DNA of 64,000 nucleotides from Vreelandella neptunia (GTDB lineage Bacteria; Pseudomonadota; Gammaproteobacteria; Pseudomonadales; Halomonadaceae): assembly GCF_000712975.1 (NCBI RefSeq), contig NZ_JHQL01000001.1, positions 1 through 64,000 on the forward strand. The letters are read 5' to 3'. The translations under genes and the position numbers were made by a program. Below the pieces are notes generated by a model that had not been told where the DNA came from, did not search any database, and was given only the letters and a program-made list of their open reading frames with translations. This document shows, piece by piece, positions 1 to 64,000 of this stretch (its first letter is position 1; each line of letters begins with the position of its first letter).

Positions 1-105
1 CGTCATTCCCGAGTGGGGTTATCGGGAATCCACCTTGGCATTGACCTGCAGCAGCCTAAAACCACAGGTCAACATGGATTCCCGCTGAGGGCCTGCGGGA
101 ATGAC
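1..105. repeat. Compound inverted-repeat (REP/BIME-like) element
   Basis: A nearly symmetrical element with three nested or adjacent hairpins. The outer arms are GTCATTCCCG (2-11) and CGGGAATGAC (96-105). Inner arms are CGGGAATCCA (23-32) and TGGATTCCCG (75-84). A central hairpin has arms TTGACCTG (41-48) and CAGGTCAA (65-72). The CATTCCCG/CGGGAATC core resembles the REP-type palindromes common in Pseudomonadota intergenic DNA. No gene overlaps it. It may continue left of the window, so its true end is unknown. Confidence 0.7.
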
Positions 106-153
106 AACAGCGCCTCGGAGGGCTGGGGCGAGTTATCGTCAGGCATTTATTAA

Positions 154-190
154 GAAAAACCCCACCTTCAGTTGAAGCTGGGGCTTTTTG
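154..190 (+). terminator. Rho-independent terminator
   Basis: The stem arms CCCCA-CCTTC and GAAG-CTGGGG enclose a short AGTT loop, with an A-run before and a T-run after. The T-run fits termination on the plus strand. The A-run would allow the reverse orientation too. It probably ends a transcript that begins left of the window. Confidence 0.7.
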
Positions 191-357
191 TTGGCCGCTG
201 ATAATGTTTTAAGCGCATCAAGCAGATAAATTATCGCTACTATTCTCACTACTTAGAAAGCATTAGACAGAAAGTGCTATGATGCGGCGATTAATGGGGG
301 CATTTTCTTTTGAATATATGTTCACTTATGACATGAAATTACTTTAGAGGTGAAAGG

Positions 358-1425
358 GTGAGTGAAACAGTACCCACGTCGTGGCTTGTCTATTGCCGCC
401 CAGGGTTTGAAAGTGACGCACTTGCTGAAATGCAGCACCATGCTAAGCAGCAAGAGGTAAGTTGCGAAGCTGCGCAAGGGGAAGGGTGGGCGAGCTTAAC
501 GCGCTTGGATGACGAACCTATTAATGATTTGCATCGTAAAGCGGCATTTAAGCGGCTTATTTTTGCTCGTCAAAGTTTAGCCGCTATGCCAGCTCTAACA
601 TTGTCCCGAGACGATCGACTTACTGCTATTCTAGATCAGGTGAAGGCAAGCCGGTGGAGTTTTGAAGAAATCTGGCATGAAACGCCAGATACTAATGATG
701 GCAAAGCATTAGCGGGCTTAATTAAAGCGCTGACAAAACCATTACAGAGTATGTTAAAAAAACGTGGTGCCCTGCGCGGTAAAGCAGGGGCTCGTCGGCT
801 GCATATTTTCTGGACAGATGGCGATCGTGTTCAACTGGGCATGAGCTTTCCTGATAATCGGAGTGAACTGCTTAATGGTATTCGCCGGTTGCGTTTTCCT
901 TCTCGAGCGCCAAGCCGATCAACGCTGAAGTTAGAAGAGGCATGGCATGAATTTATTCCCCGAGAAGAGTGGGATACGCGGCTTTCCGCCCACATGCAGG
1001 CAGCAGATCTAGGAGCCGCCCCAGGTGGCTGGACATGGCAGTTAGTGCAGCGTGGTATGTATGTTTATGCCATTGATAATGGGCCAATGGACAAGCAGCT
1101 AATGGCTACAGGGCAGATAGACCATCTTAAAGAAGACGGTTTTGTTTGGGAGCCGCCGCAACGAATGGATTGGCTAGTTTGCGATATCGTCGATAAGCCT
1201 GTGCGCGTGTTAGCAATGGTAGAAAGGTGGTTAACTCGCAAATGGTGCCGAGAGGCAATTTTTAATCTAAAGCTACCTATGAAGAAACGCTGGGATGAAG
1301 TTACTCGCTGTATTAACACCCTAGAAGAAGCGTTGGAAGCGGCGGGTGTGAGGGCTAAGATCACGTGTCGTCACCTCTACCACGATAGGGAAGAAGTGAC
1401 GGTGCATGTGAGGCTTGATCACTAA
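358..1425 (+). CDS. rlmM: 23S rRNA 2'-O-ribose methyltransferase RlmM
   Basis: RlmM uses S-adenosylmethionine to methylate the ribose of C2498 of 23S rRNA in the cytoplasm (known for the family). The 355-residue protein has the family's usual length. Near the N-terminus is LVYCRPGFE, matching the start of E. coli RlmM. The SAM-binding loop DLGAAPGGW lies at about residue 217, followed by VCDIVDKP near 275, FNLKLPMKK near 302 and the C-terminal REEVTVHV. These segments fit the FtsJ-type K-D-K-E fold. The start is GTG with an AGAGGTGAAAG ribosome-binding region just upstream. It stands alone on the plus strand. Confidence 0.96.
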   Translation: MSETVPTSWLVYCRPGFESDALAEMQHHAKQQEVSCEAAQGEGWASLTRLDDEPINDLHRKAAFKRLIFARQSLAAMPALTLSRDDRLTAILDQVKASRWSFEEIWHETPDTNDGKALAGLIKALTKPLQSMLKKRGALRGKAGARRLHIFWTDGDRVQLGMSFPDNRSELLNGIRRLRFPSRAPSRSTLKLEEAWHEFIPREEWDTRLSAHMQAADLGAAPGGWTWQLVQRGMYVYAIDNGPMDKQLMATGQIDHLKEDGFVWEPPQRMDWLVCDIVDKPVRVLAMVERWLTRKWCREAIFNLKLPMKKRWDEVTRCINTLEEALEAAGVRAKITCRHLYHDREEVTVHVRLDH

Positions 1426-1471
1426 TTTAATGGCGCCTTAATTTAAGGGCAGCTAAGCTAGCGTCACAGTG

Positions 1472-1759
1472 TTAACAGCCAGGCTCGTATACACGAATTG
1501 TTTCGTCTTCTGTTAATAGAGGTAGAATACGTTGCATGGCCGTTGCACGTGCGTCACTTGAATGCCACTCTTTCCAAGCGCGAAGATCGCGCCATTTAGT
1601 AATCATAAGGCGGCGATCAGTATGGCCGAGTTCAACAAGTGTTTCACCACCGACAAACCCTCGCACGCCGAGTGAAACACGCATAGCTTCGCGGGCAGCT
1701 AGTTCATACTCTTCTTCCAGGCCAGGCATAATACGCCGTTCAATGATTACTTTGATCAT
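1472..1759 (-). CDS. Antibiotic biosynthesis monooxygenase (ABM) domain protein
   Basis: A 95-residue protein that looks like a single dimeric alpha-beta-barrel ABM/YgiN-type domain. Features are the opening strand IKVIIERRI, the helix LEEEYELAAREAM and the segment MITKWRDLRAWKEWHSS. Relatives include quinol monooxygenases and haem-degrading enzymes, but this sequence gives no specific substrate. It is transcribed away from tusA, and the two start codons are only 28 bp apart, so promoter elements must extend into each other's 5' ends. The family call is good; the function is unknown. Confidence 0.8.
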   Translation of the reverse strand: MIKVIIERRIMPGLEEEYELAAREAMRVSLGVRGFVGGETLVELGHTDRRLMITKWRDLRAWKEWHSSDARATAMQRILPLLTEDETIRVYEPGC

Positions 1760-1787
1760 GCTGTCTGTTTCCTAAACGAGATTGTAG

Positions 1788-2039
1788 ATGACTGATAATA
1801 CGTATGACCCATGTGCCTTTGATACATCGTTAGACACTACGGGGTTATATTGCCCTGAGCCAATCATGCTGATGCATAACAAGGTGCGTGACATGACGCC
1901 TGGGCAGGTGTTGAAAGTAATAGCAACCGACCCTGCTACGACGCGGGATGTCCCAAAATTTTGTCAATTTTTGGGACACCAACTGTTGCAGCAAGATGAG
2001 TCCGGTGACCATTATGTGTATTTTATTCGCTTAGCGTGA
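1788..2039 (+). CDS. tusA: Sulfur carrier protein TusA
   Basis: TusA takes persulfide sulfur from IscS and passes it to the TusBCD/E relay for 2-thiouridine modification of tRNA; it also feeds molybdenum cofactor synthesis (known for the family). The 83-residue protein carries the diagnostic GLYCPEP motif with the acceptor cysteine at residue 22. This is followed by the MTPGQVLKVIATDP strand and a C-terminal hydrophobic strand. Length matches the family. It is divergent from the ABM gene and has no obvious operon partner. Confidence 0.95.
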   Translation: MTDNTYDPCAFDTSLDTTGLYCPEPIMLMHNKVRDMTPGQVLKVIATDPATTRDVPKFCQFLGHQLLQQDESGDHYVYFIRLA

Positions 2040-2103
2040 CAATGTGCAGCTGTGCGAGGCTAACCCTCCGAGATTCGGTTTTGGTGGATCGCCTCGCAAG
2101 TGT

Positions 2104-2814
2104 TTATTTAAGATCATCCTCTTTGTTTGGAACAACCATCATCGCCAGAGCTTCCAATGTCGCAGGGTCTTCTTCCATTATGCGGCTAGCAATATGGCGT
2201 TGAAAAAAGTAAACCGTGCGATGTCTGGAATGAGCATCATAAAGGCATTTATCTCCAAGAAGGATGGGGGACATCGTAGCTTGTTGCTCATCGGCAAGTA
2301 CTGCTTCAACGCTGCCATCGCTATAGAGACGCCATCCGTAGACCTGCTTCATATTCCAAGGTGCGTTGGGATGATTCATGCACAAAGCATGAGTACCAAG
2401 AGTATCTGGAAGTTGCTGGATCAGTGTGATCTCCCCAGACGCTTCATATTCGAAGTAGCTAGCGGATGCAGTCAGTTCATCGTATTTGTGGTCGGGGGGG
2501 AGGGCAAAAATCTCTTCTGTTTCTGGATCACGGTAGCCAATAAATTGGCCATTTTCATGACTGTCAAGTTCGTGACAAGCAGCGAGTGTCTCCATCCACG
2601 GGACCAAGCCAATCACGTTACCATTCTCTTGTAGCCCCCAGGCCAATACAGGCAGGCCGTAATACGTGTCGGGACTCGCAGCGAGCTGGTAGACCATCTC
2701 TAAGCCATCTAGCTCAGGTGCTAAACGGATTAAACATTTCTGCGCCTGCTGACGCTGACGCACGGTTTCCAGGTCGATGACCTGGGCAGAGCGGGGTGAC
2801 AGGGTTGCGCCCAT
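2104..2814 (-). CDS. Conserved hypothetical protein
   Basis: A 236-residue soluble protein with no signal peptide or membrane segment. I do not recognise the family. The N-terminus (AQVIDLETVRQRQQAQKCL) is helical and basic. The middle is rich in acidic residues (DPETEEIF, DHKYDEL), and aromatic residues recur (YYGLPVLAWG, YGWRLYSDGS). No catalytic motif is evident. The ATG is preceded by AAGGAGGG at good spacing. A plus-strand reading frame of 196 codons overlaps it but lacks protein-like character. It lies just downstream of the DUF3080 lipoprotein and MATE pump genes on the same strand, with a gap of about 110 bp. Confidence 0.75.
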   Translation of the reverse strand: MGATLSPRSAQVIDLETVRQRQQAQKCLIRLAPELDGLEMVYQLAASPDTYYGLPVLAWGLQENGNVIGLVPWMETLAACHELDSHENGQFIGYRDPETEEIFALPPDHKYDELTASASYFEYEASGEITLIQQLPDTLGTHALCMNHPNAPWNMKQVYGWRLYSDGSVEAVLADEQQATMSPILLGDKCLYDAHSRHRTVYFFQRHIASRIMEEDPATLEALAMMVVPNKEDDLK

Positions 2815-2927
2815 AATGTCCCTCCTTGTGCTGCGTGGTCACGACATCGGTGAGTAGCGTATGCTTGCCCACCACTTAGTTCACCAATAGCACAGGTTGC
2901 TCAGAAGGTTAAGAGGGTATGTGATTT

Positions 2928-3926
2928 TTAATTATCAGAACAGCGATTAAATTGATCTCGTAGCGCTTGGTGTTCAATTTTTACTCGTTGCAGTTGCTGC
3001 CAGGGAGCCTGTGGATTGCGCAGTGACAACCAAGTGTTCTGATAGTTTTTAACCGCTTCTGGCGGCGTTATTTCGTGAATATTAATTAGTTGATTAATCG
3101 CCGTCAGCCACTGTAAAGAAATTTGTTCGACAGGAGCAAGCCATGCTGGAAAATCGTCCTGCAAGCATACACTAGCTTTTGGCTGCGTTGACTCGAGAGC
3201 TTCATTGGCTTCTGTCAGGCGTTGGTAGGCAAGTAGTACAGTCCTTAATACTTCTGCTGTTAACGGGCGCTCTTGTAATGTCTTCAGGTGGTTTTCAAGC
3301 GTCGCAGAATCTTGTTGCCAGTTGCTGTTGAATTGGTGAACTACCATCTGTTCAAGATAAGCCACCGCTGCTAAATGCTTATTGATATTGGGTAGGCTGG
3401 CACTATCTAAAGGATCGCTAGCTCTGGAAAAGCTTTTTTCCCACTCTTCGGAATCAAAAATGGCATTCCAACTGACCGCTGGAAGCTGCTCAGTTTTGAG
3501 TTCAGTTAACTGGGCTAATCGAGCTTTATTGTCATCACTTAAGCTGTCAGGCACGTCGCTGTTCCAGCAAGCACTTAAGCGTTGCCATAATTCACGCTCA
3601 TATAGCCACTGTTGGCTAGGGGGAGCGACACGACCTAATTGATTGTTCCTTGCTGCGATGAGTGATGTTATCTGACACTCACGTAATGCATATACGTTGA
3701 GCATGCCTTCACGGGTTTCTGGAATATCGAATAGTCGCTCTCGACGTTCAGGAAACTCACCAACATTAGATGGAGAGTAACGCTCAATAGTAGCAATTGA
3801 AAGATCGCTGGTAAGCTGTTGGTGATACTCTATCCAGGGTTGTTCAGCACTACTATTATTGCAGCCCGCGAGGAATAAGCTGGCACTAACGGCCAGCCAT
3901 AACAGACGTTGTGGGTAGGGTGTCAT
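2928..3926 (-). CDS. DUF3080 family lipoprotein
   Basis: A 332-residue protein with a lipoprotein signal: a hydrophobic stretch ending in the lipobox LAGC, with the lipidated cysteine at about residue 22. The mature part is mostly helical with conserved-looking segments (YALRECQITSLIAARN, WQRLSACW) and several cysteines (CQ, CW, CLQ, CSDN). This pattern fits DUF3080, a family without known function. The product is expected at the outer membrane, facing the periplasm. It lies 3 bp downstream of the MATE transporter gene on the same strand, so the two are very likely co-transcribed. Confidence 0.75.
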   Translation of the reverse strand: MTPYPQRLLWLAVSASLFLAGCNNSSAEQPWIEYHQQLTSDLSIATIERYSPSNVGEFPERRERLFDIPETREGMLNVYALRECQITSLIAARNNQLGRVAPPSQQWLYERELWQRLSACWNSDVPDSLSDDNKARLAQLTELKTEQLPAVSWNAIFDSEEWEKSFSRASDPLDSASLPNINKHLAAVAYLEQMVVHQFNSNWQQDSATLENHLKTLQERPLTAEVLRTVLLAYQRLTEANEALESTQPKASVCLQDDFPAWLAPVEQISLQWLTAINQLINIHEITPPEAVKNYQNTWLSLRNPQAPWQQLQRVKIEHQALRDQFNRCSDN

Positions 3927-3929
3927 TGA

Positions 3930-5369
3930 TTACTCCTGTCGACTGATCCACGTTAACCGCCAAGCAAGTAATAGTGCGGCCGTGCTGAGTCCAGCAATCA
4001 GGCCTATCCAGTAACCGTGCACACCCATTGGTTCTGACAGGTTACCAATCCCATGAGCTCCTAGCCAGTGACCACCGCCTAAACCGACAATCCAATAAGA
4101 AAGCACCGTGATAACCATCACAATTCTTGTGTCTTTATAACCTCTTAACGCCCCTGCCAAGTTGACTTGAAGTGAGTCTGAGAGTTGGAAAATCACCGCT
4201 AGGGATATGATAGTAAGTGCTAGTGCTTGAATGTCAGCATTAGAGGTGTACAGCGAAATCACCGGTACCGCGGTAACCCACAGCAAGGTACTGTTAATGG
4301 CGGCGACAATAACGCTGATGACAATACCGTTCCAAGCCACGGTACGTGCCATGGCGAAACGCTGTTGGCCTAATGTATTACCTACACGTACGGTAAGTGC
4401 CATGCTTAATGACATAGGTAGCATAAACAGAATCGTCGTGAAGCTTAGTGCGATTTGGTGAGCCCCTACTGTGACCTCTCCAAAGCTGGCAATAAACAGG
4501 GCTATTAACGTAAATAGTGTCACTTCGACAAAAATGGCTACCCCGATGGGCACGCCCACCACCACAAGTTCGCGGATACCGGATAGCTTTGGTGGCGTAA
4601 ATGTTTTCCAAATAGAAACACTACGGTAGGTGCGGCCTTTACGGGTATAGAGCGCCATCGAAACGGCCATTGTCCACATTGATAGTGCAGTGGCTATGCC
4701 ACAGCCGAATGCACCTGACGCAGGCAGTTGTTGCAGGCTGCCGGGCAGCCCGTTACCAAATAAACTAACAAGTCCGTCACCACCGTAGATAAGCAAATAA
4801 TTGCTAGGAATATTAACGGCTAGTCCTACTAAGCTTATCCATAAGGCGGGGCGGGTGTGGTTCATACCATCTGAGAAGGCTCTAAGTGCCTGAAAAAGAG
4901 CAATTCCCGGCATACCAAAGGCAACGGCAGTTAGGTAGGCAGCAGACTCGCGTGCGACTGCAGGAGGCACCTGCATAAGCTCGAATATCGGTGTGACGAC
5001 TGTCCACAGCAGCACAGCTGCAATAATCCCGAGCACTAATGCAACCCACAATGCCTGGTGAACCGCAGGACGGATGTCAGTATTTCGTTGGCCACCTAAC
5101 AGGTGCGCCACAATAGGGGTAAGGCCCATTAACGTGCCGGTCATAAACAGCATCAGCGGCATCCACAGGCTTGAACCAACCGAGACTGCAGCGAGATCAG
5201 TGGCGTTGTGTCGTCCGGTCATAATAACGTCGACCACACTCATACCCGCTTGCGCTAACTGAGCACCGCAGATGGGTAACGCTAACGCTATTAACGTGCG
5301 TGTTTCTGGCCAATAAATCGATTTGGTATTGCTAGTAAAGCCGCCCAAGGTGTGGTTCCTATTCAGCAA
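3930..5369 (-). CDS. norM: MATE family multidrug efflux transporter (NorM type)
   Basis: A 479-residue inner-membrane protein with about 12 hydrophobic segments in two similar halves, typical of MATE antiporters that export cationic drugs in exchange for Na+ or H+. Recognisable segments include PICGAQLAQAGMSVVDVIMTGR in the first helix and VGAHQIALSF at the start of the second half. The only start in frame near the first helix is TTG. The chosen one (5369) has AGG about 6 bp upstream, and a second TTG at codon 8 is also possible. The DUF3080 lipoprotein gene follows after 3 bp. The substrate cannot be told from sequence. Confidence 0.88.
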   Translation of the reverse strand: MLNRNHTLGGFTSNTKSIYWPETRTLIALALPICGAQLAQAGMSVVDVIMTGRHNATDLAAVSVGSSLWMPLMLFMTGTLMGLTPIVAHLLGGQRNTDIRPAVHQALWVALVLGIIAAVLLWTVVTPIFELMQVPPAVARESAAYLTAVAFGMPGIALFQALRAFSDGMNHTRPALWISLVGLAVNIPSNYLLIYGGDGLVSLFGNGLPGSLQQLPASGAFGCGIATALSMWTMAVSMALYTRKGRTYRSVSIWKTFTPPKLSGIRELVVVGVPIGVAIFVEVTLFTLIALFIASFGEVTVGAHQIALSFTTILFMLPMSLSMALTVRVGNTLGQQRFAMARTVAWNGIVISVIVAAINSTLLWVTAVPVISLYTSNADIQALALTIISLAVIFQLSDSLQVNLAGALRGYKDTRIVMVITVLSYWIVGLGGGHWLGAHGIGNLSEPMGVHGYWIGLIAGLSTAALLLAWRLTWISRQE

Positions 5370-5531
5370 AGAGACCTAAGAAAAGCCTTTAGAATAGCAG
5401 GAGTTACTGTTGTTTCGGTAGCCATTTAGTAAGCAGGCTATTCTTTGGTTCGCAGGTGCGCTACGGGTATACTGTGAGGATTGGGCATTACCCATCAATA
5501 GATTATGTGAAACAGTTGGTGAATTGGTTCT

Positions 5532-6116
5532 ATGGTGAAAAATAAACAGCAGCACTGGACGCTTAACGATATTACGGCGCTATTTGATGGTGTGTTTTTT
5601 GAGCATTACCAGACACGTTTGATCAGGGGCGGAGACGAGCCTGTTTATCGCCCTAGCAACGTTGATACGCCATATCACCAAGTGATTTTTGCGCGCGGTT
5701 TTTTCGCCAGTGCTTTGCATGAGATTAGCCACTGGTGTATTGCTGGTGAAAAGCGTCGACAGCTGGAAGATTACGGTTACTGGTACCTACCTGATGGACG
5801 CGACGCACAGCAGCAACTCGCCTTCGAAAAAGCGGAAATCGCACCACAGGCGCTGGAGCAGCTGTTTACCCACGCCTGTGGGCGCACGTTTCACGTAAGT
5901 GTGGATAACTTGGGTGGGAACGTTGAGGTGGATCGTGAGGCATTTGCTAACAGCGTCGCCGCCAAAGCTAACAACTACTTGGAAATCGGGCTGCCGCTGC
6001 GTGCCAACGCTTTTTTAGTGGCGTTGACACACTATTATCAGCACCAAGCGACTCTGGCACAGGCCGTTAAGCAGGGGCTGGAAGCACTGGATGTTGTATC
6101 GCTCGAAACGGCTTAG
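5532..6116 (+). CDS. epmC: Elongation factor P hydroxylase EpmC
   Basis: EpmC (YfcM) hydroxylates the beta-lysylated lysine of elongation factor P as the last step of that modification (known in E. coli). The 194-residue protein matches the family along its length: RLIRGGDEPVYRP, the metal-binding-type motif HEISHW (residues 63-68), then YGYWYLPDGRDAQQQ and a C-terminal HYYQ. EpmA and EpmB are not in this window. Its last bases overlap by 4 bp the end of the convergent gene on the other strand, so there is no room for a separate terminator. Confidence 0.93.
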   Translation: MVKNKQQHWTLNDITALFDGVFFEHYQTRLIRGGDEPVYRPSNVDTPYHQVIFARGFFASALHEISHWCIAGEKRRQLEDYGYWYLPDGRDAQQQLAFEKAEIAPQALEQLFTHACGRTFHVSVDNLGGNVEVDREAFANSVAAKANNYLEIGLPLRANAFLVALTHYYQHQATLAQAVKQGLEALDVVSLETA

Positions 6117-6592
6117 TCTTTTTCGGTAAGTTGCTTGTGTAGCGTCAGCATGACCTCAATTTCATGTTCAGGCCGCATCGGCTCGAACCCTAAATCGTTA
6201 AACGTATCGCTACGCAGGCGGTGCCACTGATTTGCGCTAATTGTTTCATAGAGCACTTGTGCAGGTGCTAGTTCCACAAAAGGGTCAAGACCGTAAGTAT
6301 CAAACAGACGGGCTAGCGCTGCTTCATCTTCACCATTATCGCTAGTGTACAACGTAGCTGAAAAGTGATCGGTTTCTAATTCACGTATGACATCTAAAGG
6401 ACTGACGCCCAGACTTTCCAGCTCTTCAATGCTGTAAGCCCCCATCACGTTGGTATCTTCAGTGATCCAGCTGTCGTCAGGTTGAATAAGGGTCTGCTTA
6501 ATACGCCCATCGGGTAACGACCAGGCAATAGCCAGCGGCAAGCCGTCTTCTTCGCCCGTCTCAATGGCAATAAATCCTGGGTAATCAGCCAC
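6113..6592 (-). CDS. Degenerate DnaQ-like (DEDD exonuclease fold) protein
   Basis: A 159-residue protein whose layout resembles small DnaQ-type exonuclease relatives. It has an opening strand FIAIETG, a second strand AIAWSLPDG, a PDDSWI segment, a helix ending in ELESLGVSP, a strand with TLYTSDNGEDEAALARLF, and a C-terminal helix after RPEHEIE. In active DEDD enzymes the first strand carries D-x-E. Here the Asp position is Ala9 (Glu11 is kept), and the final His/Asp pair is not intact. I infer a probably inactive or repurposed fold member. The alignment was done by eye, so the family call is tentative. It is 12 bp downstream of tatD on the same strand. Confidence 0.6.
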   Translation of the reverse strand: MADYPGFIAIETGEEDGLPLAIAWSLPDGRIKQTLIQPDDSWITEDTNVMGAYSIEELESLGVSPLDVIRELETDHFSATLYTSDNGEDEAALARLFDTYGLDPFVELAPAQVLYETISANQWHRLRSDTFNDLGFEPMRPEHEIEVMLTLHKQLTEKD

Positions 6593-6604
6593 GCTGTGCT
6601 CCTT

Positions 6605-7456
6605 TTAAGTTTCCGCATCAAGGCGAAAAAAACGCTGGGCAGTTCGAGTGGTTGCGGCCCCCAGCTCGGTTTCAGTCACGTTATGCCACTGGGCAATCTC
6701 TCTGACAATCCATGGTAGCAAGGCTGGCTCGTGACGGCGCCCTTTCAGCTTTGCTGGAAGGTTGCGGGGTAGTAAGTAGGGGCAGTCGGTTTCCACCATG
6801 AGCCTTTCTAAGGGAATATCCTTCACGATTGAGCGAAGGTGGTGGCCTCTGCGCTCATCACAAATCCAGCCGGTTAAACCAATATGAAGATCTAAATCAA
6901 GATAGCCGTGGAGTGTCTCTCGGTCAGCGGTGAAACAGTGAATAACGGCTTCGCTGATATCATCGCGCCAGCTATGCAGTATCTCACGCATTCGCTGTCC
7001 AGCGTCCCGCTCATGTAAAAAGAGCGGCAAGCCACTTTCAATGGCGAGCGCCAGCTGAGCCTCAAACGCTCGTTCTTGCTCAGCAGGTGTCGAGAAATTG
7101 CGATTAAAATCCAGCCCACACTCTCCAACGGCAACCACTTCGGGTTGTTGGTGCAGTGCTTTCAACTGGTTCGCCACATCGCTATTCCACCCGCTAGCAT
7201 CATGCGGATGAACCCCCGCAGTGGCATATATGCCAGGGACCTGCTGAGCCATCTTAACGGCTAGCTCAGCATGTTCAATATCAGTACCCGTCACGATAAG
7301 AGTTGTTACATTAGCCGCTTTTGCTCTGGCAATGACATCTACTAAATCGCGCTGAAAACTTTCATGAGTCAGGTTAGCTCCAATATCGACTAAGGGAGCA
7401 CCGGAACGAAATTGCAGCGCTTCTGGTAAAAAGCTATCCACAGCACTTGTTGTCAA
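6605..7456 (-). CDS. tatD: TatD family metal-dependent DNase
   Basis: TatD enzymes are TIM-barrel metallohydrolases with 3'-5' exonuclease activity, involved in DNA repair and turnover. The 283-residue protein shows the full set of metal-site segments in order: DIGANLT, AGVHPHDA, GECGLDFNRNF, FLHERDA, IHCFTA, GWICDERRG and ETDCPYLLPR. It aligns more closely with true TatD than with YcfH or YjjV (GWICDERRG and LPRNLPAK are TatD-like). An N-terminal extension of about 20 residues precedes LVDIGANL. No tatABC genes are adjacent. It is probably co-transcribed with the downstream degenerate DnaQ-like gene. Confidence 0.93.
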   Translation of the reverse strand: MTTSAVDSFLPEALQFRSGAPLVDIGANLTHESFQRDLVDVIARAKAANVTTLIVTGTDIEHAELAVKMAQQVPGIYATAGVHPHDASGWNSDVANQLKALHQQPEVVAVGECGLDFNRNFSTPAEQERAFEAQLALAIESGLPLFLHERDAGQRMREILHSWRDDISEAVIHCFTADRETLHGYLDLDLHIGLTGWICDERRGHHLRSIVKDIPLERLMVETDCPYLLPRNLPAKLKGRRHEPALLPWIVREIAQWHNVTETELGAATTRTAQRFFRLDAET

Positions 7457-7703
7457 ACGTCATACCCTCCAGCGCCAATTAAATAATCGATAACAGCCAG
7501 GCATTCGTCAATGGGTTAGCTAGCTGCAGAACACTATTGTAACGCCGGTAAGTAACAACAACTAATGGTCTGGCTTGGTTGAGTAGCTTAATCGAATGGC
7601 ATGAATTGCAAAAAAACTGGCTCGAAAGGTAAACAGCAATGCGGTTTTTACTCTTAACATGAAGATGCAGTATGCAATAAATCGGGCTAAAGGCTCTTTT
7701 AAT

Positions 7704-7711
7704 AACAACAA
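7704..7711 (+). promoter_or_regulatory. Hfq/Crc-type CA motif in the binding-protein leader
   Basis: AACAACAA lies 16 bases upstream of the chosen ATG at 7728, inside a longer AAT-AAC-AAC-AAT run. It matches the AANAAYAA consensus known from Pseudomonas catabolite-repression targets. The position next to the start codon is typical for translational repression by Hfq with Crc. Function here is inferred. Confidence 0.45.
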
Positions 7712-7727
7712 TAGACGGGTGAAAAAT

Positions 7728-8960
7728 ATGCAGCTATCACGTCATTTCGCTATTTCTACACTAGCAGCGGCGGTTATTGCCGCTGGCTATGCACCCAGCG
7801 TGGCCGCCAATGATGGTATTTCAGATAATGAGATTCGTATTGGCTATCTGGCTGATATGTCAGGCGTTTATCGTGATCCGATAGGGCCGTTAGGGCAAGA
7901 TGCCATTGAAATGGCGATTGAAGATATGGGTGGCAGCGTCCACGGCGCTGAGGTGGTGGTCTTTAGCGCGGATGATCGTAACAGCCCAGATGTTGGCTCA
8001 AGCGTTGTGCGCGAGTGGATTGATGAACGCAATGTCGACATGGTCACGGGGCTAGTGGCGTCATCGGTTACTTTGGCAGCAGTAGGCTTGCTAGAAGATG
8101 CGGATAAACTTGGTTTGGTAAATGGCGCTGTTTCCTCTAGCGTTACTAACGAACACTGCTCTCCCAACCATATTCACTGGGTATATGATACCTGGGCGAT
8201 GTCTAACGGTACGGCCAAAGCCATCACTCAAGAAGGCCATAAAAATTGGTATTTGCTCAGTGCCGACTACTCATTTGGCCATGCGCTTGAAGCAGATGTT
8301 GAACGTGTGGTCACTGAAAATGGTGGAACGATAGTCGGTAGCGCGCGCCATCCCTTCCCGAACAACGATTTCTCCTCCTTCATGCTGCAAGCCCAGGCTT
8401 CGGGTGCTGATGTAATTGCCCTCAATAATGCCGGTGGAGACACCATCAATGCCGTACAAACGGCTGGCGAGTTCGGTATTACCCAAGCGGGTCAGATTCT
8501 AGCGGGTATGGTGCTGTTCAGCACCGATATACGCAGCATTGGTCTCGAAAATGCCCAAGGGCTGCAGTTCACCAAAGCATGGTATTACGACTTAAATGAT
8601 GAGACCCGTGCGTGGGCAGAGCGTTTCCGTGAGCGTACCGGCAGCATGCCTACCATGGTACACGCAGGTCTTTATTCCAGTACCCGCCACTACCTAGAAG
8701 CCATTGAGGCAACGGGAACAGACGATACGCAAACTGTTCGTCAGCAGATGGTCGATACCCCGATTAATGACGTGTTTGCAACGGGCGGCTATATCCGTGA
8801 GGACGGTCGTATGGTGCATGACATGTACCTCGTGGAAGTAAAAACGCCAGAAGAATCTGTTGATGAAGATGATCTTTTCAGAATTGTGCGCACTATTCCC
8901 GCCGAGGAAGCGTTCCGGCCACTGTCTGAAAGCGTCTGCCCACTCGTTAACAAGGGATAA
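7728..8960 (+). CDS. ABC transporter substrate-binding protein, branched-chain amino acid (LIV) type
   Basis: A 410-residue periplasmic solute-binding protein. The chosen ATG gives a clean signal peptide (basic MQLSRHF, hydrophobic core, likely cleavage after SVAA near residue 27). An upstream in-frame ATG at 7659 would add 23 basic residues in front and is less likely. The mature protein opens with IRIGYLADMSGVYRD, the hallmark of the Peripla_BP_6/LivK group, and contains YSFGHALE and PNNDFSSFMLQAQASGADV. No permease or ATPase gene is nearby. It heads a cluster of acyl-CoA ligase, acyl-CoA dehydrogenase and thiolase genes, so the ligand is inferred to be a carboxylic acid or related compound. 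Confidence 0.9.
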   Translation: MQLSRHFAISTLAAAVIAAGYAPSVAANDGISDNEIRIGYLADMSGVYRDPIGPLGQDAIEMAIEDMGGSVHGAEVVVFSADDRNSPDVGSSVVREWIDERNVDMVTGLVASSVTLAAVGLLEDADKLGLVNGAVSSSVTNEHCSPNHIHWVYDTWAMSNGTAKAITQEGHKNWYLLSADYSFGHALEADVERVVTENGGTIVGSARHPFPNNDFSSFMLQAQASGADVIALNNAGGDTINAVQTAGEFGITQAGQILAGMVLFSTDIRSIGLENAQGLQFTKAWYYDLNDETRAWAERFRERTGSMPTMVHAGLYSSTRHYLEAIEATGTDDTQTVRQQMVDTPINDVFATGGYIREDGRMVHDMYLVEVKTPEESVDEDDLFRIVRTIPAEEAFRPLSESVCPLVNKG

Positions 8961-8986
8961 AACGCTGACGCCTTATCAACAAACAT

Positions 8987-8994
8987 AACAATAA
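8987..8994 (+). promoter_or_regulatory. Hfq/Crc-type CA motif overlapping a ribosome-binding site
   Basis: AACAATAA (AANAAYAA) overlaps the AAGGA ribosome-binding site of the acyl-CoA ligase gene starting at 9004. A bound Hfq/Crc complex at this place would block initiation. The role is inferred from motif and position. Confidence 0.45.
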
Positions 8995-9003
8995 GGACTT
9001 GGC

Positions 9004-10560
9004 ATGGAACACATCTCTACCATTCACCGTAATACGATTGGCGCTGCGTTAAATCGCAGCGCCCGAAAATATTCTGACCAGCTTGCGCTAACGTTTGGTG
9101 AGCGAACATGGAGCTATCAGTCGCTTAATGACGCTGCTAACCGAGTGGCCAACGGCTTGTTAGCGGCCGGTCTTTCGCCTGGAGACCGGTTGGCGGTATA
9201 CGGTAAAAACTCAGATGCTTATGTCATCGCCTGGCTTGCCTCCACCAAAGCAGGCTTAGTACATGTGCCTATTAATTTCGCGCTAAGTAGCGACGAGCTG
9301 CGCTATATCCTTGAGCAATCTGGGGCGAAAGGGCTGCTAAGCGATATCGCATTAGCTGGCAAAGTAGAGGAAGCAACCCAAGGATTAGCATTAACGGTCA
9401 GTGGAACCCTGCATGCTGATCAACAAGGTAGTCAATCAGGCAGTTTCGATGTTTTAACTTGTGTACGTTCTTCGCCATCAACAAGTGAACCAGCGGTTGC
9501 TTTAGAGGGAAGCAGTCTTGCACAGCTGCTCTATACCTCTGGCACAACGGCAGCACCTAAAGCGGCAATGATGAGCCATCAAGCGCTGATGGCAGAATAT
9601 ATGGCCTGCATGGTGGAGTTGGATATCAAGGGAGGCGACGCCATGTTGGCTGCTCTTCCGCTTTACCACTCTGCACAAATGCATGTGTTTTTAATGCCCG
9701 CTCTGCTACTGGGTGCTCCCGTTCACCTGCTGGAAGCGCCGCTGCCAGATAGCTGCCTCGCGGCCATTGCCGAACAAAAAATCGTATCGTTTTTTGCACC
9801 ACCCACGGTGTGGATTAGCTTGCTGCGCCATGCTGACTTTGATCAGTTCGATTTGACTACGCTCAAGAAAGCGTACTACGGCGCTTCAATCATGCCGGTG
9901 CCTGTTTTGGAAGAGATGCAGCAGCGTTTCTTAGGCGTGGGTTTATATAACTGCTATGGGCAGAGTGAAATTGCTCCTTTGGCAACGGTGTTACGCCCAG
10001 AAGAGCATGCTGAACGTCCCGCATCGGCGGGGCGGCCGATACTTACGGTAGAAACGCGCATTGTTGATTTGGAAATGAACGACGTTGCCCCTGGTGAGCA
10101 CGGTGAGATTGTTCACCGTTCGCCGCAGCTAATGACGGGCTACTGGGATAAGCCTGAGATGACCGCTGAATCGTTCCAGGGCGGCTGGTTCCATTCTGGC
10201 GATGTGGGCTACTTCGATGAAGCTGGCTACTTATATGTTGTGGACCGGATTAAAGACGTTATCAACACGGGGGGAGTACTGGTAGCCAGCCGTGAAGTGG
10301 AAGAGGCGCTGTTTAAGCACTCGGCCATTTCGGAAGTGGCGGTAGTGGGGCTGCCTGATGAAAAGTGGATTGAAGCGATTACCGCCGTGGTGGTGCTGAA
10401 AGAGGGGCAAGCGGTGAGTGAGGATGCGCTTATCCATCATGCAAAAAGCTTGATTGCACCCTACAAGGTTCCTAAACGCGTGGTATTCGCAGAGACACTG
10501 CCAAAGAGCACCGCCGGTAAAATTCTTAAACGCCACCTGCGCCAAGACCTAAAGGAGTGA
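9004..10560 (+). CDS. Acyl-CoA synthetase (AMP-forming ligase), first of two
   Basis: A 518-residue member of the ANL adenylate-forming superfamily, which activates a carboxylic acid to its CoA thioester using ATP. Seen in order: LYTSGTTAAPKAAM (phosphate loop, about residues 174-188), PLYHSAQMHVFL, YNCYGQSE (about 318), GWFHSGDVGY, DRIKDVINTGG (hinge region) and PKSTAGKILKR with the C-terminal catalytic lysine. The phosphate loop reads AAPKA where most relatives have G-x-PKG. Substrate chain length cannot be read from sequence. An AAGGA site precedes the ATG, 44 bp after the binding-protein gene. The end abuts the acyl-CoA dehydrogenase gene. Confidence 0.9.
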   Translation: MEHISTIHRNTIGAALNRSARKYSDQLALTFGERTWSYQSLNDAANRVANGLLAAGLSPGDRLAVYGKNSDAYVIAWLASTKAGLVHVPINFALSSDELRYILEQSGAKGLLSDIALAGKVEEATQGLALTVSGTLHADQQGSQSGSFDVLTCVRSSPSTSEPAVALEGSSLAQLLYTSGTTAAPKAAMMSHQALMAEYMACMVELDIKGGDAMLAALPLYHSAQMHVFLMPALLLGAPVHLLEAPLPDSCLAAIAEQKIVSFFAPPTVWISLLRHADFDQFDLTTLKKAYYGASIMPVPVLEEMQQRFLGVGLYNCYGQSEIAPLATVLRPEEHAERPASAGRPILTVETRIVDLEMNDVAPGEHGEIVHRSPQLMTGYWDKPEMTAESFQGGWFHSGDVGYFDEAGYLYVVDRIKDVINTGGVLVASREVEEALFKHSAISEVAVVGLPDEKWIEAITAVVVLKEGQAVSEDALIHHAKSLIAPYKVPKRVVFAETLPKSTAGKILKRHLRQDLKE

Positions 10561-10562
10561 GC

Positions 10563-11705
10563 ATGGACGAGCAAACACAGGCGCTATTTCATGACATGAT
10601 CTCCCGCTGCTTAGCGCAGGAAGTGACCCCTTTCTACGAACAGTGGGAAGCGGCCGGTGAAATACCACGCTCTTTATGGAAAGCGTTGGGTGCCGCTGGC
10701 CTATTGGGGATTGACCTTGATGAAACCTATGGTGGCTCCGGTGCCGATATTGCCATCACCCAACTGGCACTGGAGGAGATGTCTCGGCAAGGGTTTGGTG
10801 GGCTAGCCAGCGCTTACAATATTCACGCCAATATTGTCATGCCTTACCTGCAAAATTTAGGCACTGATGAACAGCGCGAAACGTGGCTACCCCGCATGGC
10901 AAGCGGTGAGTGGTTGGGAGCGATTGCCATGAGCGAGCCTCATGCTGGCAGTGACTTGGCAGCCATGAAAACCCGTGCCACCAAAACAGCCGATGGGTGG
11001 ATGCTCAACGGCAGCAAACTGTTTATTACCAATGGCCAAGTAGCAGATCTCGTGATTGTCTGTGCAAAAACAGACCCCAGTGCCGGTGCAAAAGGGGTCT
11101 CACTGTTTTTGGTCGATACGTCACTCCCTGGTTTTTCCCGTGGTAAGCCAATTAAGAAAATTGGCCAGCACGCCAGCGATACAGCAGAGCTGGCATTTGA
11201 TCAGTTGCATCTGCCAGCGATCGCACTGCTAGGGGAAGAGGGCGCTGGGTTTCGCTATCTCATGCAAGAACTTCCCCGGGAACGCTTAGGCGTAGGTGCC
11301 CAAGCGCTTGGCGCAGTAGAGGGCGCGTTGGCATTAACCCTTGATTATGTCACCCAGCGTCACGCATTTGGCCAGCGCGTGGCCGATTTTCAAAATACCC
11401 GCTTTACGCTGGCTGAGATCAAGGCACAGCTGGATGTCGCGCGAGCCTACTTTGATCAGTGCGTTAATAAGTATCGTCAGGGCACGATGACAAGTACCGA
11501 TGCGGCGATACTCAAATTACAGCTCAGCGAGCTTCAGTGTCGCGCTGTTGATCGGTGCCTTCAGCTGTTTGGCGGTTATGGCTACACCCATGAATACCCG
11601 ATTTCACGGTTCTATTTAGATGCACGTGTACAGACGATTTACGCCGGTAGTTCTGAGATTATGAAAGAAGTGGTCGCACGCTCGCTGTTGGGCAAAGTGG
11701 CTTAA
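10563..11705 (+). CDS. Acyl-CoA dehydrogenase
   Basis: A 380-residue FAD flavoenzyme that introduces the alpha-beta double bond into an acyl-CoA and passes electrons to ETF. Seen: AMSEPHAGSDLA and LFITNG (FAD and substrate contacts), QRHAFGQRVADFQ, LQLFGGYGYTHEYP and YAGSSEIM near the C-terminus. The residue that is the catalytic Glu in medium-chain enzymes (YEG) is Ala here, so the base must lie elsewhere, as in the isovaleryl/long-chain branches. I chose the ATG at 10563 over an overlapping GTG at 10557 because AAAGGAG lies at ideal spacing. It follows the ligase by 2 bp, so the two are translationally linked. Confidence 0.92.
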   Translation: MDEQTQALFHDMISRCLAQEVTPFYEQWEAAGEIPRSLWKALGAAGLLGIDLDETYGGSGADIAITQLALEEMSRQGFGGLASAYNIHANIVMPYLQNLGTDEQRETWLPRMASGEWLGAIAMSEPHAGSDLAAMKTRATKTADGWMLNGSKLFITNGQVADLVIVCAKTDPSAGAKGVSLFLVDTSLPGFSRGKPIKKIGQHASDTAELAFDQLHLPAIALLGEEGAGFRYLMQELPRERLGVGAQALGAVEGALALTLDYVTQRHAFGQRVADFQNTRFTLAEIKAQLDVARAYFDQCVNKYRQGTMTSTDAAILKLQLSELQCRAVDRCLQLFGGYGYTHEYPISRFYLDARVQTIYAGSSEIMKEVVARSLLGKVA

Positions 11706-11765
11706 GCTTTTTTAAGCCCGTTTCTTAAGCTCTTACCTGCCGTGTGCCATTACTAAGGAGAGACT

Positions 11766-12953
11766 ATGCAGCTGGATAGCGTTGTGATTGTAAGCGGTGC
11801 TCGCACCGCCATTGGTGGGTTTGGTGGGTCCCTCTCATCTTTCGCACCCCATGAGTTAGGCACCATCACGGCCCAGGAAGCACTACGTCGTGGGGGCATT
11901 ACTGGCGCTGATATCGACCACTCGGTGTATGGACATATTATTACTACCGGCCCCGAAGATGCCTACCTTGCCCGTCATATCGCACTGAATGCGGGCGTGC
12001 CGAAAGAAGCGGGTGCTTTTAATGTTAACCGGCTATGTGGTTCCGGCGTGCAGGCGGTGGTATCGGCGGCGCAGCAAATCGCGCTGGGGGACAGCCGACT
12101 GGCATTGGCGGGTGGGGCTGAGTCGATGTCACGAGGTGCTTATCTACTGCCGCCCCAAGCACGCAATGGCATACGCCTGGGCGATGCCAATATCCAAGAT
12201 CTTACCCTCGGCATTCTTAGTGACCCCTTTGGCAGCGGGCACATGGGGATGACTGCTGAAAATATCGCCAAGCAGTATGGCTTAAGCCGCGAGCAGCTGG
12301 ATCAGTTTGCGGTGGATAGCCACCGTAAGGCGGCTAAAGCCATTGCAGAAGGGCGTTTTGACGAGCAAATCGTGCCTGTTGAAGTGACAAAAGGTAAGCA
12401 GACGGTTTCCTTTGCCCGTGATGAACATGTGCGTGAAGGCGTTGAGTTAAGTGATCTAGCCCGGCTTAAATCGGCCTTTAAAAAAGAGGGAGTAGTAACG
12501 GCAGGAAACGCCTCGGGGATCAACGACGGCGCAGCGACCTTGGTGCTGGCGCATGCCGATGAAGCACAGCAACGCAATTTAACGGTGAGGGCGCGACTTC
12601 GTGTGGCAACCACCGCCGGTGTGGAGCCTTCGTTAATGGGGCTAGGACCAATCCCCGCAGTGAAACGCTGCCTCCAACAGGCAGGGCTGACGATCAATGA
12701 TATTGATGTGATTGAGTCCAACGAAGCGTTTGCAGCACAAGCAATGGCGGTTGCCGACACGCTAGGATTCCCATTGGAAAAACTAAACCCGAACGGCGGT
12801 GCGGTGGCGCTTGGGCATCCTGTCGGTGCGACCGGTGCTATCTTGATCCTGAAAGCCTTGCATGAATTGGAGCGATGCCAGGGCCGCTATGGCTTGATCA
12901 CGCTGTGTATCGGCGGTGGTCAGGGCATTGCGTTGTTAATCGAACGCGAGTAA
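11766..12953 (+). CDS. Thiolase (acetyl-CoA C-acyltransferase/acetyltransferase)
   Basis: A 395-residue thiolase that cleaves a 3-ketoacyl-CoA with CoA, or condenses two acetyl-CoA. The acylated cysteine is C91 in NRLCGSGVQAV. Other markers are the NASGIND loop, [23 protein letters not shown] with the active-site His, and the C-terminal CIGGGQGIAL with the second catalytic Cys. Within this cluster a degradative role at the end of an acyl-CoA pathway is inferred. TAAGGAGAG precedes the ATG. It is 60 bp downstream of the dehydrogenase gene. Confidence 0.93.
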   Translation: MQLDSVVIVSGARTAIGGFGGSLSSFAPHELGTITAQEALRRGGITGADIDHSVYGHIITTGPEDAYLARHIALNAGVPKEAGAFNVNRLCGSGVQAVVSAAQQIALGDSRLALAGGAESMSRGAYLLPPQARNGIRLGDANIQDLTLGILSDPFGSGHMGMTAENIAKQYGLSREQLDQFAVDSHRKAAKAIAEGRFDEQIVPVEVTKGKQTVSFARDEHVREGVELSDLARLKSAFKKEGVVTAGNASGINDGAATLVLAHADEAQQRNLTVRARLRVATTAGVEPSLMGLGPIPAVKRCLQQAGLTINDIDVIESNEAFAAQAMAVADTLGFPLEKLNPNGGAVALGHPVGATGAILILKALHELERCQGRYGLITLCIGGGQGIALLIERE

Positions 12954-12965
12954 CAAACGGTTTCC

Positions 12966-12973
12966 AATAACAA
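12966..12973 (+). promoter_or_regulatory. Hfq/Crc-type CA motif upstream of the second ligase
   Basis: AATAACAA fits AANAAYAA and ends 16 bases before the ATG at 12990, close to the ribosome-binding site. It is the third such motif in this cluster. Its role is inferred. Confidence 0.4.
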
Positions 12974-12989
12974 TCGACAGGTGTGTTTT

Positions 12990-14642
12990 ATGTCTACGAT
13001 AACGCCAAAAATACTTCCTTCTACGCCGTCAGCGACGAACTCGCCTCTGTTAATCAGAGACTTGCTGGAGTCTGGTGTTCGAATGGCGGGAAACAATCAG
13101 ATTGTTTATCGAGACCAGAGCCGTCATGACTATCGGCGTTTTCGTGAGCGGGTACACCAGCTTGCCCATGCGCTCACCGCACAAGGGGTTCAGGCAGGTG
13201 ATGTGGTGGCGGTGTTGGACTGGGACAGCCATCGCTATTTAGAGTGCTTTTTCGCCATTCCCATGATTGGTGCCGTGCTGCATACCGTCAATGTGCGTTT
13301 GGCACCTGAGCAAATTCACTACACGATGGAGCACGCTGAAGATGTCTTTGTGCTGGTGCATGAGGATTTCGTGCCGCTATTAGAACCACTTGCTGACCAA
13401 CTACCTAACATACGCGGTTATCTGCTTTACCAAGAAACGGCTAGCACGGTTAATACGTCGCTGCCGTTAGTGGGGGAGTTTGAAGCGCTGTTAAGTGAGC
13501 AGCCAACTAATTACGAGTTTCCTGTGTTTGATGAAAACGCAGTGGCCACGCTGTTTTACACCACAGGCACCACCGGCAACCCAAAAGGGGTATTTTTTAC
13601 CCACCGCCAATTAGTCCTGCATACACTCGGTGAAGCTAGTACCTTCCAAGCACCGGGCTTTGAGTTGCTCAACCGTGACAAGGTATATATGCCTATCACG
13701 CCGATGTTTCATGTGCATGCCTGGGGCGTGCCTTACACCGCCACCTTGATGGGAGCGACCCAGGTATATCCTGGCCGCTATGAGCCGGAAATGTTGGTGA
13801 AGCTGCTGGTAAACGAAAAGGTCGATTTTTCTCACTGCGTGCCAACGCTGTTAAATATGGTGGTGAGCGCTGAAGCCGTTGCATCGAAAAAAATTGATTT
13901 AACCGGTTGGAAGGTGCTGGTGGGCGGAAGTGCGCTTACTCAGGCGTTGGCCAGCCGTGCTTGGTCACTCGGAATCGATACGCGCAGTGCCTACGGCATG
14001 TCAGAAACTTGCCCACTATTAACGGCCGATATCTTACCTCGGGATGTCACAGAAGCTAATTTTGAAGAACAGCTTCCTTGGCGGTGTAAGGCTGGTTTGC
14101 CCGTGCCTCTGGTGAAGTTACAGGTGGTTGATGCCAATGGAGAATCGTTACCCCATGATGGTGTTAGCGTGGGAGAAGTGCGTGCCCAGGCGCCTTGGCT
14201 AACCCAAGCTTATTACAAAGAAGAGAAGCGCAGTGAAGAGCTTTGGCGGGATGGCTGGCTTCATACCGGTGACGTTGGTTCGATTGATGAGCATGGCTTC
14301 CTGACTATTAGCGACCGTATCAAAGACGTTATCAAAACCGGCGGAGAGTGGCTCTCTTCGCTAGAAATAGAAAGCTATATCAGCCAATGCCCAGGCGTGG
14401 CGGAAGTGGCGGTGATTGGCGTTGCGGATGATAAATGGGGCGAGCGGCCGGCGGCACTCGTCGTCCCCAGCGATGTAAATAACCCACCCACGGCAGAAGA
14501 CGTGCAGAATTTTATGGAGCAGTTCGTAGAGCAGGGCAGTATCAACCGATGGGGCATACCATCGATGATTCGCTTTGTAGATGAAATTCCTAAAACCAGT
14601 GTGGGTAAACTGGATAAAAAACGTATTCGCACTGAGATCTAA
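12990..14642 (+). CDS. Acyl-CoA ligase, AlkK/medium-chain-like, second of two
   Basis: A 550-residue AMP-forming acyl-CoA ligase of the AlkK/DmdB-like group by eye. Motifs in order: LFYTTGTTGNPKGV (canonical phosphate loop), FHVHAWGVPY, SAYGMSETCP, GWLHTGDVG, DRIKDVIKTGGEW and PKTSVGKLDKKR with the catalytic lysine. It is clearly different from the first ligase of the cluster and keeps the standard loop. I chose the ATG at 12990. An upstream in-frame GTG at 12981 is less likely because ACAGGTG then serves as the binding site. It is 36 bp downstream of the thiolase and convergent with the AraC regulator, 3 bp away. Confidence 0.9.
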   Translation: MSTITPKILPSTPSATNSPLLIRDLLESGVRMAGNNQIVYRDQSRHDYRRFRERVHQLAHALTAQGVQAGDVVAVLDWDSHRYLECFFAIPMIGAVLHTVNVRLAPEQIHYTMEHAEDVFVLVHEDFVPLLEPLADQLPNIRGYLLYQETASTVNTSLPLVGEFEALLSEQPTNYEFPVFDENAVATLFYTTGTTGNPKGVFFTHRQLVLHTLGEASTFQAPGFELLNRDKVYMPITPMFHVHAWGVPYTATLMGATQVYPGRYEPEMLVKLLVNEKVDFSHCVPTLLNMVVSAEAVASKKIDLTGWKVLVGGSALTQALASRAWSLGIDTRSAYGMSETCPLLTADILPRDVTEANFEEQLPWRCKAGLPVPLVKLQVVDANGESLPHDGVSVGEVRAQAPWLTQAYYKEEKRSEELWRDGWLHTGDVGSIDEHGFLTISDRIKDVIKTGGEWLSSLEIESYISQCPGVAEVAVIGVADDKWGERPAALVVPSDVNNPPTAEDVQNFMEQFVEQGSINRWGIPSMIRFVDEIPKTSVGKLDKKRIRTEI

Positions 14643-14645
14643 ACG

Positions 14646-15689
14646 CTAGCGTTTAATGCCCGCCGTTTGAGCCTTTCGGTAGGCGGCGGGCGAGTTCCCT
14701 GTCCACTGTTTGAACGCTCGGCTAAAACACGCTAGGTCTTCAAAGCCCAGTTTTTCTGCAATTGTGGTCAGTGGTTGTGTGCTGCGAGTGAGTGCTTGAA
14801 TAGCATAGTCGCGACGGTATTCGTCTTTAACCGCTTGGAAATGGGTACCTTCAATTTTCAAGTGTCTTGAGAGTGTACGAACGGACATATGGACAGCATC
14901 TGCGACATGTTGAACAGTACATGAGGTGGGTAAGTGGCGGCTAAGGTGTTCGCGAACACGATGGGTGATCAAGCGATCCTCAAAAGAGACATAAAACCAA
15001 TCCGCTGGAGCACGCTGTAAAAATGCGCCCAAATGCTGTTTAGTTTGACGGATAGGATGGTCTAGAAACGTTTTATCAAAATAAACAGCCGTTTGTGGTT
15101 GGTCAAACCTTACTTTGCCAGGGTAAAAGTAGAGGTAGTCAGCGCTGTGGGCGGGTTGGTCGTAGCCACATTCCATTAGAATAGGTGGAATTTTGCGCGC
15201 TATCATCCATGAGGCGATACCGTGAAAAAGCTTCAACATTAGCTCATGAATTAATATTCGGCTTCCTTGAAGTGGCGCATGTTCTTCTAGCGCCATGCGG
15301 GCCAACTCACCTTCAATCGTAAAGCAATAGCTAAAATCATCTAACAGAATGCGGAAAAACTGCGTATAGCGGTGAAGCGCAATCTGCAGAGTGGGCGCGT
15401 CTAGCAAGCTTAGGCACAGTAGCTTTAGCGTTCCACAGCGTAGCGGCCTGGAGAAAAACCCCGGTGTTTCATCATCCAACTCAAGGGCCAGTAAGCGGTA
15501 AAGCTCGGCAAACTGCTCAACCGTGACCCGCCCATTAGGCGCGCTCAGCAGAAAGGGAGAAATCCCTGCCTGTTCTAAATAACGGGTAGGAGCGAGTTCG
15601 GTGGCAGGTAAACCACATAATAGCTCGTTCACAAAGTGCATTGAGACGGTAACAGTCACGATGTCAGCCCTAAACGTGTAGCTTGGCAC
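14646..15689 (-). CDS. AraC family transcriptional regulator
   Basis: A 347-residue regulator with an N-terminal ligand-binding region of the arabinose_bd type (residues about 20-200, including GTLKLLCLSLLDAPTL and SYCFTIEGE). A C-terminal double helix-turn-helix lies at about 245-340 (VQHVADAVHMSVRTLSRHL, then LTTIAEKLGFEDLACFSRAFKQW). Such proteins usually activate adjacent catabolic genes in response to a substrate. It is convergent with the acyl-CoA cluster and is the likely regulator of it (inferred). The start is uncertain: GTG at 15689 lacks a good ribosome-binding site, and an ATG 16 codons later is an alternative. Confidence 0.85.
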   Translation of the reverse strand: MPSYTFRADIVTVTVSMHFVNELLCGLPATELAPTRYLEQAGISPFLLSAPNGRVTVEQFAELYRLLALELDDETPGFFSRPLRCGTLKLLCLSLLDAPTLQIALHRYTQFFRILLDDFSYCFTIEGELARMALEEHAPLQGSRILIHELMLKLFHGIASWMIARKIPPILMECGYDQPAHSADYLYFYPGKVRFDQPQTAVYFDKTFLDHPIRQTKQHLGAFLQRAPADWFYVSFEDRLITHRVREHLSRHLPTSCTVQHVADAVHMSVRTLSRHLKIEGTHFQAVKDEYRRDYAIQALTRSTQPLTTIAEKLGFEDLACFSRAFKQWTGNSPAAYRKAQTAGIKR

Positions 15690-15812
15690 TACCTTGTTAT
15701 TATCACGTGATGAAGAGACGTTAGCACGATGTGTCGTTTGGCACTATAAGGGGCCTCCTTAACACGAGCGCATGCGTTACACTGTGCGCCTCATGATGAA
15801 GGAGGACACTGC

Positions 15813-17732
15813 GTGACCTTGTTACGACTAGAACAGCTGCAACTTGCTTACGGCACCCAAGTACTGCTTAACCGCGCCGACCTGACGGTTGAAAAAGGCG
15901 AGCGGCTGGCGCTGGTCGGGCGCAACGGCACCGGTAAGTCAACGCTATTAAAATTAGTAGCGGGTGACATTCATGCTGATGACGGCACTATTTGGCGTGC
16001 GCCTGGCTTGAAGATCGGCGTATTGTCTCAGGAGCTGCCGGAATCCTCAGGTATGACGATTTTTGACATGGTTGCTCAGGGCCTACCGGAAGCGGGGGAG
16101 CTGCTTTCCGAATACCAGCATTTGATCAATGATCCCGACCCCGATATGAATCGCATGGCCAAGCTGCAAACGCGCATCGAGGCCATCGACGGCTGGTCTT
16201 TCCATCAGAGTATTGATGTTGTACTTACTCGCTTAGGTTTGCCCCCTGAAGCCGAAATGAGCGCGCTTTCCGGCGGCTGGCGCCGTCGTGTTGCATTGGC
16301 GCGAGCATTGGTGTCTGAACCTGACTTATTGCTTCTTGATGAGCCTACTAACCATCTTGACCTGGACACCATTGCTTGGTTGGAAGAGCAGCTGCTAGCC
16401 TTCAACGGCGCGGTATTACTAATTACCCACGATCGGGCCTTTTTATCTAAACTGGCCACCACGATCCTTGAGCTAGACCGCGGCAAGCTAGGCCGTTACC
16501 CCGGTAACTACGCCGAGTATCAAGAGCGTAAACAGCACGAGCTGGAAGTAGAAGCCCGTGAACATGCGCTTTTTGACAAAAAACTGGCCCAAGAAGAAGT
16601 TTGGATACGGCAAGGCGTTAAGGCGCGGCGTACCCGCAACGAAGGACGTGTGCGGGAACTTGAGCAGATGCGCGTAGAGCGCAGCCAGCGCCGTGAGCGC
16701 CAGGGGACTGCGAACCTCAATGTCGACAGCGGCGAGCGTACTGGCAAGCGAGTGGTCGAGCTAAAAGGTGTCACCCAGCGCTTTGGCAGTGATGTCATTC
16801 TGCGTGATGTGAACCTTGAAGTGATGCGTGGCGACCGCATCGGTTTCCTTGGCCGCAACGGTGCCGGTAAAACAACGCTGCTGAAAATTCTGCTAGGCGA
16901 GCTTGCCCCAACCGAAGGCAGTGTTCAGCTGGGTACTAATTTGAAGGTGGCTTACTTCGACCAGTTACGCGCTGGCCTGGAGCTTGAAAAAACCGTCTAC
17001 GACAATGTCGCCCAGGGCAGTGACCGAGTAACCGTGGGTGGCAAAGATCGCCACGTGATGAGCTATCTTCAGGACTTTCTGTTCACCCCTGACCGCGTTC
17101 GACAGCCGGTAAAAGCACTTTCCGGCGGCGAATCTAACCGCCTGCTTTTAGCCAAGCTGTTTACCCAGCCTGCCAACGTACTGGTGCTGGATGAGCCGAC
17201 CAACGACCTGGACATGGAAACCCTAGAGCTGCTTGAAGAGCTGCTGCTGGACTTTGATGGCACGCTGCTGCTGGTTTCCCATGACCGAACATTTATGGAT
17301 AACGTCGTGACCAGCATGCTGGCCTTTGAAGGCGAAGGCTGTGTGCGTGAGTATGTGGGTGGCTATACGGACTGGATTCGTCAGGGGGGGAAGTTACCGC
17401 CTGCCCCGTGGGAAGGTGCTGCTCGCCAGAATACTGAGCCGACCAGCGTTGCGGTTGAAAAAACGCCAGAGAAGCCGGTTGCCGAGCCCGCCAAAAAAAC
17501 CGTCAAGCTCTCTTACAAAGTGCAGCGGGAACTAGACGCGTTACCAGCTCAGATTGAACGCCTTGAGAATGAAGTAGAGGCGTTAGAGCAAGAAATTGGC
17601 GATCCAGCCTTCTATCAGCAAGAAGCCGAAGCGGTAAATGCCAAGCTGCAAGCGCTGGAGAAAGTACAGAAGACGCTTGAAGAAGCAATGGAGCGCTGGA
17701 TGGAGTTAGAAGCAATGGCCAACGGTGAATAG
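15813..17732 (+). CDS. uup: ABC-F family ATPase Uup
   Basis: A 639-residue soluble twin-ATPase of the ABC-F group. Uup acts on ribosomes and affects precise transposon excision in E. coli (known). Two ATPase halves are visible: Walker A GRNGTGKST near residue 35 and GRNGAGKTT near 350, each with an LSGG signature and a Walker B ending LLDEPTNHLD or VLDEPTNDLD. A charged linker lies between them. The tail (about 565-639) is a coiled coil rich in Glu and Lys, typical of Uup. The GTG start is supported by GGAGGA at 15801-15806. Confidence 0.93.
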   Translation: MTLLRLEQLQLAYGTQVLLNRADLTVEKGERLALVGRNGTGKSTLLKLVAGDIHADDGTIWRAPGLKIGVLSQELPESSGMTIFDMVAQGLPEAGELLSEYQHLINDPDPDMNRMAKLQTRIEAIDGWSFHQSIDVVLTRLGLPPEAEMSALSGGWRRRVALARALVSEPDLLLLDEPTNHLDLDTIAWLEEQLLAFNGAVLLITHDRAFLSKLATTILELDRGKLGRYPGNYAEYQERKQHELEVEAREHALFDKKLAQEEVWIRQGVKARRTRNEGRVRELEQMRVERSQRRERQGTANLNVDSGERTGKRVVELKGVTQRFGSDVILRDVNLEVMRGDRIGFLGRNGAGKTTLLKILLGELAPTEGSVQLGTNLKVAYFDQLRAGLELEKTVYDNVAQGSDRVTVGGKDRHVMSYLQDFLFTPDRVRQPVKALSGGESNRLLLAKLFTQPANVLVLDEPTNDLDMETLELLEELLLDFDGTLLLVSHDRTFMDNVVTSMLAFEGEGCVREYVGGYTDWIRQGGKLPPAPWEGAARQNTEPTSVAVEKTPEKPVAEPAKKTVKLSYKVQRELDALPAQIERLENEVEALEQEIGDPAFYQQEAEAVNAKLQALEKVQKTLEEAMERWMELEAMANGE

Positions 17733-17751
17733 CGACGGTCGCCAATGAATT

Positions 17752-17775
17752 AAGGCACCCCTTAGGGTGCCTTCT
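17752..17775. terminator. Bidirectional terminator between uup and the stress-protein gene
   Basis: The perfect stem AAGGCACCC / GGGTGCCTT (17752-17773) has a CTTA loop. It sits between the convergent uup and universal stress protein genes. T-rich flanks are short (CTTCTTC on plus, TTAATT on minus). Confidence 0.65.
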
Positions 17776-17782
17776 TCACGAC

Positions 17783-18235
17783 TTATTCGTCGCTCTTTTC
17801 GCCTTTTTTGCCGACCCGAACAGCTAAAACGTCACACTGCGCGCCATGTAGTACGCCGGTAGAAGTAGAGCCAAGCAGCAGAGCAAAGCCGTGACGCCCA
17901 TGGGAGCCAACCACGATGAGATCGACGTTATGCTCTTCTGCAAAGCGGTGAATTTCAGTGTCTGGCATACCGACCACAACGTGTTGGTCGGCAGGGGCGA
18001 CGTGGGGTGCAGAAATTTCTGCTAGTCGTTTTTTAGCGTGGTCATCTAGCTGGTCTTGAATACTGGTAAGATCCATCGGAATATCGCCGCCGTAAGCGAA
18101 GCCCAAGGGTTCGAGAGTGTGCATGATAGAAATCTTGGCGTCGTTATTACGTTCAGCAATAGCGACTGCGCGCTCTAAGATTCTATGAGAGTCTTTGGTC
18201 AGATCAACGGCGACTAAGATGTGGTGATAGCTCAT
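17783..18235 (-). CDS. Universal stress protein, UspA family
   Basis: A 150-residue Usp-fold protein starting YHHILVAVDLTKDS. The ATP-binding signature G-x2-G-x9-G-S/T is visible in the stretch VVGSHGRHGFALLLGSTS near residues 109-127, so an ATP-binding subclass is likely. These dimeric cytoplasmic proteins are induced by starvation and other stress, and their molecular target is usually unknown. It is a single gene with its own 5' region of about 240 bp shared with the divergent membrane-protein gene. Confidence 0.9.
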   Translation of the reverse strand: MSYHHILVAVDLTKDSHRILERAVAIAERNNDAKISIMHTLEPLGFAYGGDIPMDLTSIQDQLDDHAKKRLAEISAPHVAPADQHVVVGMPDTEIHRFAEEHNVDLIVVGSHGRHGFALLLGSTSTGVLHGAQCDVLAVRVGKKGEKSDE

Positions 18236-18477
18236 GGCTTATCTCCTTGGTGATAGTTAACAAAAAGCTTTGTTAGATGACCTCTACTTTAGGTTGCAAG
18301 CGCAATCTTAACAACGATCTGTGTCATGCTTTTTTAAGTTAAACCCGTTTTTATGGCTCATGAAGATGGCTGGTATTTACGCCCGGCACTTATACCGGCA
18401 CTTATATACTGGTGCTCATAGTTCGTACTTACAGCCCGTGTGTACAAATCGTATTTAGAATCAGGAGAGCTGCCTAG

Positions 18478-19017
18478 ATGGAATGGTTAATTATCATTTT
18501 TATTTTGATGTTTGTTATTGCGCCGGTGATGTGGTTGAAACCCAGCCCACAGCAAAAGCGCCAAATGGCGCTGCGGACTAGCGCCACGAAACAAGGGGTA
18601 ACGATCAAGATGGAAAAGCCCCCGCTGCATCATTTTAGAGGAACGATGCCCGCCTATCGTTGGTATTTTTCCCAGCAGCAGCCAGGGCCTGATTTTGTGT
18701 TGGTGCGTGAGTCAAACGCAAGTGAAGCGCTGGAGCTTTATCATGCCGGGTGGCGTTGGCGTATTGCGCCATTACGGCCGCTGCCAGAAATGGCAAGCGT
18801 CTCTTTGAAAGCCCTGCTAGAGCGCCTTCCACAAGATGCGTTGGTGATTGAGTCAAACTCTACGGCGCTAACGCTTTGGTGGTGGGAGTCGCAAGCTGCC
18901 GAGCGCTTCTCTACTTATATAGAAGATTTTCAGGCACTAAAAGAAGCACTAGGTGGGTTATCAGACCGCCCTGCTGCAAGGCCGCTAAATGGGGCTGGCG
19001 AAACAGCAGGGCACTGA
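18478..19017 (+). CDS. Membrane-anchored hypothetical protein
   Basis: A 179-residue protein with one N-terminal membrane helix (about residues 2-20) followed by KPSPQQKRQMALR and a soluble domain rich in Trp (YRWYF, GWRWRIAPL, TLWWWES). The N-terminus superficially resembles YajC, but the rest does not, and the yajC-secDF context is absent. I do not recognise the family. The stop codon is formed at the junction of a 16-bp tandem duplication (19000-19031), so the C-terminus may have been altered recently. AGGAGAG precedes the ATG. Confidence 0.75.
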   Translation: MEWLIIIFILMFVIAPVMWLKPSPQQKRQMALRTSATKQGVTIKMEKPPLHHFRGTMPAYRWYFSQQQPGPDFVLVRESNASEALELYHAGWRWRIAPLRPLPEMASVSLKALLERLPQDALVIESNSTALTLWWWESQAAERFSTYIEDFQALKEALGGLSDRPAARPLNGAGETAGH

Positions 19018-19031
19018 AACAGCAGGGCACT
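19000..19031 (+). repeat. 16-bp tandem duplication at the 3' end of a gene
   Basis: GAAACAGCAGGGCACT occurs twice in direct succession (19000-19015 and 19016-19031). The TGA stop of the membrane-protein gene is created at the junction. Confidence 0.85.
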
Positions 19032-19041
19032 AAAGGAAATC

Positions 19042-19494
19042 TTATGCCGAGGGACCGTCTTGGTCTCTTGCTTGAATCGCCATGCCATTAGACTCTATTA
19101 GCGCTAGCCACTTATCTAACTGGTCTAAATCACTCTCGCTTAGCCCAGCCAGCATCTCTTTGCGCGCCGCTTGGACAACGCTATCAATTTGCTCAAGCAG
19201 CGGCATTGCAGCGGGCGTTAGGTAAAGCCGCTTGCTGCGGCGGTCATTATCACAGGCTCGTCGTTCGACTAGCCCTTGCGCTTCGAGTTGTCCCAGTGTT
19301 CGTACTAATGACGGCGCTTCTACGCCAATTGCCCTTGCTAAATCACACTGTGGGTTGCCTTCGCCTAATTTCCAAAGATGATAAAGCGTCACCCAGCGTG
19401 TCTGGGTTAGCCCTAACGGGGCAAGCCTTCGGTCAATAATAGAGCGCCACAGGTGGGGCAGGCGTGCAATGCGAAAACCAATTGTTGAAGGCAT
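19042..19494 (-). CDS. slyA: MarR family regulator SlyA
   Basis: A 150-residue winged-helix regulator that matches E. coli/Salmonella SlyA along its length: IARLPHLWRSIIDRRLAPLGLTQ, the recognition region GVEAPSLVRTLGQLEAQGLV and the wing DNDRRSKRLYLT. SlyA-type proteins are dimers that counter H-NS or repress efflux and stress genes, with DNA binding relieved by small aromatic ligands. The target genes here are not known. It is convergent with the preceding membrane-protein gene. Confidence 0.88.
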   Translation of the reverse strand: MPSTIGFRIARLPHLWRSIIDRRLAPLGLTQTRWVTLYHLWKLGEGNPQCDLARAIGVEAPSLVRTLGQLEAQGLVERRACDNDRRSKRLYLTPAAMPLLEQIDSVVQAARKEMLAGLSESDLDQLDKWLALIESNGMAIQARDQDGPSA

Positions 19495-19565
19495 AATAAA
19501 CAGCTACCGAAAAGTGTAAGTAGGCGAATTGTCATAAGCTGCGGCGCTGAATGCAAGGCGTTATG

Positions 19566-20723
19566 TTATTCATCCGTTGATGAATCGTTTTCAGAGCTGT
19601 TGTTTCCAGGTACAAAGCGGCGCAAATTTAGCGCGCTCAAGCCGCTTGGTTGGATCTTACTGTCCGCTATCGTGGCTTTTTCCAAATCTTCCGAAACAGT
19701 AAAGCGGATCAGCCCCAGCCGTTGTCCGCTATCCGTCATAATATCGATACGCCACTCTCCCGACGGAGATTCAGGGAAATTTTGCTTATGGCTCCACGCA
19801 CGGTATCCCTGTTCTCGTCCTCCGTTGATAGCAAGCTCTACTTCATCTAACAATTCACCGTTGTGGTGCCATACATGATGAATCGTCTCGCTTAATCCAC
19901 GGGGTGCTCTAATAGCGGTGTAAACGTAAAGACCTTTAGAGCGAATCGCGTCTGGCGTAAGCGCCATGGACCCTTGCGGTTCACGGCTCTGAATATCTAG
20001 AGCTGGAGAGAGTGCACTATTTGTCATCCATAGACTGGCGGGAGGCACCCAAATTTTGCCAAGCCATGCCGCATAGGCCAATACGATAGTGAGCCCAAAG
20101 AAACCGCACCAGCGCGCTAGCGAACGCTTTTTTAATAGATGCCAAAAACTAGGCAGTGCGATAAATACGGTAATCAACAGCGCAAGGATTAAGCTTTGGC
20201 CCGTTGTCAGTTGCAGCATAATAGGCAGAATGACCAGCACCACTAAAAAGACACACTGAGCATGAAAAATGAAGTAGAGACTTCGCCAGCGCCCAGCGAG
20301 CTTATAGTAGAGCGGATCTATGATGGACAGTATTGCCATTGCGATCACTAACAATGCAAAGAGTGTCTGCCCGCTATTCCACACGGTAGTAACCAGAATG
20401 AACGGTAACGTAAAGAACAGGGTTTCCTGGTGAATCATTTGGGCGATAAAAGTGGTGACCCCGCGGGGCAAGGTGGGGTGGCCACGTTTAGCAAGCCAGC
20501 GCCCCATAAGGCTCTCAGTGAGCAATAGCAGCCAGGCAAAAAGTAGCCCTAACGCCAATGCGGCACCCAACCACTGTTGGCGATCCACTAGAAAAAAACT
20601 ACCCAGCCCTGCGCCAAAAGCGATAGGTGGCCACAGCCAGCTCCAGGGTTTTAGACGTTCGACGGCACTCTCAACCCGTACTTGTAGGGCCGAGATACGA
20701 GCGGGAGTAAAGAAACTACCCAT
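19566..20723 (-). CDS. Multi-pass membrane protein with DUF5924 and DUF2914 regions
   Basis: A 385-residue inner-membrane protein. The first 235 residues hold about seven hydrophobic segments. The C-terminal 150 residues form a soluble, probably periplasmic domain with GLYVYTAIRAPRGL, VWHHNGELLDEVEL, GYRAWS and GEWRIDIMTDSGQRLG. This domain matches my recollection of DUF2914, which often follows DUF5924. No function is known for either. It stands alone, divergent from fadBA. Confidence 0.75.
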   Translation of the reverse strand: MGSFFTPARISALQVRVESAVERLKPWSWLWPPIAFGAGLGSFFLVDRQQWLGAALALGLLFAWLLLLTESLMGRWLAKRGHPTLPRGVTTFIAQMIHQETLFFTLPFILVTTVWNSGQTLFALLVIAMAILSIIDPLYYKLAGRWRSLYFIFHAQCVFLVVLVILPIMLQLTTGQSLILALLITVFIALPSFWHLLKKRSLARWCGFFGLTIVLAYAAWLGKIWVPPASLWMTNSALSPALDIQSREPQGSMALTPDAIRSKGLYVYTAIRAPRGLSETIHHVWHHNGELLDEVELAINGGREQGYRAWSHKQNFPESPSGEWRIDIMTDSGQRLGLIRFTVSEDLEKATIADSKIQPSGLSALNLRRFVPGNNSSENDSSTDE

Positions 20724-20932
20724 AACGATGTTGGCTCATAAATGAAAACTGCATGATGGTTGGATTTATCGGCAAAGTCGATGTGTGCCCACTATGCCGT
20801 AAAAATACGCAAGAAATGTGAGAGCAGTTAGGCGGTTCCTAGTTTCATCGTGTACGTTCATTTATGAGATAAGCGTATTAGCCAAAAGTCAGGGCTTGAC
20901 GTTCTGCTGTATCTCAACCAAGCTTAAGCGAT

Positions 20933-20946
20933 CAAACGACCGTATG
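20933..20946. promoter_or_regulatory. PsrA-like operator upstream of fadBA
   Basis: CAAAC-GACC-GTATG fits the Pseudomonas PsrA operator pattern (G/C)AAAC-N2-4-GTTT(G/C) with one mismatch. It lies about 55 bp upstream of the fadB start. PsrA represses fadBA in Pseudomonas aeruginosa, and release by long-chain acyl-CoA would induce the genes. No psrA gene is in the window. The assignment is inferred. Confidence 0.35.
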
Positions 20947-21001
20947 AATGCGTGGCGGGCCCGATTCAAGGCGCCAGCCCGAACTTGTGGAGAGAGCGCG
21001 G

Positions 21002-23176
21002 ATGATCTATCAAGGCAATGCCATCACGGTGGAGCGTCGTGACACCCAAGGTGGCAATGACATCGCTAAGCTCACTTTCGATCTGAAAGATGAGTCCGTT
21101 AATAAGCTATCCAGCGCCGTTGTGGCAGAGCTAGGTGAAGCAGTAAAAGCGCTTCAAGCGGAAAGCGGCCTGCAGGGCCTGATAATTAGCAGCGGTAAAG
21201 ATGCGTTTATTGTCGGCGCTGATATTACTGAATTTCACAGCCTTTTTGACAAAGGTGAAGAGTATCTCGTCGAGATGAACCTTAAGGTTCACGACATTTT
21301 CAATGCGATTGAAGATCTGCCTTTTCCAACCGTGACGGCTATTAATGGCTTAGCACTTGGTGGCGGCTGCGAAGTACTGCTGACCACTGATTTCCGAGTA
21401 ATGAGTGAAAAAGCCAAAATTGGCTTGCCGGAAACCAAGCTGGGCATTTTGCCAGGTTGGGGCGGCTGTGTACGTTTACCCCGCTTAATTGGTGCTGATA
21501 ATGCCGTTGAGTGGATTGCGGGCGGCACTGAAAACCGTGCTAACGCTGCACTAAAAGTCGGCGCTGTTGATGCAGTGGTAAGCCACGAGCATCTTGAAGA
21601 AGCCGCGTTGGACATGTTGGATCGTGCCAATGCCGGTGAGCTGGATTACCAAGCACGCCGCGAAGAGAAGAAAACACCCCTTAAGCTGAACGCTATTGAA
21701 CAGATGATGGCCTTTGAAACGGCCAAAGGGTTCGTCGCTGGCAAGGCTGGCCCTCACTACCCGGCGCCGGTTGAAGCCATCAAAGTGATTCAAAAAGGCG
21801 CTGGCGAAACTCGTGACCGTGCCCAGGCGATTGAAGCAAAAGCATTCGCGAAGCTAGCGCTCAGCAGCGTTGCCTTTAATTTGGTTGGCCTGTTCCTTAA
21901 CGACCAAGTCGTGAAGAAAAAAGGTAGCAAGTACGAGAAGCAGTCGCAGCCAGTTAAGCAAACCGCCGTGCTAGGCGCAGGCATTATGGGCGGTGGTATC
22001 GCCTATCAGAGCGCCAGCAAAGGCACGCCCATCGTAATGAAGGATATTAACGACGAGGCTATCGAGCTAGGCCTGAAGGAAGCGCGTAAGCTATTTGCTA
22101 AGCAGGTAGAGCGTAAAAAGCTGACCACCGAGCAGATGGCCGAAAAACTGACCAACATTCGACCTACGCTTTCCTACGGTGATTTCGGCAATGTTGACCT
22201 AGTGGTTGAGGCAGTCGTTGAAAATCCAAAGGTTAAAGACGCTGTACTGACCGAAGTGGAAGGCATGGTGAGCGAAAACACCATCCTTACCTCTAACACC
22301 TCAACGATTTCTATCAATCGTCTGGCTAAGAATCTTAAACGTCCTGAAAACTTCTGCGGTATGCACTTTTTCAACCCTGTGCACCGTATGCCGCTGGTGG
22401 AAGTTATTCGTGGCGAGAAGACCTCAGATGCAGCGGTAGCCGCAACGGTCGCCTACGCACGTGCAATGGGCAAAACTCCGATCGTTGTGAACGACTGCCC
22501 CGGCTTTTTGGTTAACCGCGTACTGTTCCCATATTTCGGTGGCTTTAGCTTCCTAGTAGAGCAGGGCGCTGATTTCCAACGCGTTGACAAAGTGATGGAA
22601 AAATTTGGCTGGCCCATGGGGCCTGCTTACCTGCTGGACGTAGTGGGTCTAGATACCGCAGTACACGCTAACGAAGTGATGGCGGAAGGCTTCCCGGATC
22701 GCATGGCGCGTGACGGCAAAACCGCTATTCAGGTGATGTACGACAATAAGCGCCTGGGCCAGAAGAACGATAAAGGCTTCTATGCCTATGAAGAAGATAA
22801 GAAAGGCAAGCCTAAGAAAGTGACCGACGAGCAAGCCTATGCACTGGTAAAAGACGTCGTCAAAGAGCAAAAAGAGTTCTCTGATGAAGACATTATTGCG
22901 CGCATGATGGTACCGCTTTGTCTGGAAACGGTGCGTTGCCTTGAAGATGGCATCGTGGAAACCCCTGCTGAAGCTGATATGGCGCTGATCTACGGCATTG
23001 GTTTCCCTCCCTTCCGCGGTGGCGCGCTGCGCTACATTGACGCGATGGGCGTTGCCGAGTTCGTGAAGCTAGCCGAAAACCTTGCCAATGAGTTAGGCCC
23101 GCTTTACGCGCCCACTGAGAAACTGCGTCAGATGGCTCAAAATAATGAGCAATTTTATTCTGGCACTCAGGCCTAA
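21002..23176 (+). CDS. fadB: Fatty acid oxidation complex alpha subunit FadB
   Basis: A 724-residue multifunctional enzyme of aerobic beta-oxidation. The N-terminal half is an enoyl-CoA hydratase/isomerase ([33 protein letters not shown]). From about residue 320 follows the 3-hydroxyacyl-CoA dehydrogenase with the NAD-binding loop [15 protein letters not shown], the catalytic region [16 protein letters not shown], and the C-terminal domain [11 protein letters not shown]. It forms the alpha2beta2 complex with FadA. The start MIYQGN matches E. coli MLYKGD and has GGAGAGAG upstream. An earlier ATG at 20948 is unlikely. A PsrA-like site lies upstream. Confidence 0.97.
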
Positions 23177-23196
23177 CCACCACGCATAGGAGATAG

Positions 23197-24378
<1,182 letters not shown>

Positions 24379-24415
24379 GCACGCTATATAGTTAAATCGC
24401 AAAGTACTCGCTTTT

Positions 24416-24443
24416 AAAACGGCACCCACACGGTGCCGTTTTT
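24416..24443 (+). terminator. Rho-independent terminator of fadBA
   Basis: The stem AAAACGGCACC / GGTGCCGTTTTT has a CACAC loop and a T-run, and lies 38 bp after the fadA stop codon. The symmetric A-run could also serve the convergent flavodoxin-like gene. Confidence 0.88.
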
Positions 24444-24484
24444 ACGTTTAAATTGTTATTAAAAACAGACATTAAAAACAAGCA

Positions 24485-24946
24485 TTAAAATAGGCCATTA
24501 TCCAGCCCCGCTGCCATGTAAAGGCCCAGCTCTTCTACTTGGTCGATAAATGCATCCTGCCACTCGCCGCGCAGCGTTAGAGGGTCTTGCACCCAACGCC
24601 AGCGTAGCCCTGTCACAATGCTTTCAACCGCTCGCCTTGTGCCAGTGCCATCGATACCCGCACGAATATAAAGTGCGCATGGAAGTCCTTGTTTTTCTTC
24701 TAGGATGGGATAGTAGCTACGATCAAAGAAATCCTTGAGTGCGCCGCTCATATAGCCCAGGTTTTCCGTTGTGCCGAGTAAAATGCCATCGCAGGCGCGA
24801 ATATCTTCTGGTCCAGCCTCAAACGGCGTTTTTACTGTGCAAGTAACCTGTTCTATGGTGTCTTGGCTAGCACCTCGTTTTGCGGCTTCGCTCAAGACAC
24901 GGGTATTTAGTGAGGGTGCATGGGCAACGATTAATAGATGTTTCAT
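24485..24946 (-). CDS. Flavodoxin-fold NAD(P)H-dependent oxidoreductase
   Basis: A 153-residue flavodoxin-like protein. It begins KHLLIVAHAPSLNTRVL (phosphate-binding loop region) and has DGILLGTTENLGYMSGALKDFFDRSYY, typical of FMN-binding NAD(P)H:quinone reductase or WrbA-like small flavoproteins. The partner and substrate are unknown. It is convergent with fadA and divergent from the DCC-family gene. Confidence 0.82.
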   Translation of the reverse strand: MKHLLIVAHAPSLNTRVLSEAAKRGASQDTIEQVTCTVKTPFEAGPEDIRACDGILLGTTENLGYMSGALKDFFDRSYYPILEEKQGLPCALYIRAGIDGTGTRRAVESIVTGLRWRWVQDPLTLRGEWQDAFIDQVEELGLYMAAGLDNGLF

Positions 24947-25026
24947 GATAGCGCCCCGTTAAATGATAATTTGCATGGCTAGTGCAACGTGTTCCACGGC
25001 TAAGTATGACCACGATGAGAGCCTAT

Positions 25027-25401
25027 ATGTCTGATAATGCCTCAATCAATGTTTTCTACGATGCTGTTTGCCCTATTTGCAGGAAGGATCGTCGTCTTTT
25101 TGAGCGCTGGGCTGGCAAGCATGGCAACGGGATTAACTGGTGTGATGTCACTGAGCACCAACGGCAGTTGCGTGAAAAAGGGGTGACACCAAACGCTGCT
25201 TTACGTTCGCTGCATATCGAAAAAGCTGATGGCACTCTTATTGAAGGTATCGATGCCTACCGCTTGCTGATGATGCGTATTCCACTGCTTGTGCCAATTG
25301 CATGGCTTATTGGCCTGCCGGGAATCAAAAAAGCCTTACGCTGGTATTATGATTGCTGGGTAAAAAAGCGCCTAAAGCGGGAAGGGCGTTGGTCTGAATA
25401 A
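25027..25401 (+). CDS. DCC family (DUF393) thiol-disulfide oxidoreductase-like protein
   Basis: A 124-residue protein with the family motif FYDAVCPICRKDRRLFERW (C15 and C18). It ends in a segment with hydrophobic helices (LLMMRIPLLVPIAWLIGLPG) and a basic tail. DUF393 proteins resemble thioredoxin-fold proteins, and some are fused to other domains; no reaction is established. I chose the ATG at 25027, preceded by GAGAG, because the family begins a few residues before FYD. Starts at 24982 (GTG), 25006 and 25015 are possible. Confidence 0.82.
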   Translation: MSDNASINVFYDAVCPICRKDRRLFERWAGKHGNGINWCDVTEHQRQLREKGVTPNAALRSLHIEKADGTLIEGIDAYRLLMMRIPLLVPIAWLIGLPGIKKALRWYYDCWVKKRLKREGRWSE

Positions 25402-25429
25402 GTATGGATATTGATATAGGGAATTTATC

Positions 25430-25987
25430 ATGAAGCAGTGTCCTCTATGGTTAGTGCCAGCATACGCAATGTTGGCTATGTTAGCGGGGTGCGCTGGTCA
25501 GTCAGCTTCCCCTCAAACACCTGATGCCATCGCTCAGGAAGTGTCACCTGCCGTGGCTCAGGTATCTCCAGTAGCAGCACAACCCGGCTACGTAGCTAAC
25601 CGCCAAGTAACCGACTGGGTGCCGCCGTTGTTAACGAGCCCTGAAGAGAAAGCGGCCTACTATGTTAGCCGATTGGCAGACAGGCGGTTTGTCTCGCAGT
25701 ATGGCGGCCAAGATAATCCTCGAACTTGGTATATCGCGGCAGAACGGTTAGGAGAAATCGGCTTGCCTGCTGTACCTTTGCTGTTTGCGCGCCTTGATAC
25801 TACTGATGACTATGAGTTGATGTTAGCTCTATATGCGCTTCATCTTGCCACCCAAGATCCGCTATTAATGGCGAGAACTCGAGGTGACTATATACAGTTG
25901 CCCTCCGTGTTAGATTCGGCGGCGAATGCTAACAATGTACGCATTGCCCGTGAGTGGTGGCAGCGGCATTCAGCTAAGCTGAATTAA
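25430..25987 (+). CDS. Predicted lipoprotein of unknown function
   Basis: A 185-residue protein with a lipoprotein signal peptide (hydrophobic AYAMLAMLAGC, lipidated C21). A Pro/Ala/Gln-rich linker follows (SPQTPDA to VAAQPGY), then a folded helical part with GGQDNPRTWYIAAERLGEIGLPAVPLLFARLD. That segment resembles a HEAT-like helical repeat by eye. No catalytic motif is seen. It is 28 bp downstream of the DCC-family gene and probably co-transcribed. Confidence 0.75.
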   Translation: MKQCPLWLVPAYAMLAMLAGCAGQSASPQTPDAIAQEVSPAVAQVSPVAAQPGYVANRQVTDWVPPLLTSPEEKAAYYVSRLADRRFVSQYGGQDNPRTWYIAAERLGEIGLPAVPLLFARLDTTDDYELMLALYALHLATQDPLLMARTRGDYIQLPSVLDSAANANNVRIAREWWQRHSAKLN

Positions 25988-26056
25988 TGTTGACATCTTT
26001 GTGCTGTTCAACAAGGCTAAAAATGCTCTTTTGTTTTATCCATTTAGGAGAACAGC

Positions 26057-26533
26057 ATGGCATTTGCACTATCCTCTCTGCAGGTGACTAGCAGCGCATT
26101 TCTCAACCATCAGCCTATTCCTTCTAAGCATACGGGTGAGGGCGATGATGTATCGCCTGCCTTATCTTGGGACGGTGTGCCCGAAGGCACTAAAGGGGTT
26201 GCAGTGATTTGTCACGACCCTGATGCCCCGTTGGTAAAAGACGGTACTTACGGGTTTGTTCATTGGGTTCTCTATAATCTCCCTGGTGACATTCATGATT
26301 TAGCAGAAAACACACCGGTAGGGACGCCAGGTATGAATGACCAAGGAAGCCATGGCTATTGTGGCCCAATGCCACCAGAAGGGCATGGCAGCCATCTTTA
26401 CTACTTTTGGGTGTTGGCGTTGGATCATCAAACCTCTCTACCAGAAGGATTAACGCTTAAAGAGTTGCTTAATGAAATTGAACCCCACCTGTTGGGTATG
26501 AACCGATTGGTTGGTACCTATCAGCGCGGCTGA
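26057..26533 (+). CDS. YbhB/YbcL family PEBP-like protein
   Basis: A 158-residue phosphatidylethanolamine-binding-like fold protein. Diagnostic segments are VSPALSWDGVPEGTK, the DPDAP motif in CHDPDAPLV, and GYCGPMPPEGHGSHLYYF. No signal peptide is visible, so it is expected in the cytoplasm like E. coli YbhB. The physiological role of these proteins is not settled. AGGAGAA precedes the ATG. Confidence 0.92.
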   Translation: MAFALSSLQVTSSAFLNHQPIPSKHTGEGDDVSPALSWDGVPEGTKGVAVICHDPDAPLVKDGTYGFVHWVLYNLPGDIHDLAENTPVGTPGMNDQGSHGYCGPMPPEGHGSHLYYFWVLALDHQTSLPEGLTLKELLNEIEPHLLGMNRLVGTYQRG

Positions 26534-26620
26534 TACACCCTCCTGGACATTTTGCAAAACCCGTGTAGGCTCCATCGCTTTCTAAGTCCTGCGTATTAGA
26601 CTGAAGTAATGGAGCCTACG

Positions 26621-26962
26621 ATGAGTGAACTACCCAACTGTCCTGCTTGTGCCTCTGAATTTACCTATGACGATGGTATCCAGTATGTTTGCCCAGAATG
26701 TGGCAACGAATGGTCAAAGGACGCTAATGAGGGCGCTGAAGAAGCCGAGTCAAGTATCCGTGATGCTAATGGGAATAGTCTGGCTGATGGTGACACCGTC
26801 ACTGTCATCAAAGATCTTAAGGTCAAAGGCAGCTCATTAGTGGTCAAGGTAGGCACCAAAGTTAAAAATATTCGGTTAGTCGGTGGTGATCACGATATTG
26901 ATTGTAAGATTGACGGCATTGGGCCCATGAAGCTTAAGTCCGAGTTCGTCAAAAAAGCCTAG
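26621..26962 (+). CDS. yjdM: Zinc-ribbon protein YjdM (PhnA family)
   Basis: A 113-residue protein close to E. coli YjdM/PhnA. It has an N-terminal zinc ribbon with two CxxC pairs (CPAC, CPEC), then a conserved small beta domain with [29 protein letters not shown] and [19 protein letters not shown]. Despite the old name, phosphonate use is not established for this family. The ATG at 26621 matches the E. coli start and has TGGAG upstream. An in-frame ATG at 26609 is less likely. Confidence 0.93.
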
Positions 26963-27010
26963 CACTTGAAGCCTAGTATCCTTAAGAAAGCGCTCTGTCA
27001 TACTATCTAG

Positions 27011-27041
27011 AAAAGCCTACGACTCCTTCGTAGGCTTTTTG
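27011..27041 (+). terminator. Rho-independent terminator after yjdM
   Basis: The stem AAAAGCCTACGA / TCGTAGGCTTTTT has a 5-base loop and a T-run. It isolates the suf operon from yjdM. Confidence 0.9.
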
Positions 27042-27070
27042 CATTTAAGAAGATTGATAGTTTTCTTAAA

Positions 27071-27090
27071 TGATAATGATTGTTGTTTTT
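27071..27090. promoter_or_regulatory. Fur-box-like sequence upstream of suf
   Basis: The segment opens TGATAATGATTGTTG. By eye it matches about 13 of 19 positions of the Fur consensus, the left half (GATAATGAT) perfectly. It lies about 65 bp upstream of the predicted -35 element. Iron-dependent repression of suf operons by Fur is known in other bacteria. This site is inferred. Confidence 0.4.
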
Positions 27091-27153
27091 GATGCTAACA
27101 GTGGCGAACGTGCTTTTATTTTGCACAAATTGATAAGGATTTTGCAGAAGGGC

Positions 27154-27182
27154 TTCACATGAAACTTATACAGGACTAAAAT
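27154..27182 (+). promoter_or_regulatory. Predicted sigma-70 promoter of the suf operon
   Basis: -35 TTCACA (27154-27159), a 17-bp spacer and -10 TAAAAT (27177-27182), each one mismatch from consensus. The expected start is near 27189, about 43 bases before the regulator gene. The -10 box lies inside the IscR-type operator. Confidence 0.6.
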
Positions 27183-27192
27183 GGTCCCCAAT
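27168..27192. promoter_or_regulatory. IscR type 1-like operator covering the suf promoter
   Basis: The 25-bp stretch starts ATACAGGACT, has an A-rich centre and then GGTCCCC. It matches the type 1 IscR consensus (ATASYYGACT RWWW YAGTCRRSTAT) at most conserved positions, including GACT and GTC. Overlap with the -10 box implies repression by the Rrf2-family product encoded next to it, that is, feedback by Fe-S cluster status. The match was made by eye. Confidence 0.6.
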
Positions 27193-27231
27193 TAACAGAT
27201 AAGTCCACTGTGACGGTCAACGGGAGTCAAC

Positions 27232-27690
27232 ATGCTCAAGCTTTCTCGGCTGACAGACTATGCCGCTGTCGTGATGGCACAAATTGCTCGCCATCCTCAG
27301 GCGTCGCATGCGGCGGCTGATTTAGCAGAAGCCGTGCAGCTGCCTCATCCTACTGTCAGTAAAACACTCAAAATGTTAGTAAAAGCTGGGCTTCTGGAGT
27401 CACAGCGTGGTGTTCAAGGCGGTTACCGTTTGGCGAGGCCCGCGTCACATATTACTGCTGCCGATATCATCGCGGCCATTGAAGGGCCGGTGGCGATGAC
27501 AGAATGTAGTCAAGTCGAAGGCGAATGCGACCTAGCTGCTACCTGCGGTGTGGCTGATAACTGGCAGCGAGTATCGCTAGCGATACGTACGCTGCTAGAA
27601 AGCGTGACGCTGGCACACTTAGCCGACACAACGCCAATCAAGCTGCCCGTACAATTACCGATTCAAAGTATTAGCTTGGCATCTGCTTAA
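27232..27690 (+). CDS. Rrf2/IscR-family Fe-S cluster-sensing regulator of suf
   Basis: A 152-residue winged-helix regulator. The N-terminal DNA-binding region ([48 protein letters not shown]) is followed by a cysteine cluster C92, C99 and C105, the expected ligands for a 2Fe-2S cluster. It matches the SUF-specific regulators that precede sufB in many gammaproteobacteria rather than iscR of an isc operon. It is inferred to repress its own operon through the operator overlapping the promoter. sufB follows after 71 bp. The last 20 residues are variable. Confidence 0.92.
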
Positions 27691-27761
27691 ACAGGCTAGG
27701 CAATATTATCTCTATTGACGGCGAGCTGACCTCGCCACCCAACTGCCCGGAGGGTATCACC

Positions 27762-29204
27762 ATGGCAAGCGAAGAAATGGAACAGTTGGTTCGTCGCGAA
27801 TATAAAGATGGTTTTATAACCGATATTGAAAGCGACACCTTGCCACCTGGCCTTGATGAAAACACCATCGCCTTTATTTCCAATAAGAAAGGCGAGCCGG
27901 AATGGATGCTGGAGTGGCGCTTAGATGCGTACCGTCAGTGGCTAAAAATGAAAGAGCCCTCTTGGGCGCATCTTGACTATCCGCCGATTGATTACCAATC
28001 AATTTCTTATTTCAGTGCACCTAAGCGCCCAGAAGATCGGCCGCAAAGCTTGGATGAAGTTGATCCCAAGCTGCTAGAAACTTACGAAAAGCTTGGTATT
28101 CCTCTGCATGAGCGTGCAGCGCTTGCAGGTGTAGCGGTAGACGCGGTATTTGACTCAGTCTCTGTGGCAACCACGTTCAAAAAGCAGTTAGGTGAAGCAG
28201 GCGTTATTTTCTGCTCAATTTCTGAAGCGATTCGCGATTATCCTGATCTTATCAAGCAGTACCTTGGTACGGTCGTTCCTGTTGCTGATAACTACTTTGC
28301 TGCATTGAACTCGGCTGTATTTACCGATGGCTCATTTGTATTTGTTCCTGAAGGCGTTACCTGTCCAATGGAGCTATCGACTTATTTCCGTATTAATGCG
28401 GCTAATACTGGCCAGTTCGAGCGCACCCTGATTATCTGCGAGAGCCGTGCTCAGGTATCTTACCTGGAGGGCTGTACGGCGCCAATGCGTGATGAAAACC
28501 AGCTTCACGCGGCCGTCGTCGAGCTCGTTGCCTTGGATGATGCCTATATTAAGTATTCCACCGTTCAGAACTGGTATCCCGGTGATGAAAACGGCAAGGG
28601 CGGTATTTACAACTTTGTTACCAAGCGTGGCGACTGTCGCGGTGAGCGTTCACGGATTAGCTGGACACAGGTAGAGACCGGTTCAGCGATTACCTGGAAG
28701 TATCCTTCCTGTATCTTGCGTGGCAAAGACAGTATCGGTGAATTCTATTCTGTGGCGGTGACTAACGGCCGTCAGCAGGCCGATACTGGCACCAAGATGA
28801 TTCACATTGGTGAAGGCACCCGTTCCTATATTGTTGCCAAAGGTATTTCCGCGGGCAAAAGCGATCAGTCCTACCGTGGCTTGGTTAAAATTGGCCCCCG
28901 TGCCAAAGGAGCGCGTAATTTCACTCAGTGCGACTCCTTGCTGATTGGCGATAAGTGTGGTGCCCACACGTTCCCCTATCAGGAAATTGGTAACAGCACC
29001 GCTACGATTGAGCACGAAGCCACCACATCCAAGATTGGTGAAGATCAGCTTTTCTACTGCCAAAGCCGCGGAATTTCAGAAGAAGATGCAGTCAGCATGA
29101 TTGTGAATGGCTTCTGTAAAGATGTTTTCCAAGAGCTGCCTATGGAGTTCGCTGTTGAAGCCGAAGCGCTTCTGAATGTGACCCTTGAAGGCGCGGTGGG
29201 TTAA
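27762..29204 (+). CDS. sufB: Fe-S cluster assembly scaffold SufB
   Basis: SufB is the core of the SufBC2D scaffold on which Fe-S clusters are built under iron or oxidative stress (known). The 480-residue protein shows the family segments MREYKDGF-like ([14 protein letters not shown]), [16 protein letters not shown] and [11 protein letters not shown] near the C-terminus, where the cluster-building cysteine and histidine lie. Length matches the long form. CGGAGGG precedes the ATG. It is the first assembly gene after the regulator. Confidence 0.97.
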
Positions 29205-29273
29205 TTACTTCGCACCCGACTTATTTTACGGGGGGCGCGATAGCGTCCCTCAAGAATTTAAAAGGTTATAATT

Positions 29274-30023
29274 ATGTTGCAAGTTAATGATTTACACGTC
29301 ACCGTCGATGGCAAAGAAATCTTAAAAGGCCTCACGCTCACCATCAATGCGGGCGAAGTGCACGCCATTATGGGTCCAAACGGCGCGGGTAAATCTACCT
29401 TGTCTGCCGTTATCGCCGGTAAAGATGGTTATGAAGTGACCCAAGGTAGCGTTACCTTTGAAGGCCAGGATGTACTGGAGATGGAAATTGAAGAGCGCGC
29501 CCAAGCGGGTCTGCTGCTTGGCTTCCAGTACCCAGTGGAAATTCCAGGGGTAAAAAACATCTATCTGCTTAAGTCAGCGCTTAACGCTCAGCGCGTCGCG
29601 CGTGGTGAAGGAGAGATGCCAGCACCTGAATTTATGAAGCTAGTAAAAGAGAAGCTGGGCTTTATGAAGATGGATGCCAGCTTCCTGCAGCGTGCTGTCA
29701 ATGAAGGTTTCTCTGGTGGTGAGAAAAAGCGCAACGAAATTCTTCAGATGCTAGTGCTCCAACCAAAACTTGCCATGCTCGATGAAATTGATTCGGGACT
29801 CGATATTGATGCAATGAAAGTTGTTGCCGACGGCGTCAACAGCCTGCGCGCTGAAGAGCGAGCTATTTTGTTGGTCACGCACTACCAGCGCCTGCTCGAC
29901 TACATCGTCCCGGATAAAGTGCACGTCCTCGTTGACGGTCGCATTGTCAAAACCGGTGATGCTGAGCTTGCCAAAGAGCTGGAAGCCAACGGCTACGAAG
30001 GTATTGAGGAGTCTGTGGCATGA
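29274..30023 (+). CDS. sufC: Fe-S assembly ATPase SufC
   Basis: A 249-residue ABC-type ATPase that drives conformational change of SufBCD. Walker A is GPNGAGKST near residue 36, the signature FSGGEKKRNEI near 152 and Walker B LAMLDEIDSGLD near 172, followed by the switch histidine in LVTHYQRLL. Length and motifs are canonical. The stop codon overlaps the start of sufD (ATGA), indicating translational coupling. Confidence 0.97.
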   Translation: MLQVNDLHVTVDGKEILKGLTLTINAGEVHAIMGPNGAGKSTLSAVIAGKDGYEVTQGSVTFEGQDVLEMEIEERAQAGLLLGFQYPVEIPGVKNIYLLKSALNAQRVARGEGEMPAPEFMKLVKEKLGFMKMDASFLQRAVNEGFSGGEKKRNEILQMLVLQPKLAMLDEIDSGLDIDAMKVVADGVNSLRAEERAILLVTHYQRLLDYIVPDKVHVLVDGRIVKTGDAELAKELEANGYEGIEESVA

Positions 30024-31360
30024 GCGATACGCAAACGTTTTTGGACACGCTGAACGCGCGTAGCCAACAGCGCGGTGCGGAGCCCACCTGGATTGCGGCT
30101 CGCCGCCAAGCGGGCGCTGCCCGCTTTGAAGCCATGGGGTTTCCTACCCGCCGCGATGAAGAGTGGAAATACACTGATATACGCGCGATTGCCCAGGGCA
30201 ACTTTGCGCTGGCTGAAAATGCCGATTTTTCTCAGGCGCAAGCGGCCGCACTTACGCTGCCATTGGACGCTTATCGCTTAACCTTCGTAGATGGCGTCTT
30301 CTCTGCGGCATTGTCGGATCTAGAAGCACTGCCAAGTAGCGTTCAGGTCTTGCCGCTTTCCAAAGCACTGGCTGATAACCACGAAGCGGTGGGTGGGCCC
30401 CTGGGTCGCTTGACCGGCGTGGATTTCTCCCCTTTTGCAGCGCTGAATACAGCGTTTACGGAAGAGGGTGCCGTAGTGCGTATCGCACCGGGTACCGTAG
30501 TAGAAAAACCCATCCTACTGCAGTTTCTATCCCGTGCGGGAACGCCTGTGATGTGTCATCCGCGCATTTTAGTAGAAGCAGCAGGGCGTAGCGAAGCGAC
30601 GTTGATTGAACACTATATCGGTGAGGCCGATGCGGCCAACTTCACCAACGTGGTCGCCGAGTTAATGCTTGATCGTGGAGCAATACTGAACCACTACAAA
30701 CTGCAAGAAGCGCCCCTAGGCGACCTGCATGTTGCCAGTATTCATGTGGAGCAGAGCCGCGATAGCCGCTACAGCTCCTTTAACCTGAATCTGGGTGGCG
30801 CGTTGGTGCGCAACGATCTAATTAGTGATTTGAATGGCCAGGGTGCAGAAACCAACTTCTATGGCTTGTTTTTCGGCCAAGGTCGTCAGCATGTGGATAA
30901 CCACACCAAGGTTAATCATAATGCGCCGCTGACGTTCTCGAATGAGAACTACAAAGGCATTCTGGATGACCGTGCCCACGGCGTTTTTAACGGTAAAGTG
31001 TACGTTAAACGCGATAGTCAGAAGATTGAAGGTTTCCAAAGCAACCAAAACTTATTGCTTTCTGATCGCGCGCAGATTGATGCTAAGCCTGAGCTTGAAA
31101 TCTATGCAGATGATGTCAAGTGTTCACATGGCACCACCACAGGTCAGCTGGACGAAGATGCGATTTATGCGCTGCGTACCCGCGGAATTGATAAAGCGAC
31201 CGCTCGTGGACTGTTGACACTCGCGTTCGCAGGTGAAGTGCTTGAGCAAGTAGCGCTTGATGTGATTGCTGAGCGGGTAGAGCTAGCGGTGGCAGGCAAG
31301 CTGCCGGAGCGTTTCAATTTAGCGGGGTTGGTTGAAGCGGCGGCTGCATTCAACGACTAA
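30020..31360 (+). CDS. sufD: Fe-S cluster assembly protein SufD
   Basis: A 446-residue SufB paralogue and partner in the SufBC2D complex, needed for iron acquisition during cluster assembly. Visible features are RRDEEWKYTDIRA near the N-terminus, typical of SufD, and the right-handed beta-helix core with NHNAPLTFSNENYKGILDD. The conserved KCSHGTTTGQLD lies near the C-terminus, with the functional Cys and His. It overlaps sufC by 4 bp and is followed by sufS after 32 bp. Confidence 0.97.
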   Translation: MSDTQTFLDTLNARSQQRGAEPTWIAARRQAGAARFEAMGFPTRRDEEWKYTDIRAIAQGNFALAENADFSQAQAAALTLPLDAYRLTFVDGVFSAALSDLEALPSSVQVLPLSKALADNHEAVGGPLGRLTGVDFSPFAALNTAFTEEGAVVRIAPGTVVEKPILLQFLSRAGTPVMCHPRILVEAAGRSEATLIEHYIGEADAANFTNVVAELMLDRGAILNHYKLQEAPLGDLHVASIHVEQSRDSRYSSFNLNLGGALVRNDLISDLNGQGAETNFYGLFFGQGRQHVDNHTKVNHNAPLTFSNENYKGILDDRAHGVFNGKVYVKRDSQKIEGFQSNQNLLLSDRAQIDAKPELEIYADDVKCSHGTTTGQLDEDAIYALRTRGIDKATARGLLTLAFAGEVLEQVALDVIAERVELAVAGKLPERFNLAGLVEAAAAFND

Positions 31361-31392
31361 AACGCACTCAACGACCAGCCAAGGAGTCACCG

Positions 31393-32658
31393 ATGCCCCA
31401 TAGCGTGATTGAGAAACCTACTGAGCTTGTAAACGCGGCGTTTAACGTCGCGACGCTGCGCAACGACTTTCCGATACTAAAACGGGAAGTGCACGGTAAG
31501 CCGCTGGTATATCTCGATAATGCCGCGACAAGCCAGACGCCCCAGCAGGTTATTGACGTATTTAGCGACTACTATTCGCGCTATAACGCTAATATCCATC
31601 GCGGTTTGCACACCTTGTCGGATGAGGCGACAGCAGCATTTGAAGCCACACGGCACCGTGTTAAAGCGTTTCTCAATGCGGAAGATGCTCGCCAGATCAT
31701 CTTTACGAGGGGCACGACTGAAGCAATTAATTTGGTAGCTCAAAGCTGGGGCCGCACCCAGCTTGCTGCTGGCGATGAAGTGCTCATTTCAATGTTGGAG
31801 CATCATTCCAATATTGTGCCTTGGCAGCTATTGGCCGCTGAAATCGGTTTTACCATCAAAGTGATTCCCGTTGAGGCCAACGGTGCGTTAGATTTAGCAG
31901 CGTACCGTGCGTTGCTTAATGAGCGCACCAAACTGGTGGCGGTTAACCATGTTTCTAATGCGTTGGGTACTATTAACCCAGTCAAAGAGATGGCGGCCCT
32001 TGCCCGCCAGCAGGGTGCGTTAATTTTGGTCGATGGCGCTCAGGCAACGCCGCATCAAATGGTCGATGTGCAGGATATTGACGCTGACTTTTATGCGTTT
32101 TCTGGGCATAAGGTGTATGGCCCCACCGGCGTGGGTGTGCTGTACGGTAAGAAAGCCTTATTAGAAGCGATGCCGCCTTGGCAGGGCGGTGGTGAGATGA
32201 TTAAAACGGTCTCTTTTGACGTTGCTACCACTTTCGCAGAAATTCCTCATAAGTTTGAAGCAGGCACGCCAGCGATCGCAGAAGTCATCGCCCTTGGTAG
32301 CGCTTTAGATTGGATGGATAGCGTTGGTGTCGATGCTATTGGCGCCTGGGAAGCTGTCTTGCTGAACCATGCGACTGAAGAGGTAAGTCGAATTGACGGC
32401 TTACGAATTCTAGGTACTGCGCCTAATAAAGCAGGCGTGCTCTCATTTGTGGTTGATGGGGCGCACTCTCAAGATATCGGTTTGTTGATTGACCAGTTAG
32501 GTGTGGCTATTCGCACGGGGCATCACTGCGCACAGCCGTTACTCCATCATTTCGGTGTGGATGCTACGTGCCGTGCCTCTTTTGCCGCTTACAACACCTT
32601 AGAAGAGGTGGATATCTTTGTCGCCGCGCTTAATCGTGTGATTGGTATGGTACGTTAA
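31393..32658 (+). CDS. sufS: Cysteine desulfurase SufS
   Basis: A 421-residue PLP enzyme of the type II (SufS/CsdA) desulfurase group that takes sulfur from L-cysteine as a persulfide. The PLP lysine is K240 in FSGHKVYGPTG. The sulfur-accepting cysteine is C379 in RTGHHCAQP, with the conserved CRASFAAYNT after it. SufS normally needs SufE or SufU as sulfur relay, but neither is in this operon. AAGGAG precedes the ATG. Confidence 0.97.
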   Translation: MPHSVIEKPTELVNAAFNVATLRNDFPILKREVHGKPLVYLDNAATSQTPQQVIDVFSDYYSRYNANIHRGLHTLSDEATAAFEATRHRVKAFLNAEDARQIIFTRGTTEAINLVAQSWGRTQLAAGDEVLISMLEHHSNIVPWQLLAAEIGFTIKVIPVEANGALDLAAYRALLNERTKLVAVNHVSNALGTINPVKEMAALARQQGALILVDGAQATPHQMVDVQDIDADFYAFSGHKVYGPTGVGVLYGKKALLEAMPPWQGGGEMIKTVSFDVATTFAEIPHKFEAGTPAIAEVIALGSALDWMDSVGVDAIGAWEAVLLNHATEEVSRIDGLRILGTAPNKAGVLSFVVDGAHSQDIGLLIDQLGVAIRTGHHCAQPLLHHFGVDATCRASFAAYNTLEEVDIFVAALNRVIGMVR

Positions 32659-32680
32659 AGGCCGTCATTTAAGGATCGTT

Positions 32681-33250
32681 ATGGATATCGAGCAAGTAGC
32701 CCGCCTTGAACGAGGCCAAAAATTGCCGCTTCAACGTGATGTCGACGCTATTGCTATTCCGTTTGGTAAAACAGAAACCTTAGCAGAAGACAGTATCGTG
32801 AGCGTTATGCAAGCCAAAGGTAGTTCGGTGAGCGTTGGCTTTGAAGGGCGATTGTACTTGATAGAGGGGCGGCACCTCGATGCGTTAGGTCTAGAACCTT
32901 TGCCTCGCCCAACGCTTCCTGAAGATGCCAACGATGAGGAAATAGAGCAGTTCGTATGGGATCAGTTACGCACCTGCTTTGATCCAGAAATACCAGTTAA
33001 CATTGTCGATCTAGGGCTGGTCTATGGTTGCCGTCTTGAGCGCTTAATTAATGGCGAGAGGATGGTCACTATTCGCATGACTCTGACCGCTCCCGGTTGT
33101 GGAATGGGCGATGTTATTGCCGCGGATGCACGTAATAAAATCTTAGGCGCGCCTCAGATCAACAAGGTACATACTGAAATTGTCTTCAGCCCACCCTGGA
33201 GCCGTGACATGATGAGTGACGAAGCCAAGCTTGAGCTAGGCATGTTTTAA
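32681..33250 (+). CDS. sufT: Fe-S assembly/maturation protein SufT (DUF59)
   Basis: A 189-residue protein. Residues about 80-175 form a DUF59/MIP18-type domain with FDPEIPVNIVDLGLVYG, LTAPGCGMGD and FSPPWSRDMMS. The preceding 80 residues are the extension found in SufT. SufT supports maturation of Fe-S proteins rather than cluster synthesis itself (known in Staphylococcus). I chose the ATG at 32681, which has AAGGA upstream. An upstream ATG at 32642 would overlap sufS. It is the last suf gene before sanA. Confidence 0.9.
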   Translation: MDIEQVARLERGQKLPLQRDVDAIAIPFGKTETLAEDSIVSVMQAKGSSVSVGFEGRLYLIEGRHLDALGLEPLPRPTLPEDANDEEIEQFVWDQLRTCFDPEIPVNIVDLGLVYGCRLERLINGERMVTIRMTLTAPGCGMGDVIAADARNKILGAPQINKVHTEIVFSPPWSRDMMSDEAKLELGMF

Positions 33251-33268
33251 CCCCTGCTGGGGAGCTGG

Positions 33269-34048
33269 ATGCACAGCTTGCTATTACGTTATACAAAACG
33301 TTTTTTAATGTCGCTTGGAGCGTTAATGCTACTGGCGGCATTGCTGTTTATAGCAGGTAATCTCTGGGTGGTCGTCAGTACGGCCCGCTACATTGATAAT
33401 CATGTTGATGAGTGTCGTGCTGCGGATGTGGCAATCGTATTTGGTACCTCTAACTGGACGCGTAGTGGCTTTCGAAACCCCCATTTTCATGCCCGGATGC
33501 GAACGTCTGCGCGTTTGATTGCCGATCAGCGGGTTGGTCATTTGTTAATCTCTGGGGATAATCGCACTCAAGCCTATAACGAGCCTCGCGCTATGTGGCG
33601 CGACCTATATCGGCGTGGTGTGCCAGCAGATCAACTCACCATGGATTTTGCTGGGTTTAGTACTTACGACACGCTTGTACGTGCTCGCGATGTCTTTCAG
33701 CTTGATAAGGCATTGTTAGTTACCCAAAGTTGGCATCTTCCGCGTGCGGTTTTTATTGGTCGCGCACTAGGGCTTGAGGTTACCGGTTGTGTTGCAGAAG
33801 AAGAATCAACGGCGGGAGAGTGGCGATTAAGGATTCGCGAATGGGCTGCACGGGTTGCGACGTTAGGCGATCTATATATATGGGGGAGAGAGCCATATTT
33901 TTTAGGCTCTCCAGAACCTATTGAATTAAAAGCTAACAGCACTGTTCGTGAAGCGTTTCGCTTAGCGTTTGACCCTGATCGTCTTGCAGTTAATCACTAC
34001 GCTGCAAGACTAGTGCGGCCGCCACAAGAGCAGGTGGCAGGAAAATAG
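33269..34048 (+). CDS. sanA: SanA/DUF218 family membrane protein
   Basis: A 259-residue protein with one N-terminal membrane helix (about residues 12-36) and a DUF218 domain: DVAIVFGTSNWTRSGFRNPHFHARM, LLISGDNRTQAYNEPRAM and LLVTQSWHLPRAVFIGRALGL. This matches SanA of enterics, which affects envelope barrier function and vancomycin resistance at high temperature. The biochemical activity is unknown. The sufT stop is 18 bp upstream, so it may be read through from the suf operon. A C-terminal extension of about 30 residues is variable. Confidence 0.85.
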   Translation: MHSLLLRYTKRFLMSLGALMLLAALLFIAGNLWVVVSTARYIDNHVDECRAADVAIVFGTSNWTRSGFRNPHFHARMRTSARLIADQRVGHLLISGDNRTQAYNEPRAMWRDLYRRGVPADQLTMDFAGFSTYDTLVRARDVFQLDKALLVTQSWHLPRAVFIGRALGLEVTGCVAEEESTAGEWRLRIREWAARVATLGDLYIWGREPYFLGSPEPIELKANSTVREAFRLAFDPDRLAVNHYAARLVRPPQEQVAGK

Positions 34049-34049
34049 A

Positions 34050-34496
34050 TCAGCGATGCGTTTTGCGTTTTTGTAAGTTATACAGCTCGCGTATTAACTT
34101 ACGGCAACCTTGCATGCACTCTTCCACCACCGGCTCGATAGGGTCAGGCAAGGGATGGGTAAACAGTGTTGATAGGGCCTGCATCAGTACACGCTCTTGT
34201 TCTAACAGCTCATTGATTAATACCTGACTGTCGTTGCCCACAAAGCTTTTTAGACGGCTCCATAGCCATAAAAAGTCATCGCGCTCTACGTCCGCATCCC
34301 GGGGCAGCATCTTCAAGTGCGCCCGGGCCAACTCCTGAAGATTGCGCATCTGTTTTAACCGCTCTGTGTAGTGCGGTTTCAGCGCGTCACGCAGAGTGGG
34401 TCGCAGGCGTTCGATATTATCCTGGAAATAATCAATGCTATCGGCCAGCGCTTCCAGCACGCTGTCCATCGCCACTTGGCGATTGTCGAGAAACAT
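34050..34496 (-). CDS. Helical hypothetical protein downstream of rimK
   Basis: A 148-residue, almost entirely helical, charged protein with no membrane segment. The pattern (LEALADSIDYFQDNIERLRPTL, LKQMRNLQELARAHL, LWLWSRLKSF) suggests a four-helix bundle. I do not recognise the family. It lies about 90 bp downstream of rimK on the same strand and ends 2 bp from the convergent sanA stop. A GGAGGTAG sequence precedes its ATG. Confidence 0.75.
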   Translation of the reverse strand: MFLDNRQVAMDSVLEALADSIDYFQDNIERLRPTLRDALKPHYTERLKQMRNLQELARAHLKMLPRDADVERDDFLWLWSRLKSFVGNDSQVLINELLEQERVLMQALSTLFTHPLPDPIEPVVEECMQGCRKLIRELYNLQKRKTHR

Positions 34497-34583
34497 GAGC
34501 GTCTACCTCCTTCGGTGACGCAGATTGTGGGGGCGGCAGCGTTAATTTGCCACCCCTAATGCGGATTATTTTTGCATTCTGGC

Positions 34584-35492
34584 TTAGCCTTTAGGCTTGG
34601 GTGGCGCTTTACGCACTGGCATGGCATTTTTTTCGATATGCTCAATAATCATGCCAGCAATATCTTTGCCGGTGGCATTTTCAATGCCTTGCAAGCCAGG
34701 TGATGAGTTGACCTCCATAATCACCGGTCCATGGTTAGAACGCAGCAAGTCAACGCCTGCAACGCGCAACCCCATGGCTTTCGCAGCGCGTATAGCAGTT
34801 GAGCGCTCTTCCGGTGTAATACGAATGACACTAGCGGTGCCACCACGGTGCAGGTTGGAGCGGAATTCACCTTCGGCTGCCTGGCGTTTCATGGAGGCAA
34901 CCACTTTATCACCAATTACTAGGCAGCGAATATCAGCACCGCGTGCTTCTTTGATGTATTCCTGCACCATGATATTGGTCTTCATGCCCATGAACGCTTG
35001 AATAACCGACTCAGCTGCTTGATTGGTTTCGGCAAGCACCACACCAATTCCTTGTGTTCCTTCTAGCAGTTTGATGACTAACGGTGCACCTTTGACCATG
35101 GTAATAAGGTCGGGAATGTCATCAGGAGAGTGGGCGAAACCGGTAATCGGCAAGCCTAGTCCTTTCCGTGAAAGAAGCTGTAACGAGCGCAGCTTATCCC
35201 GTGAACGAGTAATGGCAACGGAATCATTGATGACGTAAGTACCCATCATTTCAAACTGCCGCAGAACGGCACAGCCATAAAACGTAACCGAGGCACCAAT
35301 GCGTGGAATAACAGCATCAAAGGGCTCAATTTCAGCGCCCTTGTAATGAATCGACGGATGGTGGGAGGCGATGCTCATATAGCAGCGCAGCGTGTCTACC
35401 ACGCGAGCAGTATGCCCACGCTGCTCGGCGGCTTCAATAAGGCGACGAGTAGAGTAAAGATTGCGATTGCGCGAAAGCAGGGCAATATGCAT
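34584..35492 (-). CDS. rimK: Ribosomal protein S6--L-glutamate ligase RimK
   Basis: An ATP-grasp ligase that adds glutamate residues to the C-terminus of ribosomal protein S6 and thereby tunes translation (known in E. coli and Pseudomonas). The 302-residue protein matches E. coli RimK throughout: [62 protein letters not shown] and [16 protein letters not shown] chose the ATG at 35492, which has GGAG upstream. An in-frame codon 6 residues earlier is less likely. rimB precedes it by 46 bp. Confidence 0.96.
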
Positions 35493-35538
35493 GCAGGGCT
35501 CCGGGGCCAAAAAAGGTGGCTATGGCTAATAAGTTAGT

Positions 35539-35979
35539 TTAAGGCTCGCCGTGCAAAAATGCAGCCCCAGGCGCTATCAGCAAACGCCGCATAGCACGGC
35601 GTCCAAGCAGCATGGGGTGGCGCATATTGCTACGGTCAGTCAGGGTTAGTTCAACCGGAAAATTTAGTTCACCCAATTGCATGGGGGTGCGAATAACATA
35701 GCGCCATTCACTGTGCCCATTAGAGCTGGTCACGCGTCGCCTGTCATGTAAATGGAGCTGGTAACGATGAGCCGGCGTTTGCGGACCTCCACTGTGAGTA
35801 ATAAAACTCACCCATAGCTGCCCGTTTTCATCTTCATGGGTATCAATCTCTTCAGCGTGCAAAGCAGAGGTGCGTGCGCCAGTATCGGCTTTGCAGCAAA
35901 GGTGAAGCCCTAATTCAGGTAACGTCACCATTTCGCGGCGGCCGATGACTGCTTTGGCCTGATAGGGTAATTCCTTCAC
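35539..35979 (-). CDS. rimB: RimB-type retropepsin-like protein (putative ATP-dependent zinc protease family)
   Basis: A 146-residue protein of the PF05618 family. The aspartyl-protease-like motif DTGA is at residues 32-35 (CKADTGARTSALH), followed by RPV-type strands and the C-terminal HPMLLGRRAMRRLL. RimB is encoded with rimK in pseudomonads (rimABK) and modulates RimK activity. The rimA gene is absent here. AGGAGTAA lies upstream of the ATG. It is co-transcribed with rimK. Confidence 0.88.
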   Translation of the reverse strand: MKELPYQAKAVIGRREMVTLPELGLHLCCKADTGARTSALHAEEIDTHEDENGQLWVSFITHSGGPQTPAHRYQLHLHDRRRVTSSNGHSEWRYVIRTPMQLGELNFPVELTLTDRSNMRHPMLLGRRAMRRLLIAPGAAFLHGEP

Positions 35980-36065
35980 GGCTTACTCCTGGCAAATATA
36001 TTCATACAGTGAAACAAACGAGTGAGACACATTAATTAATCGCTAAGCGTTGCATACAAAAGGAG

Positions 36066-37118
36066 TTACTTTCTAGCGTAAGCCATTATGGCGCTTAGTC
36101 GTTGTTGTATAGCAGAGCCTGGTAATGCGTCACGTAATGTCAGCATAACGGGTAGCCGAAGTCTGGGAATCAATGCAAGGTCTCGAACGACCGCATTAAA
36201 ATTGGTACGACTGTCTTCTGCCAAACGCTGTAACAAGAGTGGCAACCGATCTGCATCTTCTAACAGTAACCAGCCGCGACCAGCAATGGCAGCAATCACA
36301 TCTGGGCCACAAGCAGCAGGATCATTCAATAGACTTGAATACCAACTGCCCACGCTAGCCGATGATGTGCTGCCCACCGCACGTATGCAGGCGCACAAGG
36401 TTTCGATATCAGCATTGCTGGCGGCTTGCTCTCCACGCGCCCTTAGGGCACTTACCAGTGATTCAGCAAGCGGCCTATGTTCTAAGCAATAGCAAAGCGA
36501 GTGAATAACATCAGTTGGCAGGTAGGGGAGGTGTAGCGCTAGCGAGTCTGACGTTTGCACGTCCAGGCGCACCACGTAATCAGCGATACCCTGCAGGCCC
36601 AGCGCTTGCCAGTCAATGGTTTGCTGTTTGCTAAGGTAGGCTTCTACAGGCTCTAAATGTTGACTAGCAGCTAATCCTAACGCGTGGGTAGCCTGGGCAT
36701 TGAGCATTGCTTGAAAGATAATGTCAGGCGCGAAAGCGAGGGGATTATCCTTCATCAGATGATCCACATCTGCCGTTTCCGTCTGAGCTAGTGGTTTATT
36801 TTCTATCTGCGTGACATTTCGGCCAAGGGTTTCAAGCAGGCGATTAATAAAGCCATCGCGCTGTGCAGGTGAGAGCATGCCTTGTTCGTCTAGTGGTAGC
36901 GCTAAAAACCAGATGGCCGGCTCAGGCATGTCGCCTAAACGAAAAACAACGCCAAGCCGTGCTTGTTGTTGCCACGGTTCCGGCCAGGCAATCTCGCCGC
37001 TTTCAAATGCCCTTAGCGTGTCTCGCGGGCAGGCTGCTACGCGTCGTCCCATATAGTAAAGGGAAACGTCTGCGCCGCTACGTGTAAAAAATTCATCAAG
37101 TGTCTGGATTGGTTGCAT
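36066..37118 (-). CDS. DUF3549 family protein
   Basis: A 350-residue soluble protein starting IQTLDEFFTRSGADVSLYYMGRRV, which fits my memory of DUF3549, found in Vibrio, Pseudomonas and Halomonas. The N-terminal third has WFLALPLDEQGML. The rest is helical. No enzymatic motif is visible and no function is known. It is transcribed away from yqcC across a 285-bp region that holds two DnaA-box sequences. Confidence 0.78.
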   Translation of the reverse strand: MQPIQTLDEFFTRSGADVSLYYMGRRVAACPRDTLRAFESGEIAWPEPWQQQARLGVVFRLGDMPEPAIWFLALPLDEQGMLSPAQRDGFINRLLETLGRNVTQIENKPLAQTETADVDHLMKDNPLAFAPDIIFQAMLNAQATHALGLAASQHLEPVEAYLSKQQTIDWQALGLQGIADYVVRLDVQTSDSLALHLPYLPTDVIHSLCYCLEHRPLAESLVSALRARGEQAASNADIETLCACIRAVGSTSSASVGSWYSSLLNDPAACGPDVIAAIAGRGWLLLEDADRLPLLLQRLAEDSRTNFNAVVRDLALIPRLRLPVMLTLRDALPGSAIQQRLSAIMAYARK

Positions 37119-37276
37119 GACATCCTTCCGCGTTTCAAGCCTGCACTCTACCTTGCTGTTATGTCACTGTCAGCCGCAAACGCTGAATAATCCGCGCTTT
37201 ATTATCAAAGTGGTTAAAAATTGCGCAACTTAGTGTAACCCGCGTGGGAGTAACGCTAGCGACATCTTTCCATAGT

Positions 37277-37319
37277 TTATCCACAGCCTCTTGCAGGTTT
37301 TCTGTGAATCTGTGAATAA
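37277..37319. promoter_or_regulatory. Pair of DnaA-box sequences
   Basis: TTATCCACA (37277-37285) is a perfect consensus DnaA box. TGTGAATAA (37311-37319) is its inverted near-consensus partner (TTATTCACA, fits TTATNCACA), 25 bp away. They lie in the intergenic region upstream of yqcC. Two boxes are too few for an origin. DnaA-regulated transcription or titration is possible. Confidence 0.45.
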
Positions 37320-37403
37320 CGCATAAATTCCGCTAGGCAGTTGGCAACTTACTCACAGGACTGGGATAATAGATACCTACTGATCTAAATGAAAAAGGTA
37401 TTT

Positions 37404-37736
37404 ATGAGCGTCCATCAACAGCTTCAAACCGCGCTTCTTGAGCTTGAAGCCACTATGAAGGCCGCAAACTTATGGCGTATGCCAACGCCAGAGGCCTCTG
37501 CCTTTGCTAGTGAACAACCTTTCTGCATCGATACGATGTCGTTGCCTCAATGGATTCGCTTTGTGTTTATTGCTCGACTAAATGCAATGATTGAAGCCCA
37601 ATCCGCTATGCCTGCTAAGTGCGATGTAGCACCGGCAGTGGCTGCTTATTTAATGCAGGAAAAGGTTCGTGCCAGCGACCAACTACTGGTTGTTAGAGCC
37701 GTCGAAAGGATTGATCAGATTGTGACTGACAACTAG
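37404..37736 (+). CDS. yqcC: YqcC family protein
   Basis: A 110-residue small soluble protein similar to E. coli YqcC: LLELEATMKAANLWRM, PFCIDTMSLPQWIRFVFIARL and a C-terminal helical part. Function unknown; in E. coli the gene is next to truC. I chose the ATG at 37404, with AAAGG upstream; the ATG at 37389 overlaps that site. A terminator follows. Confidence 0.88.
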   Translation: MSVHQQLQTALLELEATMKAANLWRMPTPEASAFASEQPFCIDTMSLPQWIRFVFIARLNAMIEAQSAMPAKCDVAPAVAAYLMQEKVRASDQLLVVRAVERIDQIVTDN

Positions 37737-37816
37737 TTCGCGATATTCCACTGAACAGTGGCTGAGCTGAATGTTAATGCACAATCTTTATTCAAAATGA
37801 CGGCAACACCAAAGAT

Positions 37817-37852
37817 AATGCCCAGCACCGTGAACGGTACTGGGCATTTTTC
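37817..37852 (+). terminator. Rho-independent terminator after yqcC
   Basis: The stem AATGCCCAGCACCGT / ACGGTACTGGGCATT has one mismatch and a short GA loop, then TTTTC. It lies between convergent yqcC and ompW. The minus-strand T-run is weaker. Confidence 0.85.
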
Positions 37853-37892
37853 ATACGATGACACGGCTAGCAGAAATCGTTTGCACTCAGAG

Positions 37893-38519
37893 TTAGAAGC
37901 GGTAGCTTAAGCCGCCCATTACCACCAGCGGATCGATCTCTACTGTGCCTGCTGCGGCACCATTAACAGTTGCGTCAGTGTCGATATCGATGTACCACGC
38001 TGCCGCGTTTAGTGCCCAGTTCTCATCGATAAGTAAATCGATACCCACTTGAGCCGCGGCGCCCCAAGAGTCGTCCAGCTCCAACTCGCCAATCGCTAGC
38101 TCTTCGTCAGAGAAAAAGGTGTAGTTAATACCTGCACCGACATAGGGCTGGACACGCGCTTCAGTACCACCTAACGGGTAGTACTGCAGCGTTAACGTGG
38201 GGGGAAGGTGTTTGGTAGAAGCGAGATTGTCGCCGTTTAGCGCAATATCGTGTTCAAACGGCAGGGCAGCCAGTAGCTCGATGCCCACCTTATCGTGGAA
38301 GCGGTAACCCAGGGTAAAGGCGAAGTCGGTTTTATCTTGAACATCAACCGCGAATGCGCCGCCAGCTAATGAGCCGTTGTCGCTTGTTGGTTCCACTTTG
38401 GCAACGCCCACGCGAGTAAAGAAATCGCCAGCGCCGTAAGCTAAAACTTGGCCGCTTGCCATCAGTGTGGCCGCTGCGAGTCCAGTGGCAACCAGTGTTG
38501 AAAGAGAGTTATGGCGCAT
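37893..38519 (-). CDS. ompW: OmpW family outer-membrane protein
   Basis: A 208-residue outer-membrane beta-barrel of eight strands expected for OmpW. A signal peptide (cleavage after about residue 27, VLA) is followed by FFTRVGVAKVEP, LGYRFHDKVGIELLAALPFEHDI, TLQYYPLG, PYVGAGINYTFFSDE, NWALNAAAWYIDID and the C-terminal GGLSYRF ending in Phe, the barrel-assembly signal. OmpW forms a channel for small hydrophobic molecules in E. coli. It stands alone. Confidence 0.93.
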   Translation of the reverse strand: MRHNSLSTLVATGLAAATLMASGQVLAYGAGDFFTRVGVAKVEPTSDNGSLAGGAFAVDVQDKTDFAFTLGYRFHDKVGIELLAALPFEHDIALNGDNLASTKHLPPTLTLQYYPLGGTEARVQPYVGAGINYTFFSDEELAIGELELDDSWGAAAQVGIDLLIDENWALNAAAWYIDIDTDATVNGAAAGTVEIDPLVVMGGLSYRF

Positions 38520-38733
38520 AGCGTTGCTCCTGACCGTTTACGTGGGTCGTTACAATTGAGTGAGAGTGGTTAACGTGGACTGTTTAATAGAAACGTAAAC
38601 CATACAAGAAGTGTATCGGGCAGAAGAAGGCAGGTTATTGACCTAGGGCAAAGAGCGATAAAAAGACCTGCAAAAATAGCAGAAAAAGCCACAGGGAGGC
38701 GTGAGGTTAGGTAGTTAAGATACTACTTAGAGC

Positions 38734-38762
38734 CTTCCGTGTCGGTGTGAGCGACACGGAAA
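38734..38762. other. Intergenic hairpin between putP1 and ompW
   Basis: Arms CTTCCGTGTCG and CGACACGGAAAG flank a 7-base loop. There is no T-run on either side, so it is not a convincing terminator. It lies about 50 bp after the putP1 stop. The rest of 38520-38814 shows nothing else. Confidence 0.45.
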
Positions 38763-38814
38763 GCACACAGGGCCATATTAACGATGATTAGGCTTATGTG
38801 TAATTAACGCTCGT

Positions 38815-40305
38815 CTAGCGATCGATATGCTGATATTCACCCGAATCAGCTGTTGCATTGCTCACCACTAGGATGGCAATGAAGGAAGCGATGAAGCCAG
38901 GGATGATTTCATAGATGCCAGGGCCGCCCATAAATTCGCCATTCCAGCCTAATGCAATCCAGATCATGACGGTTGCCGCACCTACTACCATACCTGCGAT
39001 AGCACCATTGCCGTTTGTACGTGGCCACATTAGCGATAAGATAATCAGTGGCCCAAACGCCGCACCGAAGCCAGCCCAGGCGTTACTGACTAGTCCTAAA
39101 ACCTGAGAGTTTTCATCAGCTGCAATAATTGCCGCCACAATGCCCACCAGTACTACGCAGACACGGCCAACGGCTACACACTGCTGCTCAGAGGCACTCT
39201 TGTGTAGGAACAAACGATAAAAGTCTTCGGTTAGCGATGAAGAGGCCACCAGTAGCTGGCTAGAAACGGTGCTCATGATGGCAGCGAGCAGTGCTGCATA
39301 TAGGAAGCCAGTAATCAGTGGGTGAAACAGCAGATTTGCCAGAACGATAAAAATCGTTTCGGGATCCTCGATATCCAGACCATTACGGATGGCATAAGCC
39401 CGGCCAAATATCCCCAGTGAAACAGCGCCAATGAGTGAAATCAGCATCCAACCCATACCAATGTTGCGGGCAATAGGAACATCCTTCAATGTCCGAATAG
39501 CCATGAAGCGCACAATAATGTGCGGTTGTCCGAAATAGCCAAGCCCCCAGGTAACGGCAGATAACCAGCCGATGAACGTCAGCCCTGACGTCCAGGACAA
39601 GAGGGTAGGGTCGACTTCATTAAGTGTCTGTGATGCCTGAGAGAACCCGCCGCCACCTTCACCAAACAGCACCACTGCAGGCATGATGACCAAGGCTAGC
39701 ATCATAATGCAGCCCTGCACGAAGTCGGTCATGCTCACAGCGAGGAAGCCACCGACCACCGTATAAATAAGCACGACACCAAGAGTAATCATGACCCCCA
39801 TGCCGTAGTTACTCATGTCACCGAAGTTATAGATGCCGGAAAATGCGCTTTCAAATAGTTTGCCGCCAGCGACTAGGCCTGATGCTGTATAAACTGAGAA
39901 GAAAACAACAATCACGATAGCGGACACCATGCGCAGGGAAAGCGCACGTGTCGGGAAGCGGTTCGCAAGAAAGGCTGGAATGGTAATCGCATTACCGTAG
40001 TGAACGGTTTGCTCACGCAGGCGCGGGGCGACCAGAATCCAGTTGAACAACGCCCCTACGAGCAAGCCAATCCCGATCCAGGCTGACCCCAATCCCGATA
40101 CGAACATTGCCCCTGGCAAGCCCAATAGCAACCAGCCGCTCATATCTGACGCCCCTGCCGATAGTGCCGCTACTTTGGGGCTGAGGGTGCGGCCGCCCAG
40201 CATATAATCTTCAGAGGAAGAGGTAGAGGTGCGCATGGCATAAATGCCAATGGCGACCATGAGCAAAAAATAAGCAATGAGACTGATCCAAACACCGATA
40301 GCCAT
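38815..40305 (-). CDS. putP: Sodium/proline symporter PutP, copy 1
   Basis: A 496-residue inner-membrane Na+:proline symporter of the SSS family with about 13 membrane segments. Typical features are SSEDYMLGGR, GASDMSGWLLLGLPGA, the sodium-site region TVVGGFLAVSMTDFVQG, and WGLGYFGQPHIIVRFMAI. It takes up proline for PutA and for osmoprotection. It is last in the araC-putA2-putP2-putA1-putP1 order. By eye it differs from copy 2 at roughly 30 of 496 positions, with many more silent changes. GGGAG precedes the ATG. Confidence 0.96.
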   Translation of the reverse strand: MAIGVWISLIAYFLLMVAIGIYAMRTSTSSSEDYMLGGRTLSPKVAALSAGASDMSGWLLLGLPGAMFVSGLGSAWIGIGLLVGALFNWILVAPRLREQTVHYGNAITIPAFLANRFPTRALSLRMVSAIVIVVFFSVYTASGLVAGGKLFESAFSGIYNFGDMSNYGMGVMITLGVVLIYTVVGGFLAVSMTDFVQGCIMMLALVIMPAVVLFGEGGGGFSQASQTLNEVDPTLLSWTSGLTFIGWLSAVTWGLGYFGQPHIIVRFMAIRTLKDVPIARNIGMGWMLISLIGAVSLGIFGRAYAIRNGLDIEDPETIFIVLANLLFHPLITGFLYAALLAAIMSTVSSQLLVASSSLTEDFYRLFLHKSASEQQCVAVGRVCVVLVGIVAAIIAADENSQVLGLVSNAWAGFGAAFGPLIILSLMWPRTNGNGAIAGMVVGAATVMIWIALGWNGEFMGGPGIYEIIPGFIASFIAILVVSNATADSGEYQHIDR

Positions 40306-40354
40306 GAAAGTTCTCCCATTCGTCAGGATGGAGCTAGCGCCAACAGGTGCGCGC

Positions 40355-40362
40355 TTGTTTTT
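40355..40362 (-). promoter_or_regulatory. CA motif in the putP1 leader
   Basis: The minus strand reads AAAAACAA, which fits AANAAYAA, within TTAACAAAAACAAG. It is about 50 bases upstream of the putP1 start. A possible Hfq/Crc target, inferred. Confidence 0.3.
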
Positions 40363-40368
40363 GTTAAT

Positions 40369-40390
40369 GAGACGCCCGTGCGGGCGTCTC
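40369..40390. other. Perfect GC-rich hairpin between putA1 and putP1
   Basis: The arms GAGACGCCCG and CGGGCGTCTC are separated by 2 bases. There is no T-run in either direction, so it may stabilise or separate the putA1 and putP1 parts of one transcript rather than terminate. Confidence 0.6.
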
Positions 40391-40455
40391 CCGGTAGAAC
40401 ATTGGCTTTACCGACGTTCAGTAATGAAAGGAAACGTCGATAAAGCTGGTGGGGC

Positions 40456-43400
40456 TTATTCAGCCGTTGCCAACAGACTAGCGTTACCACCCGCCGCGGT
40501 CGTGTCGATGCACAAGTGGCGTTCAACCACGTAGCGATCCGGTGAAAGGGGCTGGATTTCGAGCGGCACGATAGCACCGTCGCGTTTGGCAAGCGCAATA
40601 CGCAGTTCATGGGTCCAGTCGCTTTTGCCAGCTGCGGCCACCGCTGCAATGCCTTTGACTTCACTTAGCGTCTCGGCTGTGATGCTCCCGTCTAGCCCAA
40701 TGACCGGTGCTCCGGCATCCATCAGCGGCTGAATAGCTTGAGATGCACCTGACACGATCACTACTGCCGAACAGCCTGCACCAAGTGCCTGCACTGCTTG
40801 GGCAACAGCGATATCCAAGGTCGGCCCGAGACACAGAACCGCTCCCTTCGGATACATCGCCAATCGATTGCTTTCTCCTGTTGGCCCAGGAAGGGTTTGC
40901 GGCGTCATATCGAGAGCCGCCGTCTCATTCAGCGCCCGGCGGACGACTCCACCCTTGCCAGAAAGTGCTTTGCGCAACACTTCTACCCGGTCTGGCCTCG
41001 CCGCCCAATTACGTGCATCTAAACCGTAGAGGGCCGATTGGAGAGTGTCGAGTGCCACGGTTTTCCCTTCGGGCATCGCGTAGCGTTCGGCAGTGGCGGT
41101 GCGGCGAAAACGAGCAACATAAAGCGGGCCACCGGCCTTGGGGCCGGTGCCTGAAAGGCCTTCGCCACCGAACGGCTGTGAGCCGACGATAGCGCCAATC
41201 TGGTTGCGGTTGACATAAACATTGCCAACATGGATGCGCTCGACGATTTGCTGCACACGGTCATCAATACGGGTATGCAGGCCGAAGGTCAGCCCGTACC
41301 CCTTACTGTTGATAGCATCGACTACTTTGTCGATGTCTCGCGCTTTGAAAGTGGCTACGTGCAGAATCGGGCCGAATATCTCGCGCTCGAGATCCTCAAT
41401 GCCGCCGACCTCAATTACCGCTGGGGTAACGAAGGTACCAGTGGCTGGCGAGGACAGCTTCTTCAGTACTTTGCCAGCCTTCTCATGTGCCGTTACATAG
41501 TCGTTTATCTCGGCCTGAGCGTCAGCGTCAATCACTGGTGAAACATCGGTATCGGTATTCCAGGGGTCGCCGATGGTAAGTGCGTCCATAGCGCCATAGA
41601 GCATGTGAAGTAACCGGTCACGGGCTTCTTCTTGAACATACAGCATCCGCAGCGCCGAACAGCGCTGCCCAGCGGATTGGAAGGAAGAAATCAAGATGTC
41701 GCGCACTGCCTGCTCGGTCAGCGCTGTGGAATCCACGATCATCGAGTTAAGGCCGCCAGTCTCAGCAATCAGTATGGCCTCTGGCCCAGCATTCTCAGCC
41801 AGCGCCTTATGAATGATCTGTGCCACTGGGGTTGAGCCAGTAAAACAAACGCCAGCAATACGTGAGTCGCTAGTCAGCGGGCCGCCCACCGTCGGGCCGT
41901 CGCCAGGCAGCAATTGCAGCGCTGCTTCTGGCAGGCCTGCCTCACGCATCAGTTCGACGGCGCGGGCGGCGATCAGCGGGGTTTGCTCGGCAGGCTTGGC
42001 AAGTACCGCATTGCCAGCTACCAAGGCTGCAGCAATTTGTCCGGTAGTAATCGCCAGCGGAAAATTCCATGGGCTAATGCAGACGAAGATGCCGCGAGCG
42101 CTCCCCGGCTCTTCTGCTTCAAGCCGTTCGCCTTCGTTGGCGTAGTAGCGTAGAAAATCCACCGCTTCGCGTACTTCAGCGATGCCGTCGAACATCATTT
42201 TACCGGCTTCACGAGTGGTGATGACGGTCAGCTCGGCAATGTGCTCCTCAAAGAGGTCCGCAGTACGACGCAGTACCTCAGCGCGCTCGGCCGCCGAGCG
42301 CGCTGACCATTCGCGGAAACCACCTTCAGCAGCGTCAAGTGCGGTGGCTACCTCCGTCGGGGTGGCCTCATGCACCGTACCAATAACTCGAGAGCTGTCA
42401 GCGGGGGAGAAAACTTCACGAGCCGGACCTTGGGGAGCAGGGTTTCCTACCAGCATAGGGCCGGCGGTCCATGTCTTGTCGGCAAACGCTTCACGAGCAG
42501 TGAGCAGAGGCAAGATCGAGGCGGGCTCATTAATGCGGTAGCCCTTGGAATTTTTGCGATCGGGCTCAAATAGCTCGCCGGGTTGGCGGATCAACGGGCT
42601 TGAAATGGCGCTGCCAAGCTGTTTAAACCCTTCAACTGGATCCTTTGAGACCTCGCTTGGGGGGATAGAACTATCCACCACTTGGTTAACGAACGAGGAG
42701 TTGGCGCCGTTTTCTAACAGTCGACGTACCAGATAGGCGAGCAAGTCGCGGTGTGCGCCAACCGGCGCGTAAATGCGGCAGTGCGTGCCTTCTGTCTCCT
42801 TAACGATGTGGTGCAGCGATTCGCCCATGCCATGCAGGCGCTGAAACTCGTAGCTGTCCTTATCGCTACCTGCCATCTCCACGACGGCAGCACAAGTATG
42901 GGCGTTATGGGTCGCAAACTGAGGATAGATGCGGTCGCGACGGTCGAGCAGCATTTGGGCGCAGGCCATGTAGCTGACATCGGTATTTACCTTGCGGGTG
43001 AAGACTGGGAAAGTTTTCACACCCATCTCTTGAGACAGCTTGATCTCGGTATCCCAGTAAGCCCCCTTGACCAAACGCACCATGATCTTGCGATTGAACC
43101 GCTCGGCAAGTTCGTAGAGTGTCTCAATTACCGGCGCGGCACGGCGCCCGTAAGCTTGTACAACGACTCCAAAGCCCTCCCAGTCATCTAAGCTGGGGTC
43201 GGCCATTAACGCCTCAATCACGTCGAGAGACAGGTCCAGTCGATCCTGCTCCTCGGCGTCGATATTGAAACCGATATTAGCTTTGGCCGCTTGCTTGACC
43301 AGTTCCAGCGCGCGCGGTACGAGCTCCGCCATCACCGTATCACGATGGGTGTACTCATAACGCGGATGCAGCGCTGATAGCTTCACCGAAATTCCGGGGC

Positions 43401-44121
43401 TTCCACGCACATCTCCCTTAGCCTGTTCAGCAATCGCAGTGATCGCCTTGGCATAAGCTTCATGATAGCGAACGGCATCTTCGTCAGTGCGAGCCGCTTC
43501 GCCTAGCATGTCATAGGAATAGGTGTAGCCCTGTTTCTCAAGGTCACGGGCATTCTTCATACCCTCTTCAATGGTCTGGCCAAGTACGAACTGGCGGCCA
43601 AGAATCTTCATTGACTGACCTACCGCTTTACGCACTACCGGCTCGCCCATACGGCGTACCAGACCGCGCAGTGCACGCGTTGGGCCTTTGGGGTCTTCTT
43701 CCAGCACCTTGCCGGTCAGCAGCAGTGCCCAAGTCGATGCGTTGACCATCGACGAGGACGATTTGCCCAGGTGCGCACCCCAGTCGGACGGCTCTATCTT
43801 ATCGTGGATTAAATCGTCGATGGTTTCTGCATCAGGCACACGCAACAGTGCTTCTGCCAAACACATCAGGCCGACGCCTTCGGTCGTAGAAAGTCCATAC
43901 TCAGCGAGGAACGCCTCCATCATTGAGGGGGATCTTTCCTTGCGGACACGCTCAACGTAGTTAGCGCCGACGGCAGCCACCTGACGGCGGTCGTCTTCTG
44001 ACAGCTTAATACGCTTGGTTAACTCGTGCAGTACCGCCGCTTCATCAGCGTCATAGTTACTGCGGATGCGTGCGCGTAGATCACTGACGTCACCATGCAA
44101 ATGAAGATTGGCTTTGTTCAT
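40456..44121 (-). CDS. putA: Bifunctional proline dehydrogenase/P5C dehydrogenase PutA, long form without DNA-binding domain (putA1)
   Basis: A 1221-residue enzyme that oxidises proline to glutamate. The FAD proline-dehydrogenase barrel (about 170-500) shows DAEEQDRLDLSLDV, RLVKGAYWDTEIK, YPQFATHNAHT and GANSSFVNQ. The aldehyde dehydrogenase (about 560-1020) has ISPWNFPLA, IAETGGLN and catalytic C821 in AGQRCSALR. An extra C-terminal domain of about 190 residues follows, ending GGNASLLATAE. There is no N-terminal ribbon-helix-helix domain, so it cannot repress its own gene. I chose the ATG at 44121 (AAGAGA upstream) over the GTG at 44148. Base composition is visibly more GC-rich than its neighbours. 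Confidence 0.96.
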   Translation of the reverse strand: MNKANLHLHGDVSDLRARIRSNYDADEAAVLHELTKRIKLSEDDRRQVAAVGANYVERVRKERSPSMMEAFLAEYGLSTTEGVGLMCLAEALLRVPDAETIDDLIHDKIEPSDWGAHLGKSSSSMVNASTWALLLTGKVLEEDPKGPTRALRGLVRRMGEPVVRKAVGQSMKILGRQFVLGQTIEEGMKNARDLEKQGYTYSYDMLGEAARTDEDAVRYHEAYAKAITAIAEQAKGDVRGSPGISVKLSALHPRYEYTHRDTVMAELVPRALELVKQAAKANIGFNIDAEEQDRLDLSLDVIEALMADPSLDDWEGFGVVVQAYGRRAAPVIETLYELAERFNRKIMVRLVKGAYWDTEIKLSQEMGVKTFPVFTRKVNTDVSYMACAQMLLDRRDRIYPQFATHNAHTCAAVVEMAGSDKDSYEFQRLHGMGESLHHIVKETEGTHCRIYAPVGAHRDLLAYLVRRLLENGANSSFVNQVVDSSIPPSEVSKDPVEGFKQLGSAISSPLIRQPGELFEPDRKNSKGYRINEPASILPLLTAREAFADKTWTAGPMLVGNPAPQGPAREVFSPADSSRVIGTVHEATPTEVATALDAAEGGFREWSARSAAERAEVLRRTADLFEEHIAELTVITTREAGKMMFDGIAEVREAVDFLRYYANEGERLEAEEPGSARGIFVCISPWNFPLAITTGQIAAALVAGNAVLAKPAEQTPLIAARAVELMREAGLPEAALQLLPGDGPTVGGPLTSDSRIAGVCFTGSTPVAQIIHKALAENAGPEAILIAETGGLNSMIVDSTALTEQAVRDILISSFQSAGQRCSALRMLYVQEEARDRLLHMLYGAMDALTIGDPWNTDTDVSPVIDADAQAEINDYVTAHEKAGKVLKKLSSPATGTFVTPAVIEVGGIEDLEREIFGPILHVATFKARDIDKVVDAINSKGYGLTFGLHTRIDDRVQQIVERIHVGNVYVNRNQIGAIVGSQPFGGEGLSGTGPKAGGPLYVARFRRTATAERYAMPEGKTVALDTLQSALYGLDARNWAARPDRVEVLRKALSGKGGVVRRALNETAALDMTPQTLPGPTGESNRLAMYPKGAVLCLGPTLDIAVAQAVQALGAGCSAVVIVSGASQAIQPLMDAGAPVIGLDGSITAETLSEVKGIAAVAAAGKSDWTHELRIALAKRDGAIVPLEIQPLSPDRYVVERHLCIDTTAAGGNASLLATAE

Positions 44122-44140
44122 AATGGGTCTCTTCTTGCTG

Positions 44141-44167
44141 GTCGACACCTAGCGGTGATATGTCGAC
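44141..44167. promoter_or_regulatory. Nested palindrome in the putA1 leader
   Basis: Outer arms GTCGACA (44141-44147) and TGTCGAC (44161-44167) enclose a second small dyad CACC/GGTG. It lies 20-46 bases upstream of the putA1 ATG. It could be an operator or an RNA hairpin covering the leader. No known regulator site was recognised. Confidence 0.5.
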
Positions 44168-44209
44168 TTAGATTTTTTCAGTAAACAAAAAAATCAAAAC
44201 AATAATAGA

Positions 44210-44227
44210 GGGCTCCTGCCGGAGCCC
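44210..44227 (-). terminator. Hairpin after putP2
   Basis: The stem GGGCTCC / GGAGCCC has a TGCC loop. On the minus strand it is followed by TCTATTATTGTTTTG, a T-rich but broken tract. A weak terminator or attenuator between putP2 and putA1. Confidence 0.5.
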
Positions 44228-44257
44228 TTCGGATACCTTCAGCGTGCTGTGCGCTTA

Positions 44258-45748
44258 CTAGCGCTCAATATGCTGATATTCGCCAGAGTCAGCAGTCGCA
44301 TTGCTTACCACCAGGATGGCAATGAAGGAAGCAATGAAGCCAGGAATAATCTCGTACACGCCAGGGCCGCCCATAAACGAACCGTTCCAGCCCAACGCAA
44401 TCCAGATCATAACGGTTGCCGCACCCACTACCATGCCCGCGATAGCGCCGTTGCCGTTTGTACGGGGCCACATCAGCGATAAAATAATCAGAGGGCCAAA
44501 CGCCGCACCAAAACCTGCCCAGGCATTACTGACTAATCCTAGTACTTGAGAGTCTTCATCAGACGCGATAATAGCGGCCACAATGCCCACCAATACTACG
44601 CAAACACGGCCTACAGCCACACACTGTTGCTCGGAAGCTTTTTTATGTAGGAACAGGCGATAGAAGTCTTCGGTCAATGATGACGAGGACACCAACAGCT
44701 GGCTGGAAATCGTGCTCATGATGGCCGCCAGTAGAGCTGCGTAGAGGAAGCCGGTAATCAACGGGTGGAACAACAGCTCCGCCAAGATAATAAAGATTGT
44801 TTCTGGGTCCTGGACATCTAATCCATTACGAATCGCATAGGCGCGACCAAAAATACCTAAAGAAACCGCGCCAATTAGGGAAATCAGCATCCAGCCCATG
44901 CCAATGTTACGTGCAACTGGCACATCTTTTTGTGACCGAATTGCCATGAAGCGAACAATGATGTGCGGTTGACCGAAATAGCCCAGTCCCCAGGTAACCG
45001 CTGACAGCCAGCCAATGAAAGTAAGCCCCGAGGTCCAGGAAAGCAGTGTGGGGTCGACTTCATTGAGTGTCTGTGTGGCTTGGGAGAACCCGCCGCCACC
45101 TTCACCAAAGAGCACCACCGCTGGCATGATGACTAGAGCCAGCATCATGATGCAGCCCTGCACAAAGTCGGTCATGCTCACGGCCAAGAAGCCACCCACG
45201 ACGGTGTAAATCAGTACCACGCCGAGGGTGATCATGACCCCCATGGCGTAGTTGCTCATATCGCCAAAGTTATAGATGCCGGAAAACGCACTTTCAAACA
45301 GTTTGCCGCCTGCCACTAAGCCAGAGGCTGTGTAAACTGCAAAGAAAATTACGATAACAATAGCGGACACTGTTCGCAGGGAAAGCGCCCGAGTCGGGAA
45401 GCGATTGGCAAGGAAGGCTGGAATAGTGATCGCATTACCGTAGTGAACGGTCTGTTCACGAAGCCGTGGTGCGACCAGGGTCCAGTTAAAGAACGCTCCC
45501 ACCAGCAAGCCGATACCGATCCAGGCTGAGCCTAAACCGGATACAAACATTGCCCCAGGTAACCCCAGCAGCAACCAGCCGCTCATGTCTGAAGCACCGG
45601 CTGAAAGAGCCGCTACCTGTGGACTTAAGCCTCGTCCTCCCAGCATGTAATCTTCCGATGAAGAGGTTGCTTTGCGCATGGCATAAACGCCAATGGCGAT
45701 CATGAGCGCAAAATATGCAAAAAGACTGATCCAAACACCGATAGCCAT
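44258..45748 (-). CDS. putP: Sodium/proline symporter PutP, copy 2
   Basis: A 496-residue SSS-family Na+:proline symporter of the same length as copy 1 and about 94% identical by eye. The conserved symporter segments are all present (GASDMSGWLLLGLPGA, VSMTDFVQG, FGQPHIIVRFMAI). Differences cluster in the first 35 residues and in a few loops (SQKDVPVAR versus TLKDVPIAR). GAAGGAG precedes the ATG. It lies between putA2 upstream and putA1 downstream. The 296-bp gap from putA2 and its A-rich leader suggest separate control. Confidence 0.96.
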   Translation of the reverse strand: MAIGVWISLFAYFALMIAIGVYAMRKATSSSEDYMLGGRGLSPQVAALSAGASDMSGWLLLGLPGAMFVSGLGSAWIGIGLLVGAFFNWTLVAPRLREQTVHYGNAITIPAFLANRFPTRALSLRTVSAIVIVIFFAVYTASGLVAGGKLFESAFSGIYNFGDMSNYAMGVMITLGVVLIYTVVGGFLAVSMTDFVQGCIMMLALVIMPAVVLFGEGGGGFSQATQTLNEVDPTLLSWTSGLTFIGWLSAVTWGLGYFGQPHIIVRFMAIRSQKDVPVARNIGMGWMLISLIGAVSLGIFGRAYAIRNGLDVQDPETIFIILAELLFHPLITGFLYAALLAAIMSTISSQLLVSSSSLTEDFYRLFLHKKASEQQCVAVGRVCVVLVGIVAAIIASDEDSQVLGLVSNAWAGFGAAFGPLIILSLMWPRTNGNGAIAGMVVGAATVMIWIALGWNGSFMGGPGVYEIIPGFIASFIAILVVSNATADSGEYQHIER

Positions 45749-45831
45749 AAAAACTCCTTCAGTACATTAGGCCGGACATAACGCCGACAGGTTTGTGCGC
45801 TTACCGAGAGGAAACGAGTAATAGCGCAGCC

Positions 45832-45842
45832 TTGTTGTTGTT
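45832..45842 (-). promoter_or_regulatory. CA motif in the putP2 leader
   Basis: The minus strand reads AACAACAACAA, two overlapping AANAAYAA matches. It sits in a longer A/C-rich leader (also AACAACA and AACAATAAC further upstream), about 85-95 bases before the putP2 ATG. ARN-type repeats favour Hfq binding. Function is inferred. Confidence 0.4.
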
Positions 45843-45916
45843 ACCGTTATTGTTAAGCAGTGTTGTTAAATATAGTTGTTGAATTCTTTTTCTATTCATA
45901 TTGCTGGCCCTAAGAA

Positions 45917-45959
45917 AGCCTACCTAGGCATACATCAATGATCGAAGACTAGGTAGGCT
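45917..45959 (-). terminator. Long-loop hairpin after putA2
   Basis: The perfect arms AGCCTACCTAG and CTAGGTAGGCT have a 21-base loop, followed on the minus strand by TTTCTT. A second small hairpin (GTGGA/TCCAC, 45967-45985) precedes it. A moderate terminator for putA2. Confidence 0.5.
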
Positions 45960-46044
45960 GTGAAAGTGGAAGTCATTGCTCCACTATTTTTCAGTCATAA
46001 GCGCTGCTTTATTTTCAAGCGCAGGCTTAGTAGCGATAAATCGT

Positions 46045-49000
46045 TTACTCATCGCCAAGTGCCAGAAGCGAGGCGTTGCCACCTAAAGCAGCGGTGTTAT
46101 TGGTAATCGTTTTTTCAGTCACAAAGCGCTGTAGATAGTGCGGACCGCCTGCTTTTGGCCCAGTACCCGATAAGCCTTGTCCACCGAAAGGTTGTACGCC
46201 AACTACCGCGCCGATGATGTTCCGGTTGATATACACATTGCCCACCCGCATTTTCTGCGCTATTTCAGCGGCAAAAGACTCATTGCGACTGTGAACCCCG
46301 AAAGTAAGGCCATATCCGCGACCATTAATGTCGTTGATAACGCGGTCAAGTTCGCGGGCCTTGTAACGCACAATGTGCAGAATGGGACCAAACTGCTCGC
46401 GGGTCAGCGCATCAATGCTGTCGATGATAAAAGCGGCAGGCGCAACAAACGTGCCGTTTTGGGTGTGTTCCGCCGCCATCGGAGTTTCTGCGACTAATCG
46501 GTTTTCGCCCTTGAGTTTTTCAATATGCGCCATCAGACCTTTACGCGCATCTTCATCAATCACTGGGCCAACGTCAGTGCCTAAATCGCGAGGGTCACCA
46601 ATGCGCAGTTCATTCATGGCACCTTTAAGAATCTCAATCACCCGGTCGGCAACATCGTCTTGTAGATAAAGTACCCGTAGTGCGGAGCAGCGCTGACCGG
46701 CACTCTGGAACGCAGACTGAATCACATCCACAACCACCTGTTCAGGCAAAGCGGTTGAGTCGACAATCATTGCGTTCATACCGCCCGTTTCGGCAATTAA
46801 CGTTGGTAGCGGTGCGTTTTCCCGTGCGGCAAGCGCGCGGTTAATGATCTGCGCTGTATCGGTGCCACCGGTAAATACAACACCTGTAATGCGGGGGTCA
46901 GAGGTCAACACGCTGCCCACTGTGGGGCCATCGCCGGGCAGTAGCTGAACCACATCACGCGGCATGCCTGCTTCGTACAGCAGTTCAATCACGCGGTGGG
47001 CAACAATCGAGGTTTGCTCTGCAGGTTTGGCAAGCACAGTGTTGCCAGCAACGGCGGCGGCAACAATCTGGCCACAGAAGATAGCTACTGGGAAGTTCCA
47101 AGGGCTTATCGCTGCAAATACACCTTTACCACCCATCATCAAACGGTTGGATTCGCCGGTTGGGCCAGGCAGTTCAATCGGTTGGCCAAACGCTTCTTCA
47201 GCACGCATGGCGTAGTAGCGGCAGAAGTCGACGGCTTCTTTGATTTCGTCGACACCGTCGGTGAGCAGCTTACCGCCTTCACGTGAACAGAGCGTCATTA
47301 GCTCTGGCATGTGCTCTTCCATCAGGTCGGCCAGGCGGCGCAGGATGTCAGCGCGTTCGCTCACTGGGGTCGTTTCCCAACGCGGGAAGGCTTGCCAAGC
47401 TGCATCGAGCGCTTTGGCTGCCTGCTCTTTGCTAGTCCACTGAACGCTGCCTACGGTTTTACGGCGGTCAAAAGGCGAGGTTACTGGGTGGGTGCTGTCG
47501 GCATCGTCGGCAACATCAAAGGCCAGCAGCGGTTTTGCGAGGTACTGCTTATCCATAAACGTGCCCATCTTTTCCATTAGCGGATAGAAGTGGCTACGGA
47601 TATTAAGATTGACCCCGCGAGAGTTGCGGCGTTTTGGCCCGTAAATATCTTTCGGCAGTGGAATACGTTTATTGGCGAACGTTTTCTGCTGACGAAGCGT
47701 TTCAATGGGATGTTGGCACAATGACTCTACGGGGACTTCTGGATCGACAATTTGGTGAACAAAAGAGGAGTTGGCACCGTTTTCAAGTAGACGACGTACC
47801 AAATAGGGCAGTAGGTCTTTATGGGCGCCAACCGGGGCGTAAATACGGCAATAAGTGCCTTCAGGAGCACGCTCGAGAGCCGCGTCGTAAAGGGCTTCGC
47901 CCATGCCATGTAAGCGCTGGAATTCAAACGGGCGGCTATCGTGGTTGGCTAATTCAAGAATCGTGGTAACGGTATGAGCGTTGTGGGTAGCAAACTGAGG
48001 GAAAATGCGCCCATGAGTATCGTTGGATAGCAGGAATTGGGCGCAGGCCAAGTAAGCCACGTCGGTACAGGCTTTACGCGTAAATACCGGATAGCCGTCA
48101 ACGCCAAGCTGTTGAGACTCTTTGATTTCGCTGTCCCAATAAGCACCTTTTACTAAACGCAACGGGATTTCGTCGCCTTGTTGTTCGGCTAGGCGATTAA
48201 TATAGTGCAGCACCGGCAAAGCGCGCTTTGAATATGCCTGAACGACAAGACCAAAGTGCCCCCATCCTTTCACTGCGTCACTTTCATAAATCGCACGGAA
48301 AACTTCTAGTGAAAGCTCTAAACGATCAACTTCTTCTGCATCGATAGTGACGGCGACATCAAGTTCACGGGCTTTGGTGACTAACTGAATAACCGTATCG
48401 ACGAGTTCGGCAAGTACCTGCTCACGGCGGCCAAACTCATAACGCGGATGAAGGGCAGACAGCTTGATAGATACTGAAGGTGCAGGGGTTTTATCGCCCA
48501 GTGTTTTACAGGCTTTGCCGACCTGCTCGATTGCGCGAGCATAGTCATCATAGTAGCGCTTGGCGTCGGCTCGGGTGCGCGCTGCCTCTCCCAACATGTC
48601 ATAGGAGTAGGTATAGCCTTTATTAAATAGCGGTTTAGAGCGCTTTAGTGCTTCATTAATATCGCGTCCTAAAACGAACTGTTTGCCCATGATTTTCATC
48701 GCTTCCATCATGGCGCGACGAATCACTGGTTCGCCCACTTTATTAACCATGCGGTTAATAAAGTGGGCAGGTTGGCCCTCTTTTGGATGGTCAAGCTTCA
48801 ATACATGGCCAGTCATCAATAGACCCCATGTAGAGGCGTTTACCATCCATGATTCACTTTTACCGACGTGAGACTTCCAATCTGCGGGGCCAAGTCGGTC
48901 TTCAATTAGCGCATCGGCGGTCTCTTTATCTGGAATGCGTAGCATAGCCTCTGCTAAACACATCAACATTAGGCCTTCATGGGTGTCCAGGCTGTACTGC

Positions 49001-49236
49001 TGCAATAGTTCGTCAATCGTATCAACAGCCGTATCCATATTACGAACATCACGCACTAGCGCTGCGGTATTCGATTCAATCCGTACGAAATCGTCGCTGT
49101 CAGCATTGAGAACTTTGATGAGCTCACTGACGAAGGCATCCTCATCTACAAGATAGTGATCACTAACACGCTGCATTAGCGTATCAAGATCGGTTTGCCA
49201 GATGGCAGGGTCACGCATTTTCTTGGCATTGAGCAT
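46045..49236 (-). CDS. putA: Bifunctional proline dehydrogenase/P5C dehydrogenase PutA, short form (putA2)
   Basis: A 1063-residue PutA with the FAD-binding barrel (DAEEVDRLELSLEV, RLVKGAYWDSEIK, PQFATHNAHT, GANSSFVHQ) and the P5C dehydrogenase part (ISPWNFPVA, LIAETGGMN, catalytic C850 in AGQRCSALR). It ends soon after the dehydrogenase with GGNASLLALGDE, lacking the extra domain of putA1. It has no ribbon-helix-helix domain. It is clearly related to but divergent from putA1, so the pair is not a recent duplication. I chose the ATG at 49236. An ATG four codons earlier lacks a ribosome-binding site. The upstream araC gene is the likely regulator. Confidence 0.96.
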   Translation of the reverse strand: MLNAKKMRDPAIWQTDLDTLMQRVSDHYLVDEDAFVSELIKVLNADSDDFVRIESNTAALVRDVRNMDTAVDTIDELLQQYSLDTHEGLMLMCLAEAMLRIPDKETADALIEDRLGPADWKSHVGKSESWMVNASTWGLLMTGHVLKLDHPKEGQPAHFINRMVNKVGEPVIRRAMMEAMKIMGKQFVLGRDINEALKRSKPLFNKGYTYSYDMLGEAARTRADAKRYYDDYARAIEQVGKACKTLGDKTPAPSVSIKLSALHPRYEFGRREQVLAELVDTVIQLVTKARELDVAVTIDAEEVDRLELSLEVFRAIYESDAVKGWGHFGLVVQAYSKRALPVLHYINRLAEQQGDEIPLRLVKGAYWDSEIKESQQLGVDGYPVFTRKACTDVAYLACAQFLLSNDTHGRIFPQFATHNAHTVTTILELANHDSRPFEFQRLHGMGEALYDAALERAPEGTYCRIYAPVGAHKDLLPYLVRRLLENGANSSFVHQIVDPEVPVESLCQHPIETLRQQKTFANKRIPLPKDIYGPKRRNSRGVNLNIRSHFYPLMEKMGTFMDKQYLAKPLLAFDVADDADSTHPVTSPFDRRKTVGSVQWTSKEQAAKALDAAWQAFPRWETTPVSERADILRRLADLMEEHMPELMTLCSREGGKLLTDGVDEIKEAVDFCRYYAMRAEEAFGQPIELPGPTGESNRLMMGGKGVFAAISPWNFPVAIFCGQIVAAAVAGNTVLAKPAEQTSIVAHRVIELLYEAGMPRDVVQLLPGDGPTVGSVLTSDPRITGVVFTGGTDTAQIINRALAARENAPLPTLIAETGGMNAMIVDSTALPEQVVVDVIQSAFQSAGQRCSALRVLYLQDDVADRVIEILKGAMNELRIGDPRDLGTDVGPVIDEDARKGLMAHIEKLKGENRLVAETPMAAEHTQNGTFVAPAAFIIDSIDALTREQFGPILHIVRYKARELDRVINDINGRGYGLTFGVHSRNESFAAEIAQKMRVGNVYINRNIIGAVVGVQPFGGQGLSGTGPKAGGPHYLQRFVTEKTITNNTAALGGNASLLALGDE

Positions 49237-49355
49237 TGAGGCCCCCATAAGTCTGTACAGAAAGCGAAAAGCTGAATCAAATAACCGAACTAAAGAGATG
49301 ATAGGGCGTTATGCCCAAGATAACGGACGAATGTAGAGCGAGCTGCCATTAGGTG

Positions 49356-49384
49356 TATGTCGTTTTCATGGCAAAACGTGTCAA
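49356..49384 (-). promoter_or_regulatory. Possible activator-dependent promoter of putA2
   Basis: On the minus strand a perfect -35 TTGACA (49384-49379) is followed after 17 bases by the poor -10 GACATA. Short A-rich direct repeats (AAACTAAACTAAAG) lie just upstream. A good -35 with a weak -10 fits control by an AraC-type activator. Inferred. Confidence 0.35.
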
Positions 49385-49478
49385 TTTCTCGGTAAGAAAC
49401 GCTTTTTAAGACTTTAGTTTAGTTTCTAAATGGCTGCCAACACACAAACTTACGCGTTAAGCGACCCAGCTAACGGCT

Positions 49479-50378
49479 TTATGATGAGCGAGATGAGAGT
49501 GCACCAGCTTTAGAAGCTGCTCCTGTGGGCGTCGATGAAGGCGCTAACGGCGTTGAATAAGCCGTTGAATAAGCAGTTGAGCGAACAGCTGAATCAAGAG
49601 GTGTATTGGCTATTCCCGCACCCTGGCGTAATTGGCGGGGTGACACCCCATAGCTACGCCGAAAAGCGTGGGAAAGAGCGCTTTGGTTAGCAAAGCCTGT
49701 TTGAATGGCAATATCGGTGAGTGGCAGGCGGCTTTGTAATACTAGCTGACGAGCCGCGTGTAGGCGCTGGCGTCGCACATATTGCCAGGGCGATAGGCCC
49801 GTTTGGATGCGAAAGCGCTCAGAGAAGTGTGCTTCACTAAGGCACGCTAGCTTAGCTAAATCAGCGACTCTTAGCTCATCGGCCAAGTGGTGGCGAATGA
49901 AACGATCAATTTGACCAAGATTAAGACGACGCTGAGAGGTGCTCTCTGTTGCGCCCAAACGAGCTTTTAATGAACCTAGCAAAGTGGCAGCAAGCCGATC
50001 CTGCTGAAAAGACATGGCTGACGTGTCAAATCCTTGGGCGAGTTCGCTTTCTACAAAGGCTAGGTAGTGGCGTAATGGGTTGTCTAAGGCAAAAAAACGC
50101 GGGGCATCAAACAGGGCCACTAACTCGCGGTGTTCACCCGTCAGAGCTGGCGCATCTTCAGGGAGGTCAAGAATTAGTTGCCGGTTGTAGCCGTTACCTG
50201 AATAAAAATGTTCATGGTTAGCAGGAACAATGCAACCAGAGAAGGCGTTGACGCGGCCACCGAGGCCTTCGATTTCAAATTCTGAAGAGCCGCAAAGCGT
50301 AATGACTATTTGGTGAAAGTCGTGGGAGTGATGTTTTGTGGCGCTTTCTAAAGGGATTTGACGAATAGTACTCGGCAT
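49479..50378 (-). CDS. AraC family regulator, likely regulator of the put genes
   Basis: A 299-residue regulator with an N-terminal cupin-type sensor (HSHDFHQIVITLCG, PANHEHFYSG). A C-terminal AraC DNA-binding domain lies at about 165-262 (LRVADLAKLACLSEAHFSERFRIQTGLSPWQYVRRQRLHAARQL and LTDIAIQTGFANQSALSHAFRRSYG, each shown here as family segments). Position just upstream of putA2 on the same strand parallels PruR, the AraC-type activator of proline genes in Pseudomonas aeruginosa. The last 35 residues are a low-complexity Ser/Thr/Ala tail encoded partly by a 12-bp repeat. GGAG precedes the ATG. Confidence 0.85.
   Translation of the reverse strand: MPSTIRQIPLESATKHHSHDFHQIVITLCGSSEFEIEGLGGRVNAFSGCIVPANHEHFYSGNGYNRQLILDLPEDAPALTGEHRELVALFDAPRFFALDNPLRHYLAFVESELAQGFDTSAMSFQQDRLAATLLGSLKARLGATESTSQRRLNLGQIDRFIRHHLADELRVADLAKLACLSEAHFSERFRIQTGLSPWQYVRRQRLHAARQLVLQSRLPLTDIAIQTGFANQSALSHAFRRSYGVSPRQLRQGAGIANTPLDSAVRSTAYSTAYSTPLAPSSTPTGAASKAGALSSRSS
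49551..49586 (-). repeat. 12-bp in-frame tandem repeat in the araC tail
   Basis: CGTTGAATAAGC occurs twice (49551-49562, 49563-49574), followed by a degenerate third copy. On the coding strand it encodes repeated Ala-Tyr-Ser-Thr. Confidence 0.75.
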
Positions 50379-50405
50379 GGGGGTCTCCTCGGCACTGCTG
50401 GCCTA

Positions 50406-50765
50406 TTAGCGTTGGCGCAGCGCTGTATGTGCCGCTAAATGATCACGTAAAGCTTTCAGTTCCGTGTAACCCTCCTGGTTAAGTAACGGTTTGCTTCGAG
50501 CAATTTGCCAATGGCGCCCGTAGGAGTCCATTAAATGCGCTGCGCGACGGCGCACACTATCTAGATACTCATCGTGACGAATGGGGTAGCCAATAATGGC
50601 ATTCCATTCGGTTTCACTGACCTTGCTTTCCAGCGCTTTGTCAAATAAAGCGAGCAGGTCATGAGGTTCGGTGCGGTAGCGTGGTGTACCTACCGTCATT
50701 AATATCAACAGCACGGCACCTATCACCAATAAACATACGCCAAACACCAATAGGTACAGTGCCAT
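50406..50765 (-). CDS. Small membrane-anchored hypothetical protein
   Basis: A 119-residue protein with one strong N-terminal membrane helix (residues about 4-25, LLVFGVCLLVIGAVLLILM). A charged, soluble cytoplasmic or periplasmic part follows, with TEWNAIIGYPIRHDEYLDSVRRRAAHLMD and EGYTELKALRDHL. I do not recognise the family. It lies about 27 bp upstream of the araC gene on the same strand and may be in the same transcript. Confidence 0.7.
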   Translation of the reverse strand: MALYLLVFGVCLLVIGAVLLILMTVGTPRYRTEPHDLLALFDKALESKVSETEWNAIIGYPIRHDEYLDSVRRRAAHLMDSYGRHWQIARSKPLLNQEGYTELKALRDHLAAHTALRQR

Positions 50766-50910
50766 ACTAGGCTCCCCGCAGTAGCAGTACTCGTTTGAAA
50801 GTTGAAAACCAGTATACGCGTGCTGCTCCTTAAGGCGAAAATTTTGCCGTTTTGCGAACTTTTCCTGTGCACGGTGTCTGAAGGTTTACAGGCAACATCG
50901 CGATAGCAGT

Positions 50911-50985
50911 CGTTAATAGTGTTGTTCTGGCTATTGTTTTCGATCCCTTGCTTCCGCTGCTTATACTAAGCAGCGGTTTTTTTTG
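50911..50985 (+). ncRNA. Candidate small RNA A (paralogue of candidate B)
   Basis: A gene-free plus-strand stretch between two minus-strand genes ends in a strong Rho-independent terminator. No plus-strand protein gene lies upstream for more than 13 kb. It contains the hairpin AATAG/CTATT with TGTTGT in its loop (50920-50925), then GATCCCTTGCTT (50942-50953), then the terminator. Candidate B at 55387-55487 has the same order of elements. The 5' end and promoter were not found, so it may begin further left. The remaining stretches, 50766-50910 and 50986-51157, show no gene; only a GGCGAAAATTTTGCC palindrome at about 50834 stands out. Confidence 0.55.
50953..50985 (+). terminator. Rho-independent terminator of candidate RNA A
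   Basis: The perfect stem CCGCTGCTTA / TAAGCAGCGG has a TAC loop and eight T residues. It is oriented for the plus strand only. Confidence 0.92.
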
Positions 50986-51157
50986 CTTTTAAGATGGTCG
51001 TTTCACTTAACGCAAACACTTATTTAACCGAAAAGGTGTCGATAAGTGGCTATCCGCAGCGAAGAGAACGTGTGGGTGATAGCTCGTGACCTTCAGCGAA
51101 TAGATCAAGGCCCAGCAGATGGCAGCTACTAGACAGAGAATCGCTGATAAATAACGG

Positions 51158-51565
51158 TTAGTGGCGGCGAATAGTAAGCAGCGCCATTAAAATATCACGG
51201 CGCGTTACAATGCCGACTAAACGTTGCTGTTCCACAACGGGATAAATCTTGGGCTTAGCTCCGAGCATCTCTTGTGCCAAATCGGTGATGCTTTTGTTGG
51301 GCGTTGTTGTGAGCACATCTTGGCGCATTAATTCCCGAACCAGCGGCGCTTCATCGTCGTGGTAGATACTGTCTAAAACGCGGCCCATCACATCCTGTTC
51401 CGATATAAAACCAATTAGCCGATCAGAGGTATCTACCACCGGAGCGCCTGGTAAGCGATGTAATGCTAAACCCTGAGCCAAGGTGGTGATAGAGGTCTCA
51501 CCAGTAACACGATAGCAGTCCCGTGACATGACATCGCGCACGGTATCGGGGGTTTTTTTATTCAT
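51158..51565 (-). CDS. CBS-domain pair protein
   Basis: A 135-residue protein made of two CBS motifs in tandem (residues about 8-65 and 75-132). Seen are VRDVMSRDCYRVTGE, LPGAPVVDTSDRLIGFISEQDVMG, LTTTPNKSITDLAQEM and KIYPVVEQQRLVGIVTRRDILMALL. Such stand-alone Bateman modules bind adenine nucleotides and sense energy state. Target unknown. It stands alone, with GGAGT before the ATG. Confidence 0.9.
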   Translation of the reverse strand: MNKKTPDTVRDVMSRDCYRVTGETSITTLAQGLALHRLPGAPVVDTSDRLIGFISEQDVMGRVLDSIYHDDEAPLVRELMRQDVLTTTPNKSITDLAQEMLGAKPKIYPVVEQQRLVGIVTRRDILMALLTIRRH

Positions 51566-51760
51566 GGTGATACTCCTTAACGTGATACGCGCATTTTCGC
51601 TCTAAAAATGGGTCGGGTAGTGGCTGTGGGGCTAGGAACGATATGTGCTTTATTTTTATTAATGTAGAAGATTTAACTCATCCTGCGTTGTCCTTACTAA
51701 TGTTACATTCAACGCTTTGCTCTTTTTCAAATGCTATTTCAACTACTACAAGGAGCCACT

Positions 51761-52291
51761 ATGGACGCGCGTGAATACCTCAATCGCAAAGGCGTTGGCA
51801 TAGAAAGAGACCCTGAACGGCCCAACACATTAGAAGAAAAAGCGTGGGAAAGGGCGCGTGGGTCAGGTAGCCAGCGGCCTAAGTCTGGCACGCCCCATGA
51901 CTGGGAAGATTGGGAGCGCCATCATGATGATTTGGCAGACGGTGCGGAAACGTTAGAGCAGAAAATAGATAAAGAGGCGCATCAAAAAGCGCTTGCTAAA
52001 GAGAAACAGCAGGCTGAAAAAGCACGGGCGGCGGTAGAGCATTTTACTCCCCCTGTGCAGCCGGATATTCAGCATCAAGCGTCATCTTCTACGGCTTCGG
52101 GAGTAACGCCAATATCATCTCAGCCCGCTGCTTTACTGCTTGCTTACCGTGCGCTAGCTATTCTACTACCGCCTTTGGCCGTCGGGTTAACAGACGGAGG
52201 GGCAAAACGTGTTGCTACTAGCATTGTATTGACGCTATTAGGCTGGATTCCAGGTGTGGTACATGCCTTTGTATGGTTAAAAAAGCACTAA
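51761..52291 (+). CDS. Pmp3/YqaE-type membrane protein with a long soluble N-terminal region
   Basis: A 176-residue protein. The first 90 residues are charged and helical (WERARGSGSQRPKSGTPHDW, then a Glu/Lys/Ala-rich coiled-coil-like run), followed by a Ser/Pro linker. The last 48 residues are a Pmp3/YqaE domain with two membrane helices (LAILLPPLAVGLTDGG and LTLLGWIPGVVHAFVW). Plain Pmp3 proteins have only about 50-60 residues and are linked to salt and cold tolerance. The N-terminal extension is unusual. AAGGAG supports the ATG at 51761. Confidence 0.85.
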   Translation: MDAREYLNRKGVGIERDPERPNTLEEKAWERARGSGSQRPKSGTPHDWEDWERHHDDLADGAETLEQKIDKEAHQKALAKEKQQAEKARAAVEHFTPPVQPDIQHQASSSTASGVTPISSQPAALLLAYRALAILLPPLAVGLTDGGAKRVATSIVLTLLGWIPGVVHAFVWLKKH

Positions 52292-52315
52292 TCCGTTAAT
52301 TACTCGTTTGGCCCA

Positions 52316-52343
52316 TTGGCAGTTGTTGTTAAGCGCGTATAAT
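52316..52343 (+). promoter_or_regulatory. Sigma-70 promoter of the DMT transporter gene
   Basis: -35 TTGGCA (52316-52321), a 16-bp spacer and a perfect -10 TATAAT (52338-52343), 34 bp before the ATG. Confidence 0.7.
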
Positions 52344-52376
52344 CTCCGTCAACTTTCCTTTTTTTTGAGGTTTACG

Positions 52377-53246
52377 ATGGGCTACCTTGTTGGCGTAACG
52401 GCGCTGTGGGCGTTCTCTTTTTCGTTGATCGGAGTGTATTTGGCTGGCCAAGTCGATAGCTATTTCGCAGTGCTCGTCAGAGTAACACTCGCCACGCTGG
52501 TCTTTTTGCCGTTTTTACGCCCCAGCTTGCTACGTGGCAGGCAGCGCTTAGCGTTAATGGCGTTGGGGGCGGTTCAGCTAGGCATCATGTACACCTTTTT
52601 TTACCACTCCTTTTTACTGCTATCGGTTCCTGAAGTACTGCTGTTTACGATTTTTACACCCATTTATATCGCGCTCCTAGATGACTTAATGTTTAAGCGC
52701 TTCACGCCTATTTATTTAGTAACCGCCATACTGGCGGTAATCGGAGCGGGCGTTATTCGTTACGACGGTATTGATAGTGGATTCTGGCTGGGCTTTTTAG
52801 TGGTGCAGGGGGCCAACCTCTGTTTTGCAATCGGGCAGGTGGGCTATCGGCGGCTAGCCGCTGATTTGCCGCCTACCTTGGCATGGCATAACGTTTTTGG
52901 CTGGTTCTTCGTTGGTGCGATGGTGGTCGCACTTCCCGCATTTTTACTCTTTGGTAATACGGCTGCACTCCCTACTACCCCAGTACAGTGGAGCGTATTG
53001 GCATGGCTTGGATTAGTCGCGTCTGGAGTGGGTTATTTCGCCTGGAACCAAGGCGCCACTAAAGTAGATGCGGGAACGTTAGCGGTAATGAACAATGCGC
53101 TAGTGCCCGCTGGCCTAGTGGTTAATTTGGTGATCTGGAATCGCGATGCGGAAATCGGTAAGCTACTTTTAGGTGCTGCAATCATGGCCGCCTCGCTGTG
53201 GTTAAATCACTGGTGGTTACAGCGCCGTCACGCTATATCTGTCTAA
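52377..53246 (+). CDS. DMT superfamily transporter (EamA domains)
   Basis: A 289-residue inner-membrane protein with about ten hydrophobic helices in two EamA halves (GVTALWAFSFSLIGVYLAGQ, then WLGLVASGVGYFAWNQGATKVDAGTLAVMNN across the second half). Family members export or import amino acids and other metabolites. The substrate is unknown. I chose the ATG at 52377, preceded by TGAGG and by a clear promoter. An upstream in-frame start at 52308 lies before that promoter and is rejected. A weak inverted repeat (TTGCCCAG/CTGGGCAA, 53266-53305) follows. Confidence 0.88.
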   Translation: MGYLVGVTALWAFSFSLIGVYLAGQVDSYFAVLVRVTLATLVFLPFLRPSLLRGRQRLALMALGAVQLGIMYTFFYHSFLLLSVPEVLLFTIFTPIYIALLDDLMFKRFTPIYLVTAILAVIGAGVIRYDGIDSGFWLGFLVVQGANLCFAIGQVGYRRLAADLPPTLAWHNVFGWFFVGAMVVALPAFLLFGNTAALPTTPVQWSVLAWLGLVASGVGYFAWNQGATKVDAGTLAVMNNALVPAGLVVNLVIWNRDAEIGKLLLGAAIMAASLWLNHWWLQRRHAISV

Positions 53247-53362
53247 TTAATTCAAGCCATTGTTTTTGCCCAGGGGAGCTTGCGTTTCTGCATTACACTG
53301 GGCAATTTGCTCGATACCCTCATACTCTCCATAATGTGGGCTGATGCCAGCGAGAGTTGTCC

Positions 53363-54355
53363 ATGTCTAACACCCCATCGTCAGGTTTAGCACCCTTGAG
53401 CCAGGCCCAACAAACGCAGCCTTTCGAAACGACGTCTTTTAAGACGAGGCCTTCTAAAGCAGCGCCTTTTAAGACAGCGCCTTTTAAGACAATAGGCTTA
53501 ATCGGCCGTTTAGGCAGCGATAAAGTGGTCGATTCGCTCAAAAGGCTGGTCAACTATTTAGTTACCCATGATTATAAAGTATTGATTGAGGATCGGACGG
53601 CAACGGCGTTACCGGATCATGGGCTGCCTGAAGCCAGCCGCCGCATACTTGGAGAGTTATGCGATCTTGTCATCGTTGTTGGTGGCGATGGCAGCCTTCT
53701 GGGCGCCGCACGCACGCTATGCCTTAGTGGTACGTTAATATTAGGCGTCAACCGTGGGCGGTTAGGCTTTTTAACCGATATTTCTCCCGATGAGTTGGAA
53801 AGCCGGGTTGGTGAAGTGTTAGCGGGTGAGTTTGAAGTTGAAGAGCGTTTCTTGCTTGATTCCGTGTTGTATCGAAACGGTAAAGCGGTAGGTAGCGGTG
53901 TTGCGCTCAATGAAGTGGTGGTTCATCCCGGTAAAGCGGTACGAATGATTGAGTTCGAACTGTTTATTGATGGGCAGTTTGTGTATAGCCAGCGTAGTGA
54001 TGGCTTAATTATTGCTACGCCGACAGGTTCAACTGCCTATGCTCTTTCGGGGGGTGGGCCGATCATGCATCCCAAGCTTGATGTGGTGACGTTAGTCCCC
54101 ATGTTTCCCCACACGCTTTCAAGCCGTCCTATTGTGATTGACGCTGCCAGTGAAATCCGTATCCATATTGGTGAAACCAATCAGACCTATCCCCATATCA
54201 GTTGCGATGGACAAACCCGTGCAGTGGCTAAACCAGACGATGTGCTTGTCATACAACGCAAACCAGAGCGTGTACAGCTAGTTCACCCTATTGGGCATAA
54301 TTTTTATGAAGTGCTGCGCAGCAAGCTCGGCTGGAGCCATCGGCTAGGGGATTAA
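53363..54355 (+). CDS. nadK: NAD kinase NadK with repetitive N-terminal extension
   Basis: NadK phosphorylates NAD to NADP. The 330-residue protein has the GGDG motif in VVGGDGSLLGAAR near residue 108, NRGRLGFLTDI near 132, NEVVVHPG, and DGLIIATPTGSTAYALSGGG near 213. Usual proteobacterial NadK has 290-300 residues. Here the first 43 residues before IGLIGR are an extension that includes imperfect S/P-F-K-T repeats encoded by a 15-bp minisatellite. The ATG at 53363 is used; a TTG two codons earlier is unlikely. The phosphatase gene follows by 1 bp. Confidence 0.95.
   Translation: MSNTPSSGLAPLSQAQQTQPFETTSFKTRPSKAAPFKTAPFKTIGLIGRLGSDKVVDSLKRLVNYLVTHDYKVLIEDRTATALPDHGLPEASRRILGELCDLVIVVGGDGSLLGAARTLCLSGTLILGVNRGRLGFLTDISPDELESRVGEVLAGEFEVEERFLLDSVLYRNGKAVGSGVALNEVVVHPGKAVRMIEFELFIDGQFVYSQRSDGLIIATPTGSTAYALSGGGPIMHPKLDVVTLVPMFPHTLSSRPIVIDAASEIRIHIGETNQTYPHISCDGQTRAVAKPDDVLVIQRKPERVQLVHPIGHNFYEVLRSKLGWSHRLGD
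53417..53491 (+). repeat. 15-bp minisatellite inside nadK
   Basis: Five consecutive 15-bp units occupy 53417-53491. The last two (53462-53476, 53477-53491; GCGCCTTTTAAGACA) are identical and the others degenerate. In frame, they encode repeats of the type Ala-Pro-Phe-Lys-Thr. Confidence 0.88.
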
Positions 54356-54356
54356 C

Positions 54357-55343
54357 ATGGAGGGCTACGATTTAATTGGCGATGTACATGGGTGTGGTGC
54401 AACACTTGCAGCGTTATTAGAGCGGCTTGGCTATCATCAGCGGGGTGGGGTATATCGACACCCTCGCCGAAAAGTGATCTTTTTAGGCGACTTGATCGAT
54501 CGTGGACCACGTATTCGTCTAGCAGTTACGATTGCACGCCGAATGGTTGAAGAGGGTGAAGCACATATTGTCATGGGTAACCATGAGTACAATGCTCTGG
54601 CTTATACGCACCCCGCCCCCCCTGGTAGCAACAAGCGCTGGCTGCGCGAACATACACCGCGTCATAACCGTATTATTGAGGCCACGCTAGCTCAATACCG
54701 CGATTACACCAATGAGTGGGAAGATACCCTGGCGTGGTTTAAGACCATTCCTTTATGCCTAGAGCTGGACGGAATTCGTATAGTTCACGCCTGCTGGGAT
54801 GAAGAGTTGATTAGACAGCTTAAACAACGCGCTCCCAATGCCTGCATGGATAGCCACTTTTTGGTTGAGTCCACCGACCCCTCAACGCAAGCCTTTCGTA
54901 TACTTGATCGCTTAACCCGCGGCCCTCATATACCGTTACCTAAAGGTATTGCGATACATTCTGGTGATGGCTTCACACGGCAGAGTTTTCGTGCGCATTT
55001 TTGGTCGGCTAACCCTCAACAATGGGGGGATGTAGTATTTCAGCCAGATAACCTTCCTGGTGATTTGGAGACTAGAACGCTAACTAACGCCGAGCGCCAG
55101 CGTCTTAGCTACTATGGCCCTGAGCAGCCACCCCTATTTATCGGTCATTACTGGTGCGAAGGGATTCCTGCCTTGCCAGCACACAATATTGCTTGCTTGG
55201 ATTACAGTGCTGTGAAATTTGGCCGACTGGTTGCTTATCGCTGGAGCGGCGAAGCGCAGCTCAATGCCGATCATTTTGTGTGGATACAGGTACCAAAAGA
55301 AGAGCGTGCGCTGCCAAAGCCGTGGGAAATAGATTTCGATTAA
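54357..55343 (+). CDS. PPP-type metallophosphoesterase
   Basis: A 328-residue phosphatase of the calcineurin-like PPP superfamily. The metal-binding motifs are GDVHG (8-12), GDLIDRG (about 44) and GNHE (about 74), with further His in IVHACWD and FIGHYW. Such stand-alone bacterial enzymes include PrpE- and ApaH-type dinucleoside-polyphosphate hydrolases and protein phosphatases. The exact substrate cannot be assigned. It starts 1 bp after the nadK stop, so nadK and this gene form an operon. Confidence 0.88.
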   Translation: MEGYDLIGDVHGCGATLAALLERLGYHQRGGVYRHPRRKVIFLGDLIDRGPRIRLAVTIARRMVEEGEAHIVMGNHEYNALAYTHPAPPGSNKRWLREHTPRHNRIIEATLAQYRDYTNEWEDTLAWFKTIPLCLELDGIRIVHACWDEELIRQLKQRAPNACMDSHFLVESTDPSTQAFRILDRLTRGPHIPLPKGIAIHSGDGFTRQSFRAHFWSANPQQWGDVVFQPDNLPGDLETRTLTNAERQRLSYYGPEQPPLFIGHYWCEGIPALPAHNIACLDYSAVKFGRLVAYRWSGEAQLNADHFVWIQVPKEERALPKPWEIDFD

Positions 55344-55386
55344 TGGGAGTGATTTTTAGCTTTACATACCGTTACATAATTTTTTC

Positions 55387-55487
55387 AAAATAGCTGAACT
55401 AACGGTGTTGTCGGTTATCAGAGTAAGTGTTCCCTTGAATGATCCCTTGCTTTTTTTTCCGGCGGCCCCCTCCGCCGGATTTTTTTC
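55387..55487 (+). ncRNA. Candidate small RNA B (paralogue of candidate A)
   Basis: About 100 bases between the phosphatase and rhomboid genes. A possible -10 CATAAT (55375-55380) predicts a start near 55387. The hairpin TAAC/GTTA (55400-55417) displays TGTTGT in its loop. Two CCCTTG copies follow (in TTCCCTTG, then GATCCCTTGCTT at 55441-55452), then a U-rich tract and a strong terminator. Candidate A shares the loop, the GATCCCTTGCTT segment and the order. The CCCUUG segments could pair with AAGGG-type ribosome-binding sites. The alternative is that this is only the 3' end of the nadK-phosphatase transcript. Confidence 0.55.
55458..55487 (+). terminator. Rho-independent terminator of candidate RNA B or the nadK operon
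   Basis: The stem TCCGGCGG / CCGCCGGA has a CCCCCT loop and seven T residues. An eight-T run precedes the stem. Confidence 0.92.
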
Positions 55488-55550
55488 GTCTATCCGTTGG
55501 TGACGCGGCGCGCTGTCGCGCTAATATTTATTGGTTGAAAGGAACCTGCC

Positions 55551-56402
55551 ATGCATCCAGTAATGCTCTTACCCACGGACGCAGATACCAAAGAACTGCG
55601 TAAGGCGCTGTGGCACTACCGCATTGGTCACCGTATTACTGATGAGGCAGACGGCCAACTGCTATGGGTTGCCGACCCGCGCCAGCAAGATGAAATGAAA
55701 GTACTCGTTAGCTGCTGGGAGCGAGGTGAGCCACTAATCACTACTGCCGCTAGATCGAGCCGCCAGACCCCAGCCCGTCATTTTTTACCCATGCTGCGCC
55801 AAGTGCCGGTTACTGCGCTGATGATTGCTATTAGCCTAGCGGTGTTCGCGCTGACTGGGATATTTGGTGATCTGCTAATTGTAAAACTCACCATTGTTTC
55901 GGTGGGGGTCGCCGGCGGTCAGCTCGTATATGGCAGCCTTAGCGATACGATAATGTCTGGTCAGTTATGGCGTTTATTGTCGCCTGCATTCTTACATTTT
56001 GGCTGGATGCATTTGATCTTTAACCTAATGTGGGTTTGGTACTTCGGACGTCAAATTGAGCAGCTTCAAGGTAGTCGTATCATGCTGCTACTGCTTATCG
56101 TGGCAGGTATTGGTGCTAACATCGCCCAGTACATTACCGGCACGGTGTTGTTCGGCGGTATGTCTGGCGTTGTTTACGCCTTGCTGGCTCATGTGTGGTT
56201 GATGTCCTATCGTGCCCCGCAAAGCGGATTTTTCGTCCCCCAGATGTTGGTAGTCTTCATGCTGGGCTGGATGGTATTTACGATGACCGATATTGCCGGC
56301 AGCGTGGGCTTTGGTAACGTAGCCAATGAAGCACACTTGGGCGGGCTGCTCGTGGGGCTGGTCACGGGCTGGTATTATTCCTCCAAACGAAGCAAACACT
56401 AA
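55551..56402 (+). CDS. glpG: Rhomboid intramembrane serine protease (GlpG type)
   Basis: A 283-residue membrane protease with an N-terminal cytoplasmic region of about 80 residues and six predicted membrane helices. The catalytic dyad is visible: S205 in GGMSGVVYAL and H262 in NEAHLGGLLVG. HFGWMHLIFNLMWVWYFGRQIE is the typical loop-and-helix region of GlpG. It cleaves single-pass membrane substrates within the bilayer. AAAGGAA precedes the ATG. yeaC follows after 11 bp. Confidence 0.93.
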   Translation: MHPVMLLPTDADTKELRKALWHYRIGHRITDEADGQLLWVADPRQQDEMKVLVSCWERGEPLITTAARSSRQTPARHFLPMLRQVPVTALMIAISLAVFALTGIFGDLLIVKLTIVSVGVAGGQLVYGSLSDTIMSGQLWRLLSPAFLHFGWMHLIFNLMWVWYFGRQIEQLQGSRIMLLLLIVAGIGANIAQYITGTVLFGGMSGVVYALLAHVWLMSYRAPQSGFFVPQMLVVFMLGWMVFTMTDIAGSVGFGNVANEAHLGGLLVGLVTGWYYSSKRSKH

Positions 56403-56413
56403 AGGTGCCTGCG

Positions 56414-56698
56414 ATGAGCGACATGACCTTCGATAAAATGATTAACCAAATGACGCCCGCTATTTATGAAAGCCTTAAACAGGCGGTTGCGTTGCGGAAA
56501 TGGCCTGATGGTCGATATTTAACGCCTGAGCAGACGGAACTGTGCTTGGAAGCGGTCATACGCTTTGAAGTGGAAAATAACGTTCCTGAAGAGAATCGCG
56601 TGGGTTATCTAGAACGCCGTACGTGTGGTGCTGGCGCGACTGGTGCAGGCGTTACGCCTGAAATGGCAGGCCTTGCCCGGGATGCCACGCGTGACTGA
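56414..56698 (+). CDS. yeaC: YeaC family protein (DUF1315)
   Basis: A 94-residue small soluble protein matching E. coli YeaC: MTFDKMINQMTPAIYESLKQAVALRKWPDGR and LTPEQTELCLEAVIRFE (shown in parts of the same family block), ending in a Cys/Gly/Ala-rich tail. Function unknown. The ATG at 56414 has AAAGGTG upstream. Its end overlaps the start of the DUF2797 gene, indicating coupling. Confidence 0.88.
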   Translation: MSDMTFDKMINQMTPAIYESLKQAVALRKWPDGRYLTPEQTELCLEAVIRFEVENNVPEENRVGYLERRTCGAGATGAGVTPEMAGLARDATRD

Positions 56699-57548
56699 TG
56701 ACTTGTTTGCCTCAGTAGTATCCCCGGTGCAAGGGTGTTTGCAGAAAATGGCGGCGGATTTACCTAGCCGCCTAGGTGATCCGGTGGTGTATCACCTTCG
56801 TGCGGGTGAGCATCGAATGCTACTGAATGAGCGTATCGGCTCGCCGATGCGTCTTACCTGGAGCGGTGCAATTGCCTGTACCCACTGTGGGCGTGCCACT
56901 AAAAAAAGCTTTGCCCAAGGCTACTGCTACCCTTGTTTTAAGCGCTTAGCCCAGTGTGATACATGCATCATGAAACCCGAGACTTGCCACTATCATCAAG
57001 GCACTTGTCGGGACCCCGTGTGGGGCGAAAAACACTGCTTCCAACCTCATATTGTTTACTTAGCGAACTCTTCCGGTTTGAAAGTGGGCATCACCCGGAA
57101 AACGCAAATGCCAACCCGCTGGCTGGATCAAGGTGCTATTCAGGCGCTACCTATTCTTGAGGTAAAGACCCGACAACAGTCTGGTCTTGTCGAAATGCTC
57201 TTTAAAGAGGAAGTGGCCGACCGCACTAACTGGCGTGCCATGCTAAAAGGCGATGTGAAACCACTGGATTTATGTGCTGAGCGCGATCGTCTTTTCAGCC
57301 TGTTAAATGAAGGGTTAGGGCAATTACGTGACGTGCACGGTGCGGATGCCATTCGTAGCTTGGATGAAACGCCGTTGGACTTTCATTATCCCGTGGCGAC
57401 TTTTCCTAGTAAGGTGACTTCCCATAATTTTGATAAGCAGCCGCTAATTGAAGGTACACTTCAAGGGGTAAAAGGGCAGTACCTAATTTTTGATACTGGG
57501 GTTATTAACCTTCGTAAATTCACCGGTTACGAAATCGTTGTAGGGTAA
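56682..57548 (+). CDS. DUF2797 family protein with cysteine clusters
   Basis: A 288-residue protein. A cysteine-rich middle (CTHCGRATKKSF, YCYPCFKRLAQCDTCI, CHYHQGTC) probably binds zinc. It is followed by VYLANSSGLKVGITRK and PTRWLDQGA, a pattern that recalls the GIY-YIG nuclease strand-and-loop (tentative). No function is known. The start is uncertain: ATG at 56682 overlaps the yeaC end by 17 bp, and GTG at 56691 is an alternative. A longer upstream reading would run inside yeaC. Confidence 0.8.
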   Translation: MPRVTDDLFASVVSPVQGCLQKMAADLPSRLGDPVVYHLRAGEHRMLLNERIGSPMRLTWSGAIACTHCGRATKKSFAQGYCYPCFKRLAQCDTCIMKPETCHYHQGTCRDPVWGEKHCFQPHIVYLANSSGLKVGITRKTQMPTRWLDQGAIQALPILEVKTRQQSGLVEMLFKEEVADRTNWRAMLKGDVKPLDLCAERDRLFSLLNEGLGQLRDVHGADAIRSLDETPLDFHYPVATFPSKVTSHNFDKQPLIEGTLQGVKGQYLIFDTGVINLRKFTGYEIVVG

Positions 57549-57689
57549 GCGTCATCCTCTCCCTAACTGTTTCTTTTAACTGACTATAACTGCCTATCCT
57601 TGTTATTGAACCTAGCCAGAGTCGCTTTTGTTAACTAAGGTTATTAGGGTGAAATCCTATTCTGCCTTACGCAACGCAAGGAAGCCTCG

Positions 57690-58115
57690 ATGCCATGGCT
57701 AAAACTGCTGCACATCGCCGCGCTGGTCATCTGGTGCGGCGCACTTCTTTATTTACCCGCTCTACTTTTGTATGCACTCCAGTTGCGTAAAGACGCTGGT
57801 TTCGCGCAAGGCACTCCCCCGATGCCGCGTTTTTTCTACAACTCCATTGCGACGCCCGCTGCTTTGGCTGCTATTGCATCTGGCACGCTTTTGTTTTTGC
57901 TAAATGGGCTTCTTGGAGGGTGGTTAATTCTTAAGCTGGGAGCGGTAGTGCTAATGGTGGCTGCCCACGGCTGTTTTGGCTGGCTGATTTTGCGGTTGGA
58001 AATGGGGATTTTTACAGGTGTTAAAGCCGCCAGCCTGTGCGCTTTATTGCTCGCGCTAACGGGCATATTGGGTGTGCTTGGGTTGGTGCTTTCTAAACCA
58101 TTGGCTTGGGGATAA
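57690..58115 (+). CDS. CopD/HemJ-like four-helix membrane protein
   Basis: A 141-residue protein with four hydrophobic helices. The opening WLKLLHIAALVIWCGALLYLPALLLY resembles HemJ (protoporphyrinogen oxidase) and CopD proteins, with a conserved His in the first helix. FYNSIATPAALAAIASG fits the second helix of the same group. Position next to a haem-copper oxidase locus favours a haem or copper role (inferred). GGAAG precedes the ATG. Confidence 0.7.
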   Translation: MPWLKLLHIAALVIWCGALLYLPALLLYALQLRKDAGFAQGTPPMPRFFYNSIATPAALAAIASGTLLFLLNGLLGGWLILKLGAVVLMVAAHGCFGWLILRLEMGIFTGVKAASLCALLLALTGILGVLGLVLSKPLAWG

Positions 58116-58155
58116 TGTGATGAAAGTTATCCCATTTATAGCCATGGTCGTGCCC

Positions 58156-58623
58156 TTAAGACGACTTCTCAACTTCGACGCCGACGGCGTGCTCGTATAC
58201 CAATTGGCCGCCCAGCCAGCCTGCCAACGCGATCAGGCTGGCAGTTACCAGCGAAATAGCCAAACCCCAAGGCAGCACGGCGTTGGGTTCAGTAAAACGC
58301 AAAAGCCAGTTCAAAGACGCCAGCGAAAGCATGACGACGGCCACAATCGCGTGGCTCCAGCCAGTTATCAGGCGGCGGATTCGCGCCACAGTGACCAGGT
58401 CAATAATACCTGCTACCGAGGCAATCCAGCCGCCAAACGTGCCTACCCCTGCCAACCACAAACCGCTGCGCAGCCAGAAGGGGTCTTGGGTATACCAGAA
58501 GGCCAGGTCGCTAGCGACCAGTGCCATCAGGGCGGCCACTGGAAAGTGAATCATCACTGGATGAAGCGGGTGGCCAGCCAGCGAAGCGCGGCTTTTGATC
58601 GAGCGTTGGCGAGTATGTGTCAT
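58156..58623 (-). CDS. DUF2231 membrane protein
   Basis: A 155-residue protein with four membrane helices and the DUF2231 hallmark GHPLHPVMIHFPVAALM, whose histidines may bind a cofactor. Two further His are in the helices (SHAIVAVVML and the C-terminal YEHAVG). Function unknown; such genes often accompany cytochrome oxidases. It is divergent from the subunit II gene 68 bp away. The ATG at 58623 has AGGAAG upstream. Confidence 0.85.
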   Translation of the reverse strand: MTHTRQRSIKSRASLAGHPLHPVMIHFPVAALMALVASDLAFWYTQDPFWLRSGLWLAGVGTFGGWIASVAGIIDLVTVARIRRLITGWSHAIVAVVMLSLASLNWLLRFTEPNAVLPWGLAISLVTASLIALAGWLGGQLVYEHAVGVEVEKSS

Positions 58624-58691
58624 GGTCACTTCCTGTGGTTAGACAAAGTGAAAGAGTCGGTCAGATCAACTGCACTTCAGGGAAACCGCTA

Positions 58692-59756
58692 ATGAGGGAA
58701 CGCAATAGCGAAATATCTATCATGATTTCATATTTATCGTCGCGATGGTTCCGGCGAATAGCTTGCTTACTTGGAACTTTGCTGCTGCTGAGCTTAGCGG
58801 GCTGTGCAGGCGATAGGTCTATCTTAGACCCTGCTGGGCCTGCTGCGCGAGACGTGAGGCTAATTTGGTGGGTAATGCTTGGGTTTGCCACCCTTGTGTT
58901 GATCGTGGTGACAGCACTTTGGCTTTACGCCTTTAAACCAAGAAGCGTGCTGCGTACACCTGCCCAGGAGCGCCGCATCGCTCGTCGCTGGATTGTTGGT
59001 GGCGGCATCATGTTGCCAGTGGCCACTATTACCGCGCTATTACTGTTTGGCGTGCCCGCCGGGCAGCGAATGCTAACGCTACCCATGGGTGAGCCGCCAG
59101 AGGTCATTGAGGTGATTGGTCATCAGTGGTGGTGGGAAGTGCGCTATCCCGGCGCTAAAGGTGGTGAGGTTGTTACCGCTAATCAACTGGTGATGCCTGC
59201 AGGCGAGCCAGTGGATTTTCACGTCAGCGGTGCTGATGTGATTCATGCATTTTGGGTGCCTCGGCTGGGGGGGAAAATAGATATGTTGCCGGGCCGCGTA
59301 AATAAAATTCGTTTACAAGCCGATGAGCCCGCGGTGTTTGGTGCGCAGTGTGCCGAACTGTGCGGCGTGGGCCACGCCCATATGCAGTTGCATGTGGAAG
59401 CCATGCCGCGCAGCGAGTTCGAGGCATGGTTAACTGCAAGACAAGAGTCGGCGCTTAGCGAACTGTCCGTTGCCGATGCTACCTACGACGACGCGCGTGA
59501 TGCCTTTATGACACATTGTGCCCGCTGCCACCAAGTAGCGGGCGTTAGTCAGGGAGGCATCGGTCCAACGCTTTCAGATGTGGGCGGTCGCGCCACGCTA
59601 GGAGCAGGGGTGATTGCCATGGAAAAGGGAGCTGTTAGTCACTGGTTGCAGCATCACCAAACGCTAAAGCCAGGCAATAAGATGCCTACCCACAGTGATA
59701 TTGAAACGGACACCTTGGATGCCCTGGGCGCTTGGCTGGAGGCCTTGTCACCATGA
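58692..59756 (+). CDS. Cytochrome c oxidase subunit II with CuA site and C-terminal cytochrome c domain
   Basis: A 354-residue subunit of a caa3-type haem-copper oxidase. A lipoprotein-type signal (LAGC, C38) is followed by two membrane helices and then the CuA cupredoxin domain: the ligands appear as C220, C224, H228 and M231 in QCAELCGVGHAHM. A fused cytochrome c domain has CARCH (C276, C279, H280) and a later Met in GNKMPTH. It passes electrons from cytochrome c to subunit I. I chose the ATG at 58692 (AGGGA upstream); the ATG at 58722 is possible. The end overlaps the next gene by 4 bp. Confidence 0.93.
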   Translation: MRERNSEISIMISYLSSRWFRRIACLLGTLLLLSLAGCAGDRSILDPAGPAARDVRLIWWVMLGFATLVLIVVTALWLYAFKPRSVLRTPAQERRIARRWIVGGGIMLPVATITALLLFGVPAGQRMLTLPMGEPPEVIEVIGHQWWWEVRYPGAKGGEVVTANQLVMPAGEPVDFHVSGADVIHAFWVPRLGGKIDMLPGRVNKIRLQADEPAVFGAQCAELCGVGHAHMQLHVEAMPRSEFEAWLTARQESALSELSVADATYDDARDAFMTHCARCHQVAGVSQGGIGPTLSDVGGRATLGAGVIAMEKGAVSHWLQHHQTLKPGNKMPTHSDIETDTLDALGAWLEALSP

Positions 59757-62278
59757 AAAGTGTCAATCAAGAAGCCATTGAGCATGACCCGCAGCAATTG
59801 CATGAGGACTTGCACACCATTTGGGGTAACCCCAAAGGTTTAAGATCCCTAACTATCGTCAACCATACCACGCTCGGCCTGCGTTTTATGGTCACAGGGA
59901 TGGTGTTTTTCCTGATTGGCGGCATTTTGGCAATGCTGGTGCGAACCCAGTTAGCGATGCCCGACCAAAACTTTATGTCGCCAGATATTTATAATCAGGT
60001 CACCACCATGCATGGCACGGTGATGATGTTTCTGTTCGCTATTCCTATGCTGGAAGGGCTGGCGATTTACCTGATCCCAAAGATGATCGGTGCCCGCGAC
60101 CTGGTCTGCCCTCGGCTAACGTCACTTGGTTATTTCTGCTATTTATTTGGCGGGATTATTCTTACTTCCAGCCTGATTATTGAAATGGCGCCTTCTAGCG
60201 GTTGGTTTATGTACACCCCGCTTAGTAGTAAAGAGTTCGCGCCTGATCTGGGCTCTGATTTTTGGCTGTTGGGAATCACGTTTGTGGAAATTTCCGCAGT
60301 GTCTGCGGGTGTAGAGTTGGTAGTGTCAATACTGCGTACTCGCACTCAGGGCATGGCACTGCATAAAATGCCGTTGTTCGCTTGGTATATCTTGGCCATG
60401 GCGCTGATGATCGTGGTGGGGTTTCCGCCGTTGATTCTTGGCAGCGTATTACTGGAACTTGAGCGCGCCGTTGGTATGCCGTTTTTCCAGATTGCGGGAG
60501 GTGGTGATCCCTTACTGTGGCAGCATCTGTTTTGGCTGTTTGGTCATCCCGAGGTGTACATCATCTTTCTACCGGCAGCGGGCATTGTTTCCACGCTAAT
60601 ACCGGTTTTTGCCGGGCGGCCTATTGTCGGTTATGGGTGGGTGGTAGCTGCCATCGCTATTATGGGCTTTATCAGTTTTGGGCTTTGGGTACACCACATG
60701 TTTACAGTGGGCATCCCACAGCTCGCTCAGGCATTTTTCTCGGCGGCTAGCATGCTGGTGGCGGTGCCAACGGCGATTCAGGTATTTGTTTGGCTGGCTA
60801 CCTTGTGGCTGGGTAAACCTAAAATGAAACTACCCATGCTTTGGGTAATGGGCTTTTTGATTATTTTCGTTTGCGGTGGCTTAACCGGGGTGATGCTAGC
60901 GCTGGTGCCGTTTAACTGGCAGGTGCACGATACCCACTTTGTGGTGGCCCACATGCACTATGTATTGGTGGGTGGCATGTTCTTCCCATTGATTGCAGGG
61001 CTTTACTACTGGTTGCCGCTATTTTCCGGACGTATGCCGTCTGAAAACCTTGGGCGCTGGGGGTTCTGGCTAACCTTTTTAGGCTTTAACGGTACGTTTC
61101 TGATTATGCATTGGACGGGCCTTTTAGGTATGCCCAGACGTGTTTATACCTACGAGGCTGGCTCTGGGTGGGAAATTTATAACCTGCTCTCATCCGTCAG
61201 TAGCTTTGTGTTATCGGCGGGTATTGCCATGGTGTTGCTGGATATCGCACTGCACTTCCGGTTTGGTAAACCCGCCAAACACAATCCATGGAACGCCGAT
61301 ACGCTGGAATGGGCTAACACGATGCCCCCAAGCGCTTATAACTTTGTCAGCTTGCCTACTGTAGAAACGCGGCATCCATTGTGGGATGACCCGAATTTGC
61401 CGCATACCATGGCGAAAGGCATGCACGGCTTGGCGGTGGCTTCCCACGGTAGGCGTGAAATGTGGGGTACTGATCCGATTACTGGCAAAGTACGTGAAAT
61501 CATTCACCTGCCTGGTAACTCCTGGTGGCCGCTGTTTGCCGCGGCAGCGCTGGCAGTGGTGTGTATTAGTTTATTAACCCGTGTCTATGCGCTAGCAGGC
61601 ATCTTTGTAGTGATTGCTGGTGTATTTCTGCTGCGCTGGTCGTGGGAGAACGGTGCACACCCGAATGCAGCTCCTGATGCAGGCGTAAAGCCAGGCGATC
61701 CGCCGCTTCATTCACGCACGATGGACGGCCCTGGGCTTTGGGCAATGGCGGTGTTTTTAATTGCCAACGGTTCGTTCTTTCTTTCCTATCTGTTTGGCTG
61801 GTTTTATCTATGGACTGTTTCGCCTGAGTGGCAAATGCCAGATATACCGCCGCTGTCTCTGCTGATAATGAGCATAGCTGGGGGGGCGGTTTTAGCTGGG
61901 TGTGTGGTGATAGAGAAGCTGGTGCGCGGGCTGCGTCAGCAACGTGATGCAGGTTTAAGAGCAAGTTTCTATTTAGCCGCTGCGTTAGGCGCGCTTCAAG
62001 TGGGGCTGGCTGGCTGGGCGCTTTGGCGAGCCGATCTTTCACCGACTCAGACAACCCACGATGCGGTGATGCTGGTGGGGCTTGTTTACGCGCTTTTTCA
62101 TGGTGGCCTAGCGGTTATTTTAACGGTGTTACAAGGCATGCGCGTTGGTTATGGCTACGTGGGTGCGCATGCACCGTTTGAACCTGCCGTAGTGGCACTA
62201 CTCTGGCGCTATAACGTGGTCACATTCTGGTTGTTAGTTGGGGCGTTGGCGATACTGCCTCGGATGATAGGAGGGTAA
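59753..62278 (+). CDS. Fused cytochrome c oxidase subunits I and III
   Basis: An 841-residue integral membrane protein. Residues about 20-560 are subunit I: MHGTVMMFLF, H265 in FGHPEVYI (the His-Tyr copper-site segment), VHHMFTVGIP and HDTHFVVAHMHYVLVGG, which carry the haem and CuB ligands. The C-terminal 200 residues (from about MDGPGLWAMAVF) are a subunit III-like set of helices ending with HGGLAVILTVLQGMRVGYG and YNVVTFW. The I-III fusion is known in caa3/ba-type relatives. ATGA overlap with subunit II and TAATG overlap with the next gene indicate tight coupling. GGAGG is upstream. Confidence 0.93.
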   Translation: MKSVNQEAIEHDPQQLHEDLHTIWGNPKGLRSLTIVNHTTLGLRFMVTGMVFFLIGGILAMLVRTQLAMPDQNFMSPDIYNQVTTMHGTVMMFLFAIPMLEGLAIYLIPKMIGARDLVCPRLTSLGYFCYLFGGIILTSSLIIEMAPSSGWFMYTPLSSKEFAPDLGSDFWLLGITFVEISAVSAGVELVVSILRTRTQGMALHKMPLFAWYILAMALMIVVGFPPLILGSVLLELERAVGMPFFQIAGGGDPLLWQHLFWLFGHPEVYIIFLPAAGIVSTLIPVFAGRPIVGYGWVVAAIAIMGFISFGLWVHHMFTVGIPQLAQAFFSAASMLVAVPTAIQVFVWLATLWLGKPKMKLPMLWVMGFLIIFVCGGLTGVMLALVPFNWQVHDTHFVVAHMHYVLVGGMFFPLIAGLYYWLPLFSGRMPSENLGRWGFWLTFLGFNGTFLIMHWTGLLGMPRRVYTYEAGSGWEIYNLLSSVSSFVLSAGIAMVLLDIALHFRFGKPAKHNPWNADTLEWANTMPPSAYNFVSLPTVETRHPLWDDPNLPHTMAKGMHGLAVASHGRREMWGTDPITGKVREIIHLPGNSWWPLFAAAALAVVCISLLTRVYALAGIFVVIAGVFLLRWSWENGAHPNAAPDAGVKPGDPPLHSRTMDGPGLWAMAVFLIANGSFFLSYLFGWFYLWTVSPEWQMPDIPPLSLLIMSIAGGAVLAGCVVIEKLVRGLRQQRDAGLRASFYLAAALGALQVGLAGWALWRADLSPTQTTHDAVMLVGLVYALFHGGLAVILTVLQGMRVGYGYVGAHAPFEPAVVALLWRYNVVTFWLLVGALAILPRMIGG

Positions 62279-62634
62279 TGGTGATGGTACTGACACGACT
62301 ACATCTTACTCATCCCATCCACTTAATTATCGGACTAACGCTATGGAGCCTATGGTTTGTGGCGGTTTATAGCGGCCTTTCAGTAGCCTGTGCCGTTGCG
62401 CCACCACCACCTGAAGCGGGGGCGCTTACAGGTCTTAATGCCGCGCTAGGTGGTGTTAGTTTCATTACTGCCCTGGGGCTTGTGGCACTTTCCTGGGGTA
62501 GTTGCCAAGTGGCGAAGCAGCATGAAGGACGCCAGCGTTTTCATGCCACTGTCTCTGCGTGGCTGTATTTGTTTTCCGCTTTCGGTGTGGTGTTTGCGGG
62601 TATGCCGATTATCAGTGTGCCGCCTTGCCTATAA
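62278..62634 (+). CDS. Small three-helix membrane protein of the oxidase operon
   Basis: A 118-residue protein with three hydrophobic segments (IIGLTLWSLWFVAVYSGL, GGVSFITALGLVALSWG, FHATVSAWLYLFSAFGVVF) and cysteines at both ends (ACAVA, VPPCL). It overlaps the fused subunit gene (TAATG). It may be an accessory or subunit IV-like protein of the oxidase, but I do not recognise the family. Confidence 0.7.
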   Translation: MVMVLTRLHLTHPIHLIIGLTLWSLWFVAVYSGLSVACAVAPPPPEAGALTGLNAALGGVSFITALGLVALSWGSCQVAKQHEGRQRFHATVSAWLYLFSAFGVVFAGMPIISVPPCL

Positions 62635-62657
62635 GTCATAGCGCCCACGTTAATTCG

Positions 62658-64000
62658 ATGCCAGAAGACGAAAAAACTTCTAGCCATAACACTCCCCTCT
62701 ACACCCTGCATGGTATGTGGTGTACCAGCTGTGCTCTGGCGGTAGAAGGCGCGCTAACACGTCTGCCTGGGGTCATCGACGCTAGCGTTCACTACCCCAC
62801 GGCAACTGTGTGGGTGAAAGGTGAGCGAAACTCAGTCGATCTGACGGAGCTTGCGCCGGTAGTCAAACGGTTAGGCTATCGGCTAACTGAATTAGAAGCC
62901 GTTGATGATGCCCATGAACGTCTTGAGCAAGAGAGCCGCTACCTTACTTTGCGGTTGTTAGTAGGCGCGGCATTCGGTATGTGGACCATGTTGGCCTCAT
63001 TGCTTATTTATGTGGGAGCGTTACCGAGCGCATCGATAGAGCAAGTGGTGGCCTGGATATCGGGTGCCTTTGCACTGCCCGTAGTGGTGTATTCGGGCTT
63101 GCCGTTTTACCGAGCGGGCTGGCGCACGTTACTTGCCAAACGTCCAGGGATGGATGTGCTGGTTAGCCTTGGCGCGATCGGTGCAGTGAGTGTGTCGATT
63201 GGGTTGTTGTGGCGCGGCTCGGTGGAGGTGTATTTCGATACGGCGGTTATGCTGATAGTGCTGTTGCTTATTGGGCGACTGGTAGAAACGCTGTGCCGCC
63301 ACCGTGGGCTAAAAGCGTTAGATGCACTGGCGTTGCCAGATGCGGCTATAAGCGCTTGGCAAAAGGGTGACTGGGTCTTACTGCCTGTCAATGATGTAGT
63401 CGCGGGTATGCGCGTTAAGCTAGCGCCGGGGGAATTAGTGACGCTAGATGGCATTCTTGATGCTCCCGGATGGATTGATACCGCCTCACTAACCGGTGAA
63501 AGCTTGCCACGTTACTTCAATGCAGGGCAGAGAGTGTACGCTGGCTGTCGTTACCTAGGCGCTATGCCACTGGTAATGCAGGTCACAGCGGGGGCTGGTA
63601 AACGCCGATTGGATCGACTACGTCATGAAATGCGCCGCTATCAAGCCCAAAAAGGTGAACTGCAGAAACTAGCCGACCGTTTTGCCGCCTGGTTAAGTCC
63701 TTTAGCATTAGCGCTCTCGCTAGTGACGTTGATCGGTGCGCTACTCGTTGGGTTGGGGTGGGAGGATGCACTGGTGCGCTCACTCTCAGTGCTCGTGGTG
63801 GCATGTCCCTGTGCCGTTGGGCTGGCGGTGCCTTTGGCTAGTCTTGCAGGTAACGGCCAGGCTATGCAGCAAGGTATTGCACTGCGCGACCCCGCCGCGC
63901 TAGAGATCTTGGCGCGTATTCATTCAGTAGCGCTGGATAAAACCGGAACCTTAACAACGGGGAGCCATGGGGTGCTTCACTGGCAAGTACGCGATGGCAT
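62658..64000 (+). CDS. Copper-type P1B ATPase (partial, cut by the window edge)
   Basis: An open frame of at least 447 codons with no stop before the edge. An N-terminal metal-binding domain has GMWCTSC (C22, C25). Membrane helices follow, then the actuator motif LTGES. The transmembrane metal site is VACPCAVGLAVP (Cys-Pro-Cys at 383-385), and the phosphorylation site LDKTGTLTTG has Asp427. This is the CopA/FixI-like group that exports Cu+ to the periplasm. Position behind the oxidase genes (23 bp gap) suggests delivery of copper to CuA/CuB, as for CopA2/CtpA, rather than plain resistance (inferred). The ATP-binding domain lies beyond the edge. Confidence 0.9.
   Translation, partial: MPEDEKTSSHNTPLYTLHGMWCTSCALAVEGALTRLPGVIDASVHYPTATVWVKGERNSVDLTELAPVVKRLGYRLTELEAVDDAHERLEQESRYLTLRLLVGAAFGMWTMLASLLIYVGALPSASIEQVVAWISGAFALPVVVYSGLPFYRAGWRTLLAKRPGMDVLVSLGAIGAVSVSIGLLWRGSVEVYFDTAVMLIVLLLIGRLVETLCRHRGLKALDALALPDAAISAWQKGDWVLLPVNDVVAGMRVKLAPGELVTLDGILDAPGWIDTASLTGESLPRYFNAGQRVYAGCRYLGAMPLVMQVTAGAGKRRLDRLRHEMRRYQAQKGELQKLADRFAAWLSPLALALSLVTLIGALLVGLGWEDALVRSLSVLVVACPCAVGLAVPLASLAGNGQAMQQGIALRDPAALEILARIHSVALDKTGTLTTGSHGVLHWQVRDG

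Follow-up and report, generated by a model that had tools for sequence, protein, structure and literature searches.

Two likely small-RNA genes of sigma-E-dependent kind in Vreelandella neptunia, one with a conserved double CCCUUG block

By comparing a 64-kb stretch of Vreelandella neptunia DNA (the window, meaning the whole stretch that was analysed) with related genomes, we found two intergenic regions, A and B, that are likely to be two small-RNA genes of the sigma-E-dependent kind. At the predicted start of each gene there is a promoter that is, by its sequence, of sigma-E type, and each ends in a terminator on the same strand (Table 1). We consider it probable that A and B are separate genes for trans-acting small RNAs with sigma-E promoters, and that B represses envelope mRNAs by means of its seeds. 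Neither was found in any Rfam 15 family, and they appear to make up a new family within a known kind. What comparison shows is their conservation, the anatomy of promoters and terminators, the presence of rpoE and the family range.

Table 1. Positions of the likely RNAs A and B and of their parts in the window
Feature	Positions	Strand	Remarks
Promoter of A, GAACTT-N15-TCTGA	50856..50881	+	sigma-E/AlgU type by sequence
RNA A, ~97 nt	50888..50984	+	start predicted from promoter, end from terminator
Seed-like GATCCCTTGCTT of A	50942..50953	+	same-genus copies: intact in 33/36, one change in 3/36
Terminator of A	50954..50984	+	hairpin 50954-50976, 10-pair stem, then 8 T
Promoter of B, GAACTA-N16-TCAGA	55396..55422	+	sigma-E/AlgU type by sequence; contains the hairpin loop supposed earlier
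RNA B, ~58 nt	55429..55486	+	start predicted; in 37/37 same-genus genomes
5' block GTTCCCTTGAATGATCCCTTGC with two CCCTTG seeds	55429..55450	+	identical in 37/37 same-genus copies
Terminator of B	55458..55486	+	hairpin 55458-55479, 8-pair stem, then 7 T

Layout and promoters of the two likely genes

An earlier note on this DNA had drawn attention to a 12-mer shared by the two regions, each time ahead of a plus-strand Rho-independent terminator, and both elements are real. The 12-mer GATCCCTTGCTT lies at 50942-50953 in A and 55441-55452 in B, with no further occurrence in the 64-kb window even when one mismatch is allowed, and both copies are followed by terminator-like hairpins with T runs. 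A third copy in the same genome (C3:544436-544447, minus strand) was read as coding and without a terminator, and looks like chance. Region A is flanked by the genes for a 119-aa protein and a CBS-domain protein, both on the minus strand, and because the nearest upstream plus-strand open reading frame ends at 37736 (by crude ORF calling), the statement that A has no plus-strand gene before it for over 13 kb is borne out. The neighbors of B are a calcineurin-like phosphoesterase gene and a rhomboid gene.

Upstream of A, the motif GAACTT-N15-TCNNA is present in all 36 same-genus copies (26 with TCTGA, 8 with TCAGA and 2 with TCTTA), and in 16 of the 17 matches to the covariance model of A (R1) in named family pieces. 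The boxes upstream of B are GAACT and TCAGA or TCTGA in 34 of 37 same-genus copies, and GAACC and TCATA in the other three; among 80 copies from named genomes, our script found the motif in 75 (one at a spurious place) and the remaining five have GAAACT. When 48 copies of B were aligned (37 of the 80 named copies and 11 found by blastn), the two boxes carried 1.78 and 1.69 bits per column, compared to 0.37 for the spacer. The boxes of A and B fit the sigma-E (RpoE/AlgU) promoter consensus. A strict form of the motif has three matches in 864 kb, two of them outside called genes, one being that of A, and a looser form has nine, three of them outside genes (A, B and C3:314920). When the -10 was kept and the -35 hexamer scrambled in eight ways, 0-13 matches resulted, 0-3 of them outside genes, so that there is no excess of the motif over these controls in the 864 kb, and the case for the promoters rests on their conserved placement. 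Another sigma-E-type site, C3:79199, was considered as a small-RNA promoter and set aside since it leads into a long membrane-protein-like ORF.

The promoters also changed how the two regions are to be read. The note had described a shared hairpin loop with TGTTGT on base-paired stems. In B, this sequence sits between the -35 and -10 boxes and thus probably precedes the transcript; as promoter spacer it has 49% mean column identity over the 48 copies, and the loop was rejected there. In A it is an alternative fold only: the AATAG/CTATT stem can pair in 81% of cells, but two of the five pairs do not form in 16 and 13, respectively, of the 35 distinct sequences, and RNAalifold favors another 5' stem. 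The proposal of one structured RNA family was not supported; what the two regions share is the promoter type and, within the genus, one seed-like 12-mer. RNA genes in both gaps are likely by comparison, with boundaries other than those first drawn.

Conservation, fold and range of A and B

Conservation past the terminators, suggested earlier as a check, was found for both regions. By blastn against 58 relatives, B matched in 37, which are all 37 same-genus genomes (its own included), and A in 36, all of the same genus; the sole same-genus miss for A (G009) was recovered by the covariance model. None of 21 genomes from other families gave a blastn match to A or B. Within the genus, the three copies of A with an altered 12-mer read GATCCCTTGTTT; in the other genera read it becomes GATCCTTTGC, GATCTTTGCC or GATCGCATTC, and the CCCTTG common to both RNAs is retained by A within the genus only.

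The range of A was extended by model R1, which at an E cut-off of 0.01 matched 187 of the 275 family genomes, covering 6 of 24 genera and 80 of the 82 genomes of the window's genus. Matches are strong in g1 and most of g29; those in four other genera (g28, g36, g38 and g39) are weak, with E from ~1e-6 to 7e-3, and were counted from the model search; weak matches of R1 can fall on B. Against the named 8-kb pieces, many of which need not reach A, R1 matched 17 of 80 at E below 0.001. RNAalifold gives A a 5' stem of GCAACA with UGUUG(C/U), an inner GCGA/UCGC stem and the terminator. Of the 21 consensus pairs, 8 have changes on both sides, and 7 of these 8 are in the terminator (of its 9 pairs). 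The fold of the window's own A is better than that of all 200 shuffles, and its best fold differs from the consensus, pairing part of the seed-like stretch with the 5' region. At four non-Vreelandella loci (L077, L087, L117 and L141) an oppositely oriented tRNA gene lies ~120-170 nt from A; the window contains no tRNA gene. One same-genus genome, G287, has A twice with identical scores (G287:C1:9678 and 3096555) and the 19-mer of B also twice, which may be an assembly overlap as the two copies of A lie near both ends of one contig.

For B, 238 of the 275 family genomes contain an exact copy of a 19-mer from the 5' block; they represent 17 of 24 genera and 81 of 82 genomes of the window's genus, and the reversed 19-mer is in none of the 275. 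The 37 genomes without the exact 19-mer include all eight of g35 and all six of g37; two or three copies are carried by seven of the ten g31 genomes and by 17 of the 18 in g42, genera that by their sequence look like Kushneria and Salinicola. Reading four further copies, from three genomes, showed the same block on other terminator stems, three of the four behind a GAACT..TCNNA promoter. A third block copy in one genome (L259, G233:C13:18610-18688) has no recognisable sigma-E-type promoter. Scanning named genomes with an exact 20-mer gave at least 119 stretches, from which the 80 named copies were taken; their hosts are of genera that we take to be Halomonadaceae (two were checked), MAGs thereof and one 'Gammaproteobacteria bacterium'. 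Because these 80 copies were picked with the exact 20-mer, their seeds are identical by construction, and the support independent of this choice comes from the same-genus blastn set and the 19-mer tally over 275 genomes. In Vreelandella venusta (L110), B nearly equals that of the window.

At 55429-55486, B folds into its terminator hairpin, its 5' end being either single-stranded or in a weak hairpin of four pairs, and its fold is better than that of all 200 shuffles. Its U-rich linker and tail are compatible with Hfq binding. We also considered a small ORF in B and, judging by eye, rejected it: the block reads GTG TTC CCT TGA and linker length varies.

No Rfam 15 family matches the window at gathering score. 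The earlier guess of P16/RgsA was dropped, as the P16 model has no match at gathering score in the window or at E up to 10 in 50780-55560. At E up to 10 that interval has three weak matches, one of which overlaps B: anti-hemB (RF02837; 16 bits against 49.5, E 3.4, 55431-55487), which is mostly terminator. The only VrrA match, at 53175-53311, is far below threshold and away from A and B; both were taken as chance. Across 17 related loci, Rfam 15 at gathering score returned four tRNAs only. A model of B with its promoter (R2), run on 293 genomes of the order, matched all 12 family genomes and, at E up to 1, 48 further genomes outside the family, most of them probably by chance. Four genomes of genus g67, which belongs to another family (L238, L239, L248 and L255), have GGAACTT..TCTGA in common, with a conserved RNA containing CUCUCCCUUGAUAG and then a terminator behind it. 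We found the pattern GAACT-N16-18-TCWGAGTAAGTG in 12 of the 293 genomes, 9 in the family and 3 outside, compared to one match for the reversed control.

Predicted targets and alternative readings

We infer that the two regions are transcribed, where transcription starts, that it depends on RpoE, that Hfq is bound, and which targets are regulated and with what sign, as follows. Envelope stress would free RpoE, and transcription would then run from near 50888 (A) and 55429 (B) to the terminators. The 5' end of B, almost free of internal pairing and bearing the two CCCUUG seeds, would base-pair with sequences of CAAGGGA type at ribosome-binding sites, probably while on Hfq, leading to less translation of outer-membrane receptors and lipoproteins. 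A, which in the genus has a second copy of seed 2, may share the targets of B.

That CCCUUG could be a seed against ribosome-binding sites, as the note had supposed, is in keeping with the anatomy and with some of the target results. Near the starts of 750 genes of the same genome (from our own ORF caller), 8-nt complements to B numbered 12, compared to 10.6 for mononucleotide-shuffled RNAs, which is no overall enrichment; exported genes with such complements are weakly enriched (4 against 1.27, P 0.067). A 9-mer pattern followed by ATG has nine matches in this genome against two when reversed, mostly not at gene starts. In four family genomes, CAAGGGAW-N2-12-ATG has 101 matches against 26 for a reversed control that is unmatched for ribosome-binding-site likeness. 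We read 100 of these 101 places, and L269 separately, which is no gene start. Frames of at least 35 aa follow in 52 cases; the 46 distinct frames of at least 60 aa, some of which are surely not genes, entered a crude export script, and 12 of 46 look exported compared to 87 of 750 in the background from our ORF caller (P 0.007). Receptors of btuB type are among them in two genomes. Pfam assigns a TonB plug domain to btuB, L327, L353 and L356; of the latter three, L353 alone is called exported by the script. L378 has LppC and L389 has ApbE, and no domain was found in L370 and L372.

The btuB case was followed through orthologues, which match in 44 of 61 genomes; 23 of 30 loci were read, the other seven being at 36% identity or less. 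GCAAGGG or GCAAGGGA is near the start in 18 of the 23 (one at -43), though the conservation may stem from the resemblance of CAAGGGA to a ribosome-binding site alone. A cobalamin riboswitch lies upstream in all three loci scanned; two of the btuB places read, L281 (upstream of 1419; G000:C1:145405) and L282:15745, have the riboswitch and GCAAGGGAT at the ribosome-binding site. By predicted duplex energy with B, btuB ranks 18th of the 750 genes. The strongest predicted duplex belongs to a CobB/CobQ-like gene, B12-related like btuB. A 12-nt perfect complement of the 5' region of B, TCAAGGGAACACC, was seen at L267 (G000:C2:692011-692046, minus strand), after a CsgG-like ORF (by eye) and before a terminator; it is possibly a target or a sponge, or chance. 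Taken together, the target evidence for B is suggestive and the envelope-target model plausible.

The RNAs may be real with main targets other than envelope genes, or B may act by protein binding. This would agree with the missing overall enrichment of complements and with the 15 strongest predicted duplexes, which by eye are mostly not envelope genes; exported ORFs behind CAAGGGAW sites nevertheless exceed background and include five TonB receptors, and we regard this account as possible, if rather doubtful. It is unlikely that another ECF sigma factor drives these promoters: two weaker, sub-cut-off matches to the RpoE model in the same genome would leave room for one, against which stand the RpoE/AlgU-type boxes and a full RpoE orthologue (rpoE, 305.5 bits against a cut-off of 236). 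The plus-strand stop of the phosphoesterase gene, at 55343, is 85 nt before B, whose terminator can serve both, so B could be the 3' end of that transcript and any small RNA a processing product; we think this improbable in view of the -35 and -10 boxes, which are conserved and keep their distance to the block, and of the extra block copies elsewhere with other terminators. Terminators joined to a coincidental 12-mer, as might be drawn from the 2 of 100 dinucleotide shuffles with at least two GATCCCTTGCTT matches and from the fortuitous-looking third copy, are barely credible given that both regions are conserved together with their promoters, which argues strongly against chance.

Beyond the favored reading of two sigma-E-type genes with B acting on envelope mRNAs, we tentatively raise a wider one, which we think somewhat less probable than not. 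The 5' block UUCCCUUGAAUGAUCCCUU would be a portable double-seed module, forming a Halomonadaceae-wide envelope-stress arm against TonB receptors and lipoproteins. It would be carried by one to three RNAs per genome, mostly behind sigma-E-type promoters and on interchangeable terminators, with A holding its second half in the genus and riboswitch-controlled btuB among the targets. The sigma-E-type RNA of g67 with CUCUCCCUUGAUAG may be a distant or convergent version of this module.

Comparison with known systems

Our searches of open-licence PMC papers turned up no small RNA native to the Halomonas family; the single small-RNA study on Halomonas found there, cited in PMC13414033, engineers an RNA borrowed from Pseudomonas. 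With exact copies in 238 of 275 genomes and an occurrence on different terminators, the 19-nt block lends itself to asking how a seed stays fixed in a changing RNA, and the proposed model offers connections to test in the envelope-stress response of halophiles used in industry.

P16/RgsA resembles A and B as an intergenic small RNA under a stress sigma factor, and PMC3709562 describes RgsA as RpoS-regulated. The promoter boxes of A and B, in contrast, appear to be of ECF type. Pseudomonas aeruginosa belongs to the same GTDB order as the Halomonadaceae. Its small RNA ErsA depends on sigma-22 (AlgU), according to PMC5819304. ErsA and our candidates, which are taken to be distinct from it, would be alike in AlgU-type control. 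In Fusobacterium, FoxI and FoxJ are two sigma-E-linked small RNAs with similar C-rich seeds and partly common targets, as PMC11005410 reports. Likened by description, they are a similar pair of sigma-E-type RNAs in a different phylum. VrrA of Vibrio is presented in PMC2628432 as an intergenic small RNA driven by sigma-E from a promoter of that type and acting on ompA. It differs from A (~97 nt) and B (~58 nt) in its length of 140 nt. RybB and MicA are the sigma-E-dependent small RNAs of Escherichia and Salmonella. A and B are like them in the sigma-E-type promoter, the short RNA, the U-tailed terminator and the proposed repression of outer-membrane mRNAs, and B is further like RybB in having a seed at or near the 5' end; they differ in having another seed, doubled in B, in lacking an Rfam match, and in their Halomonadaceae host.
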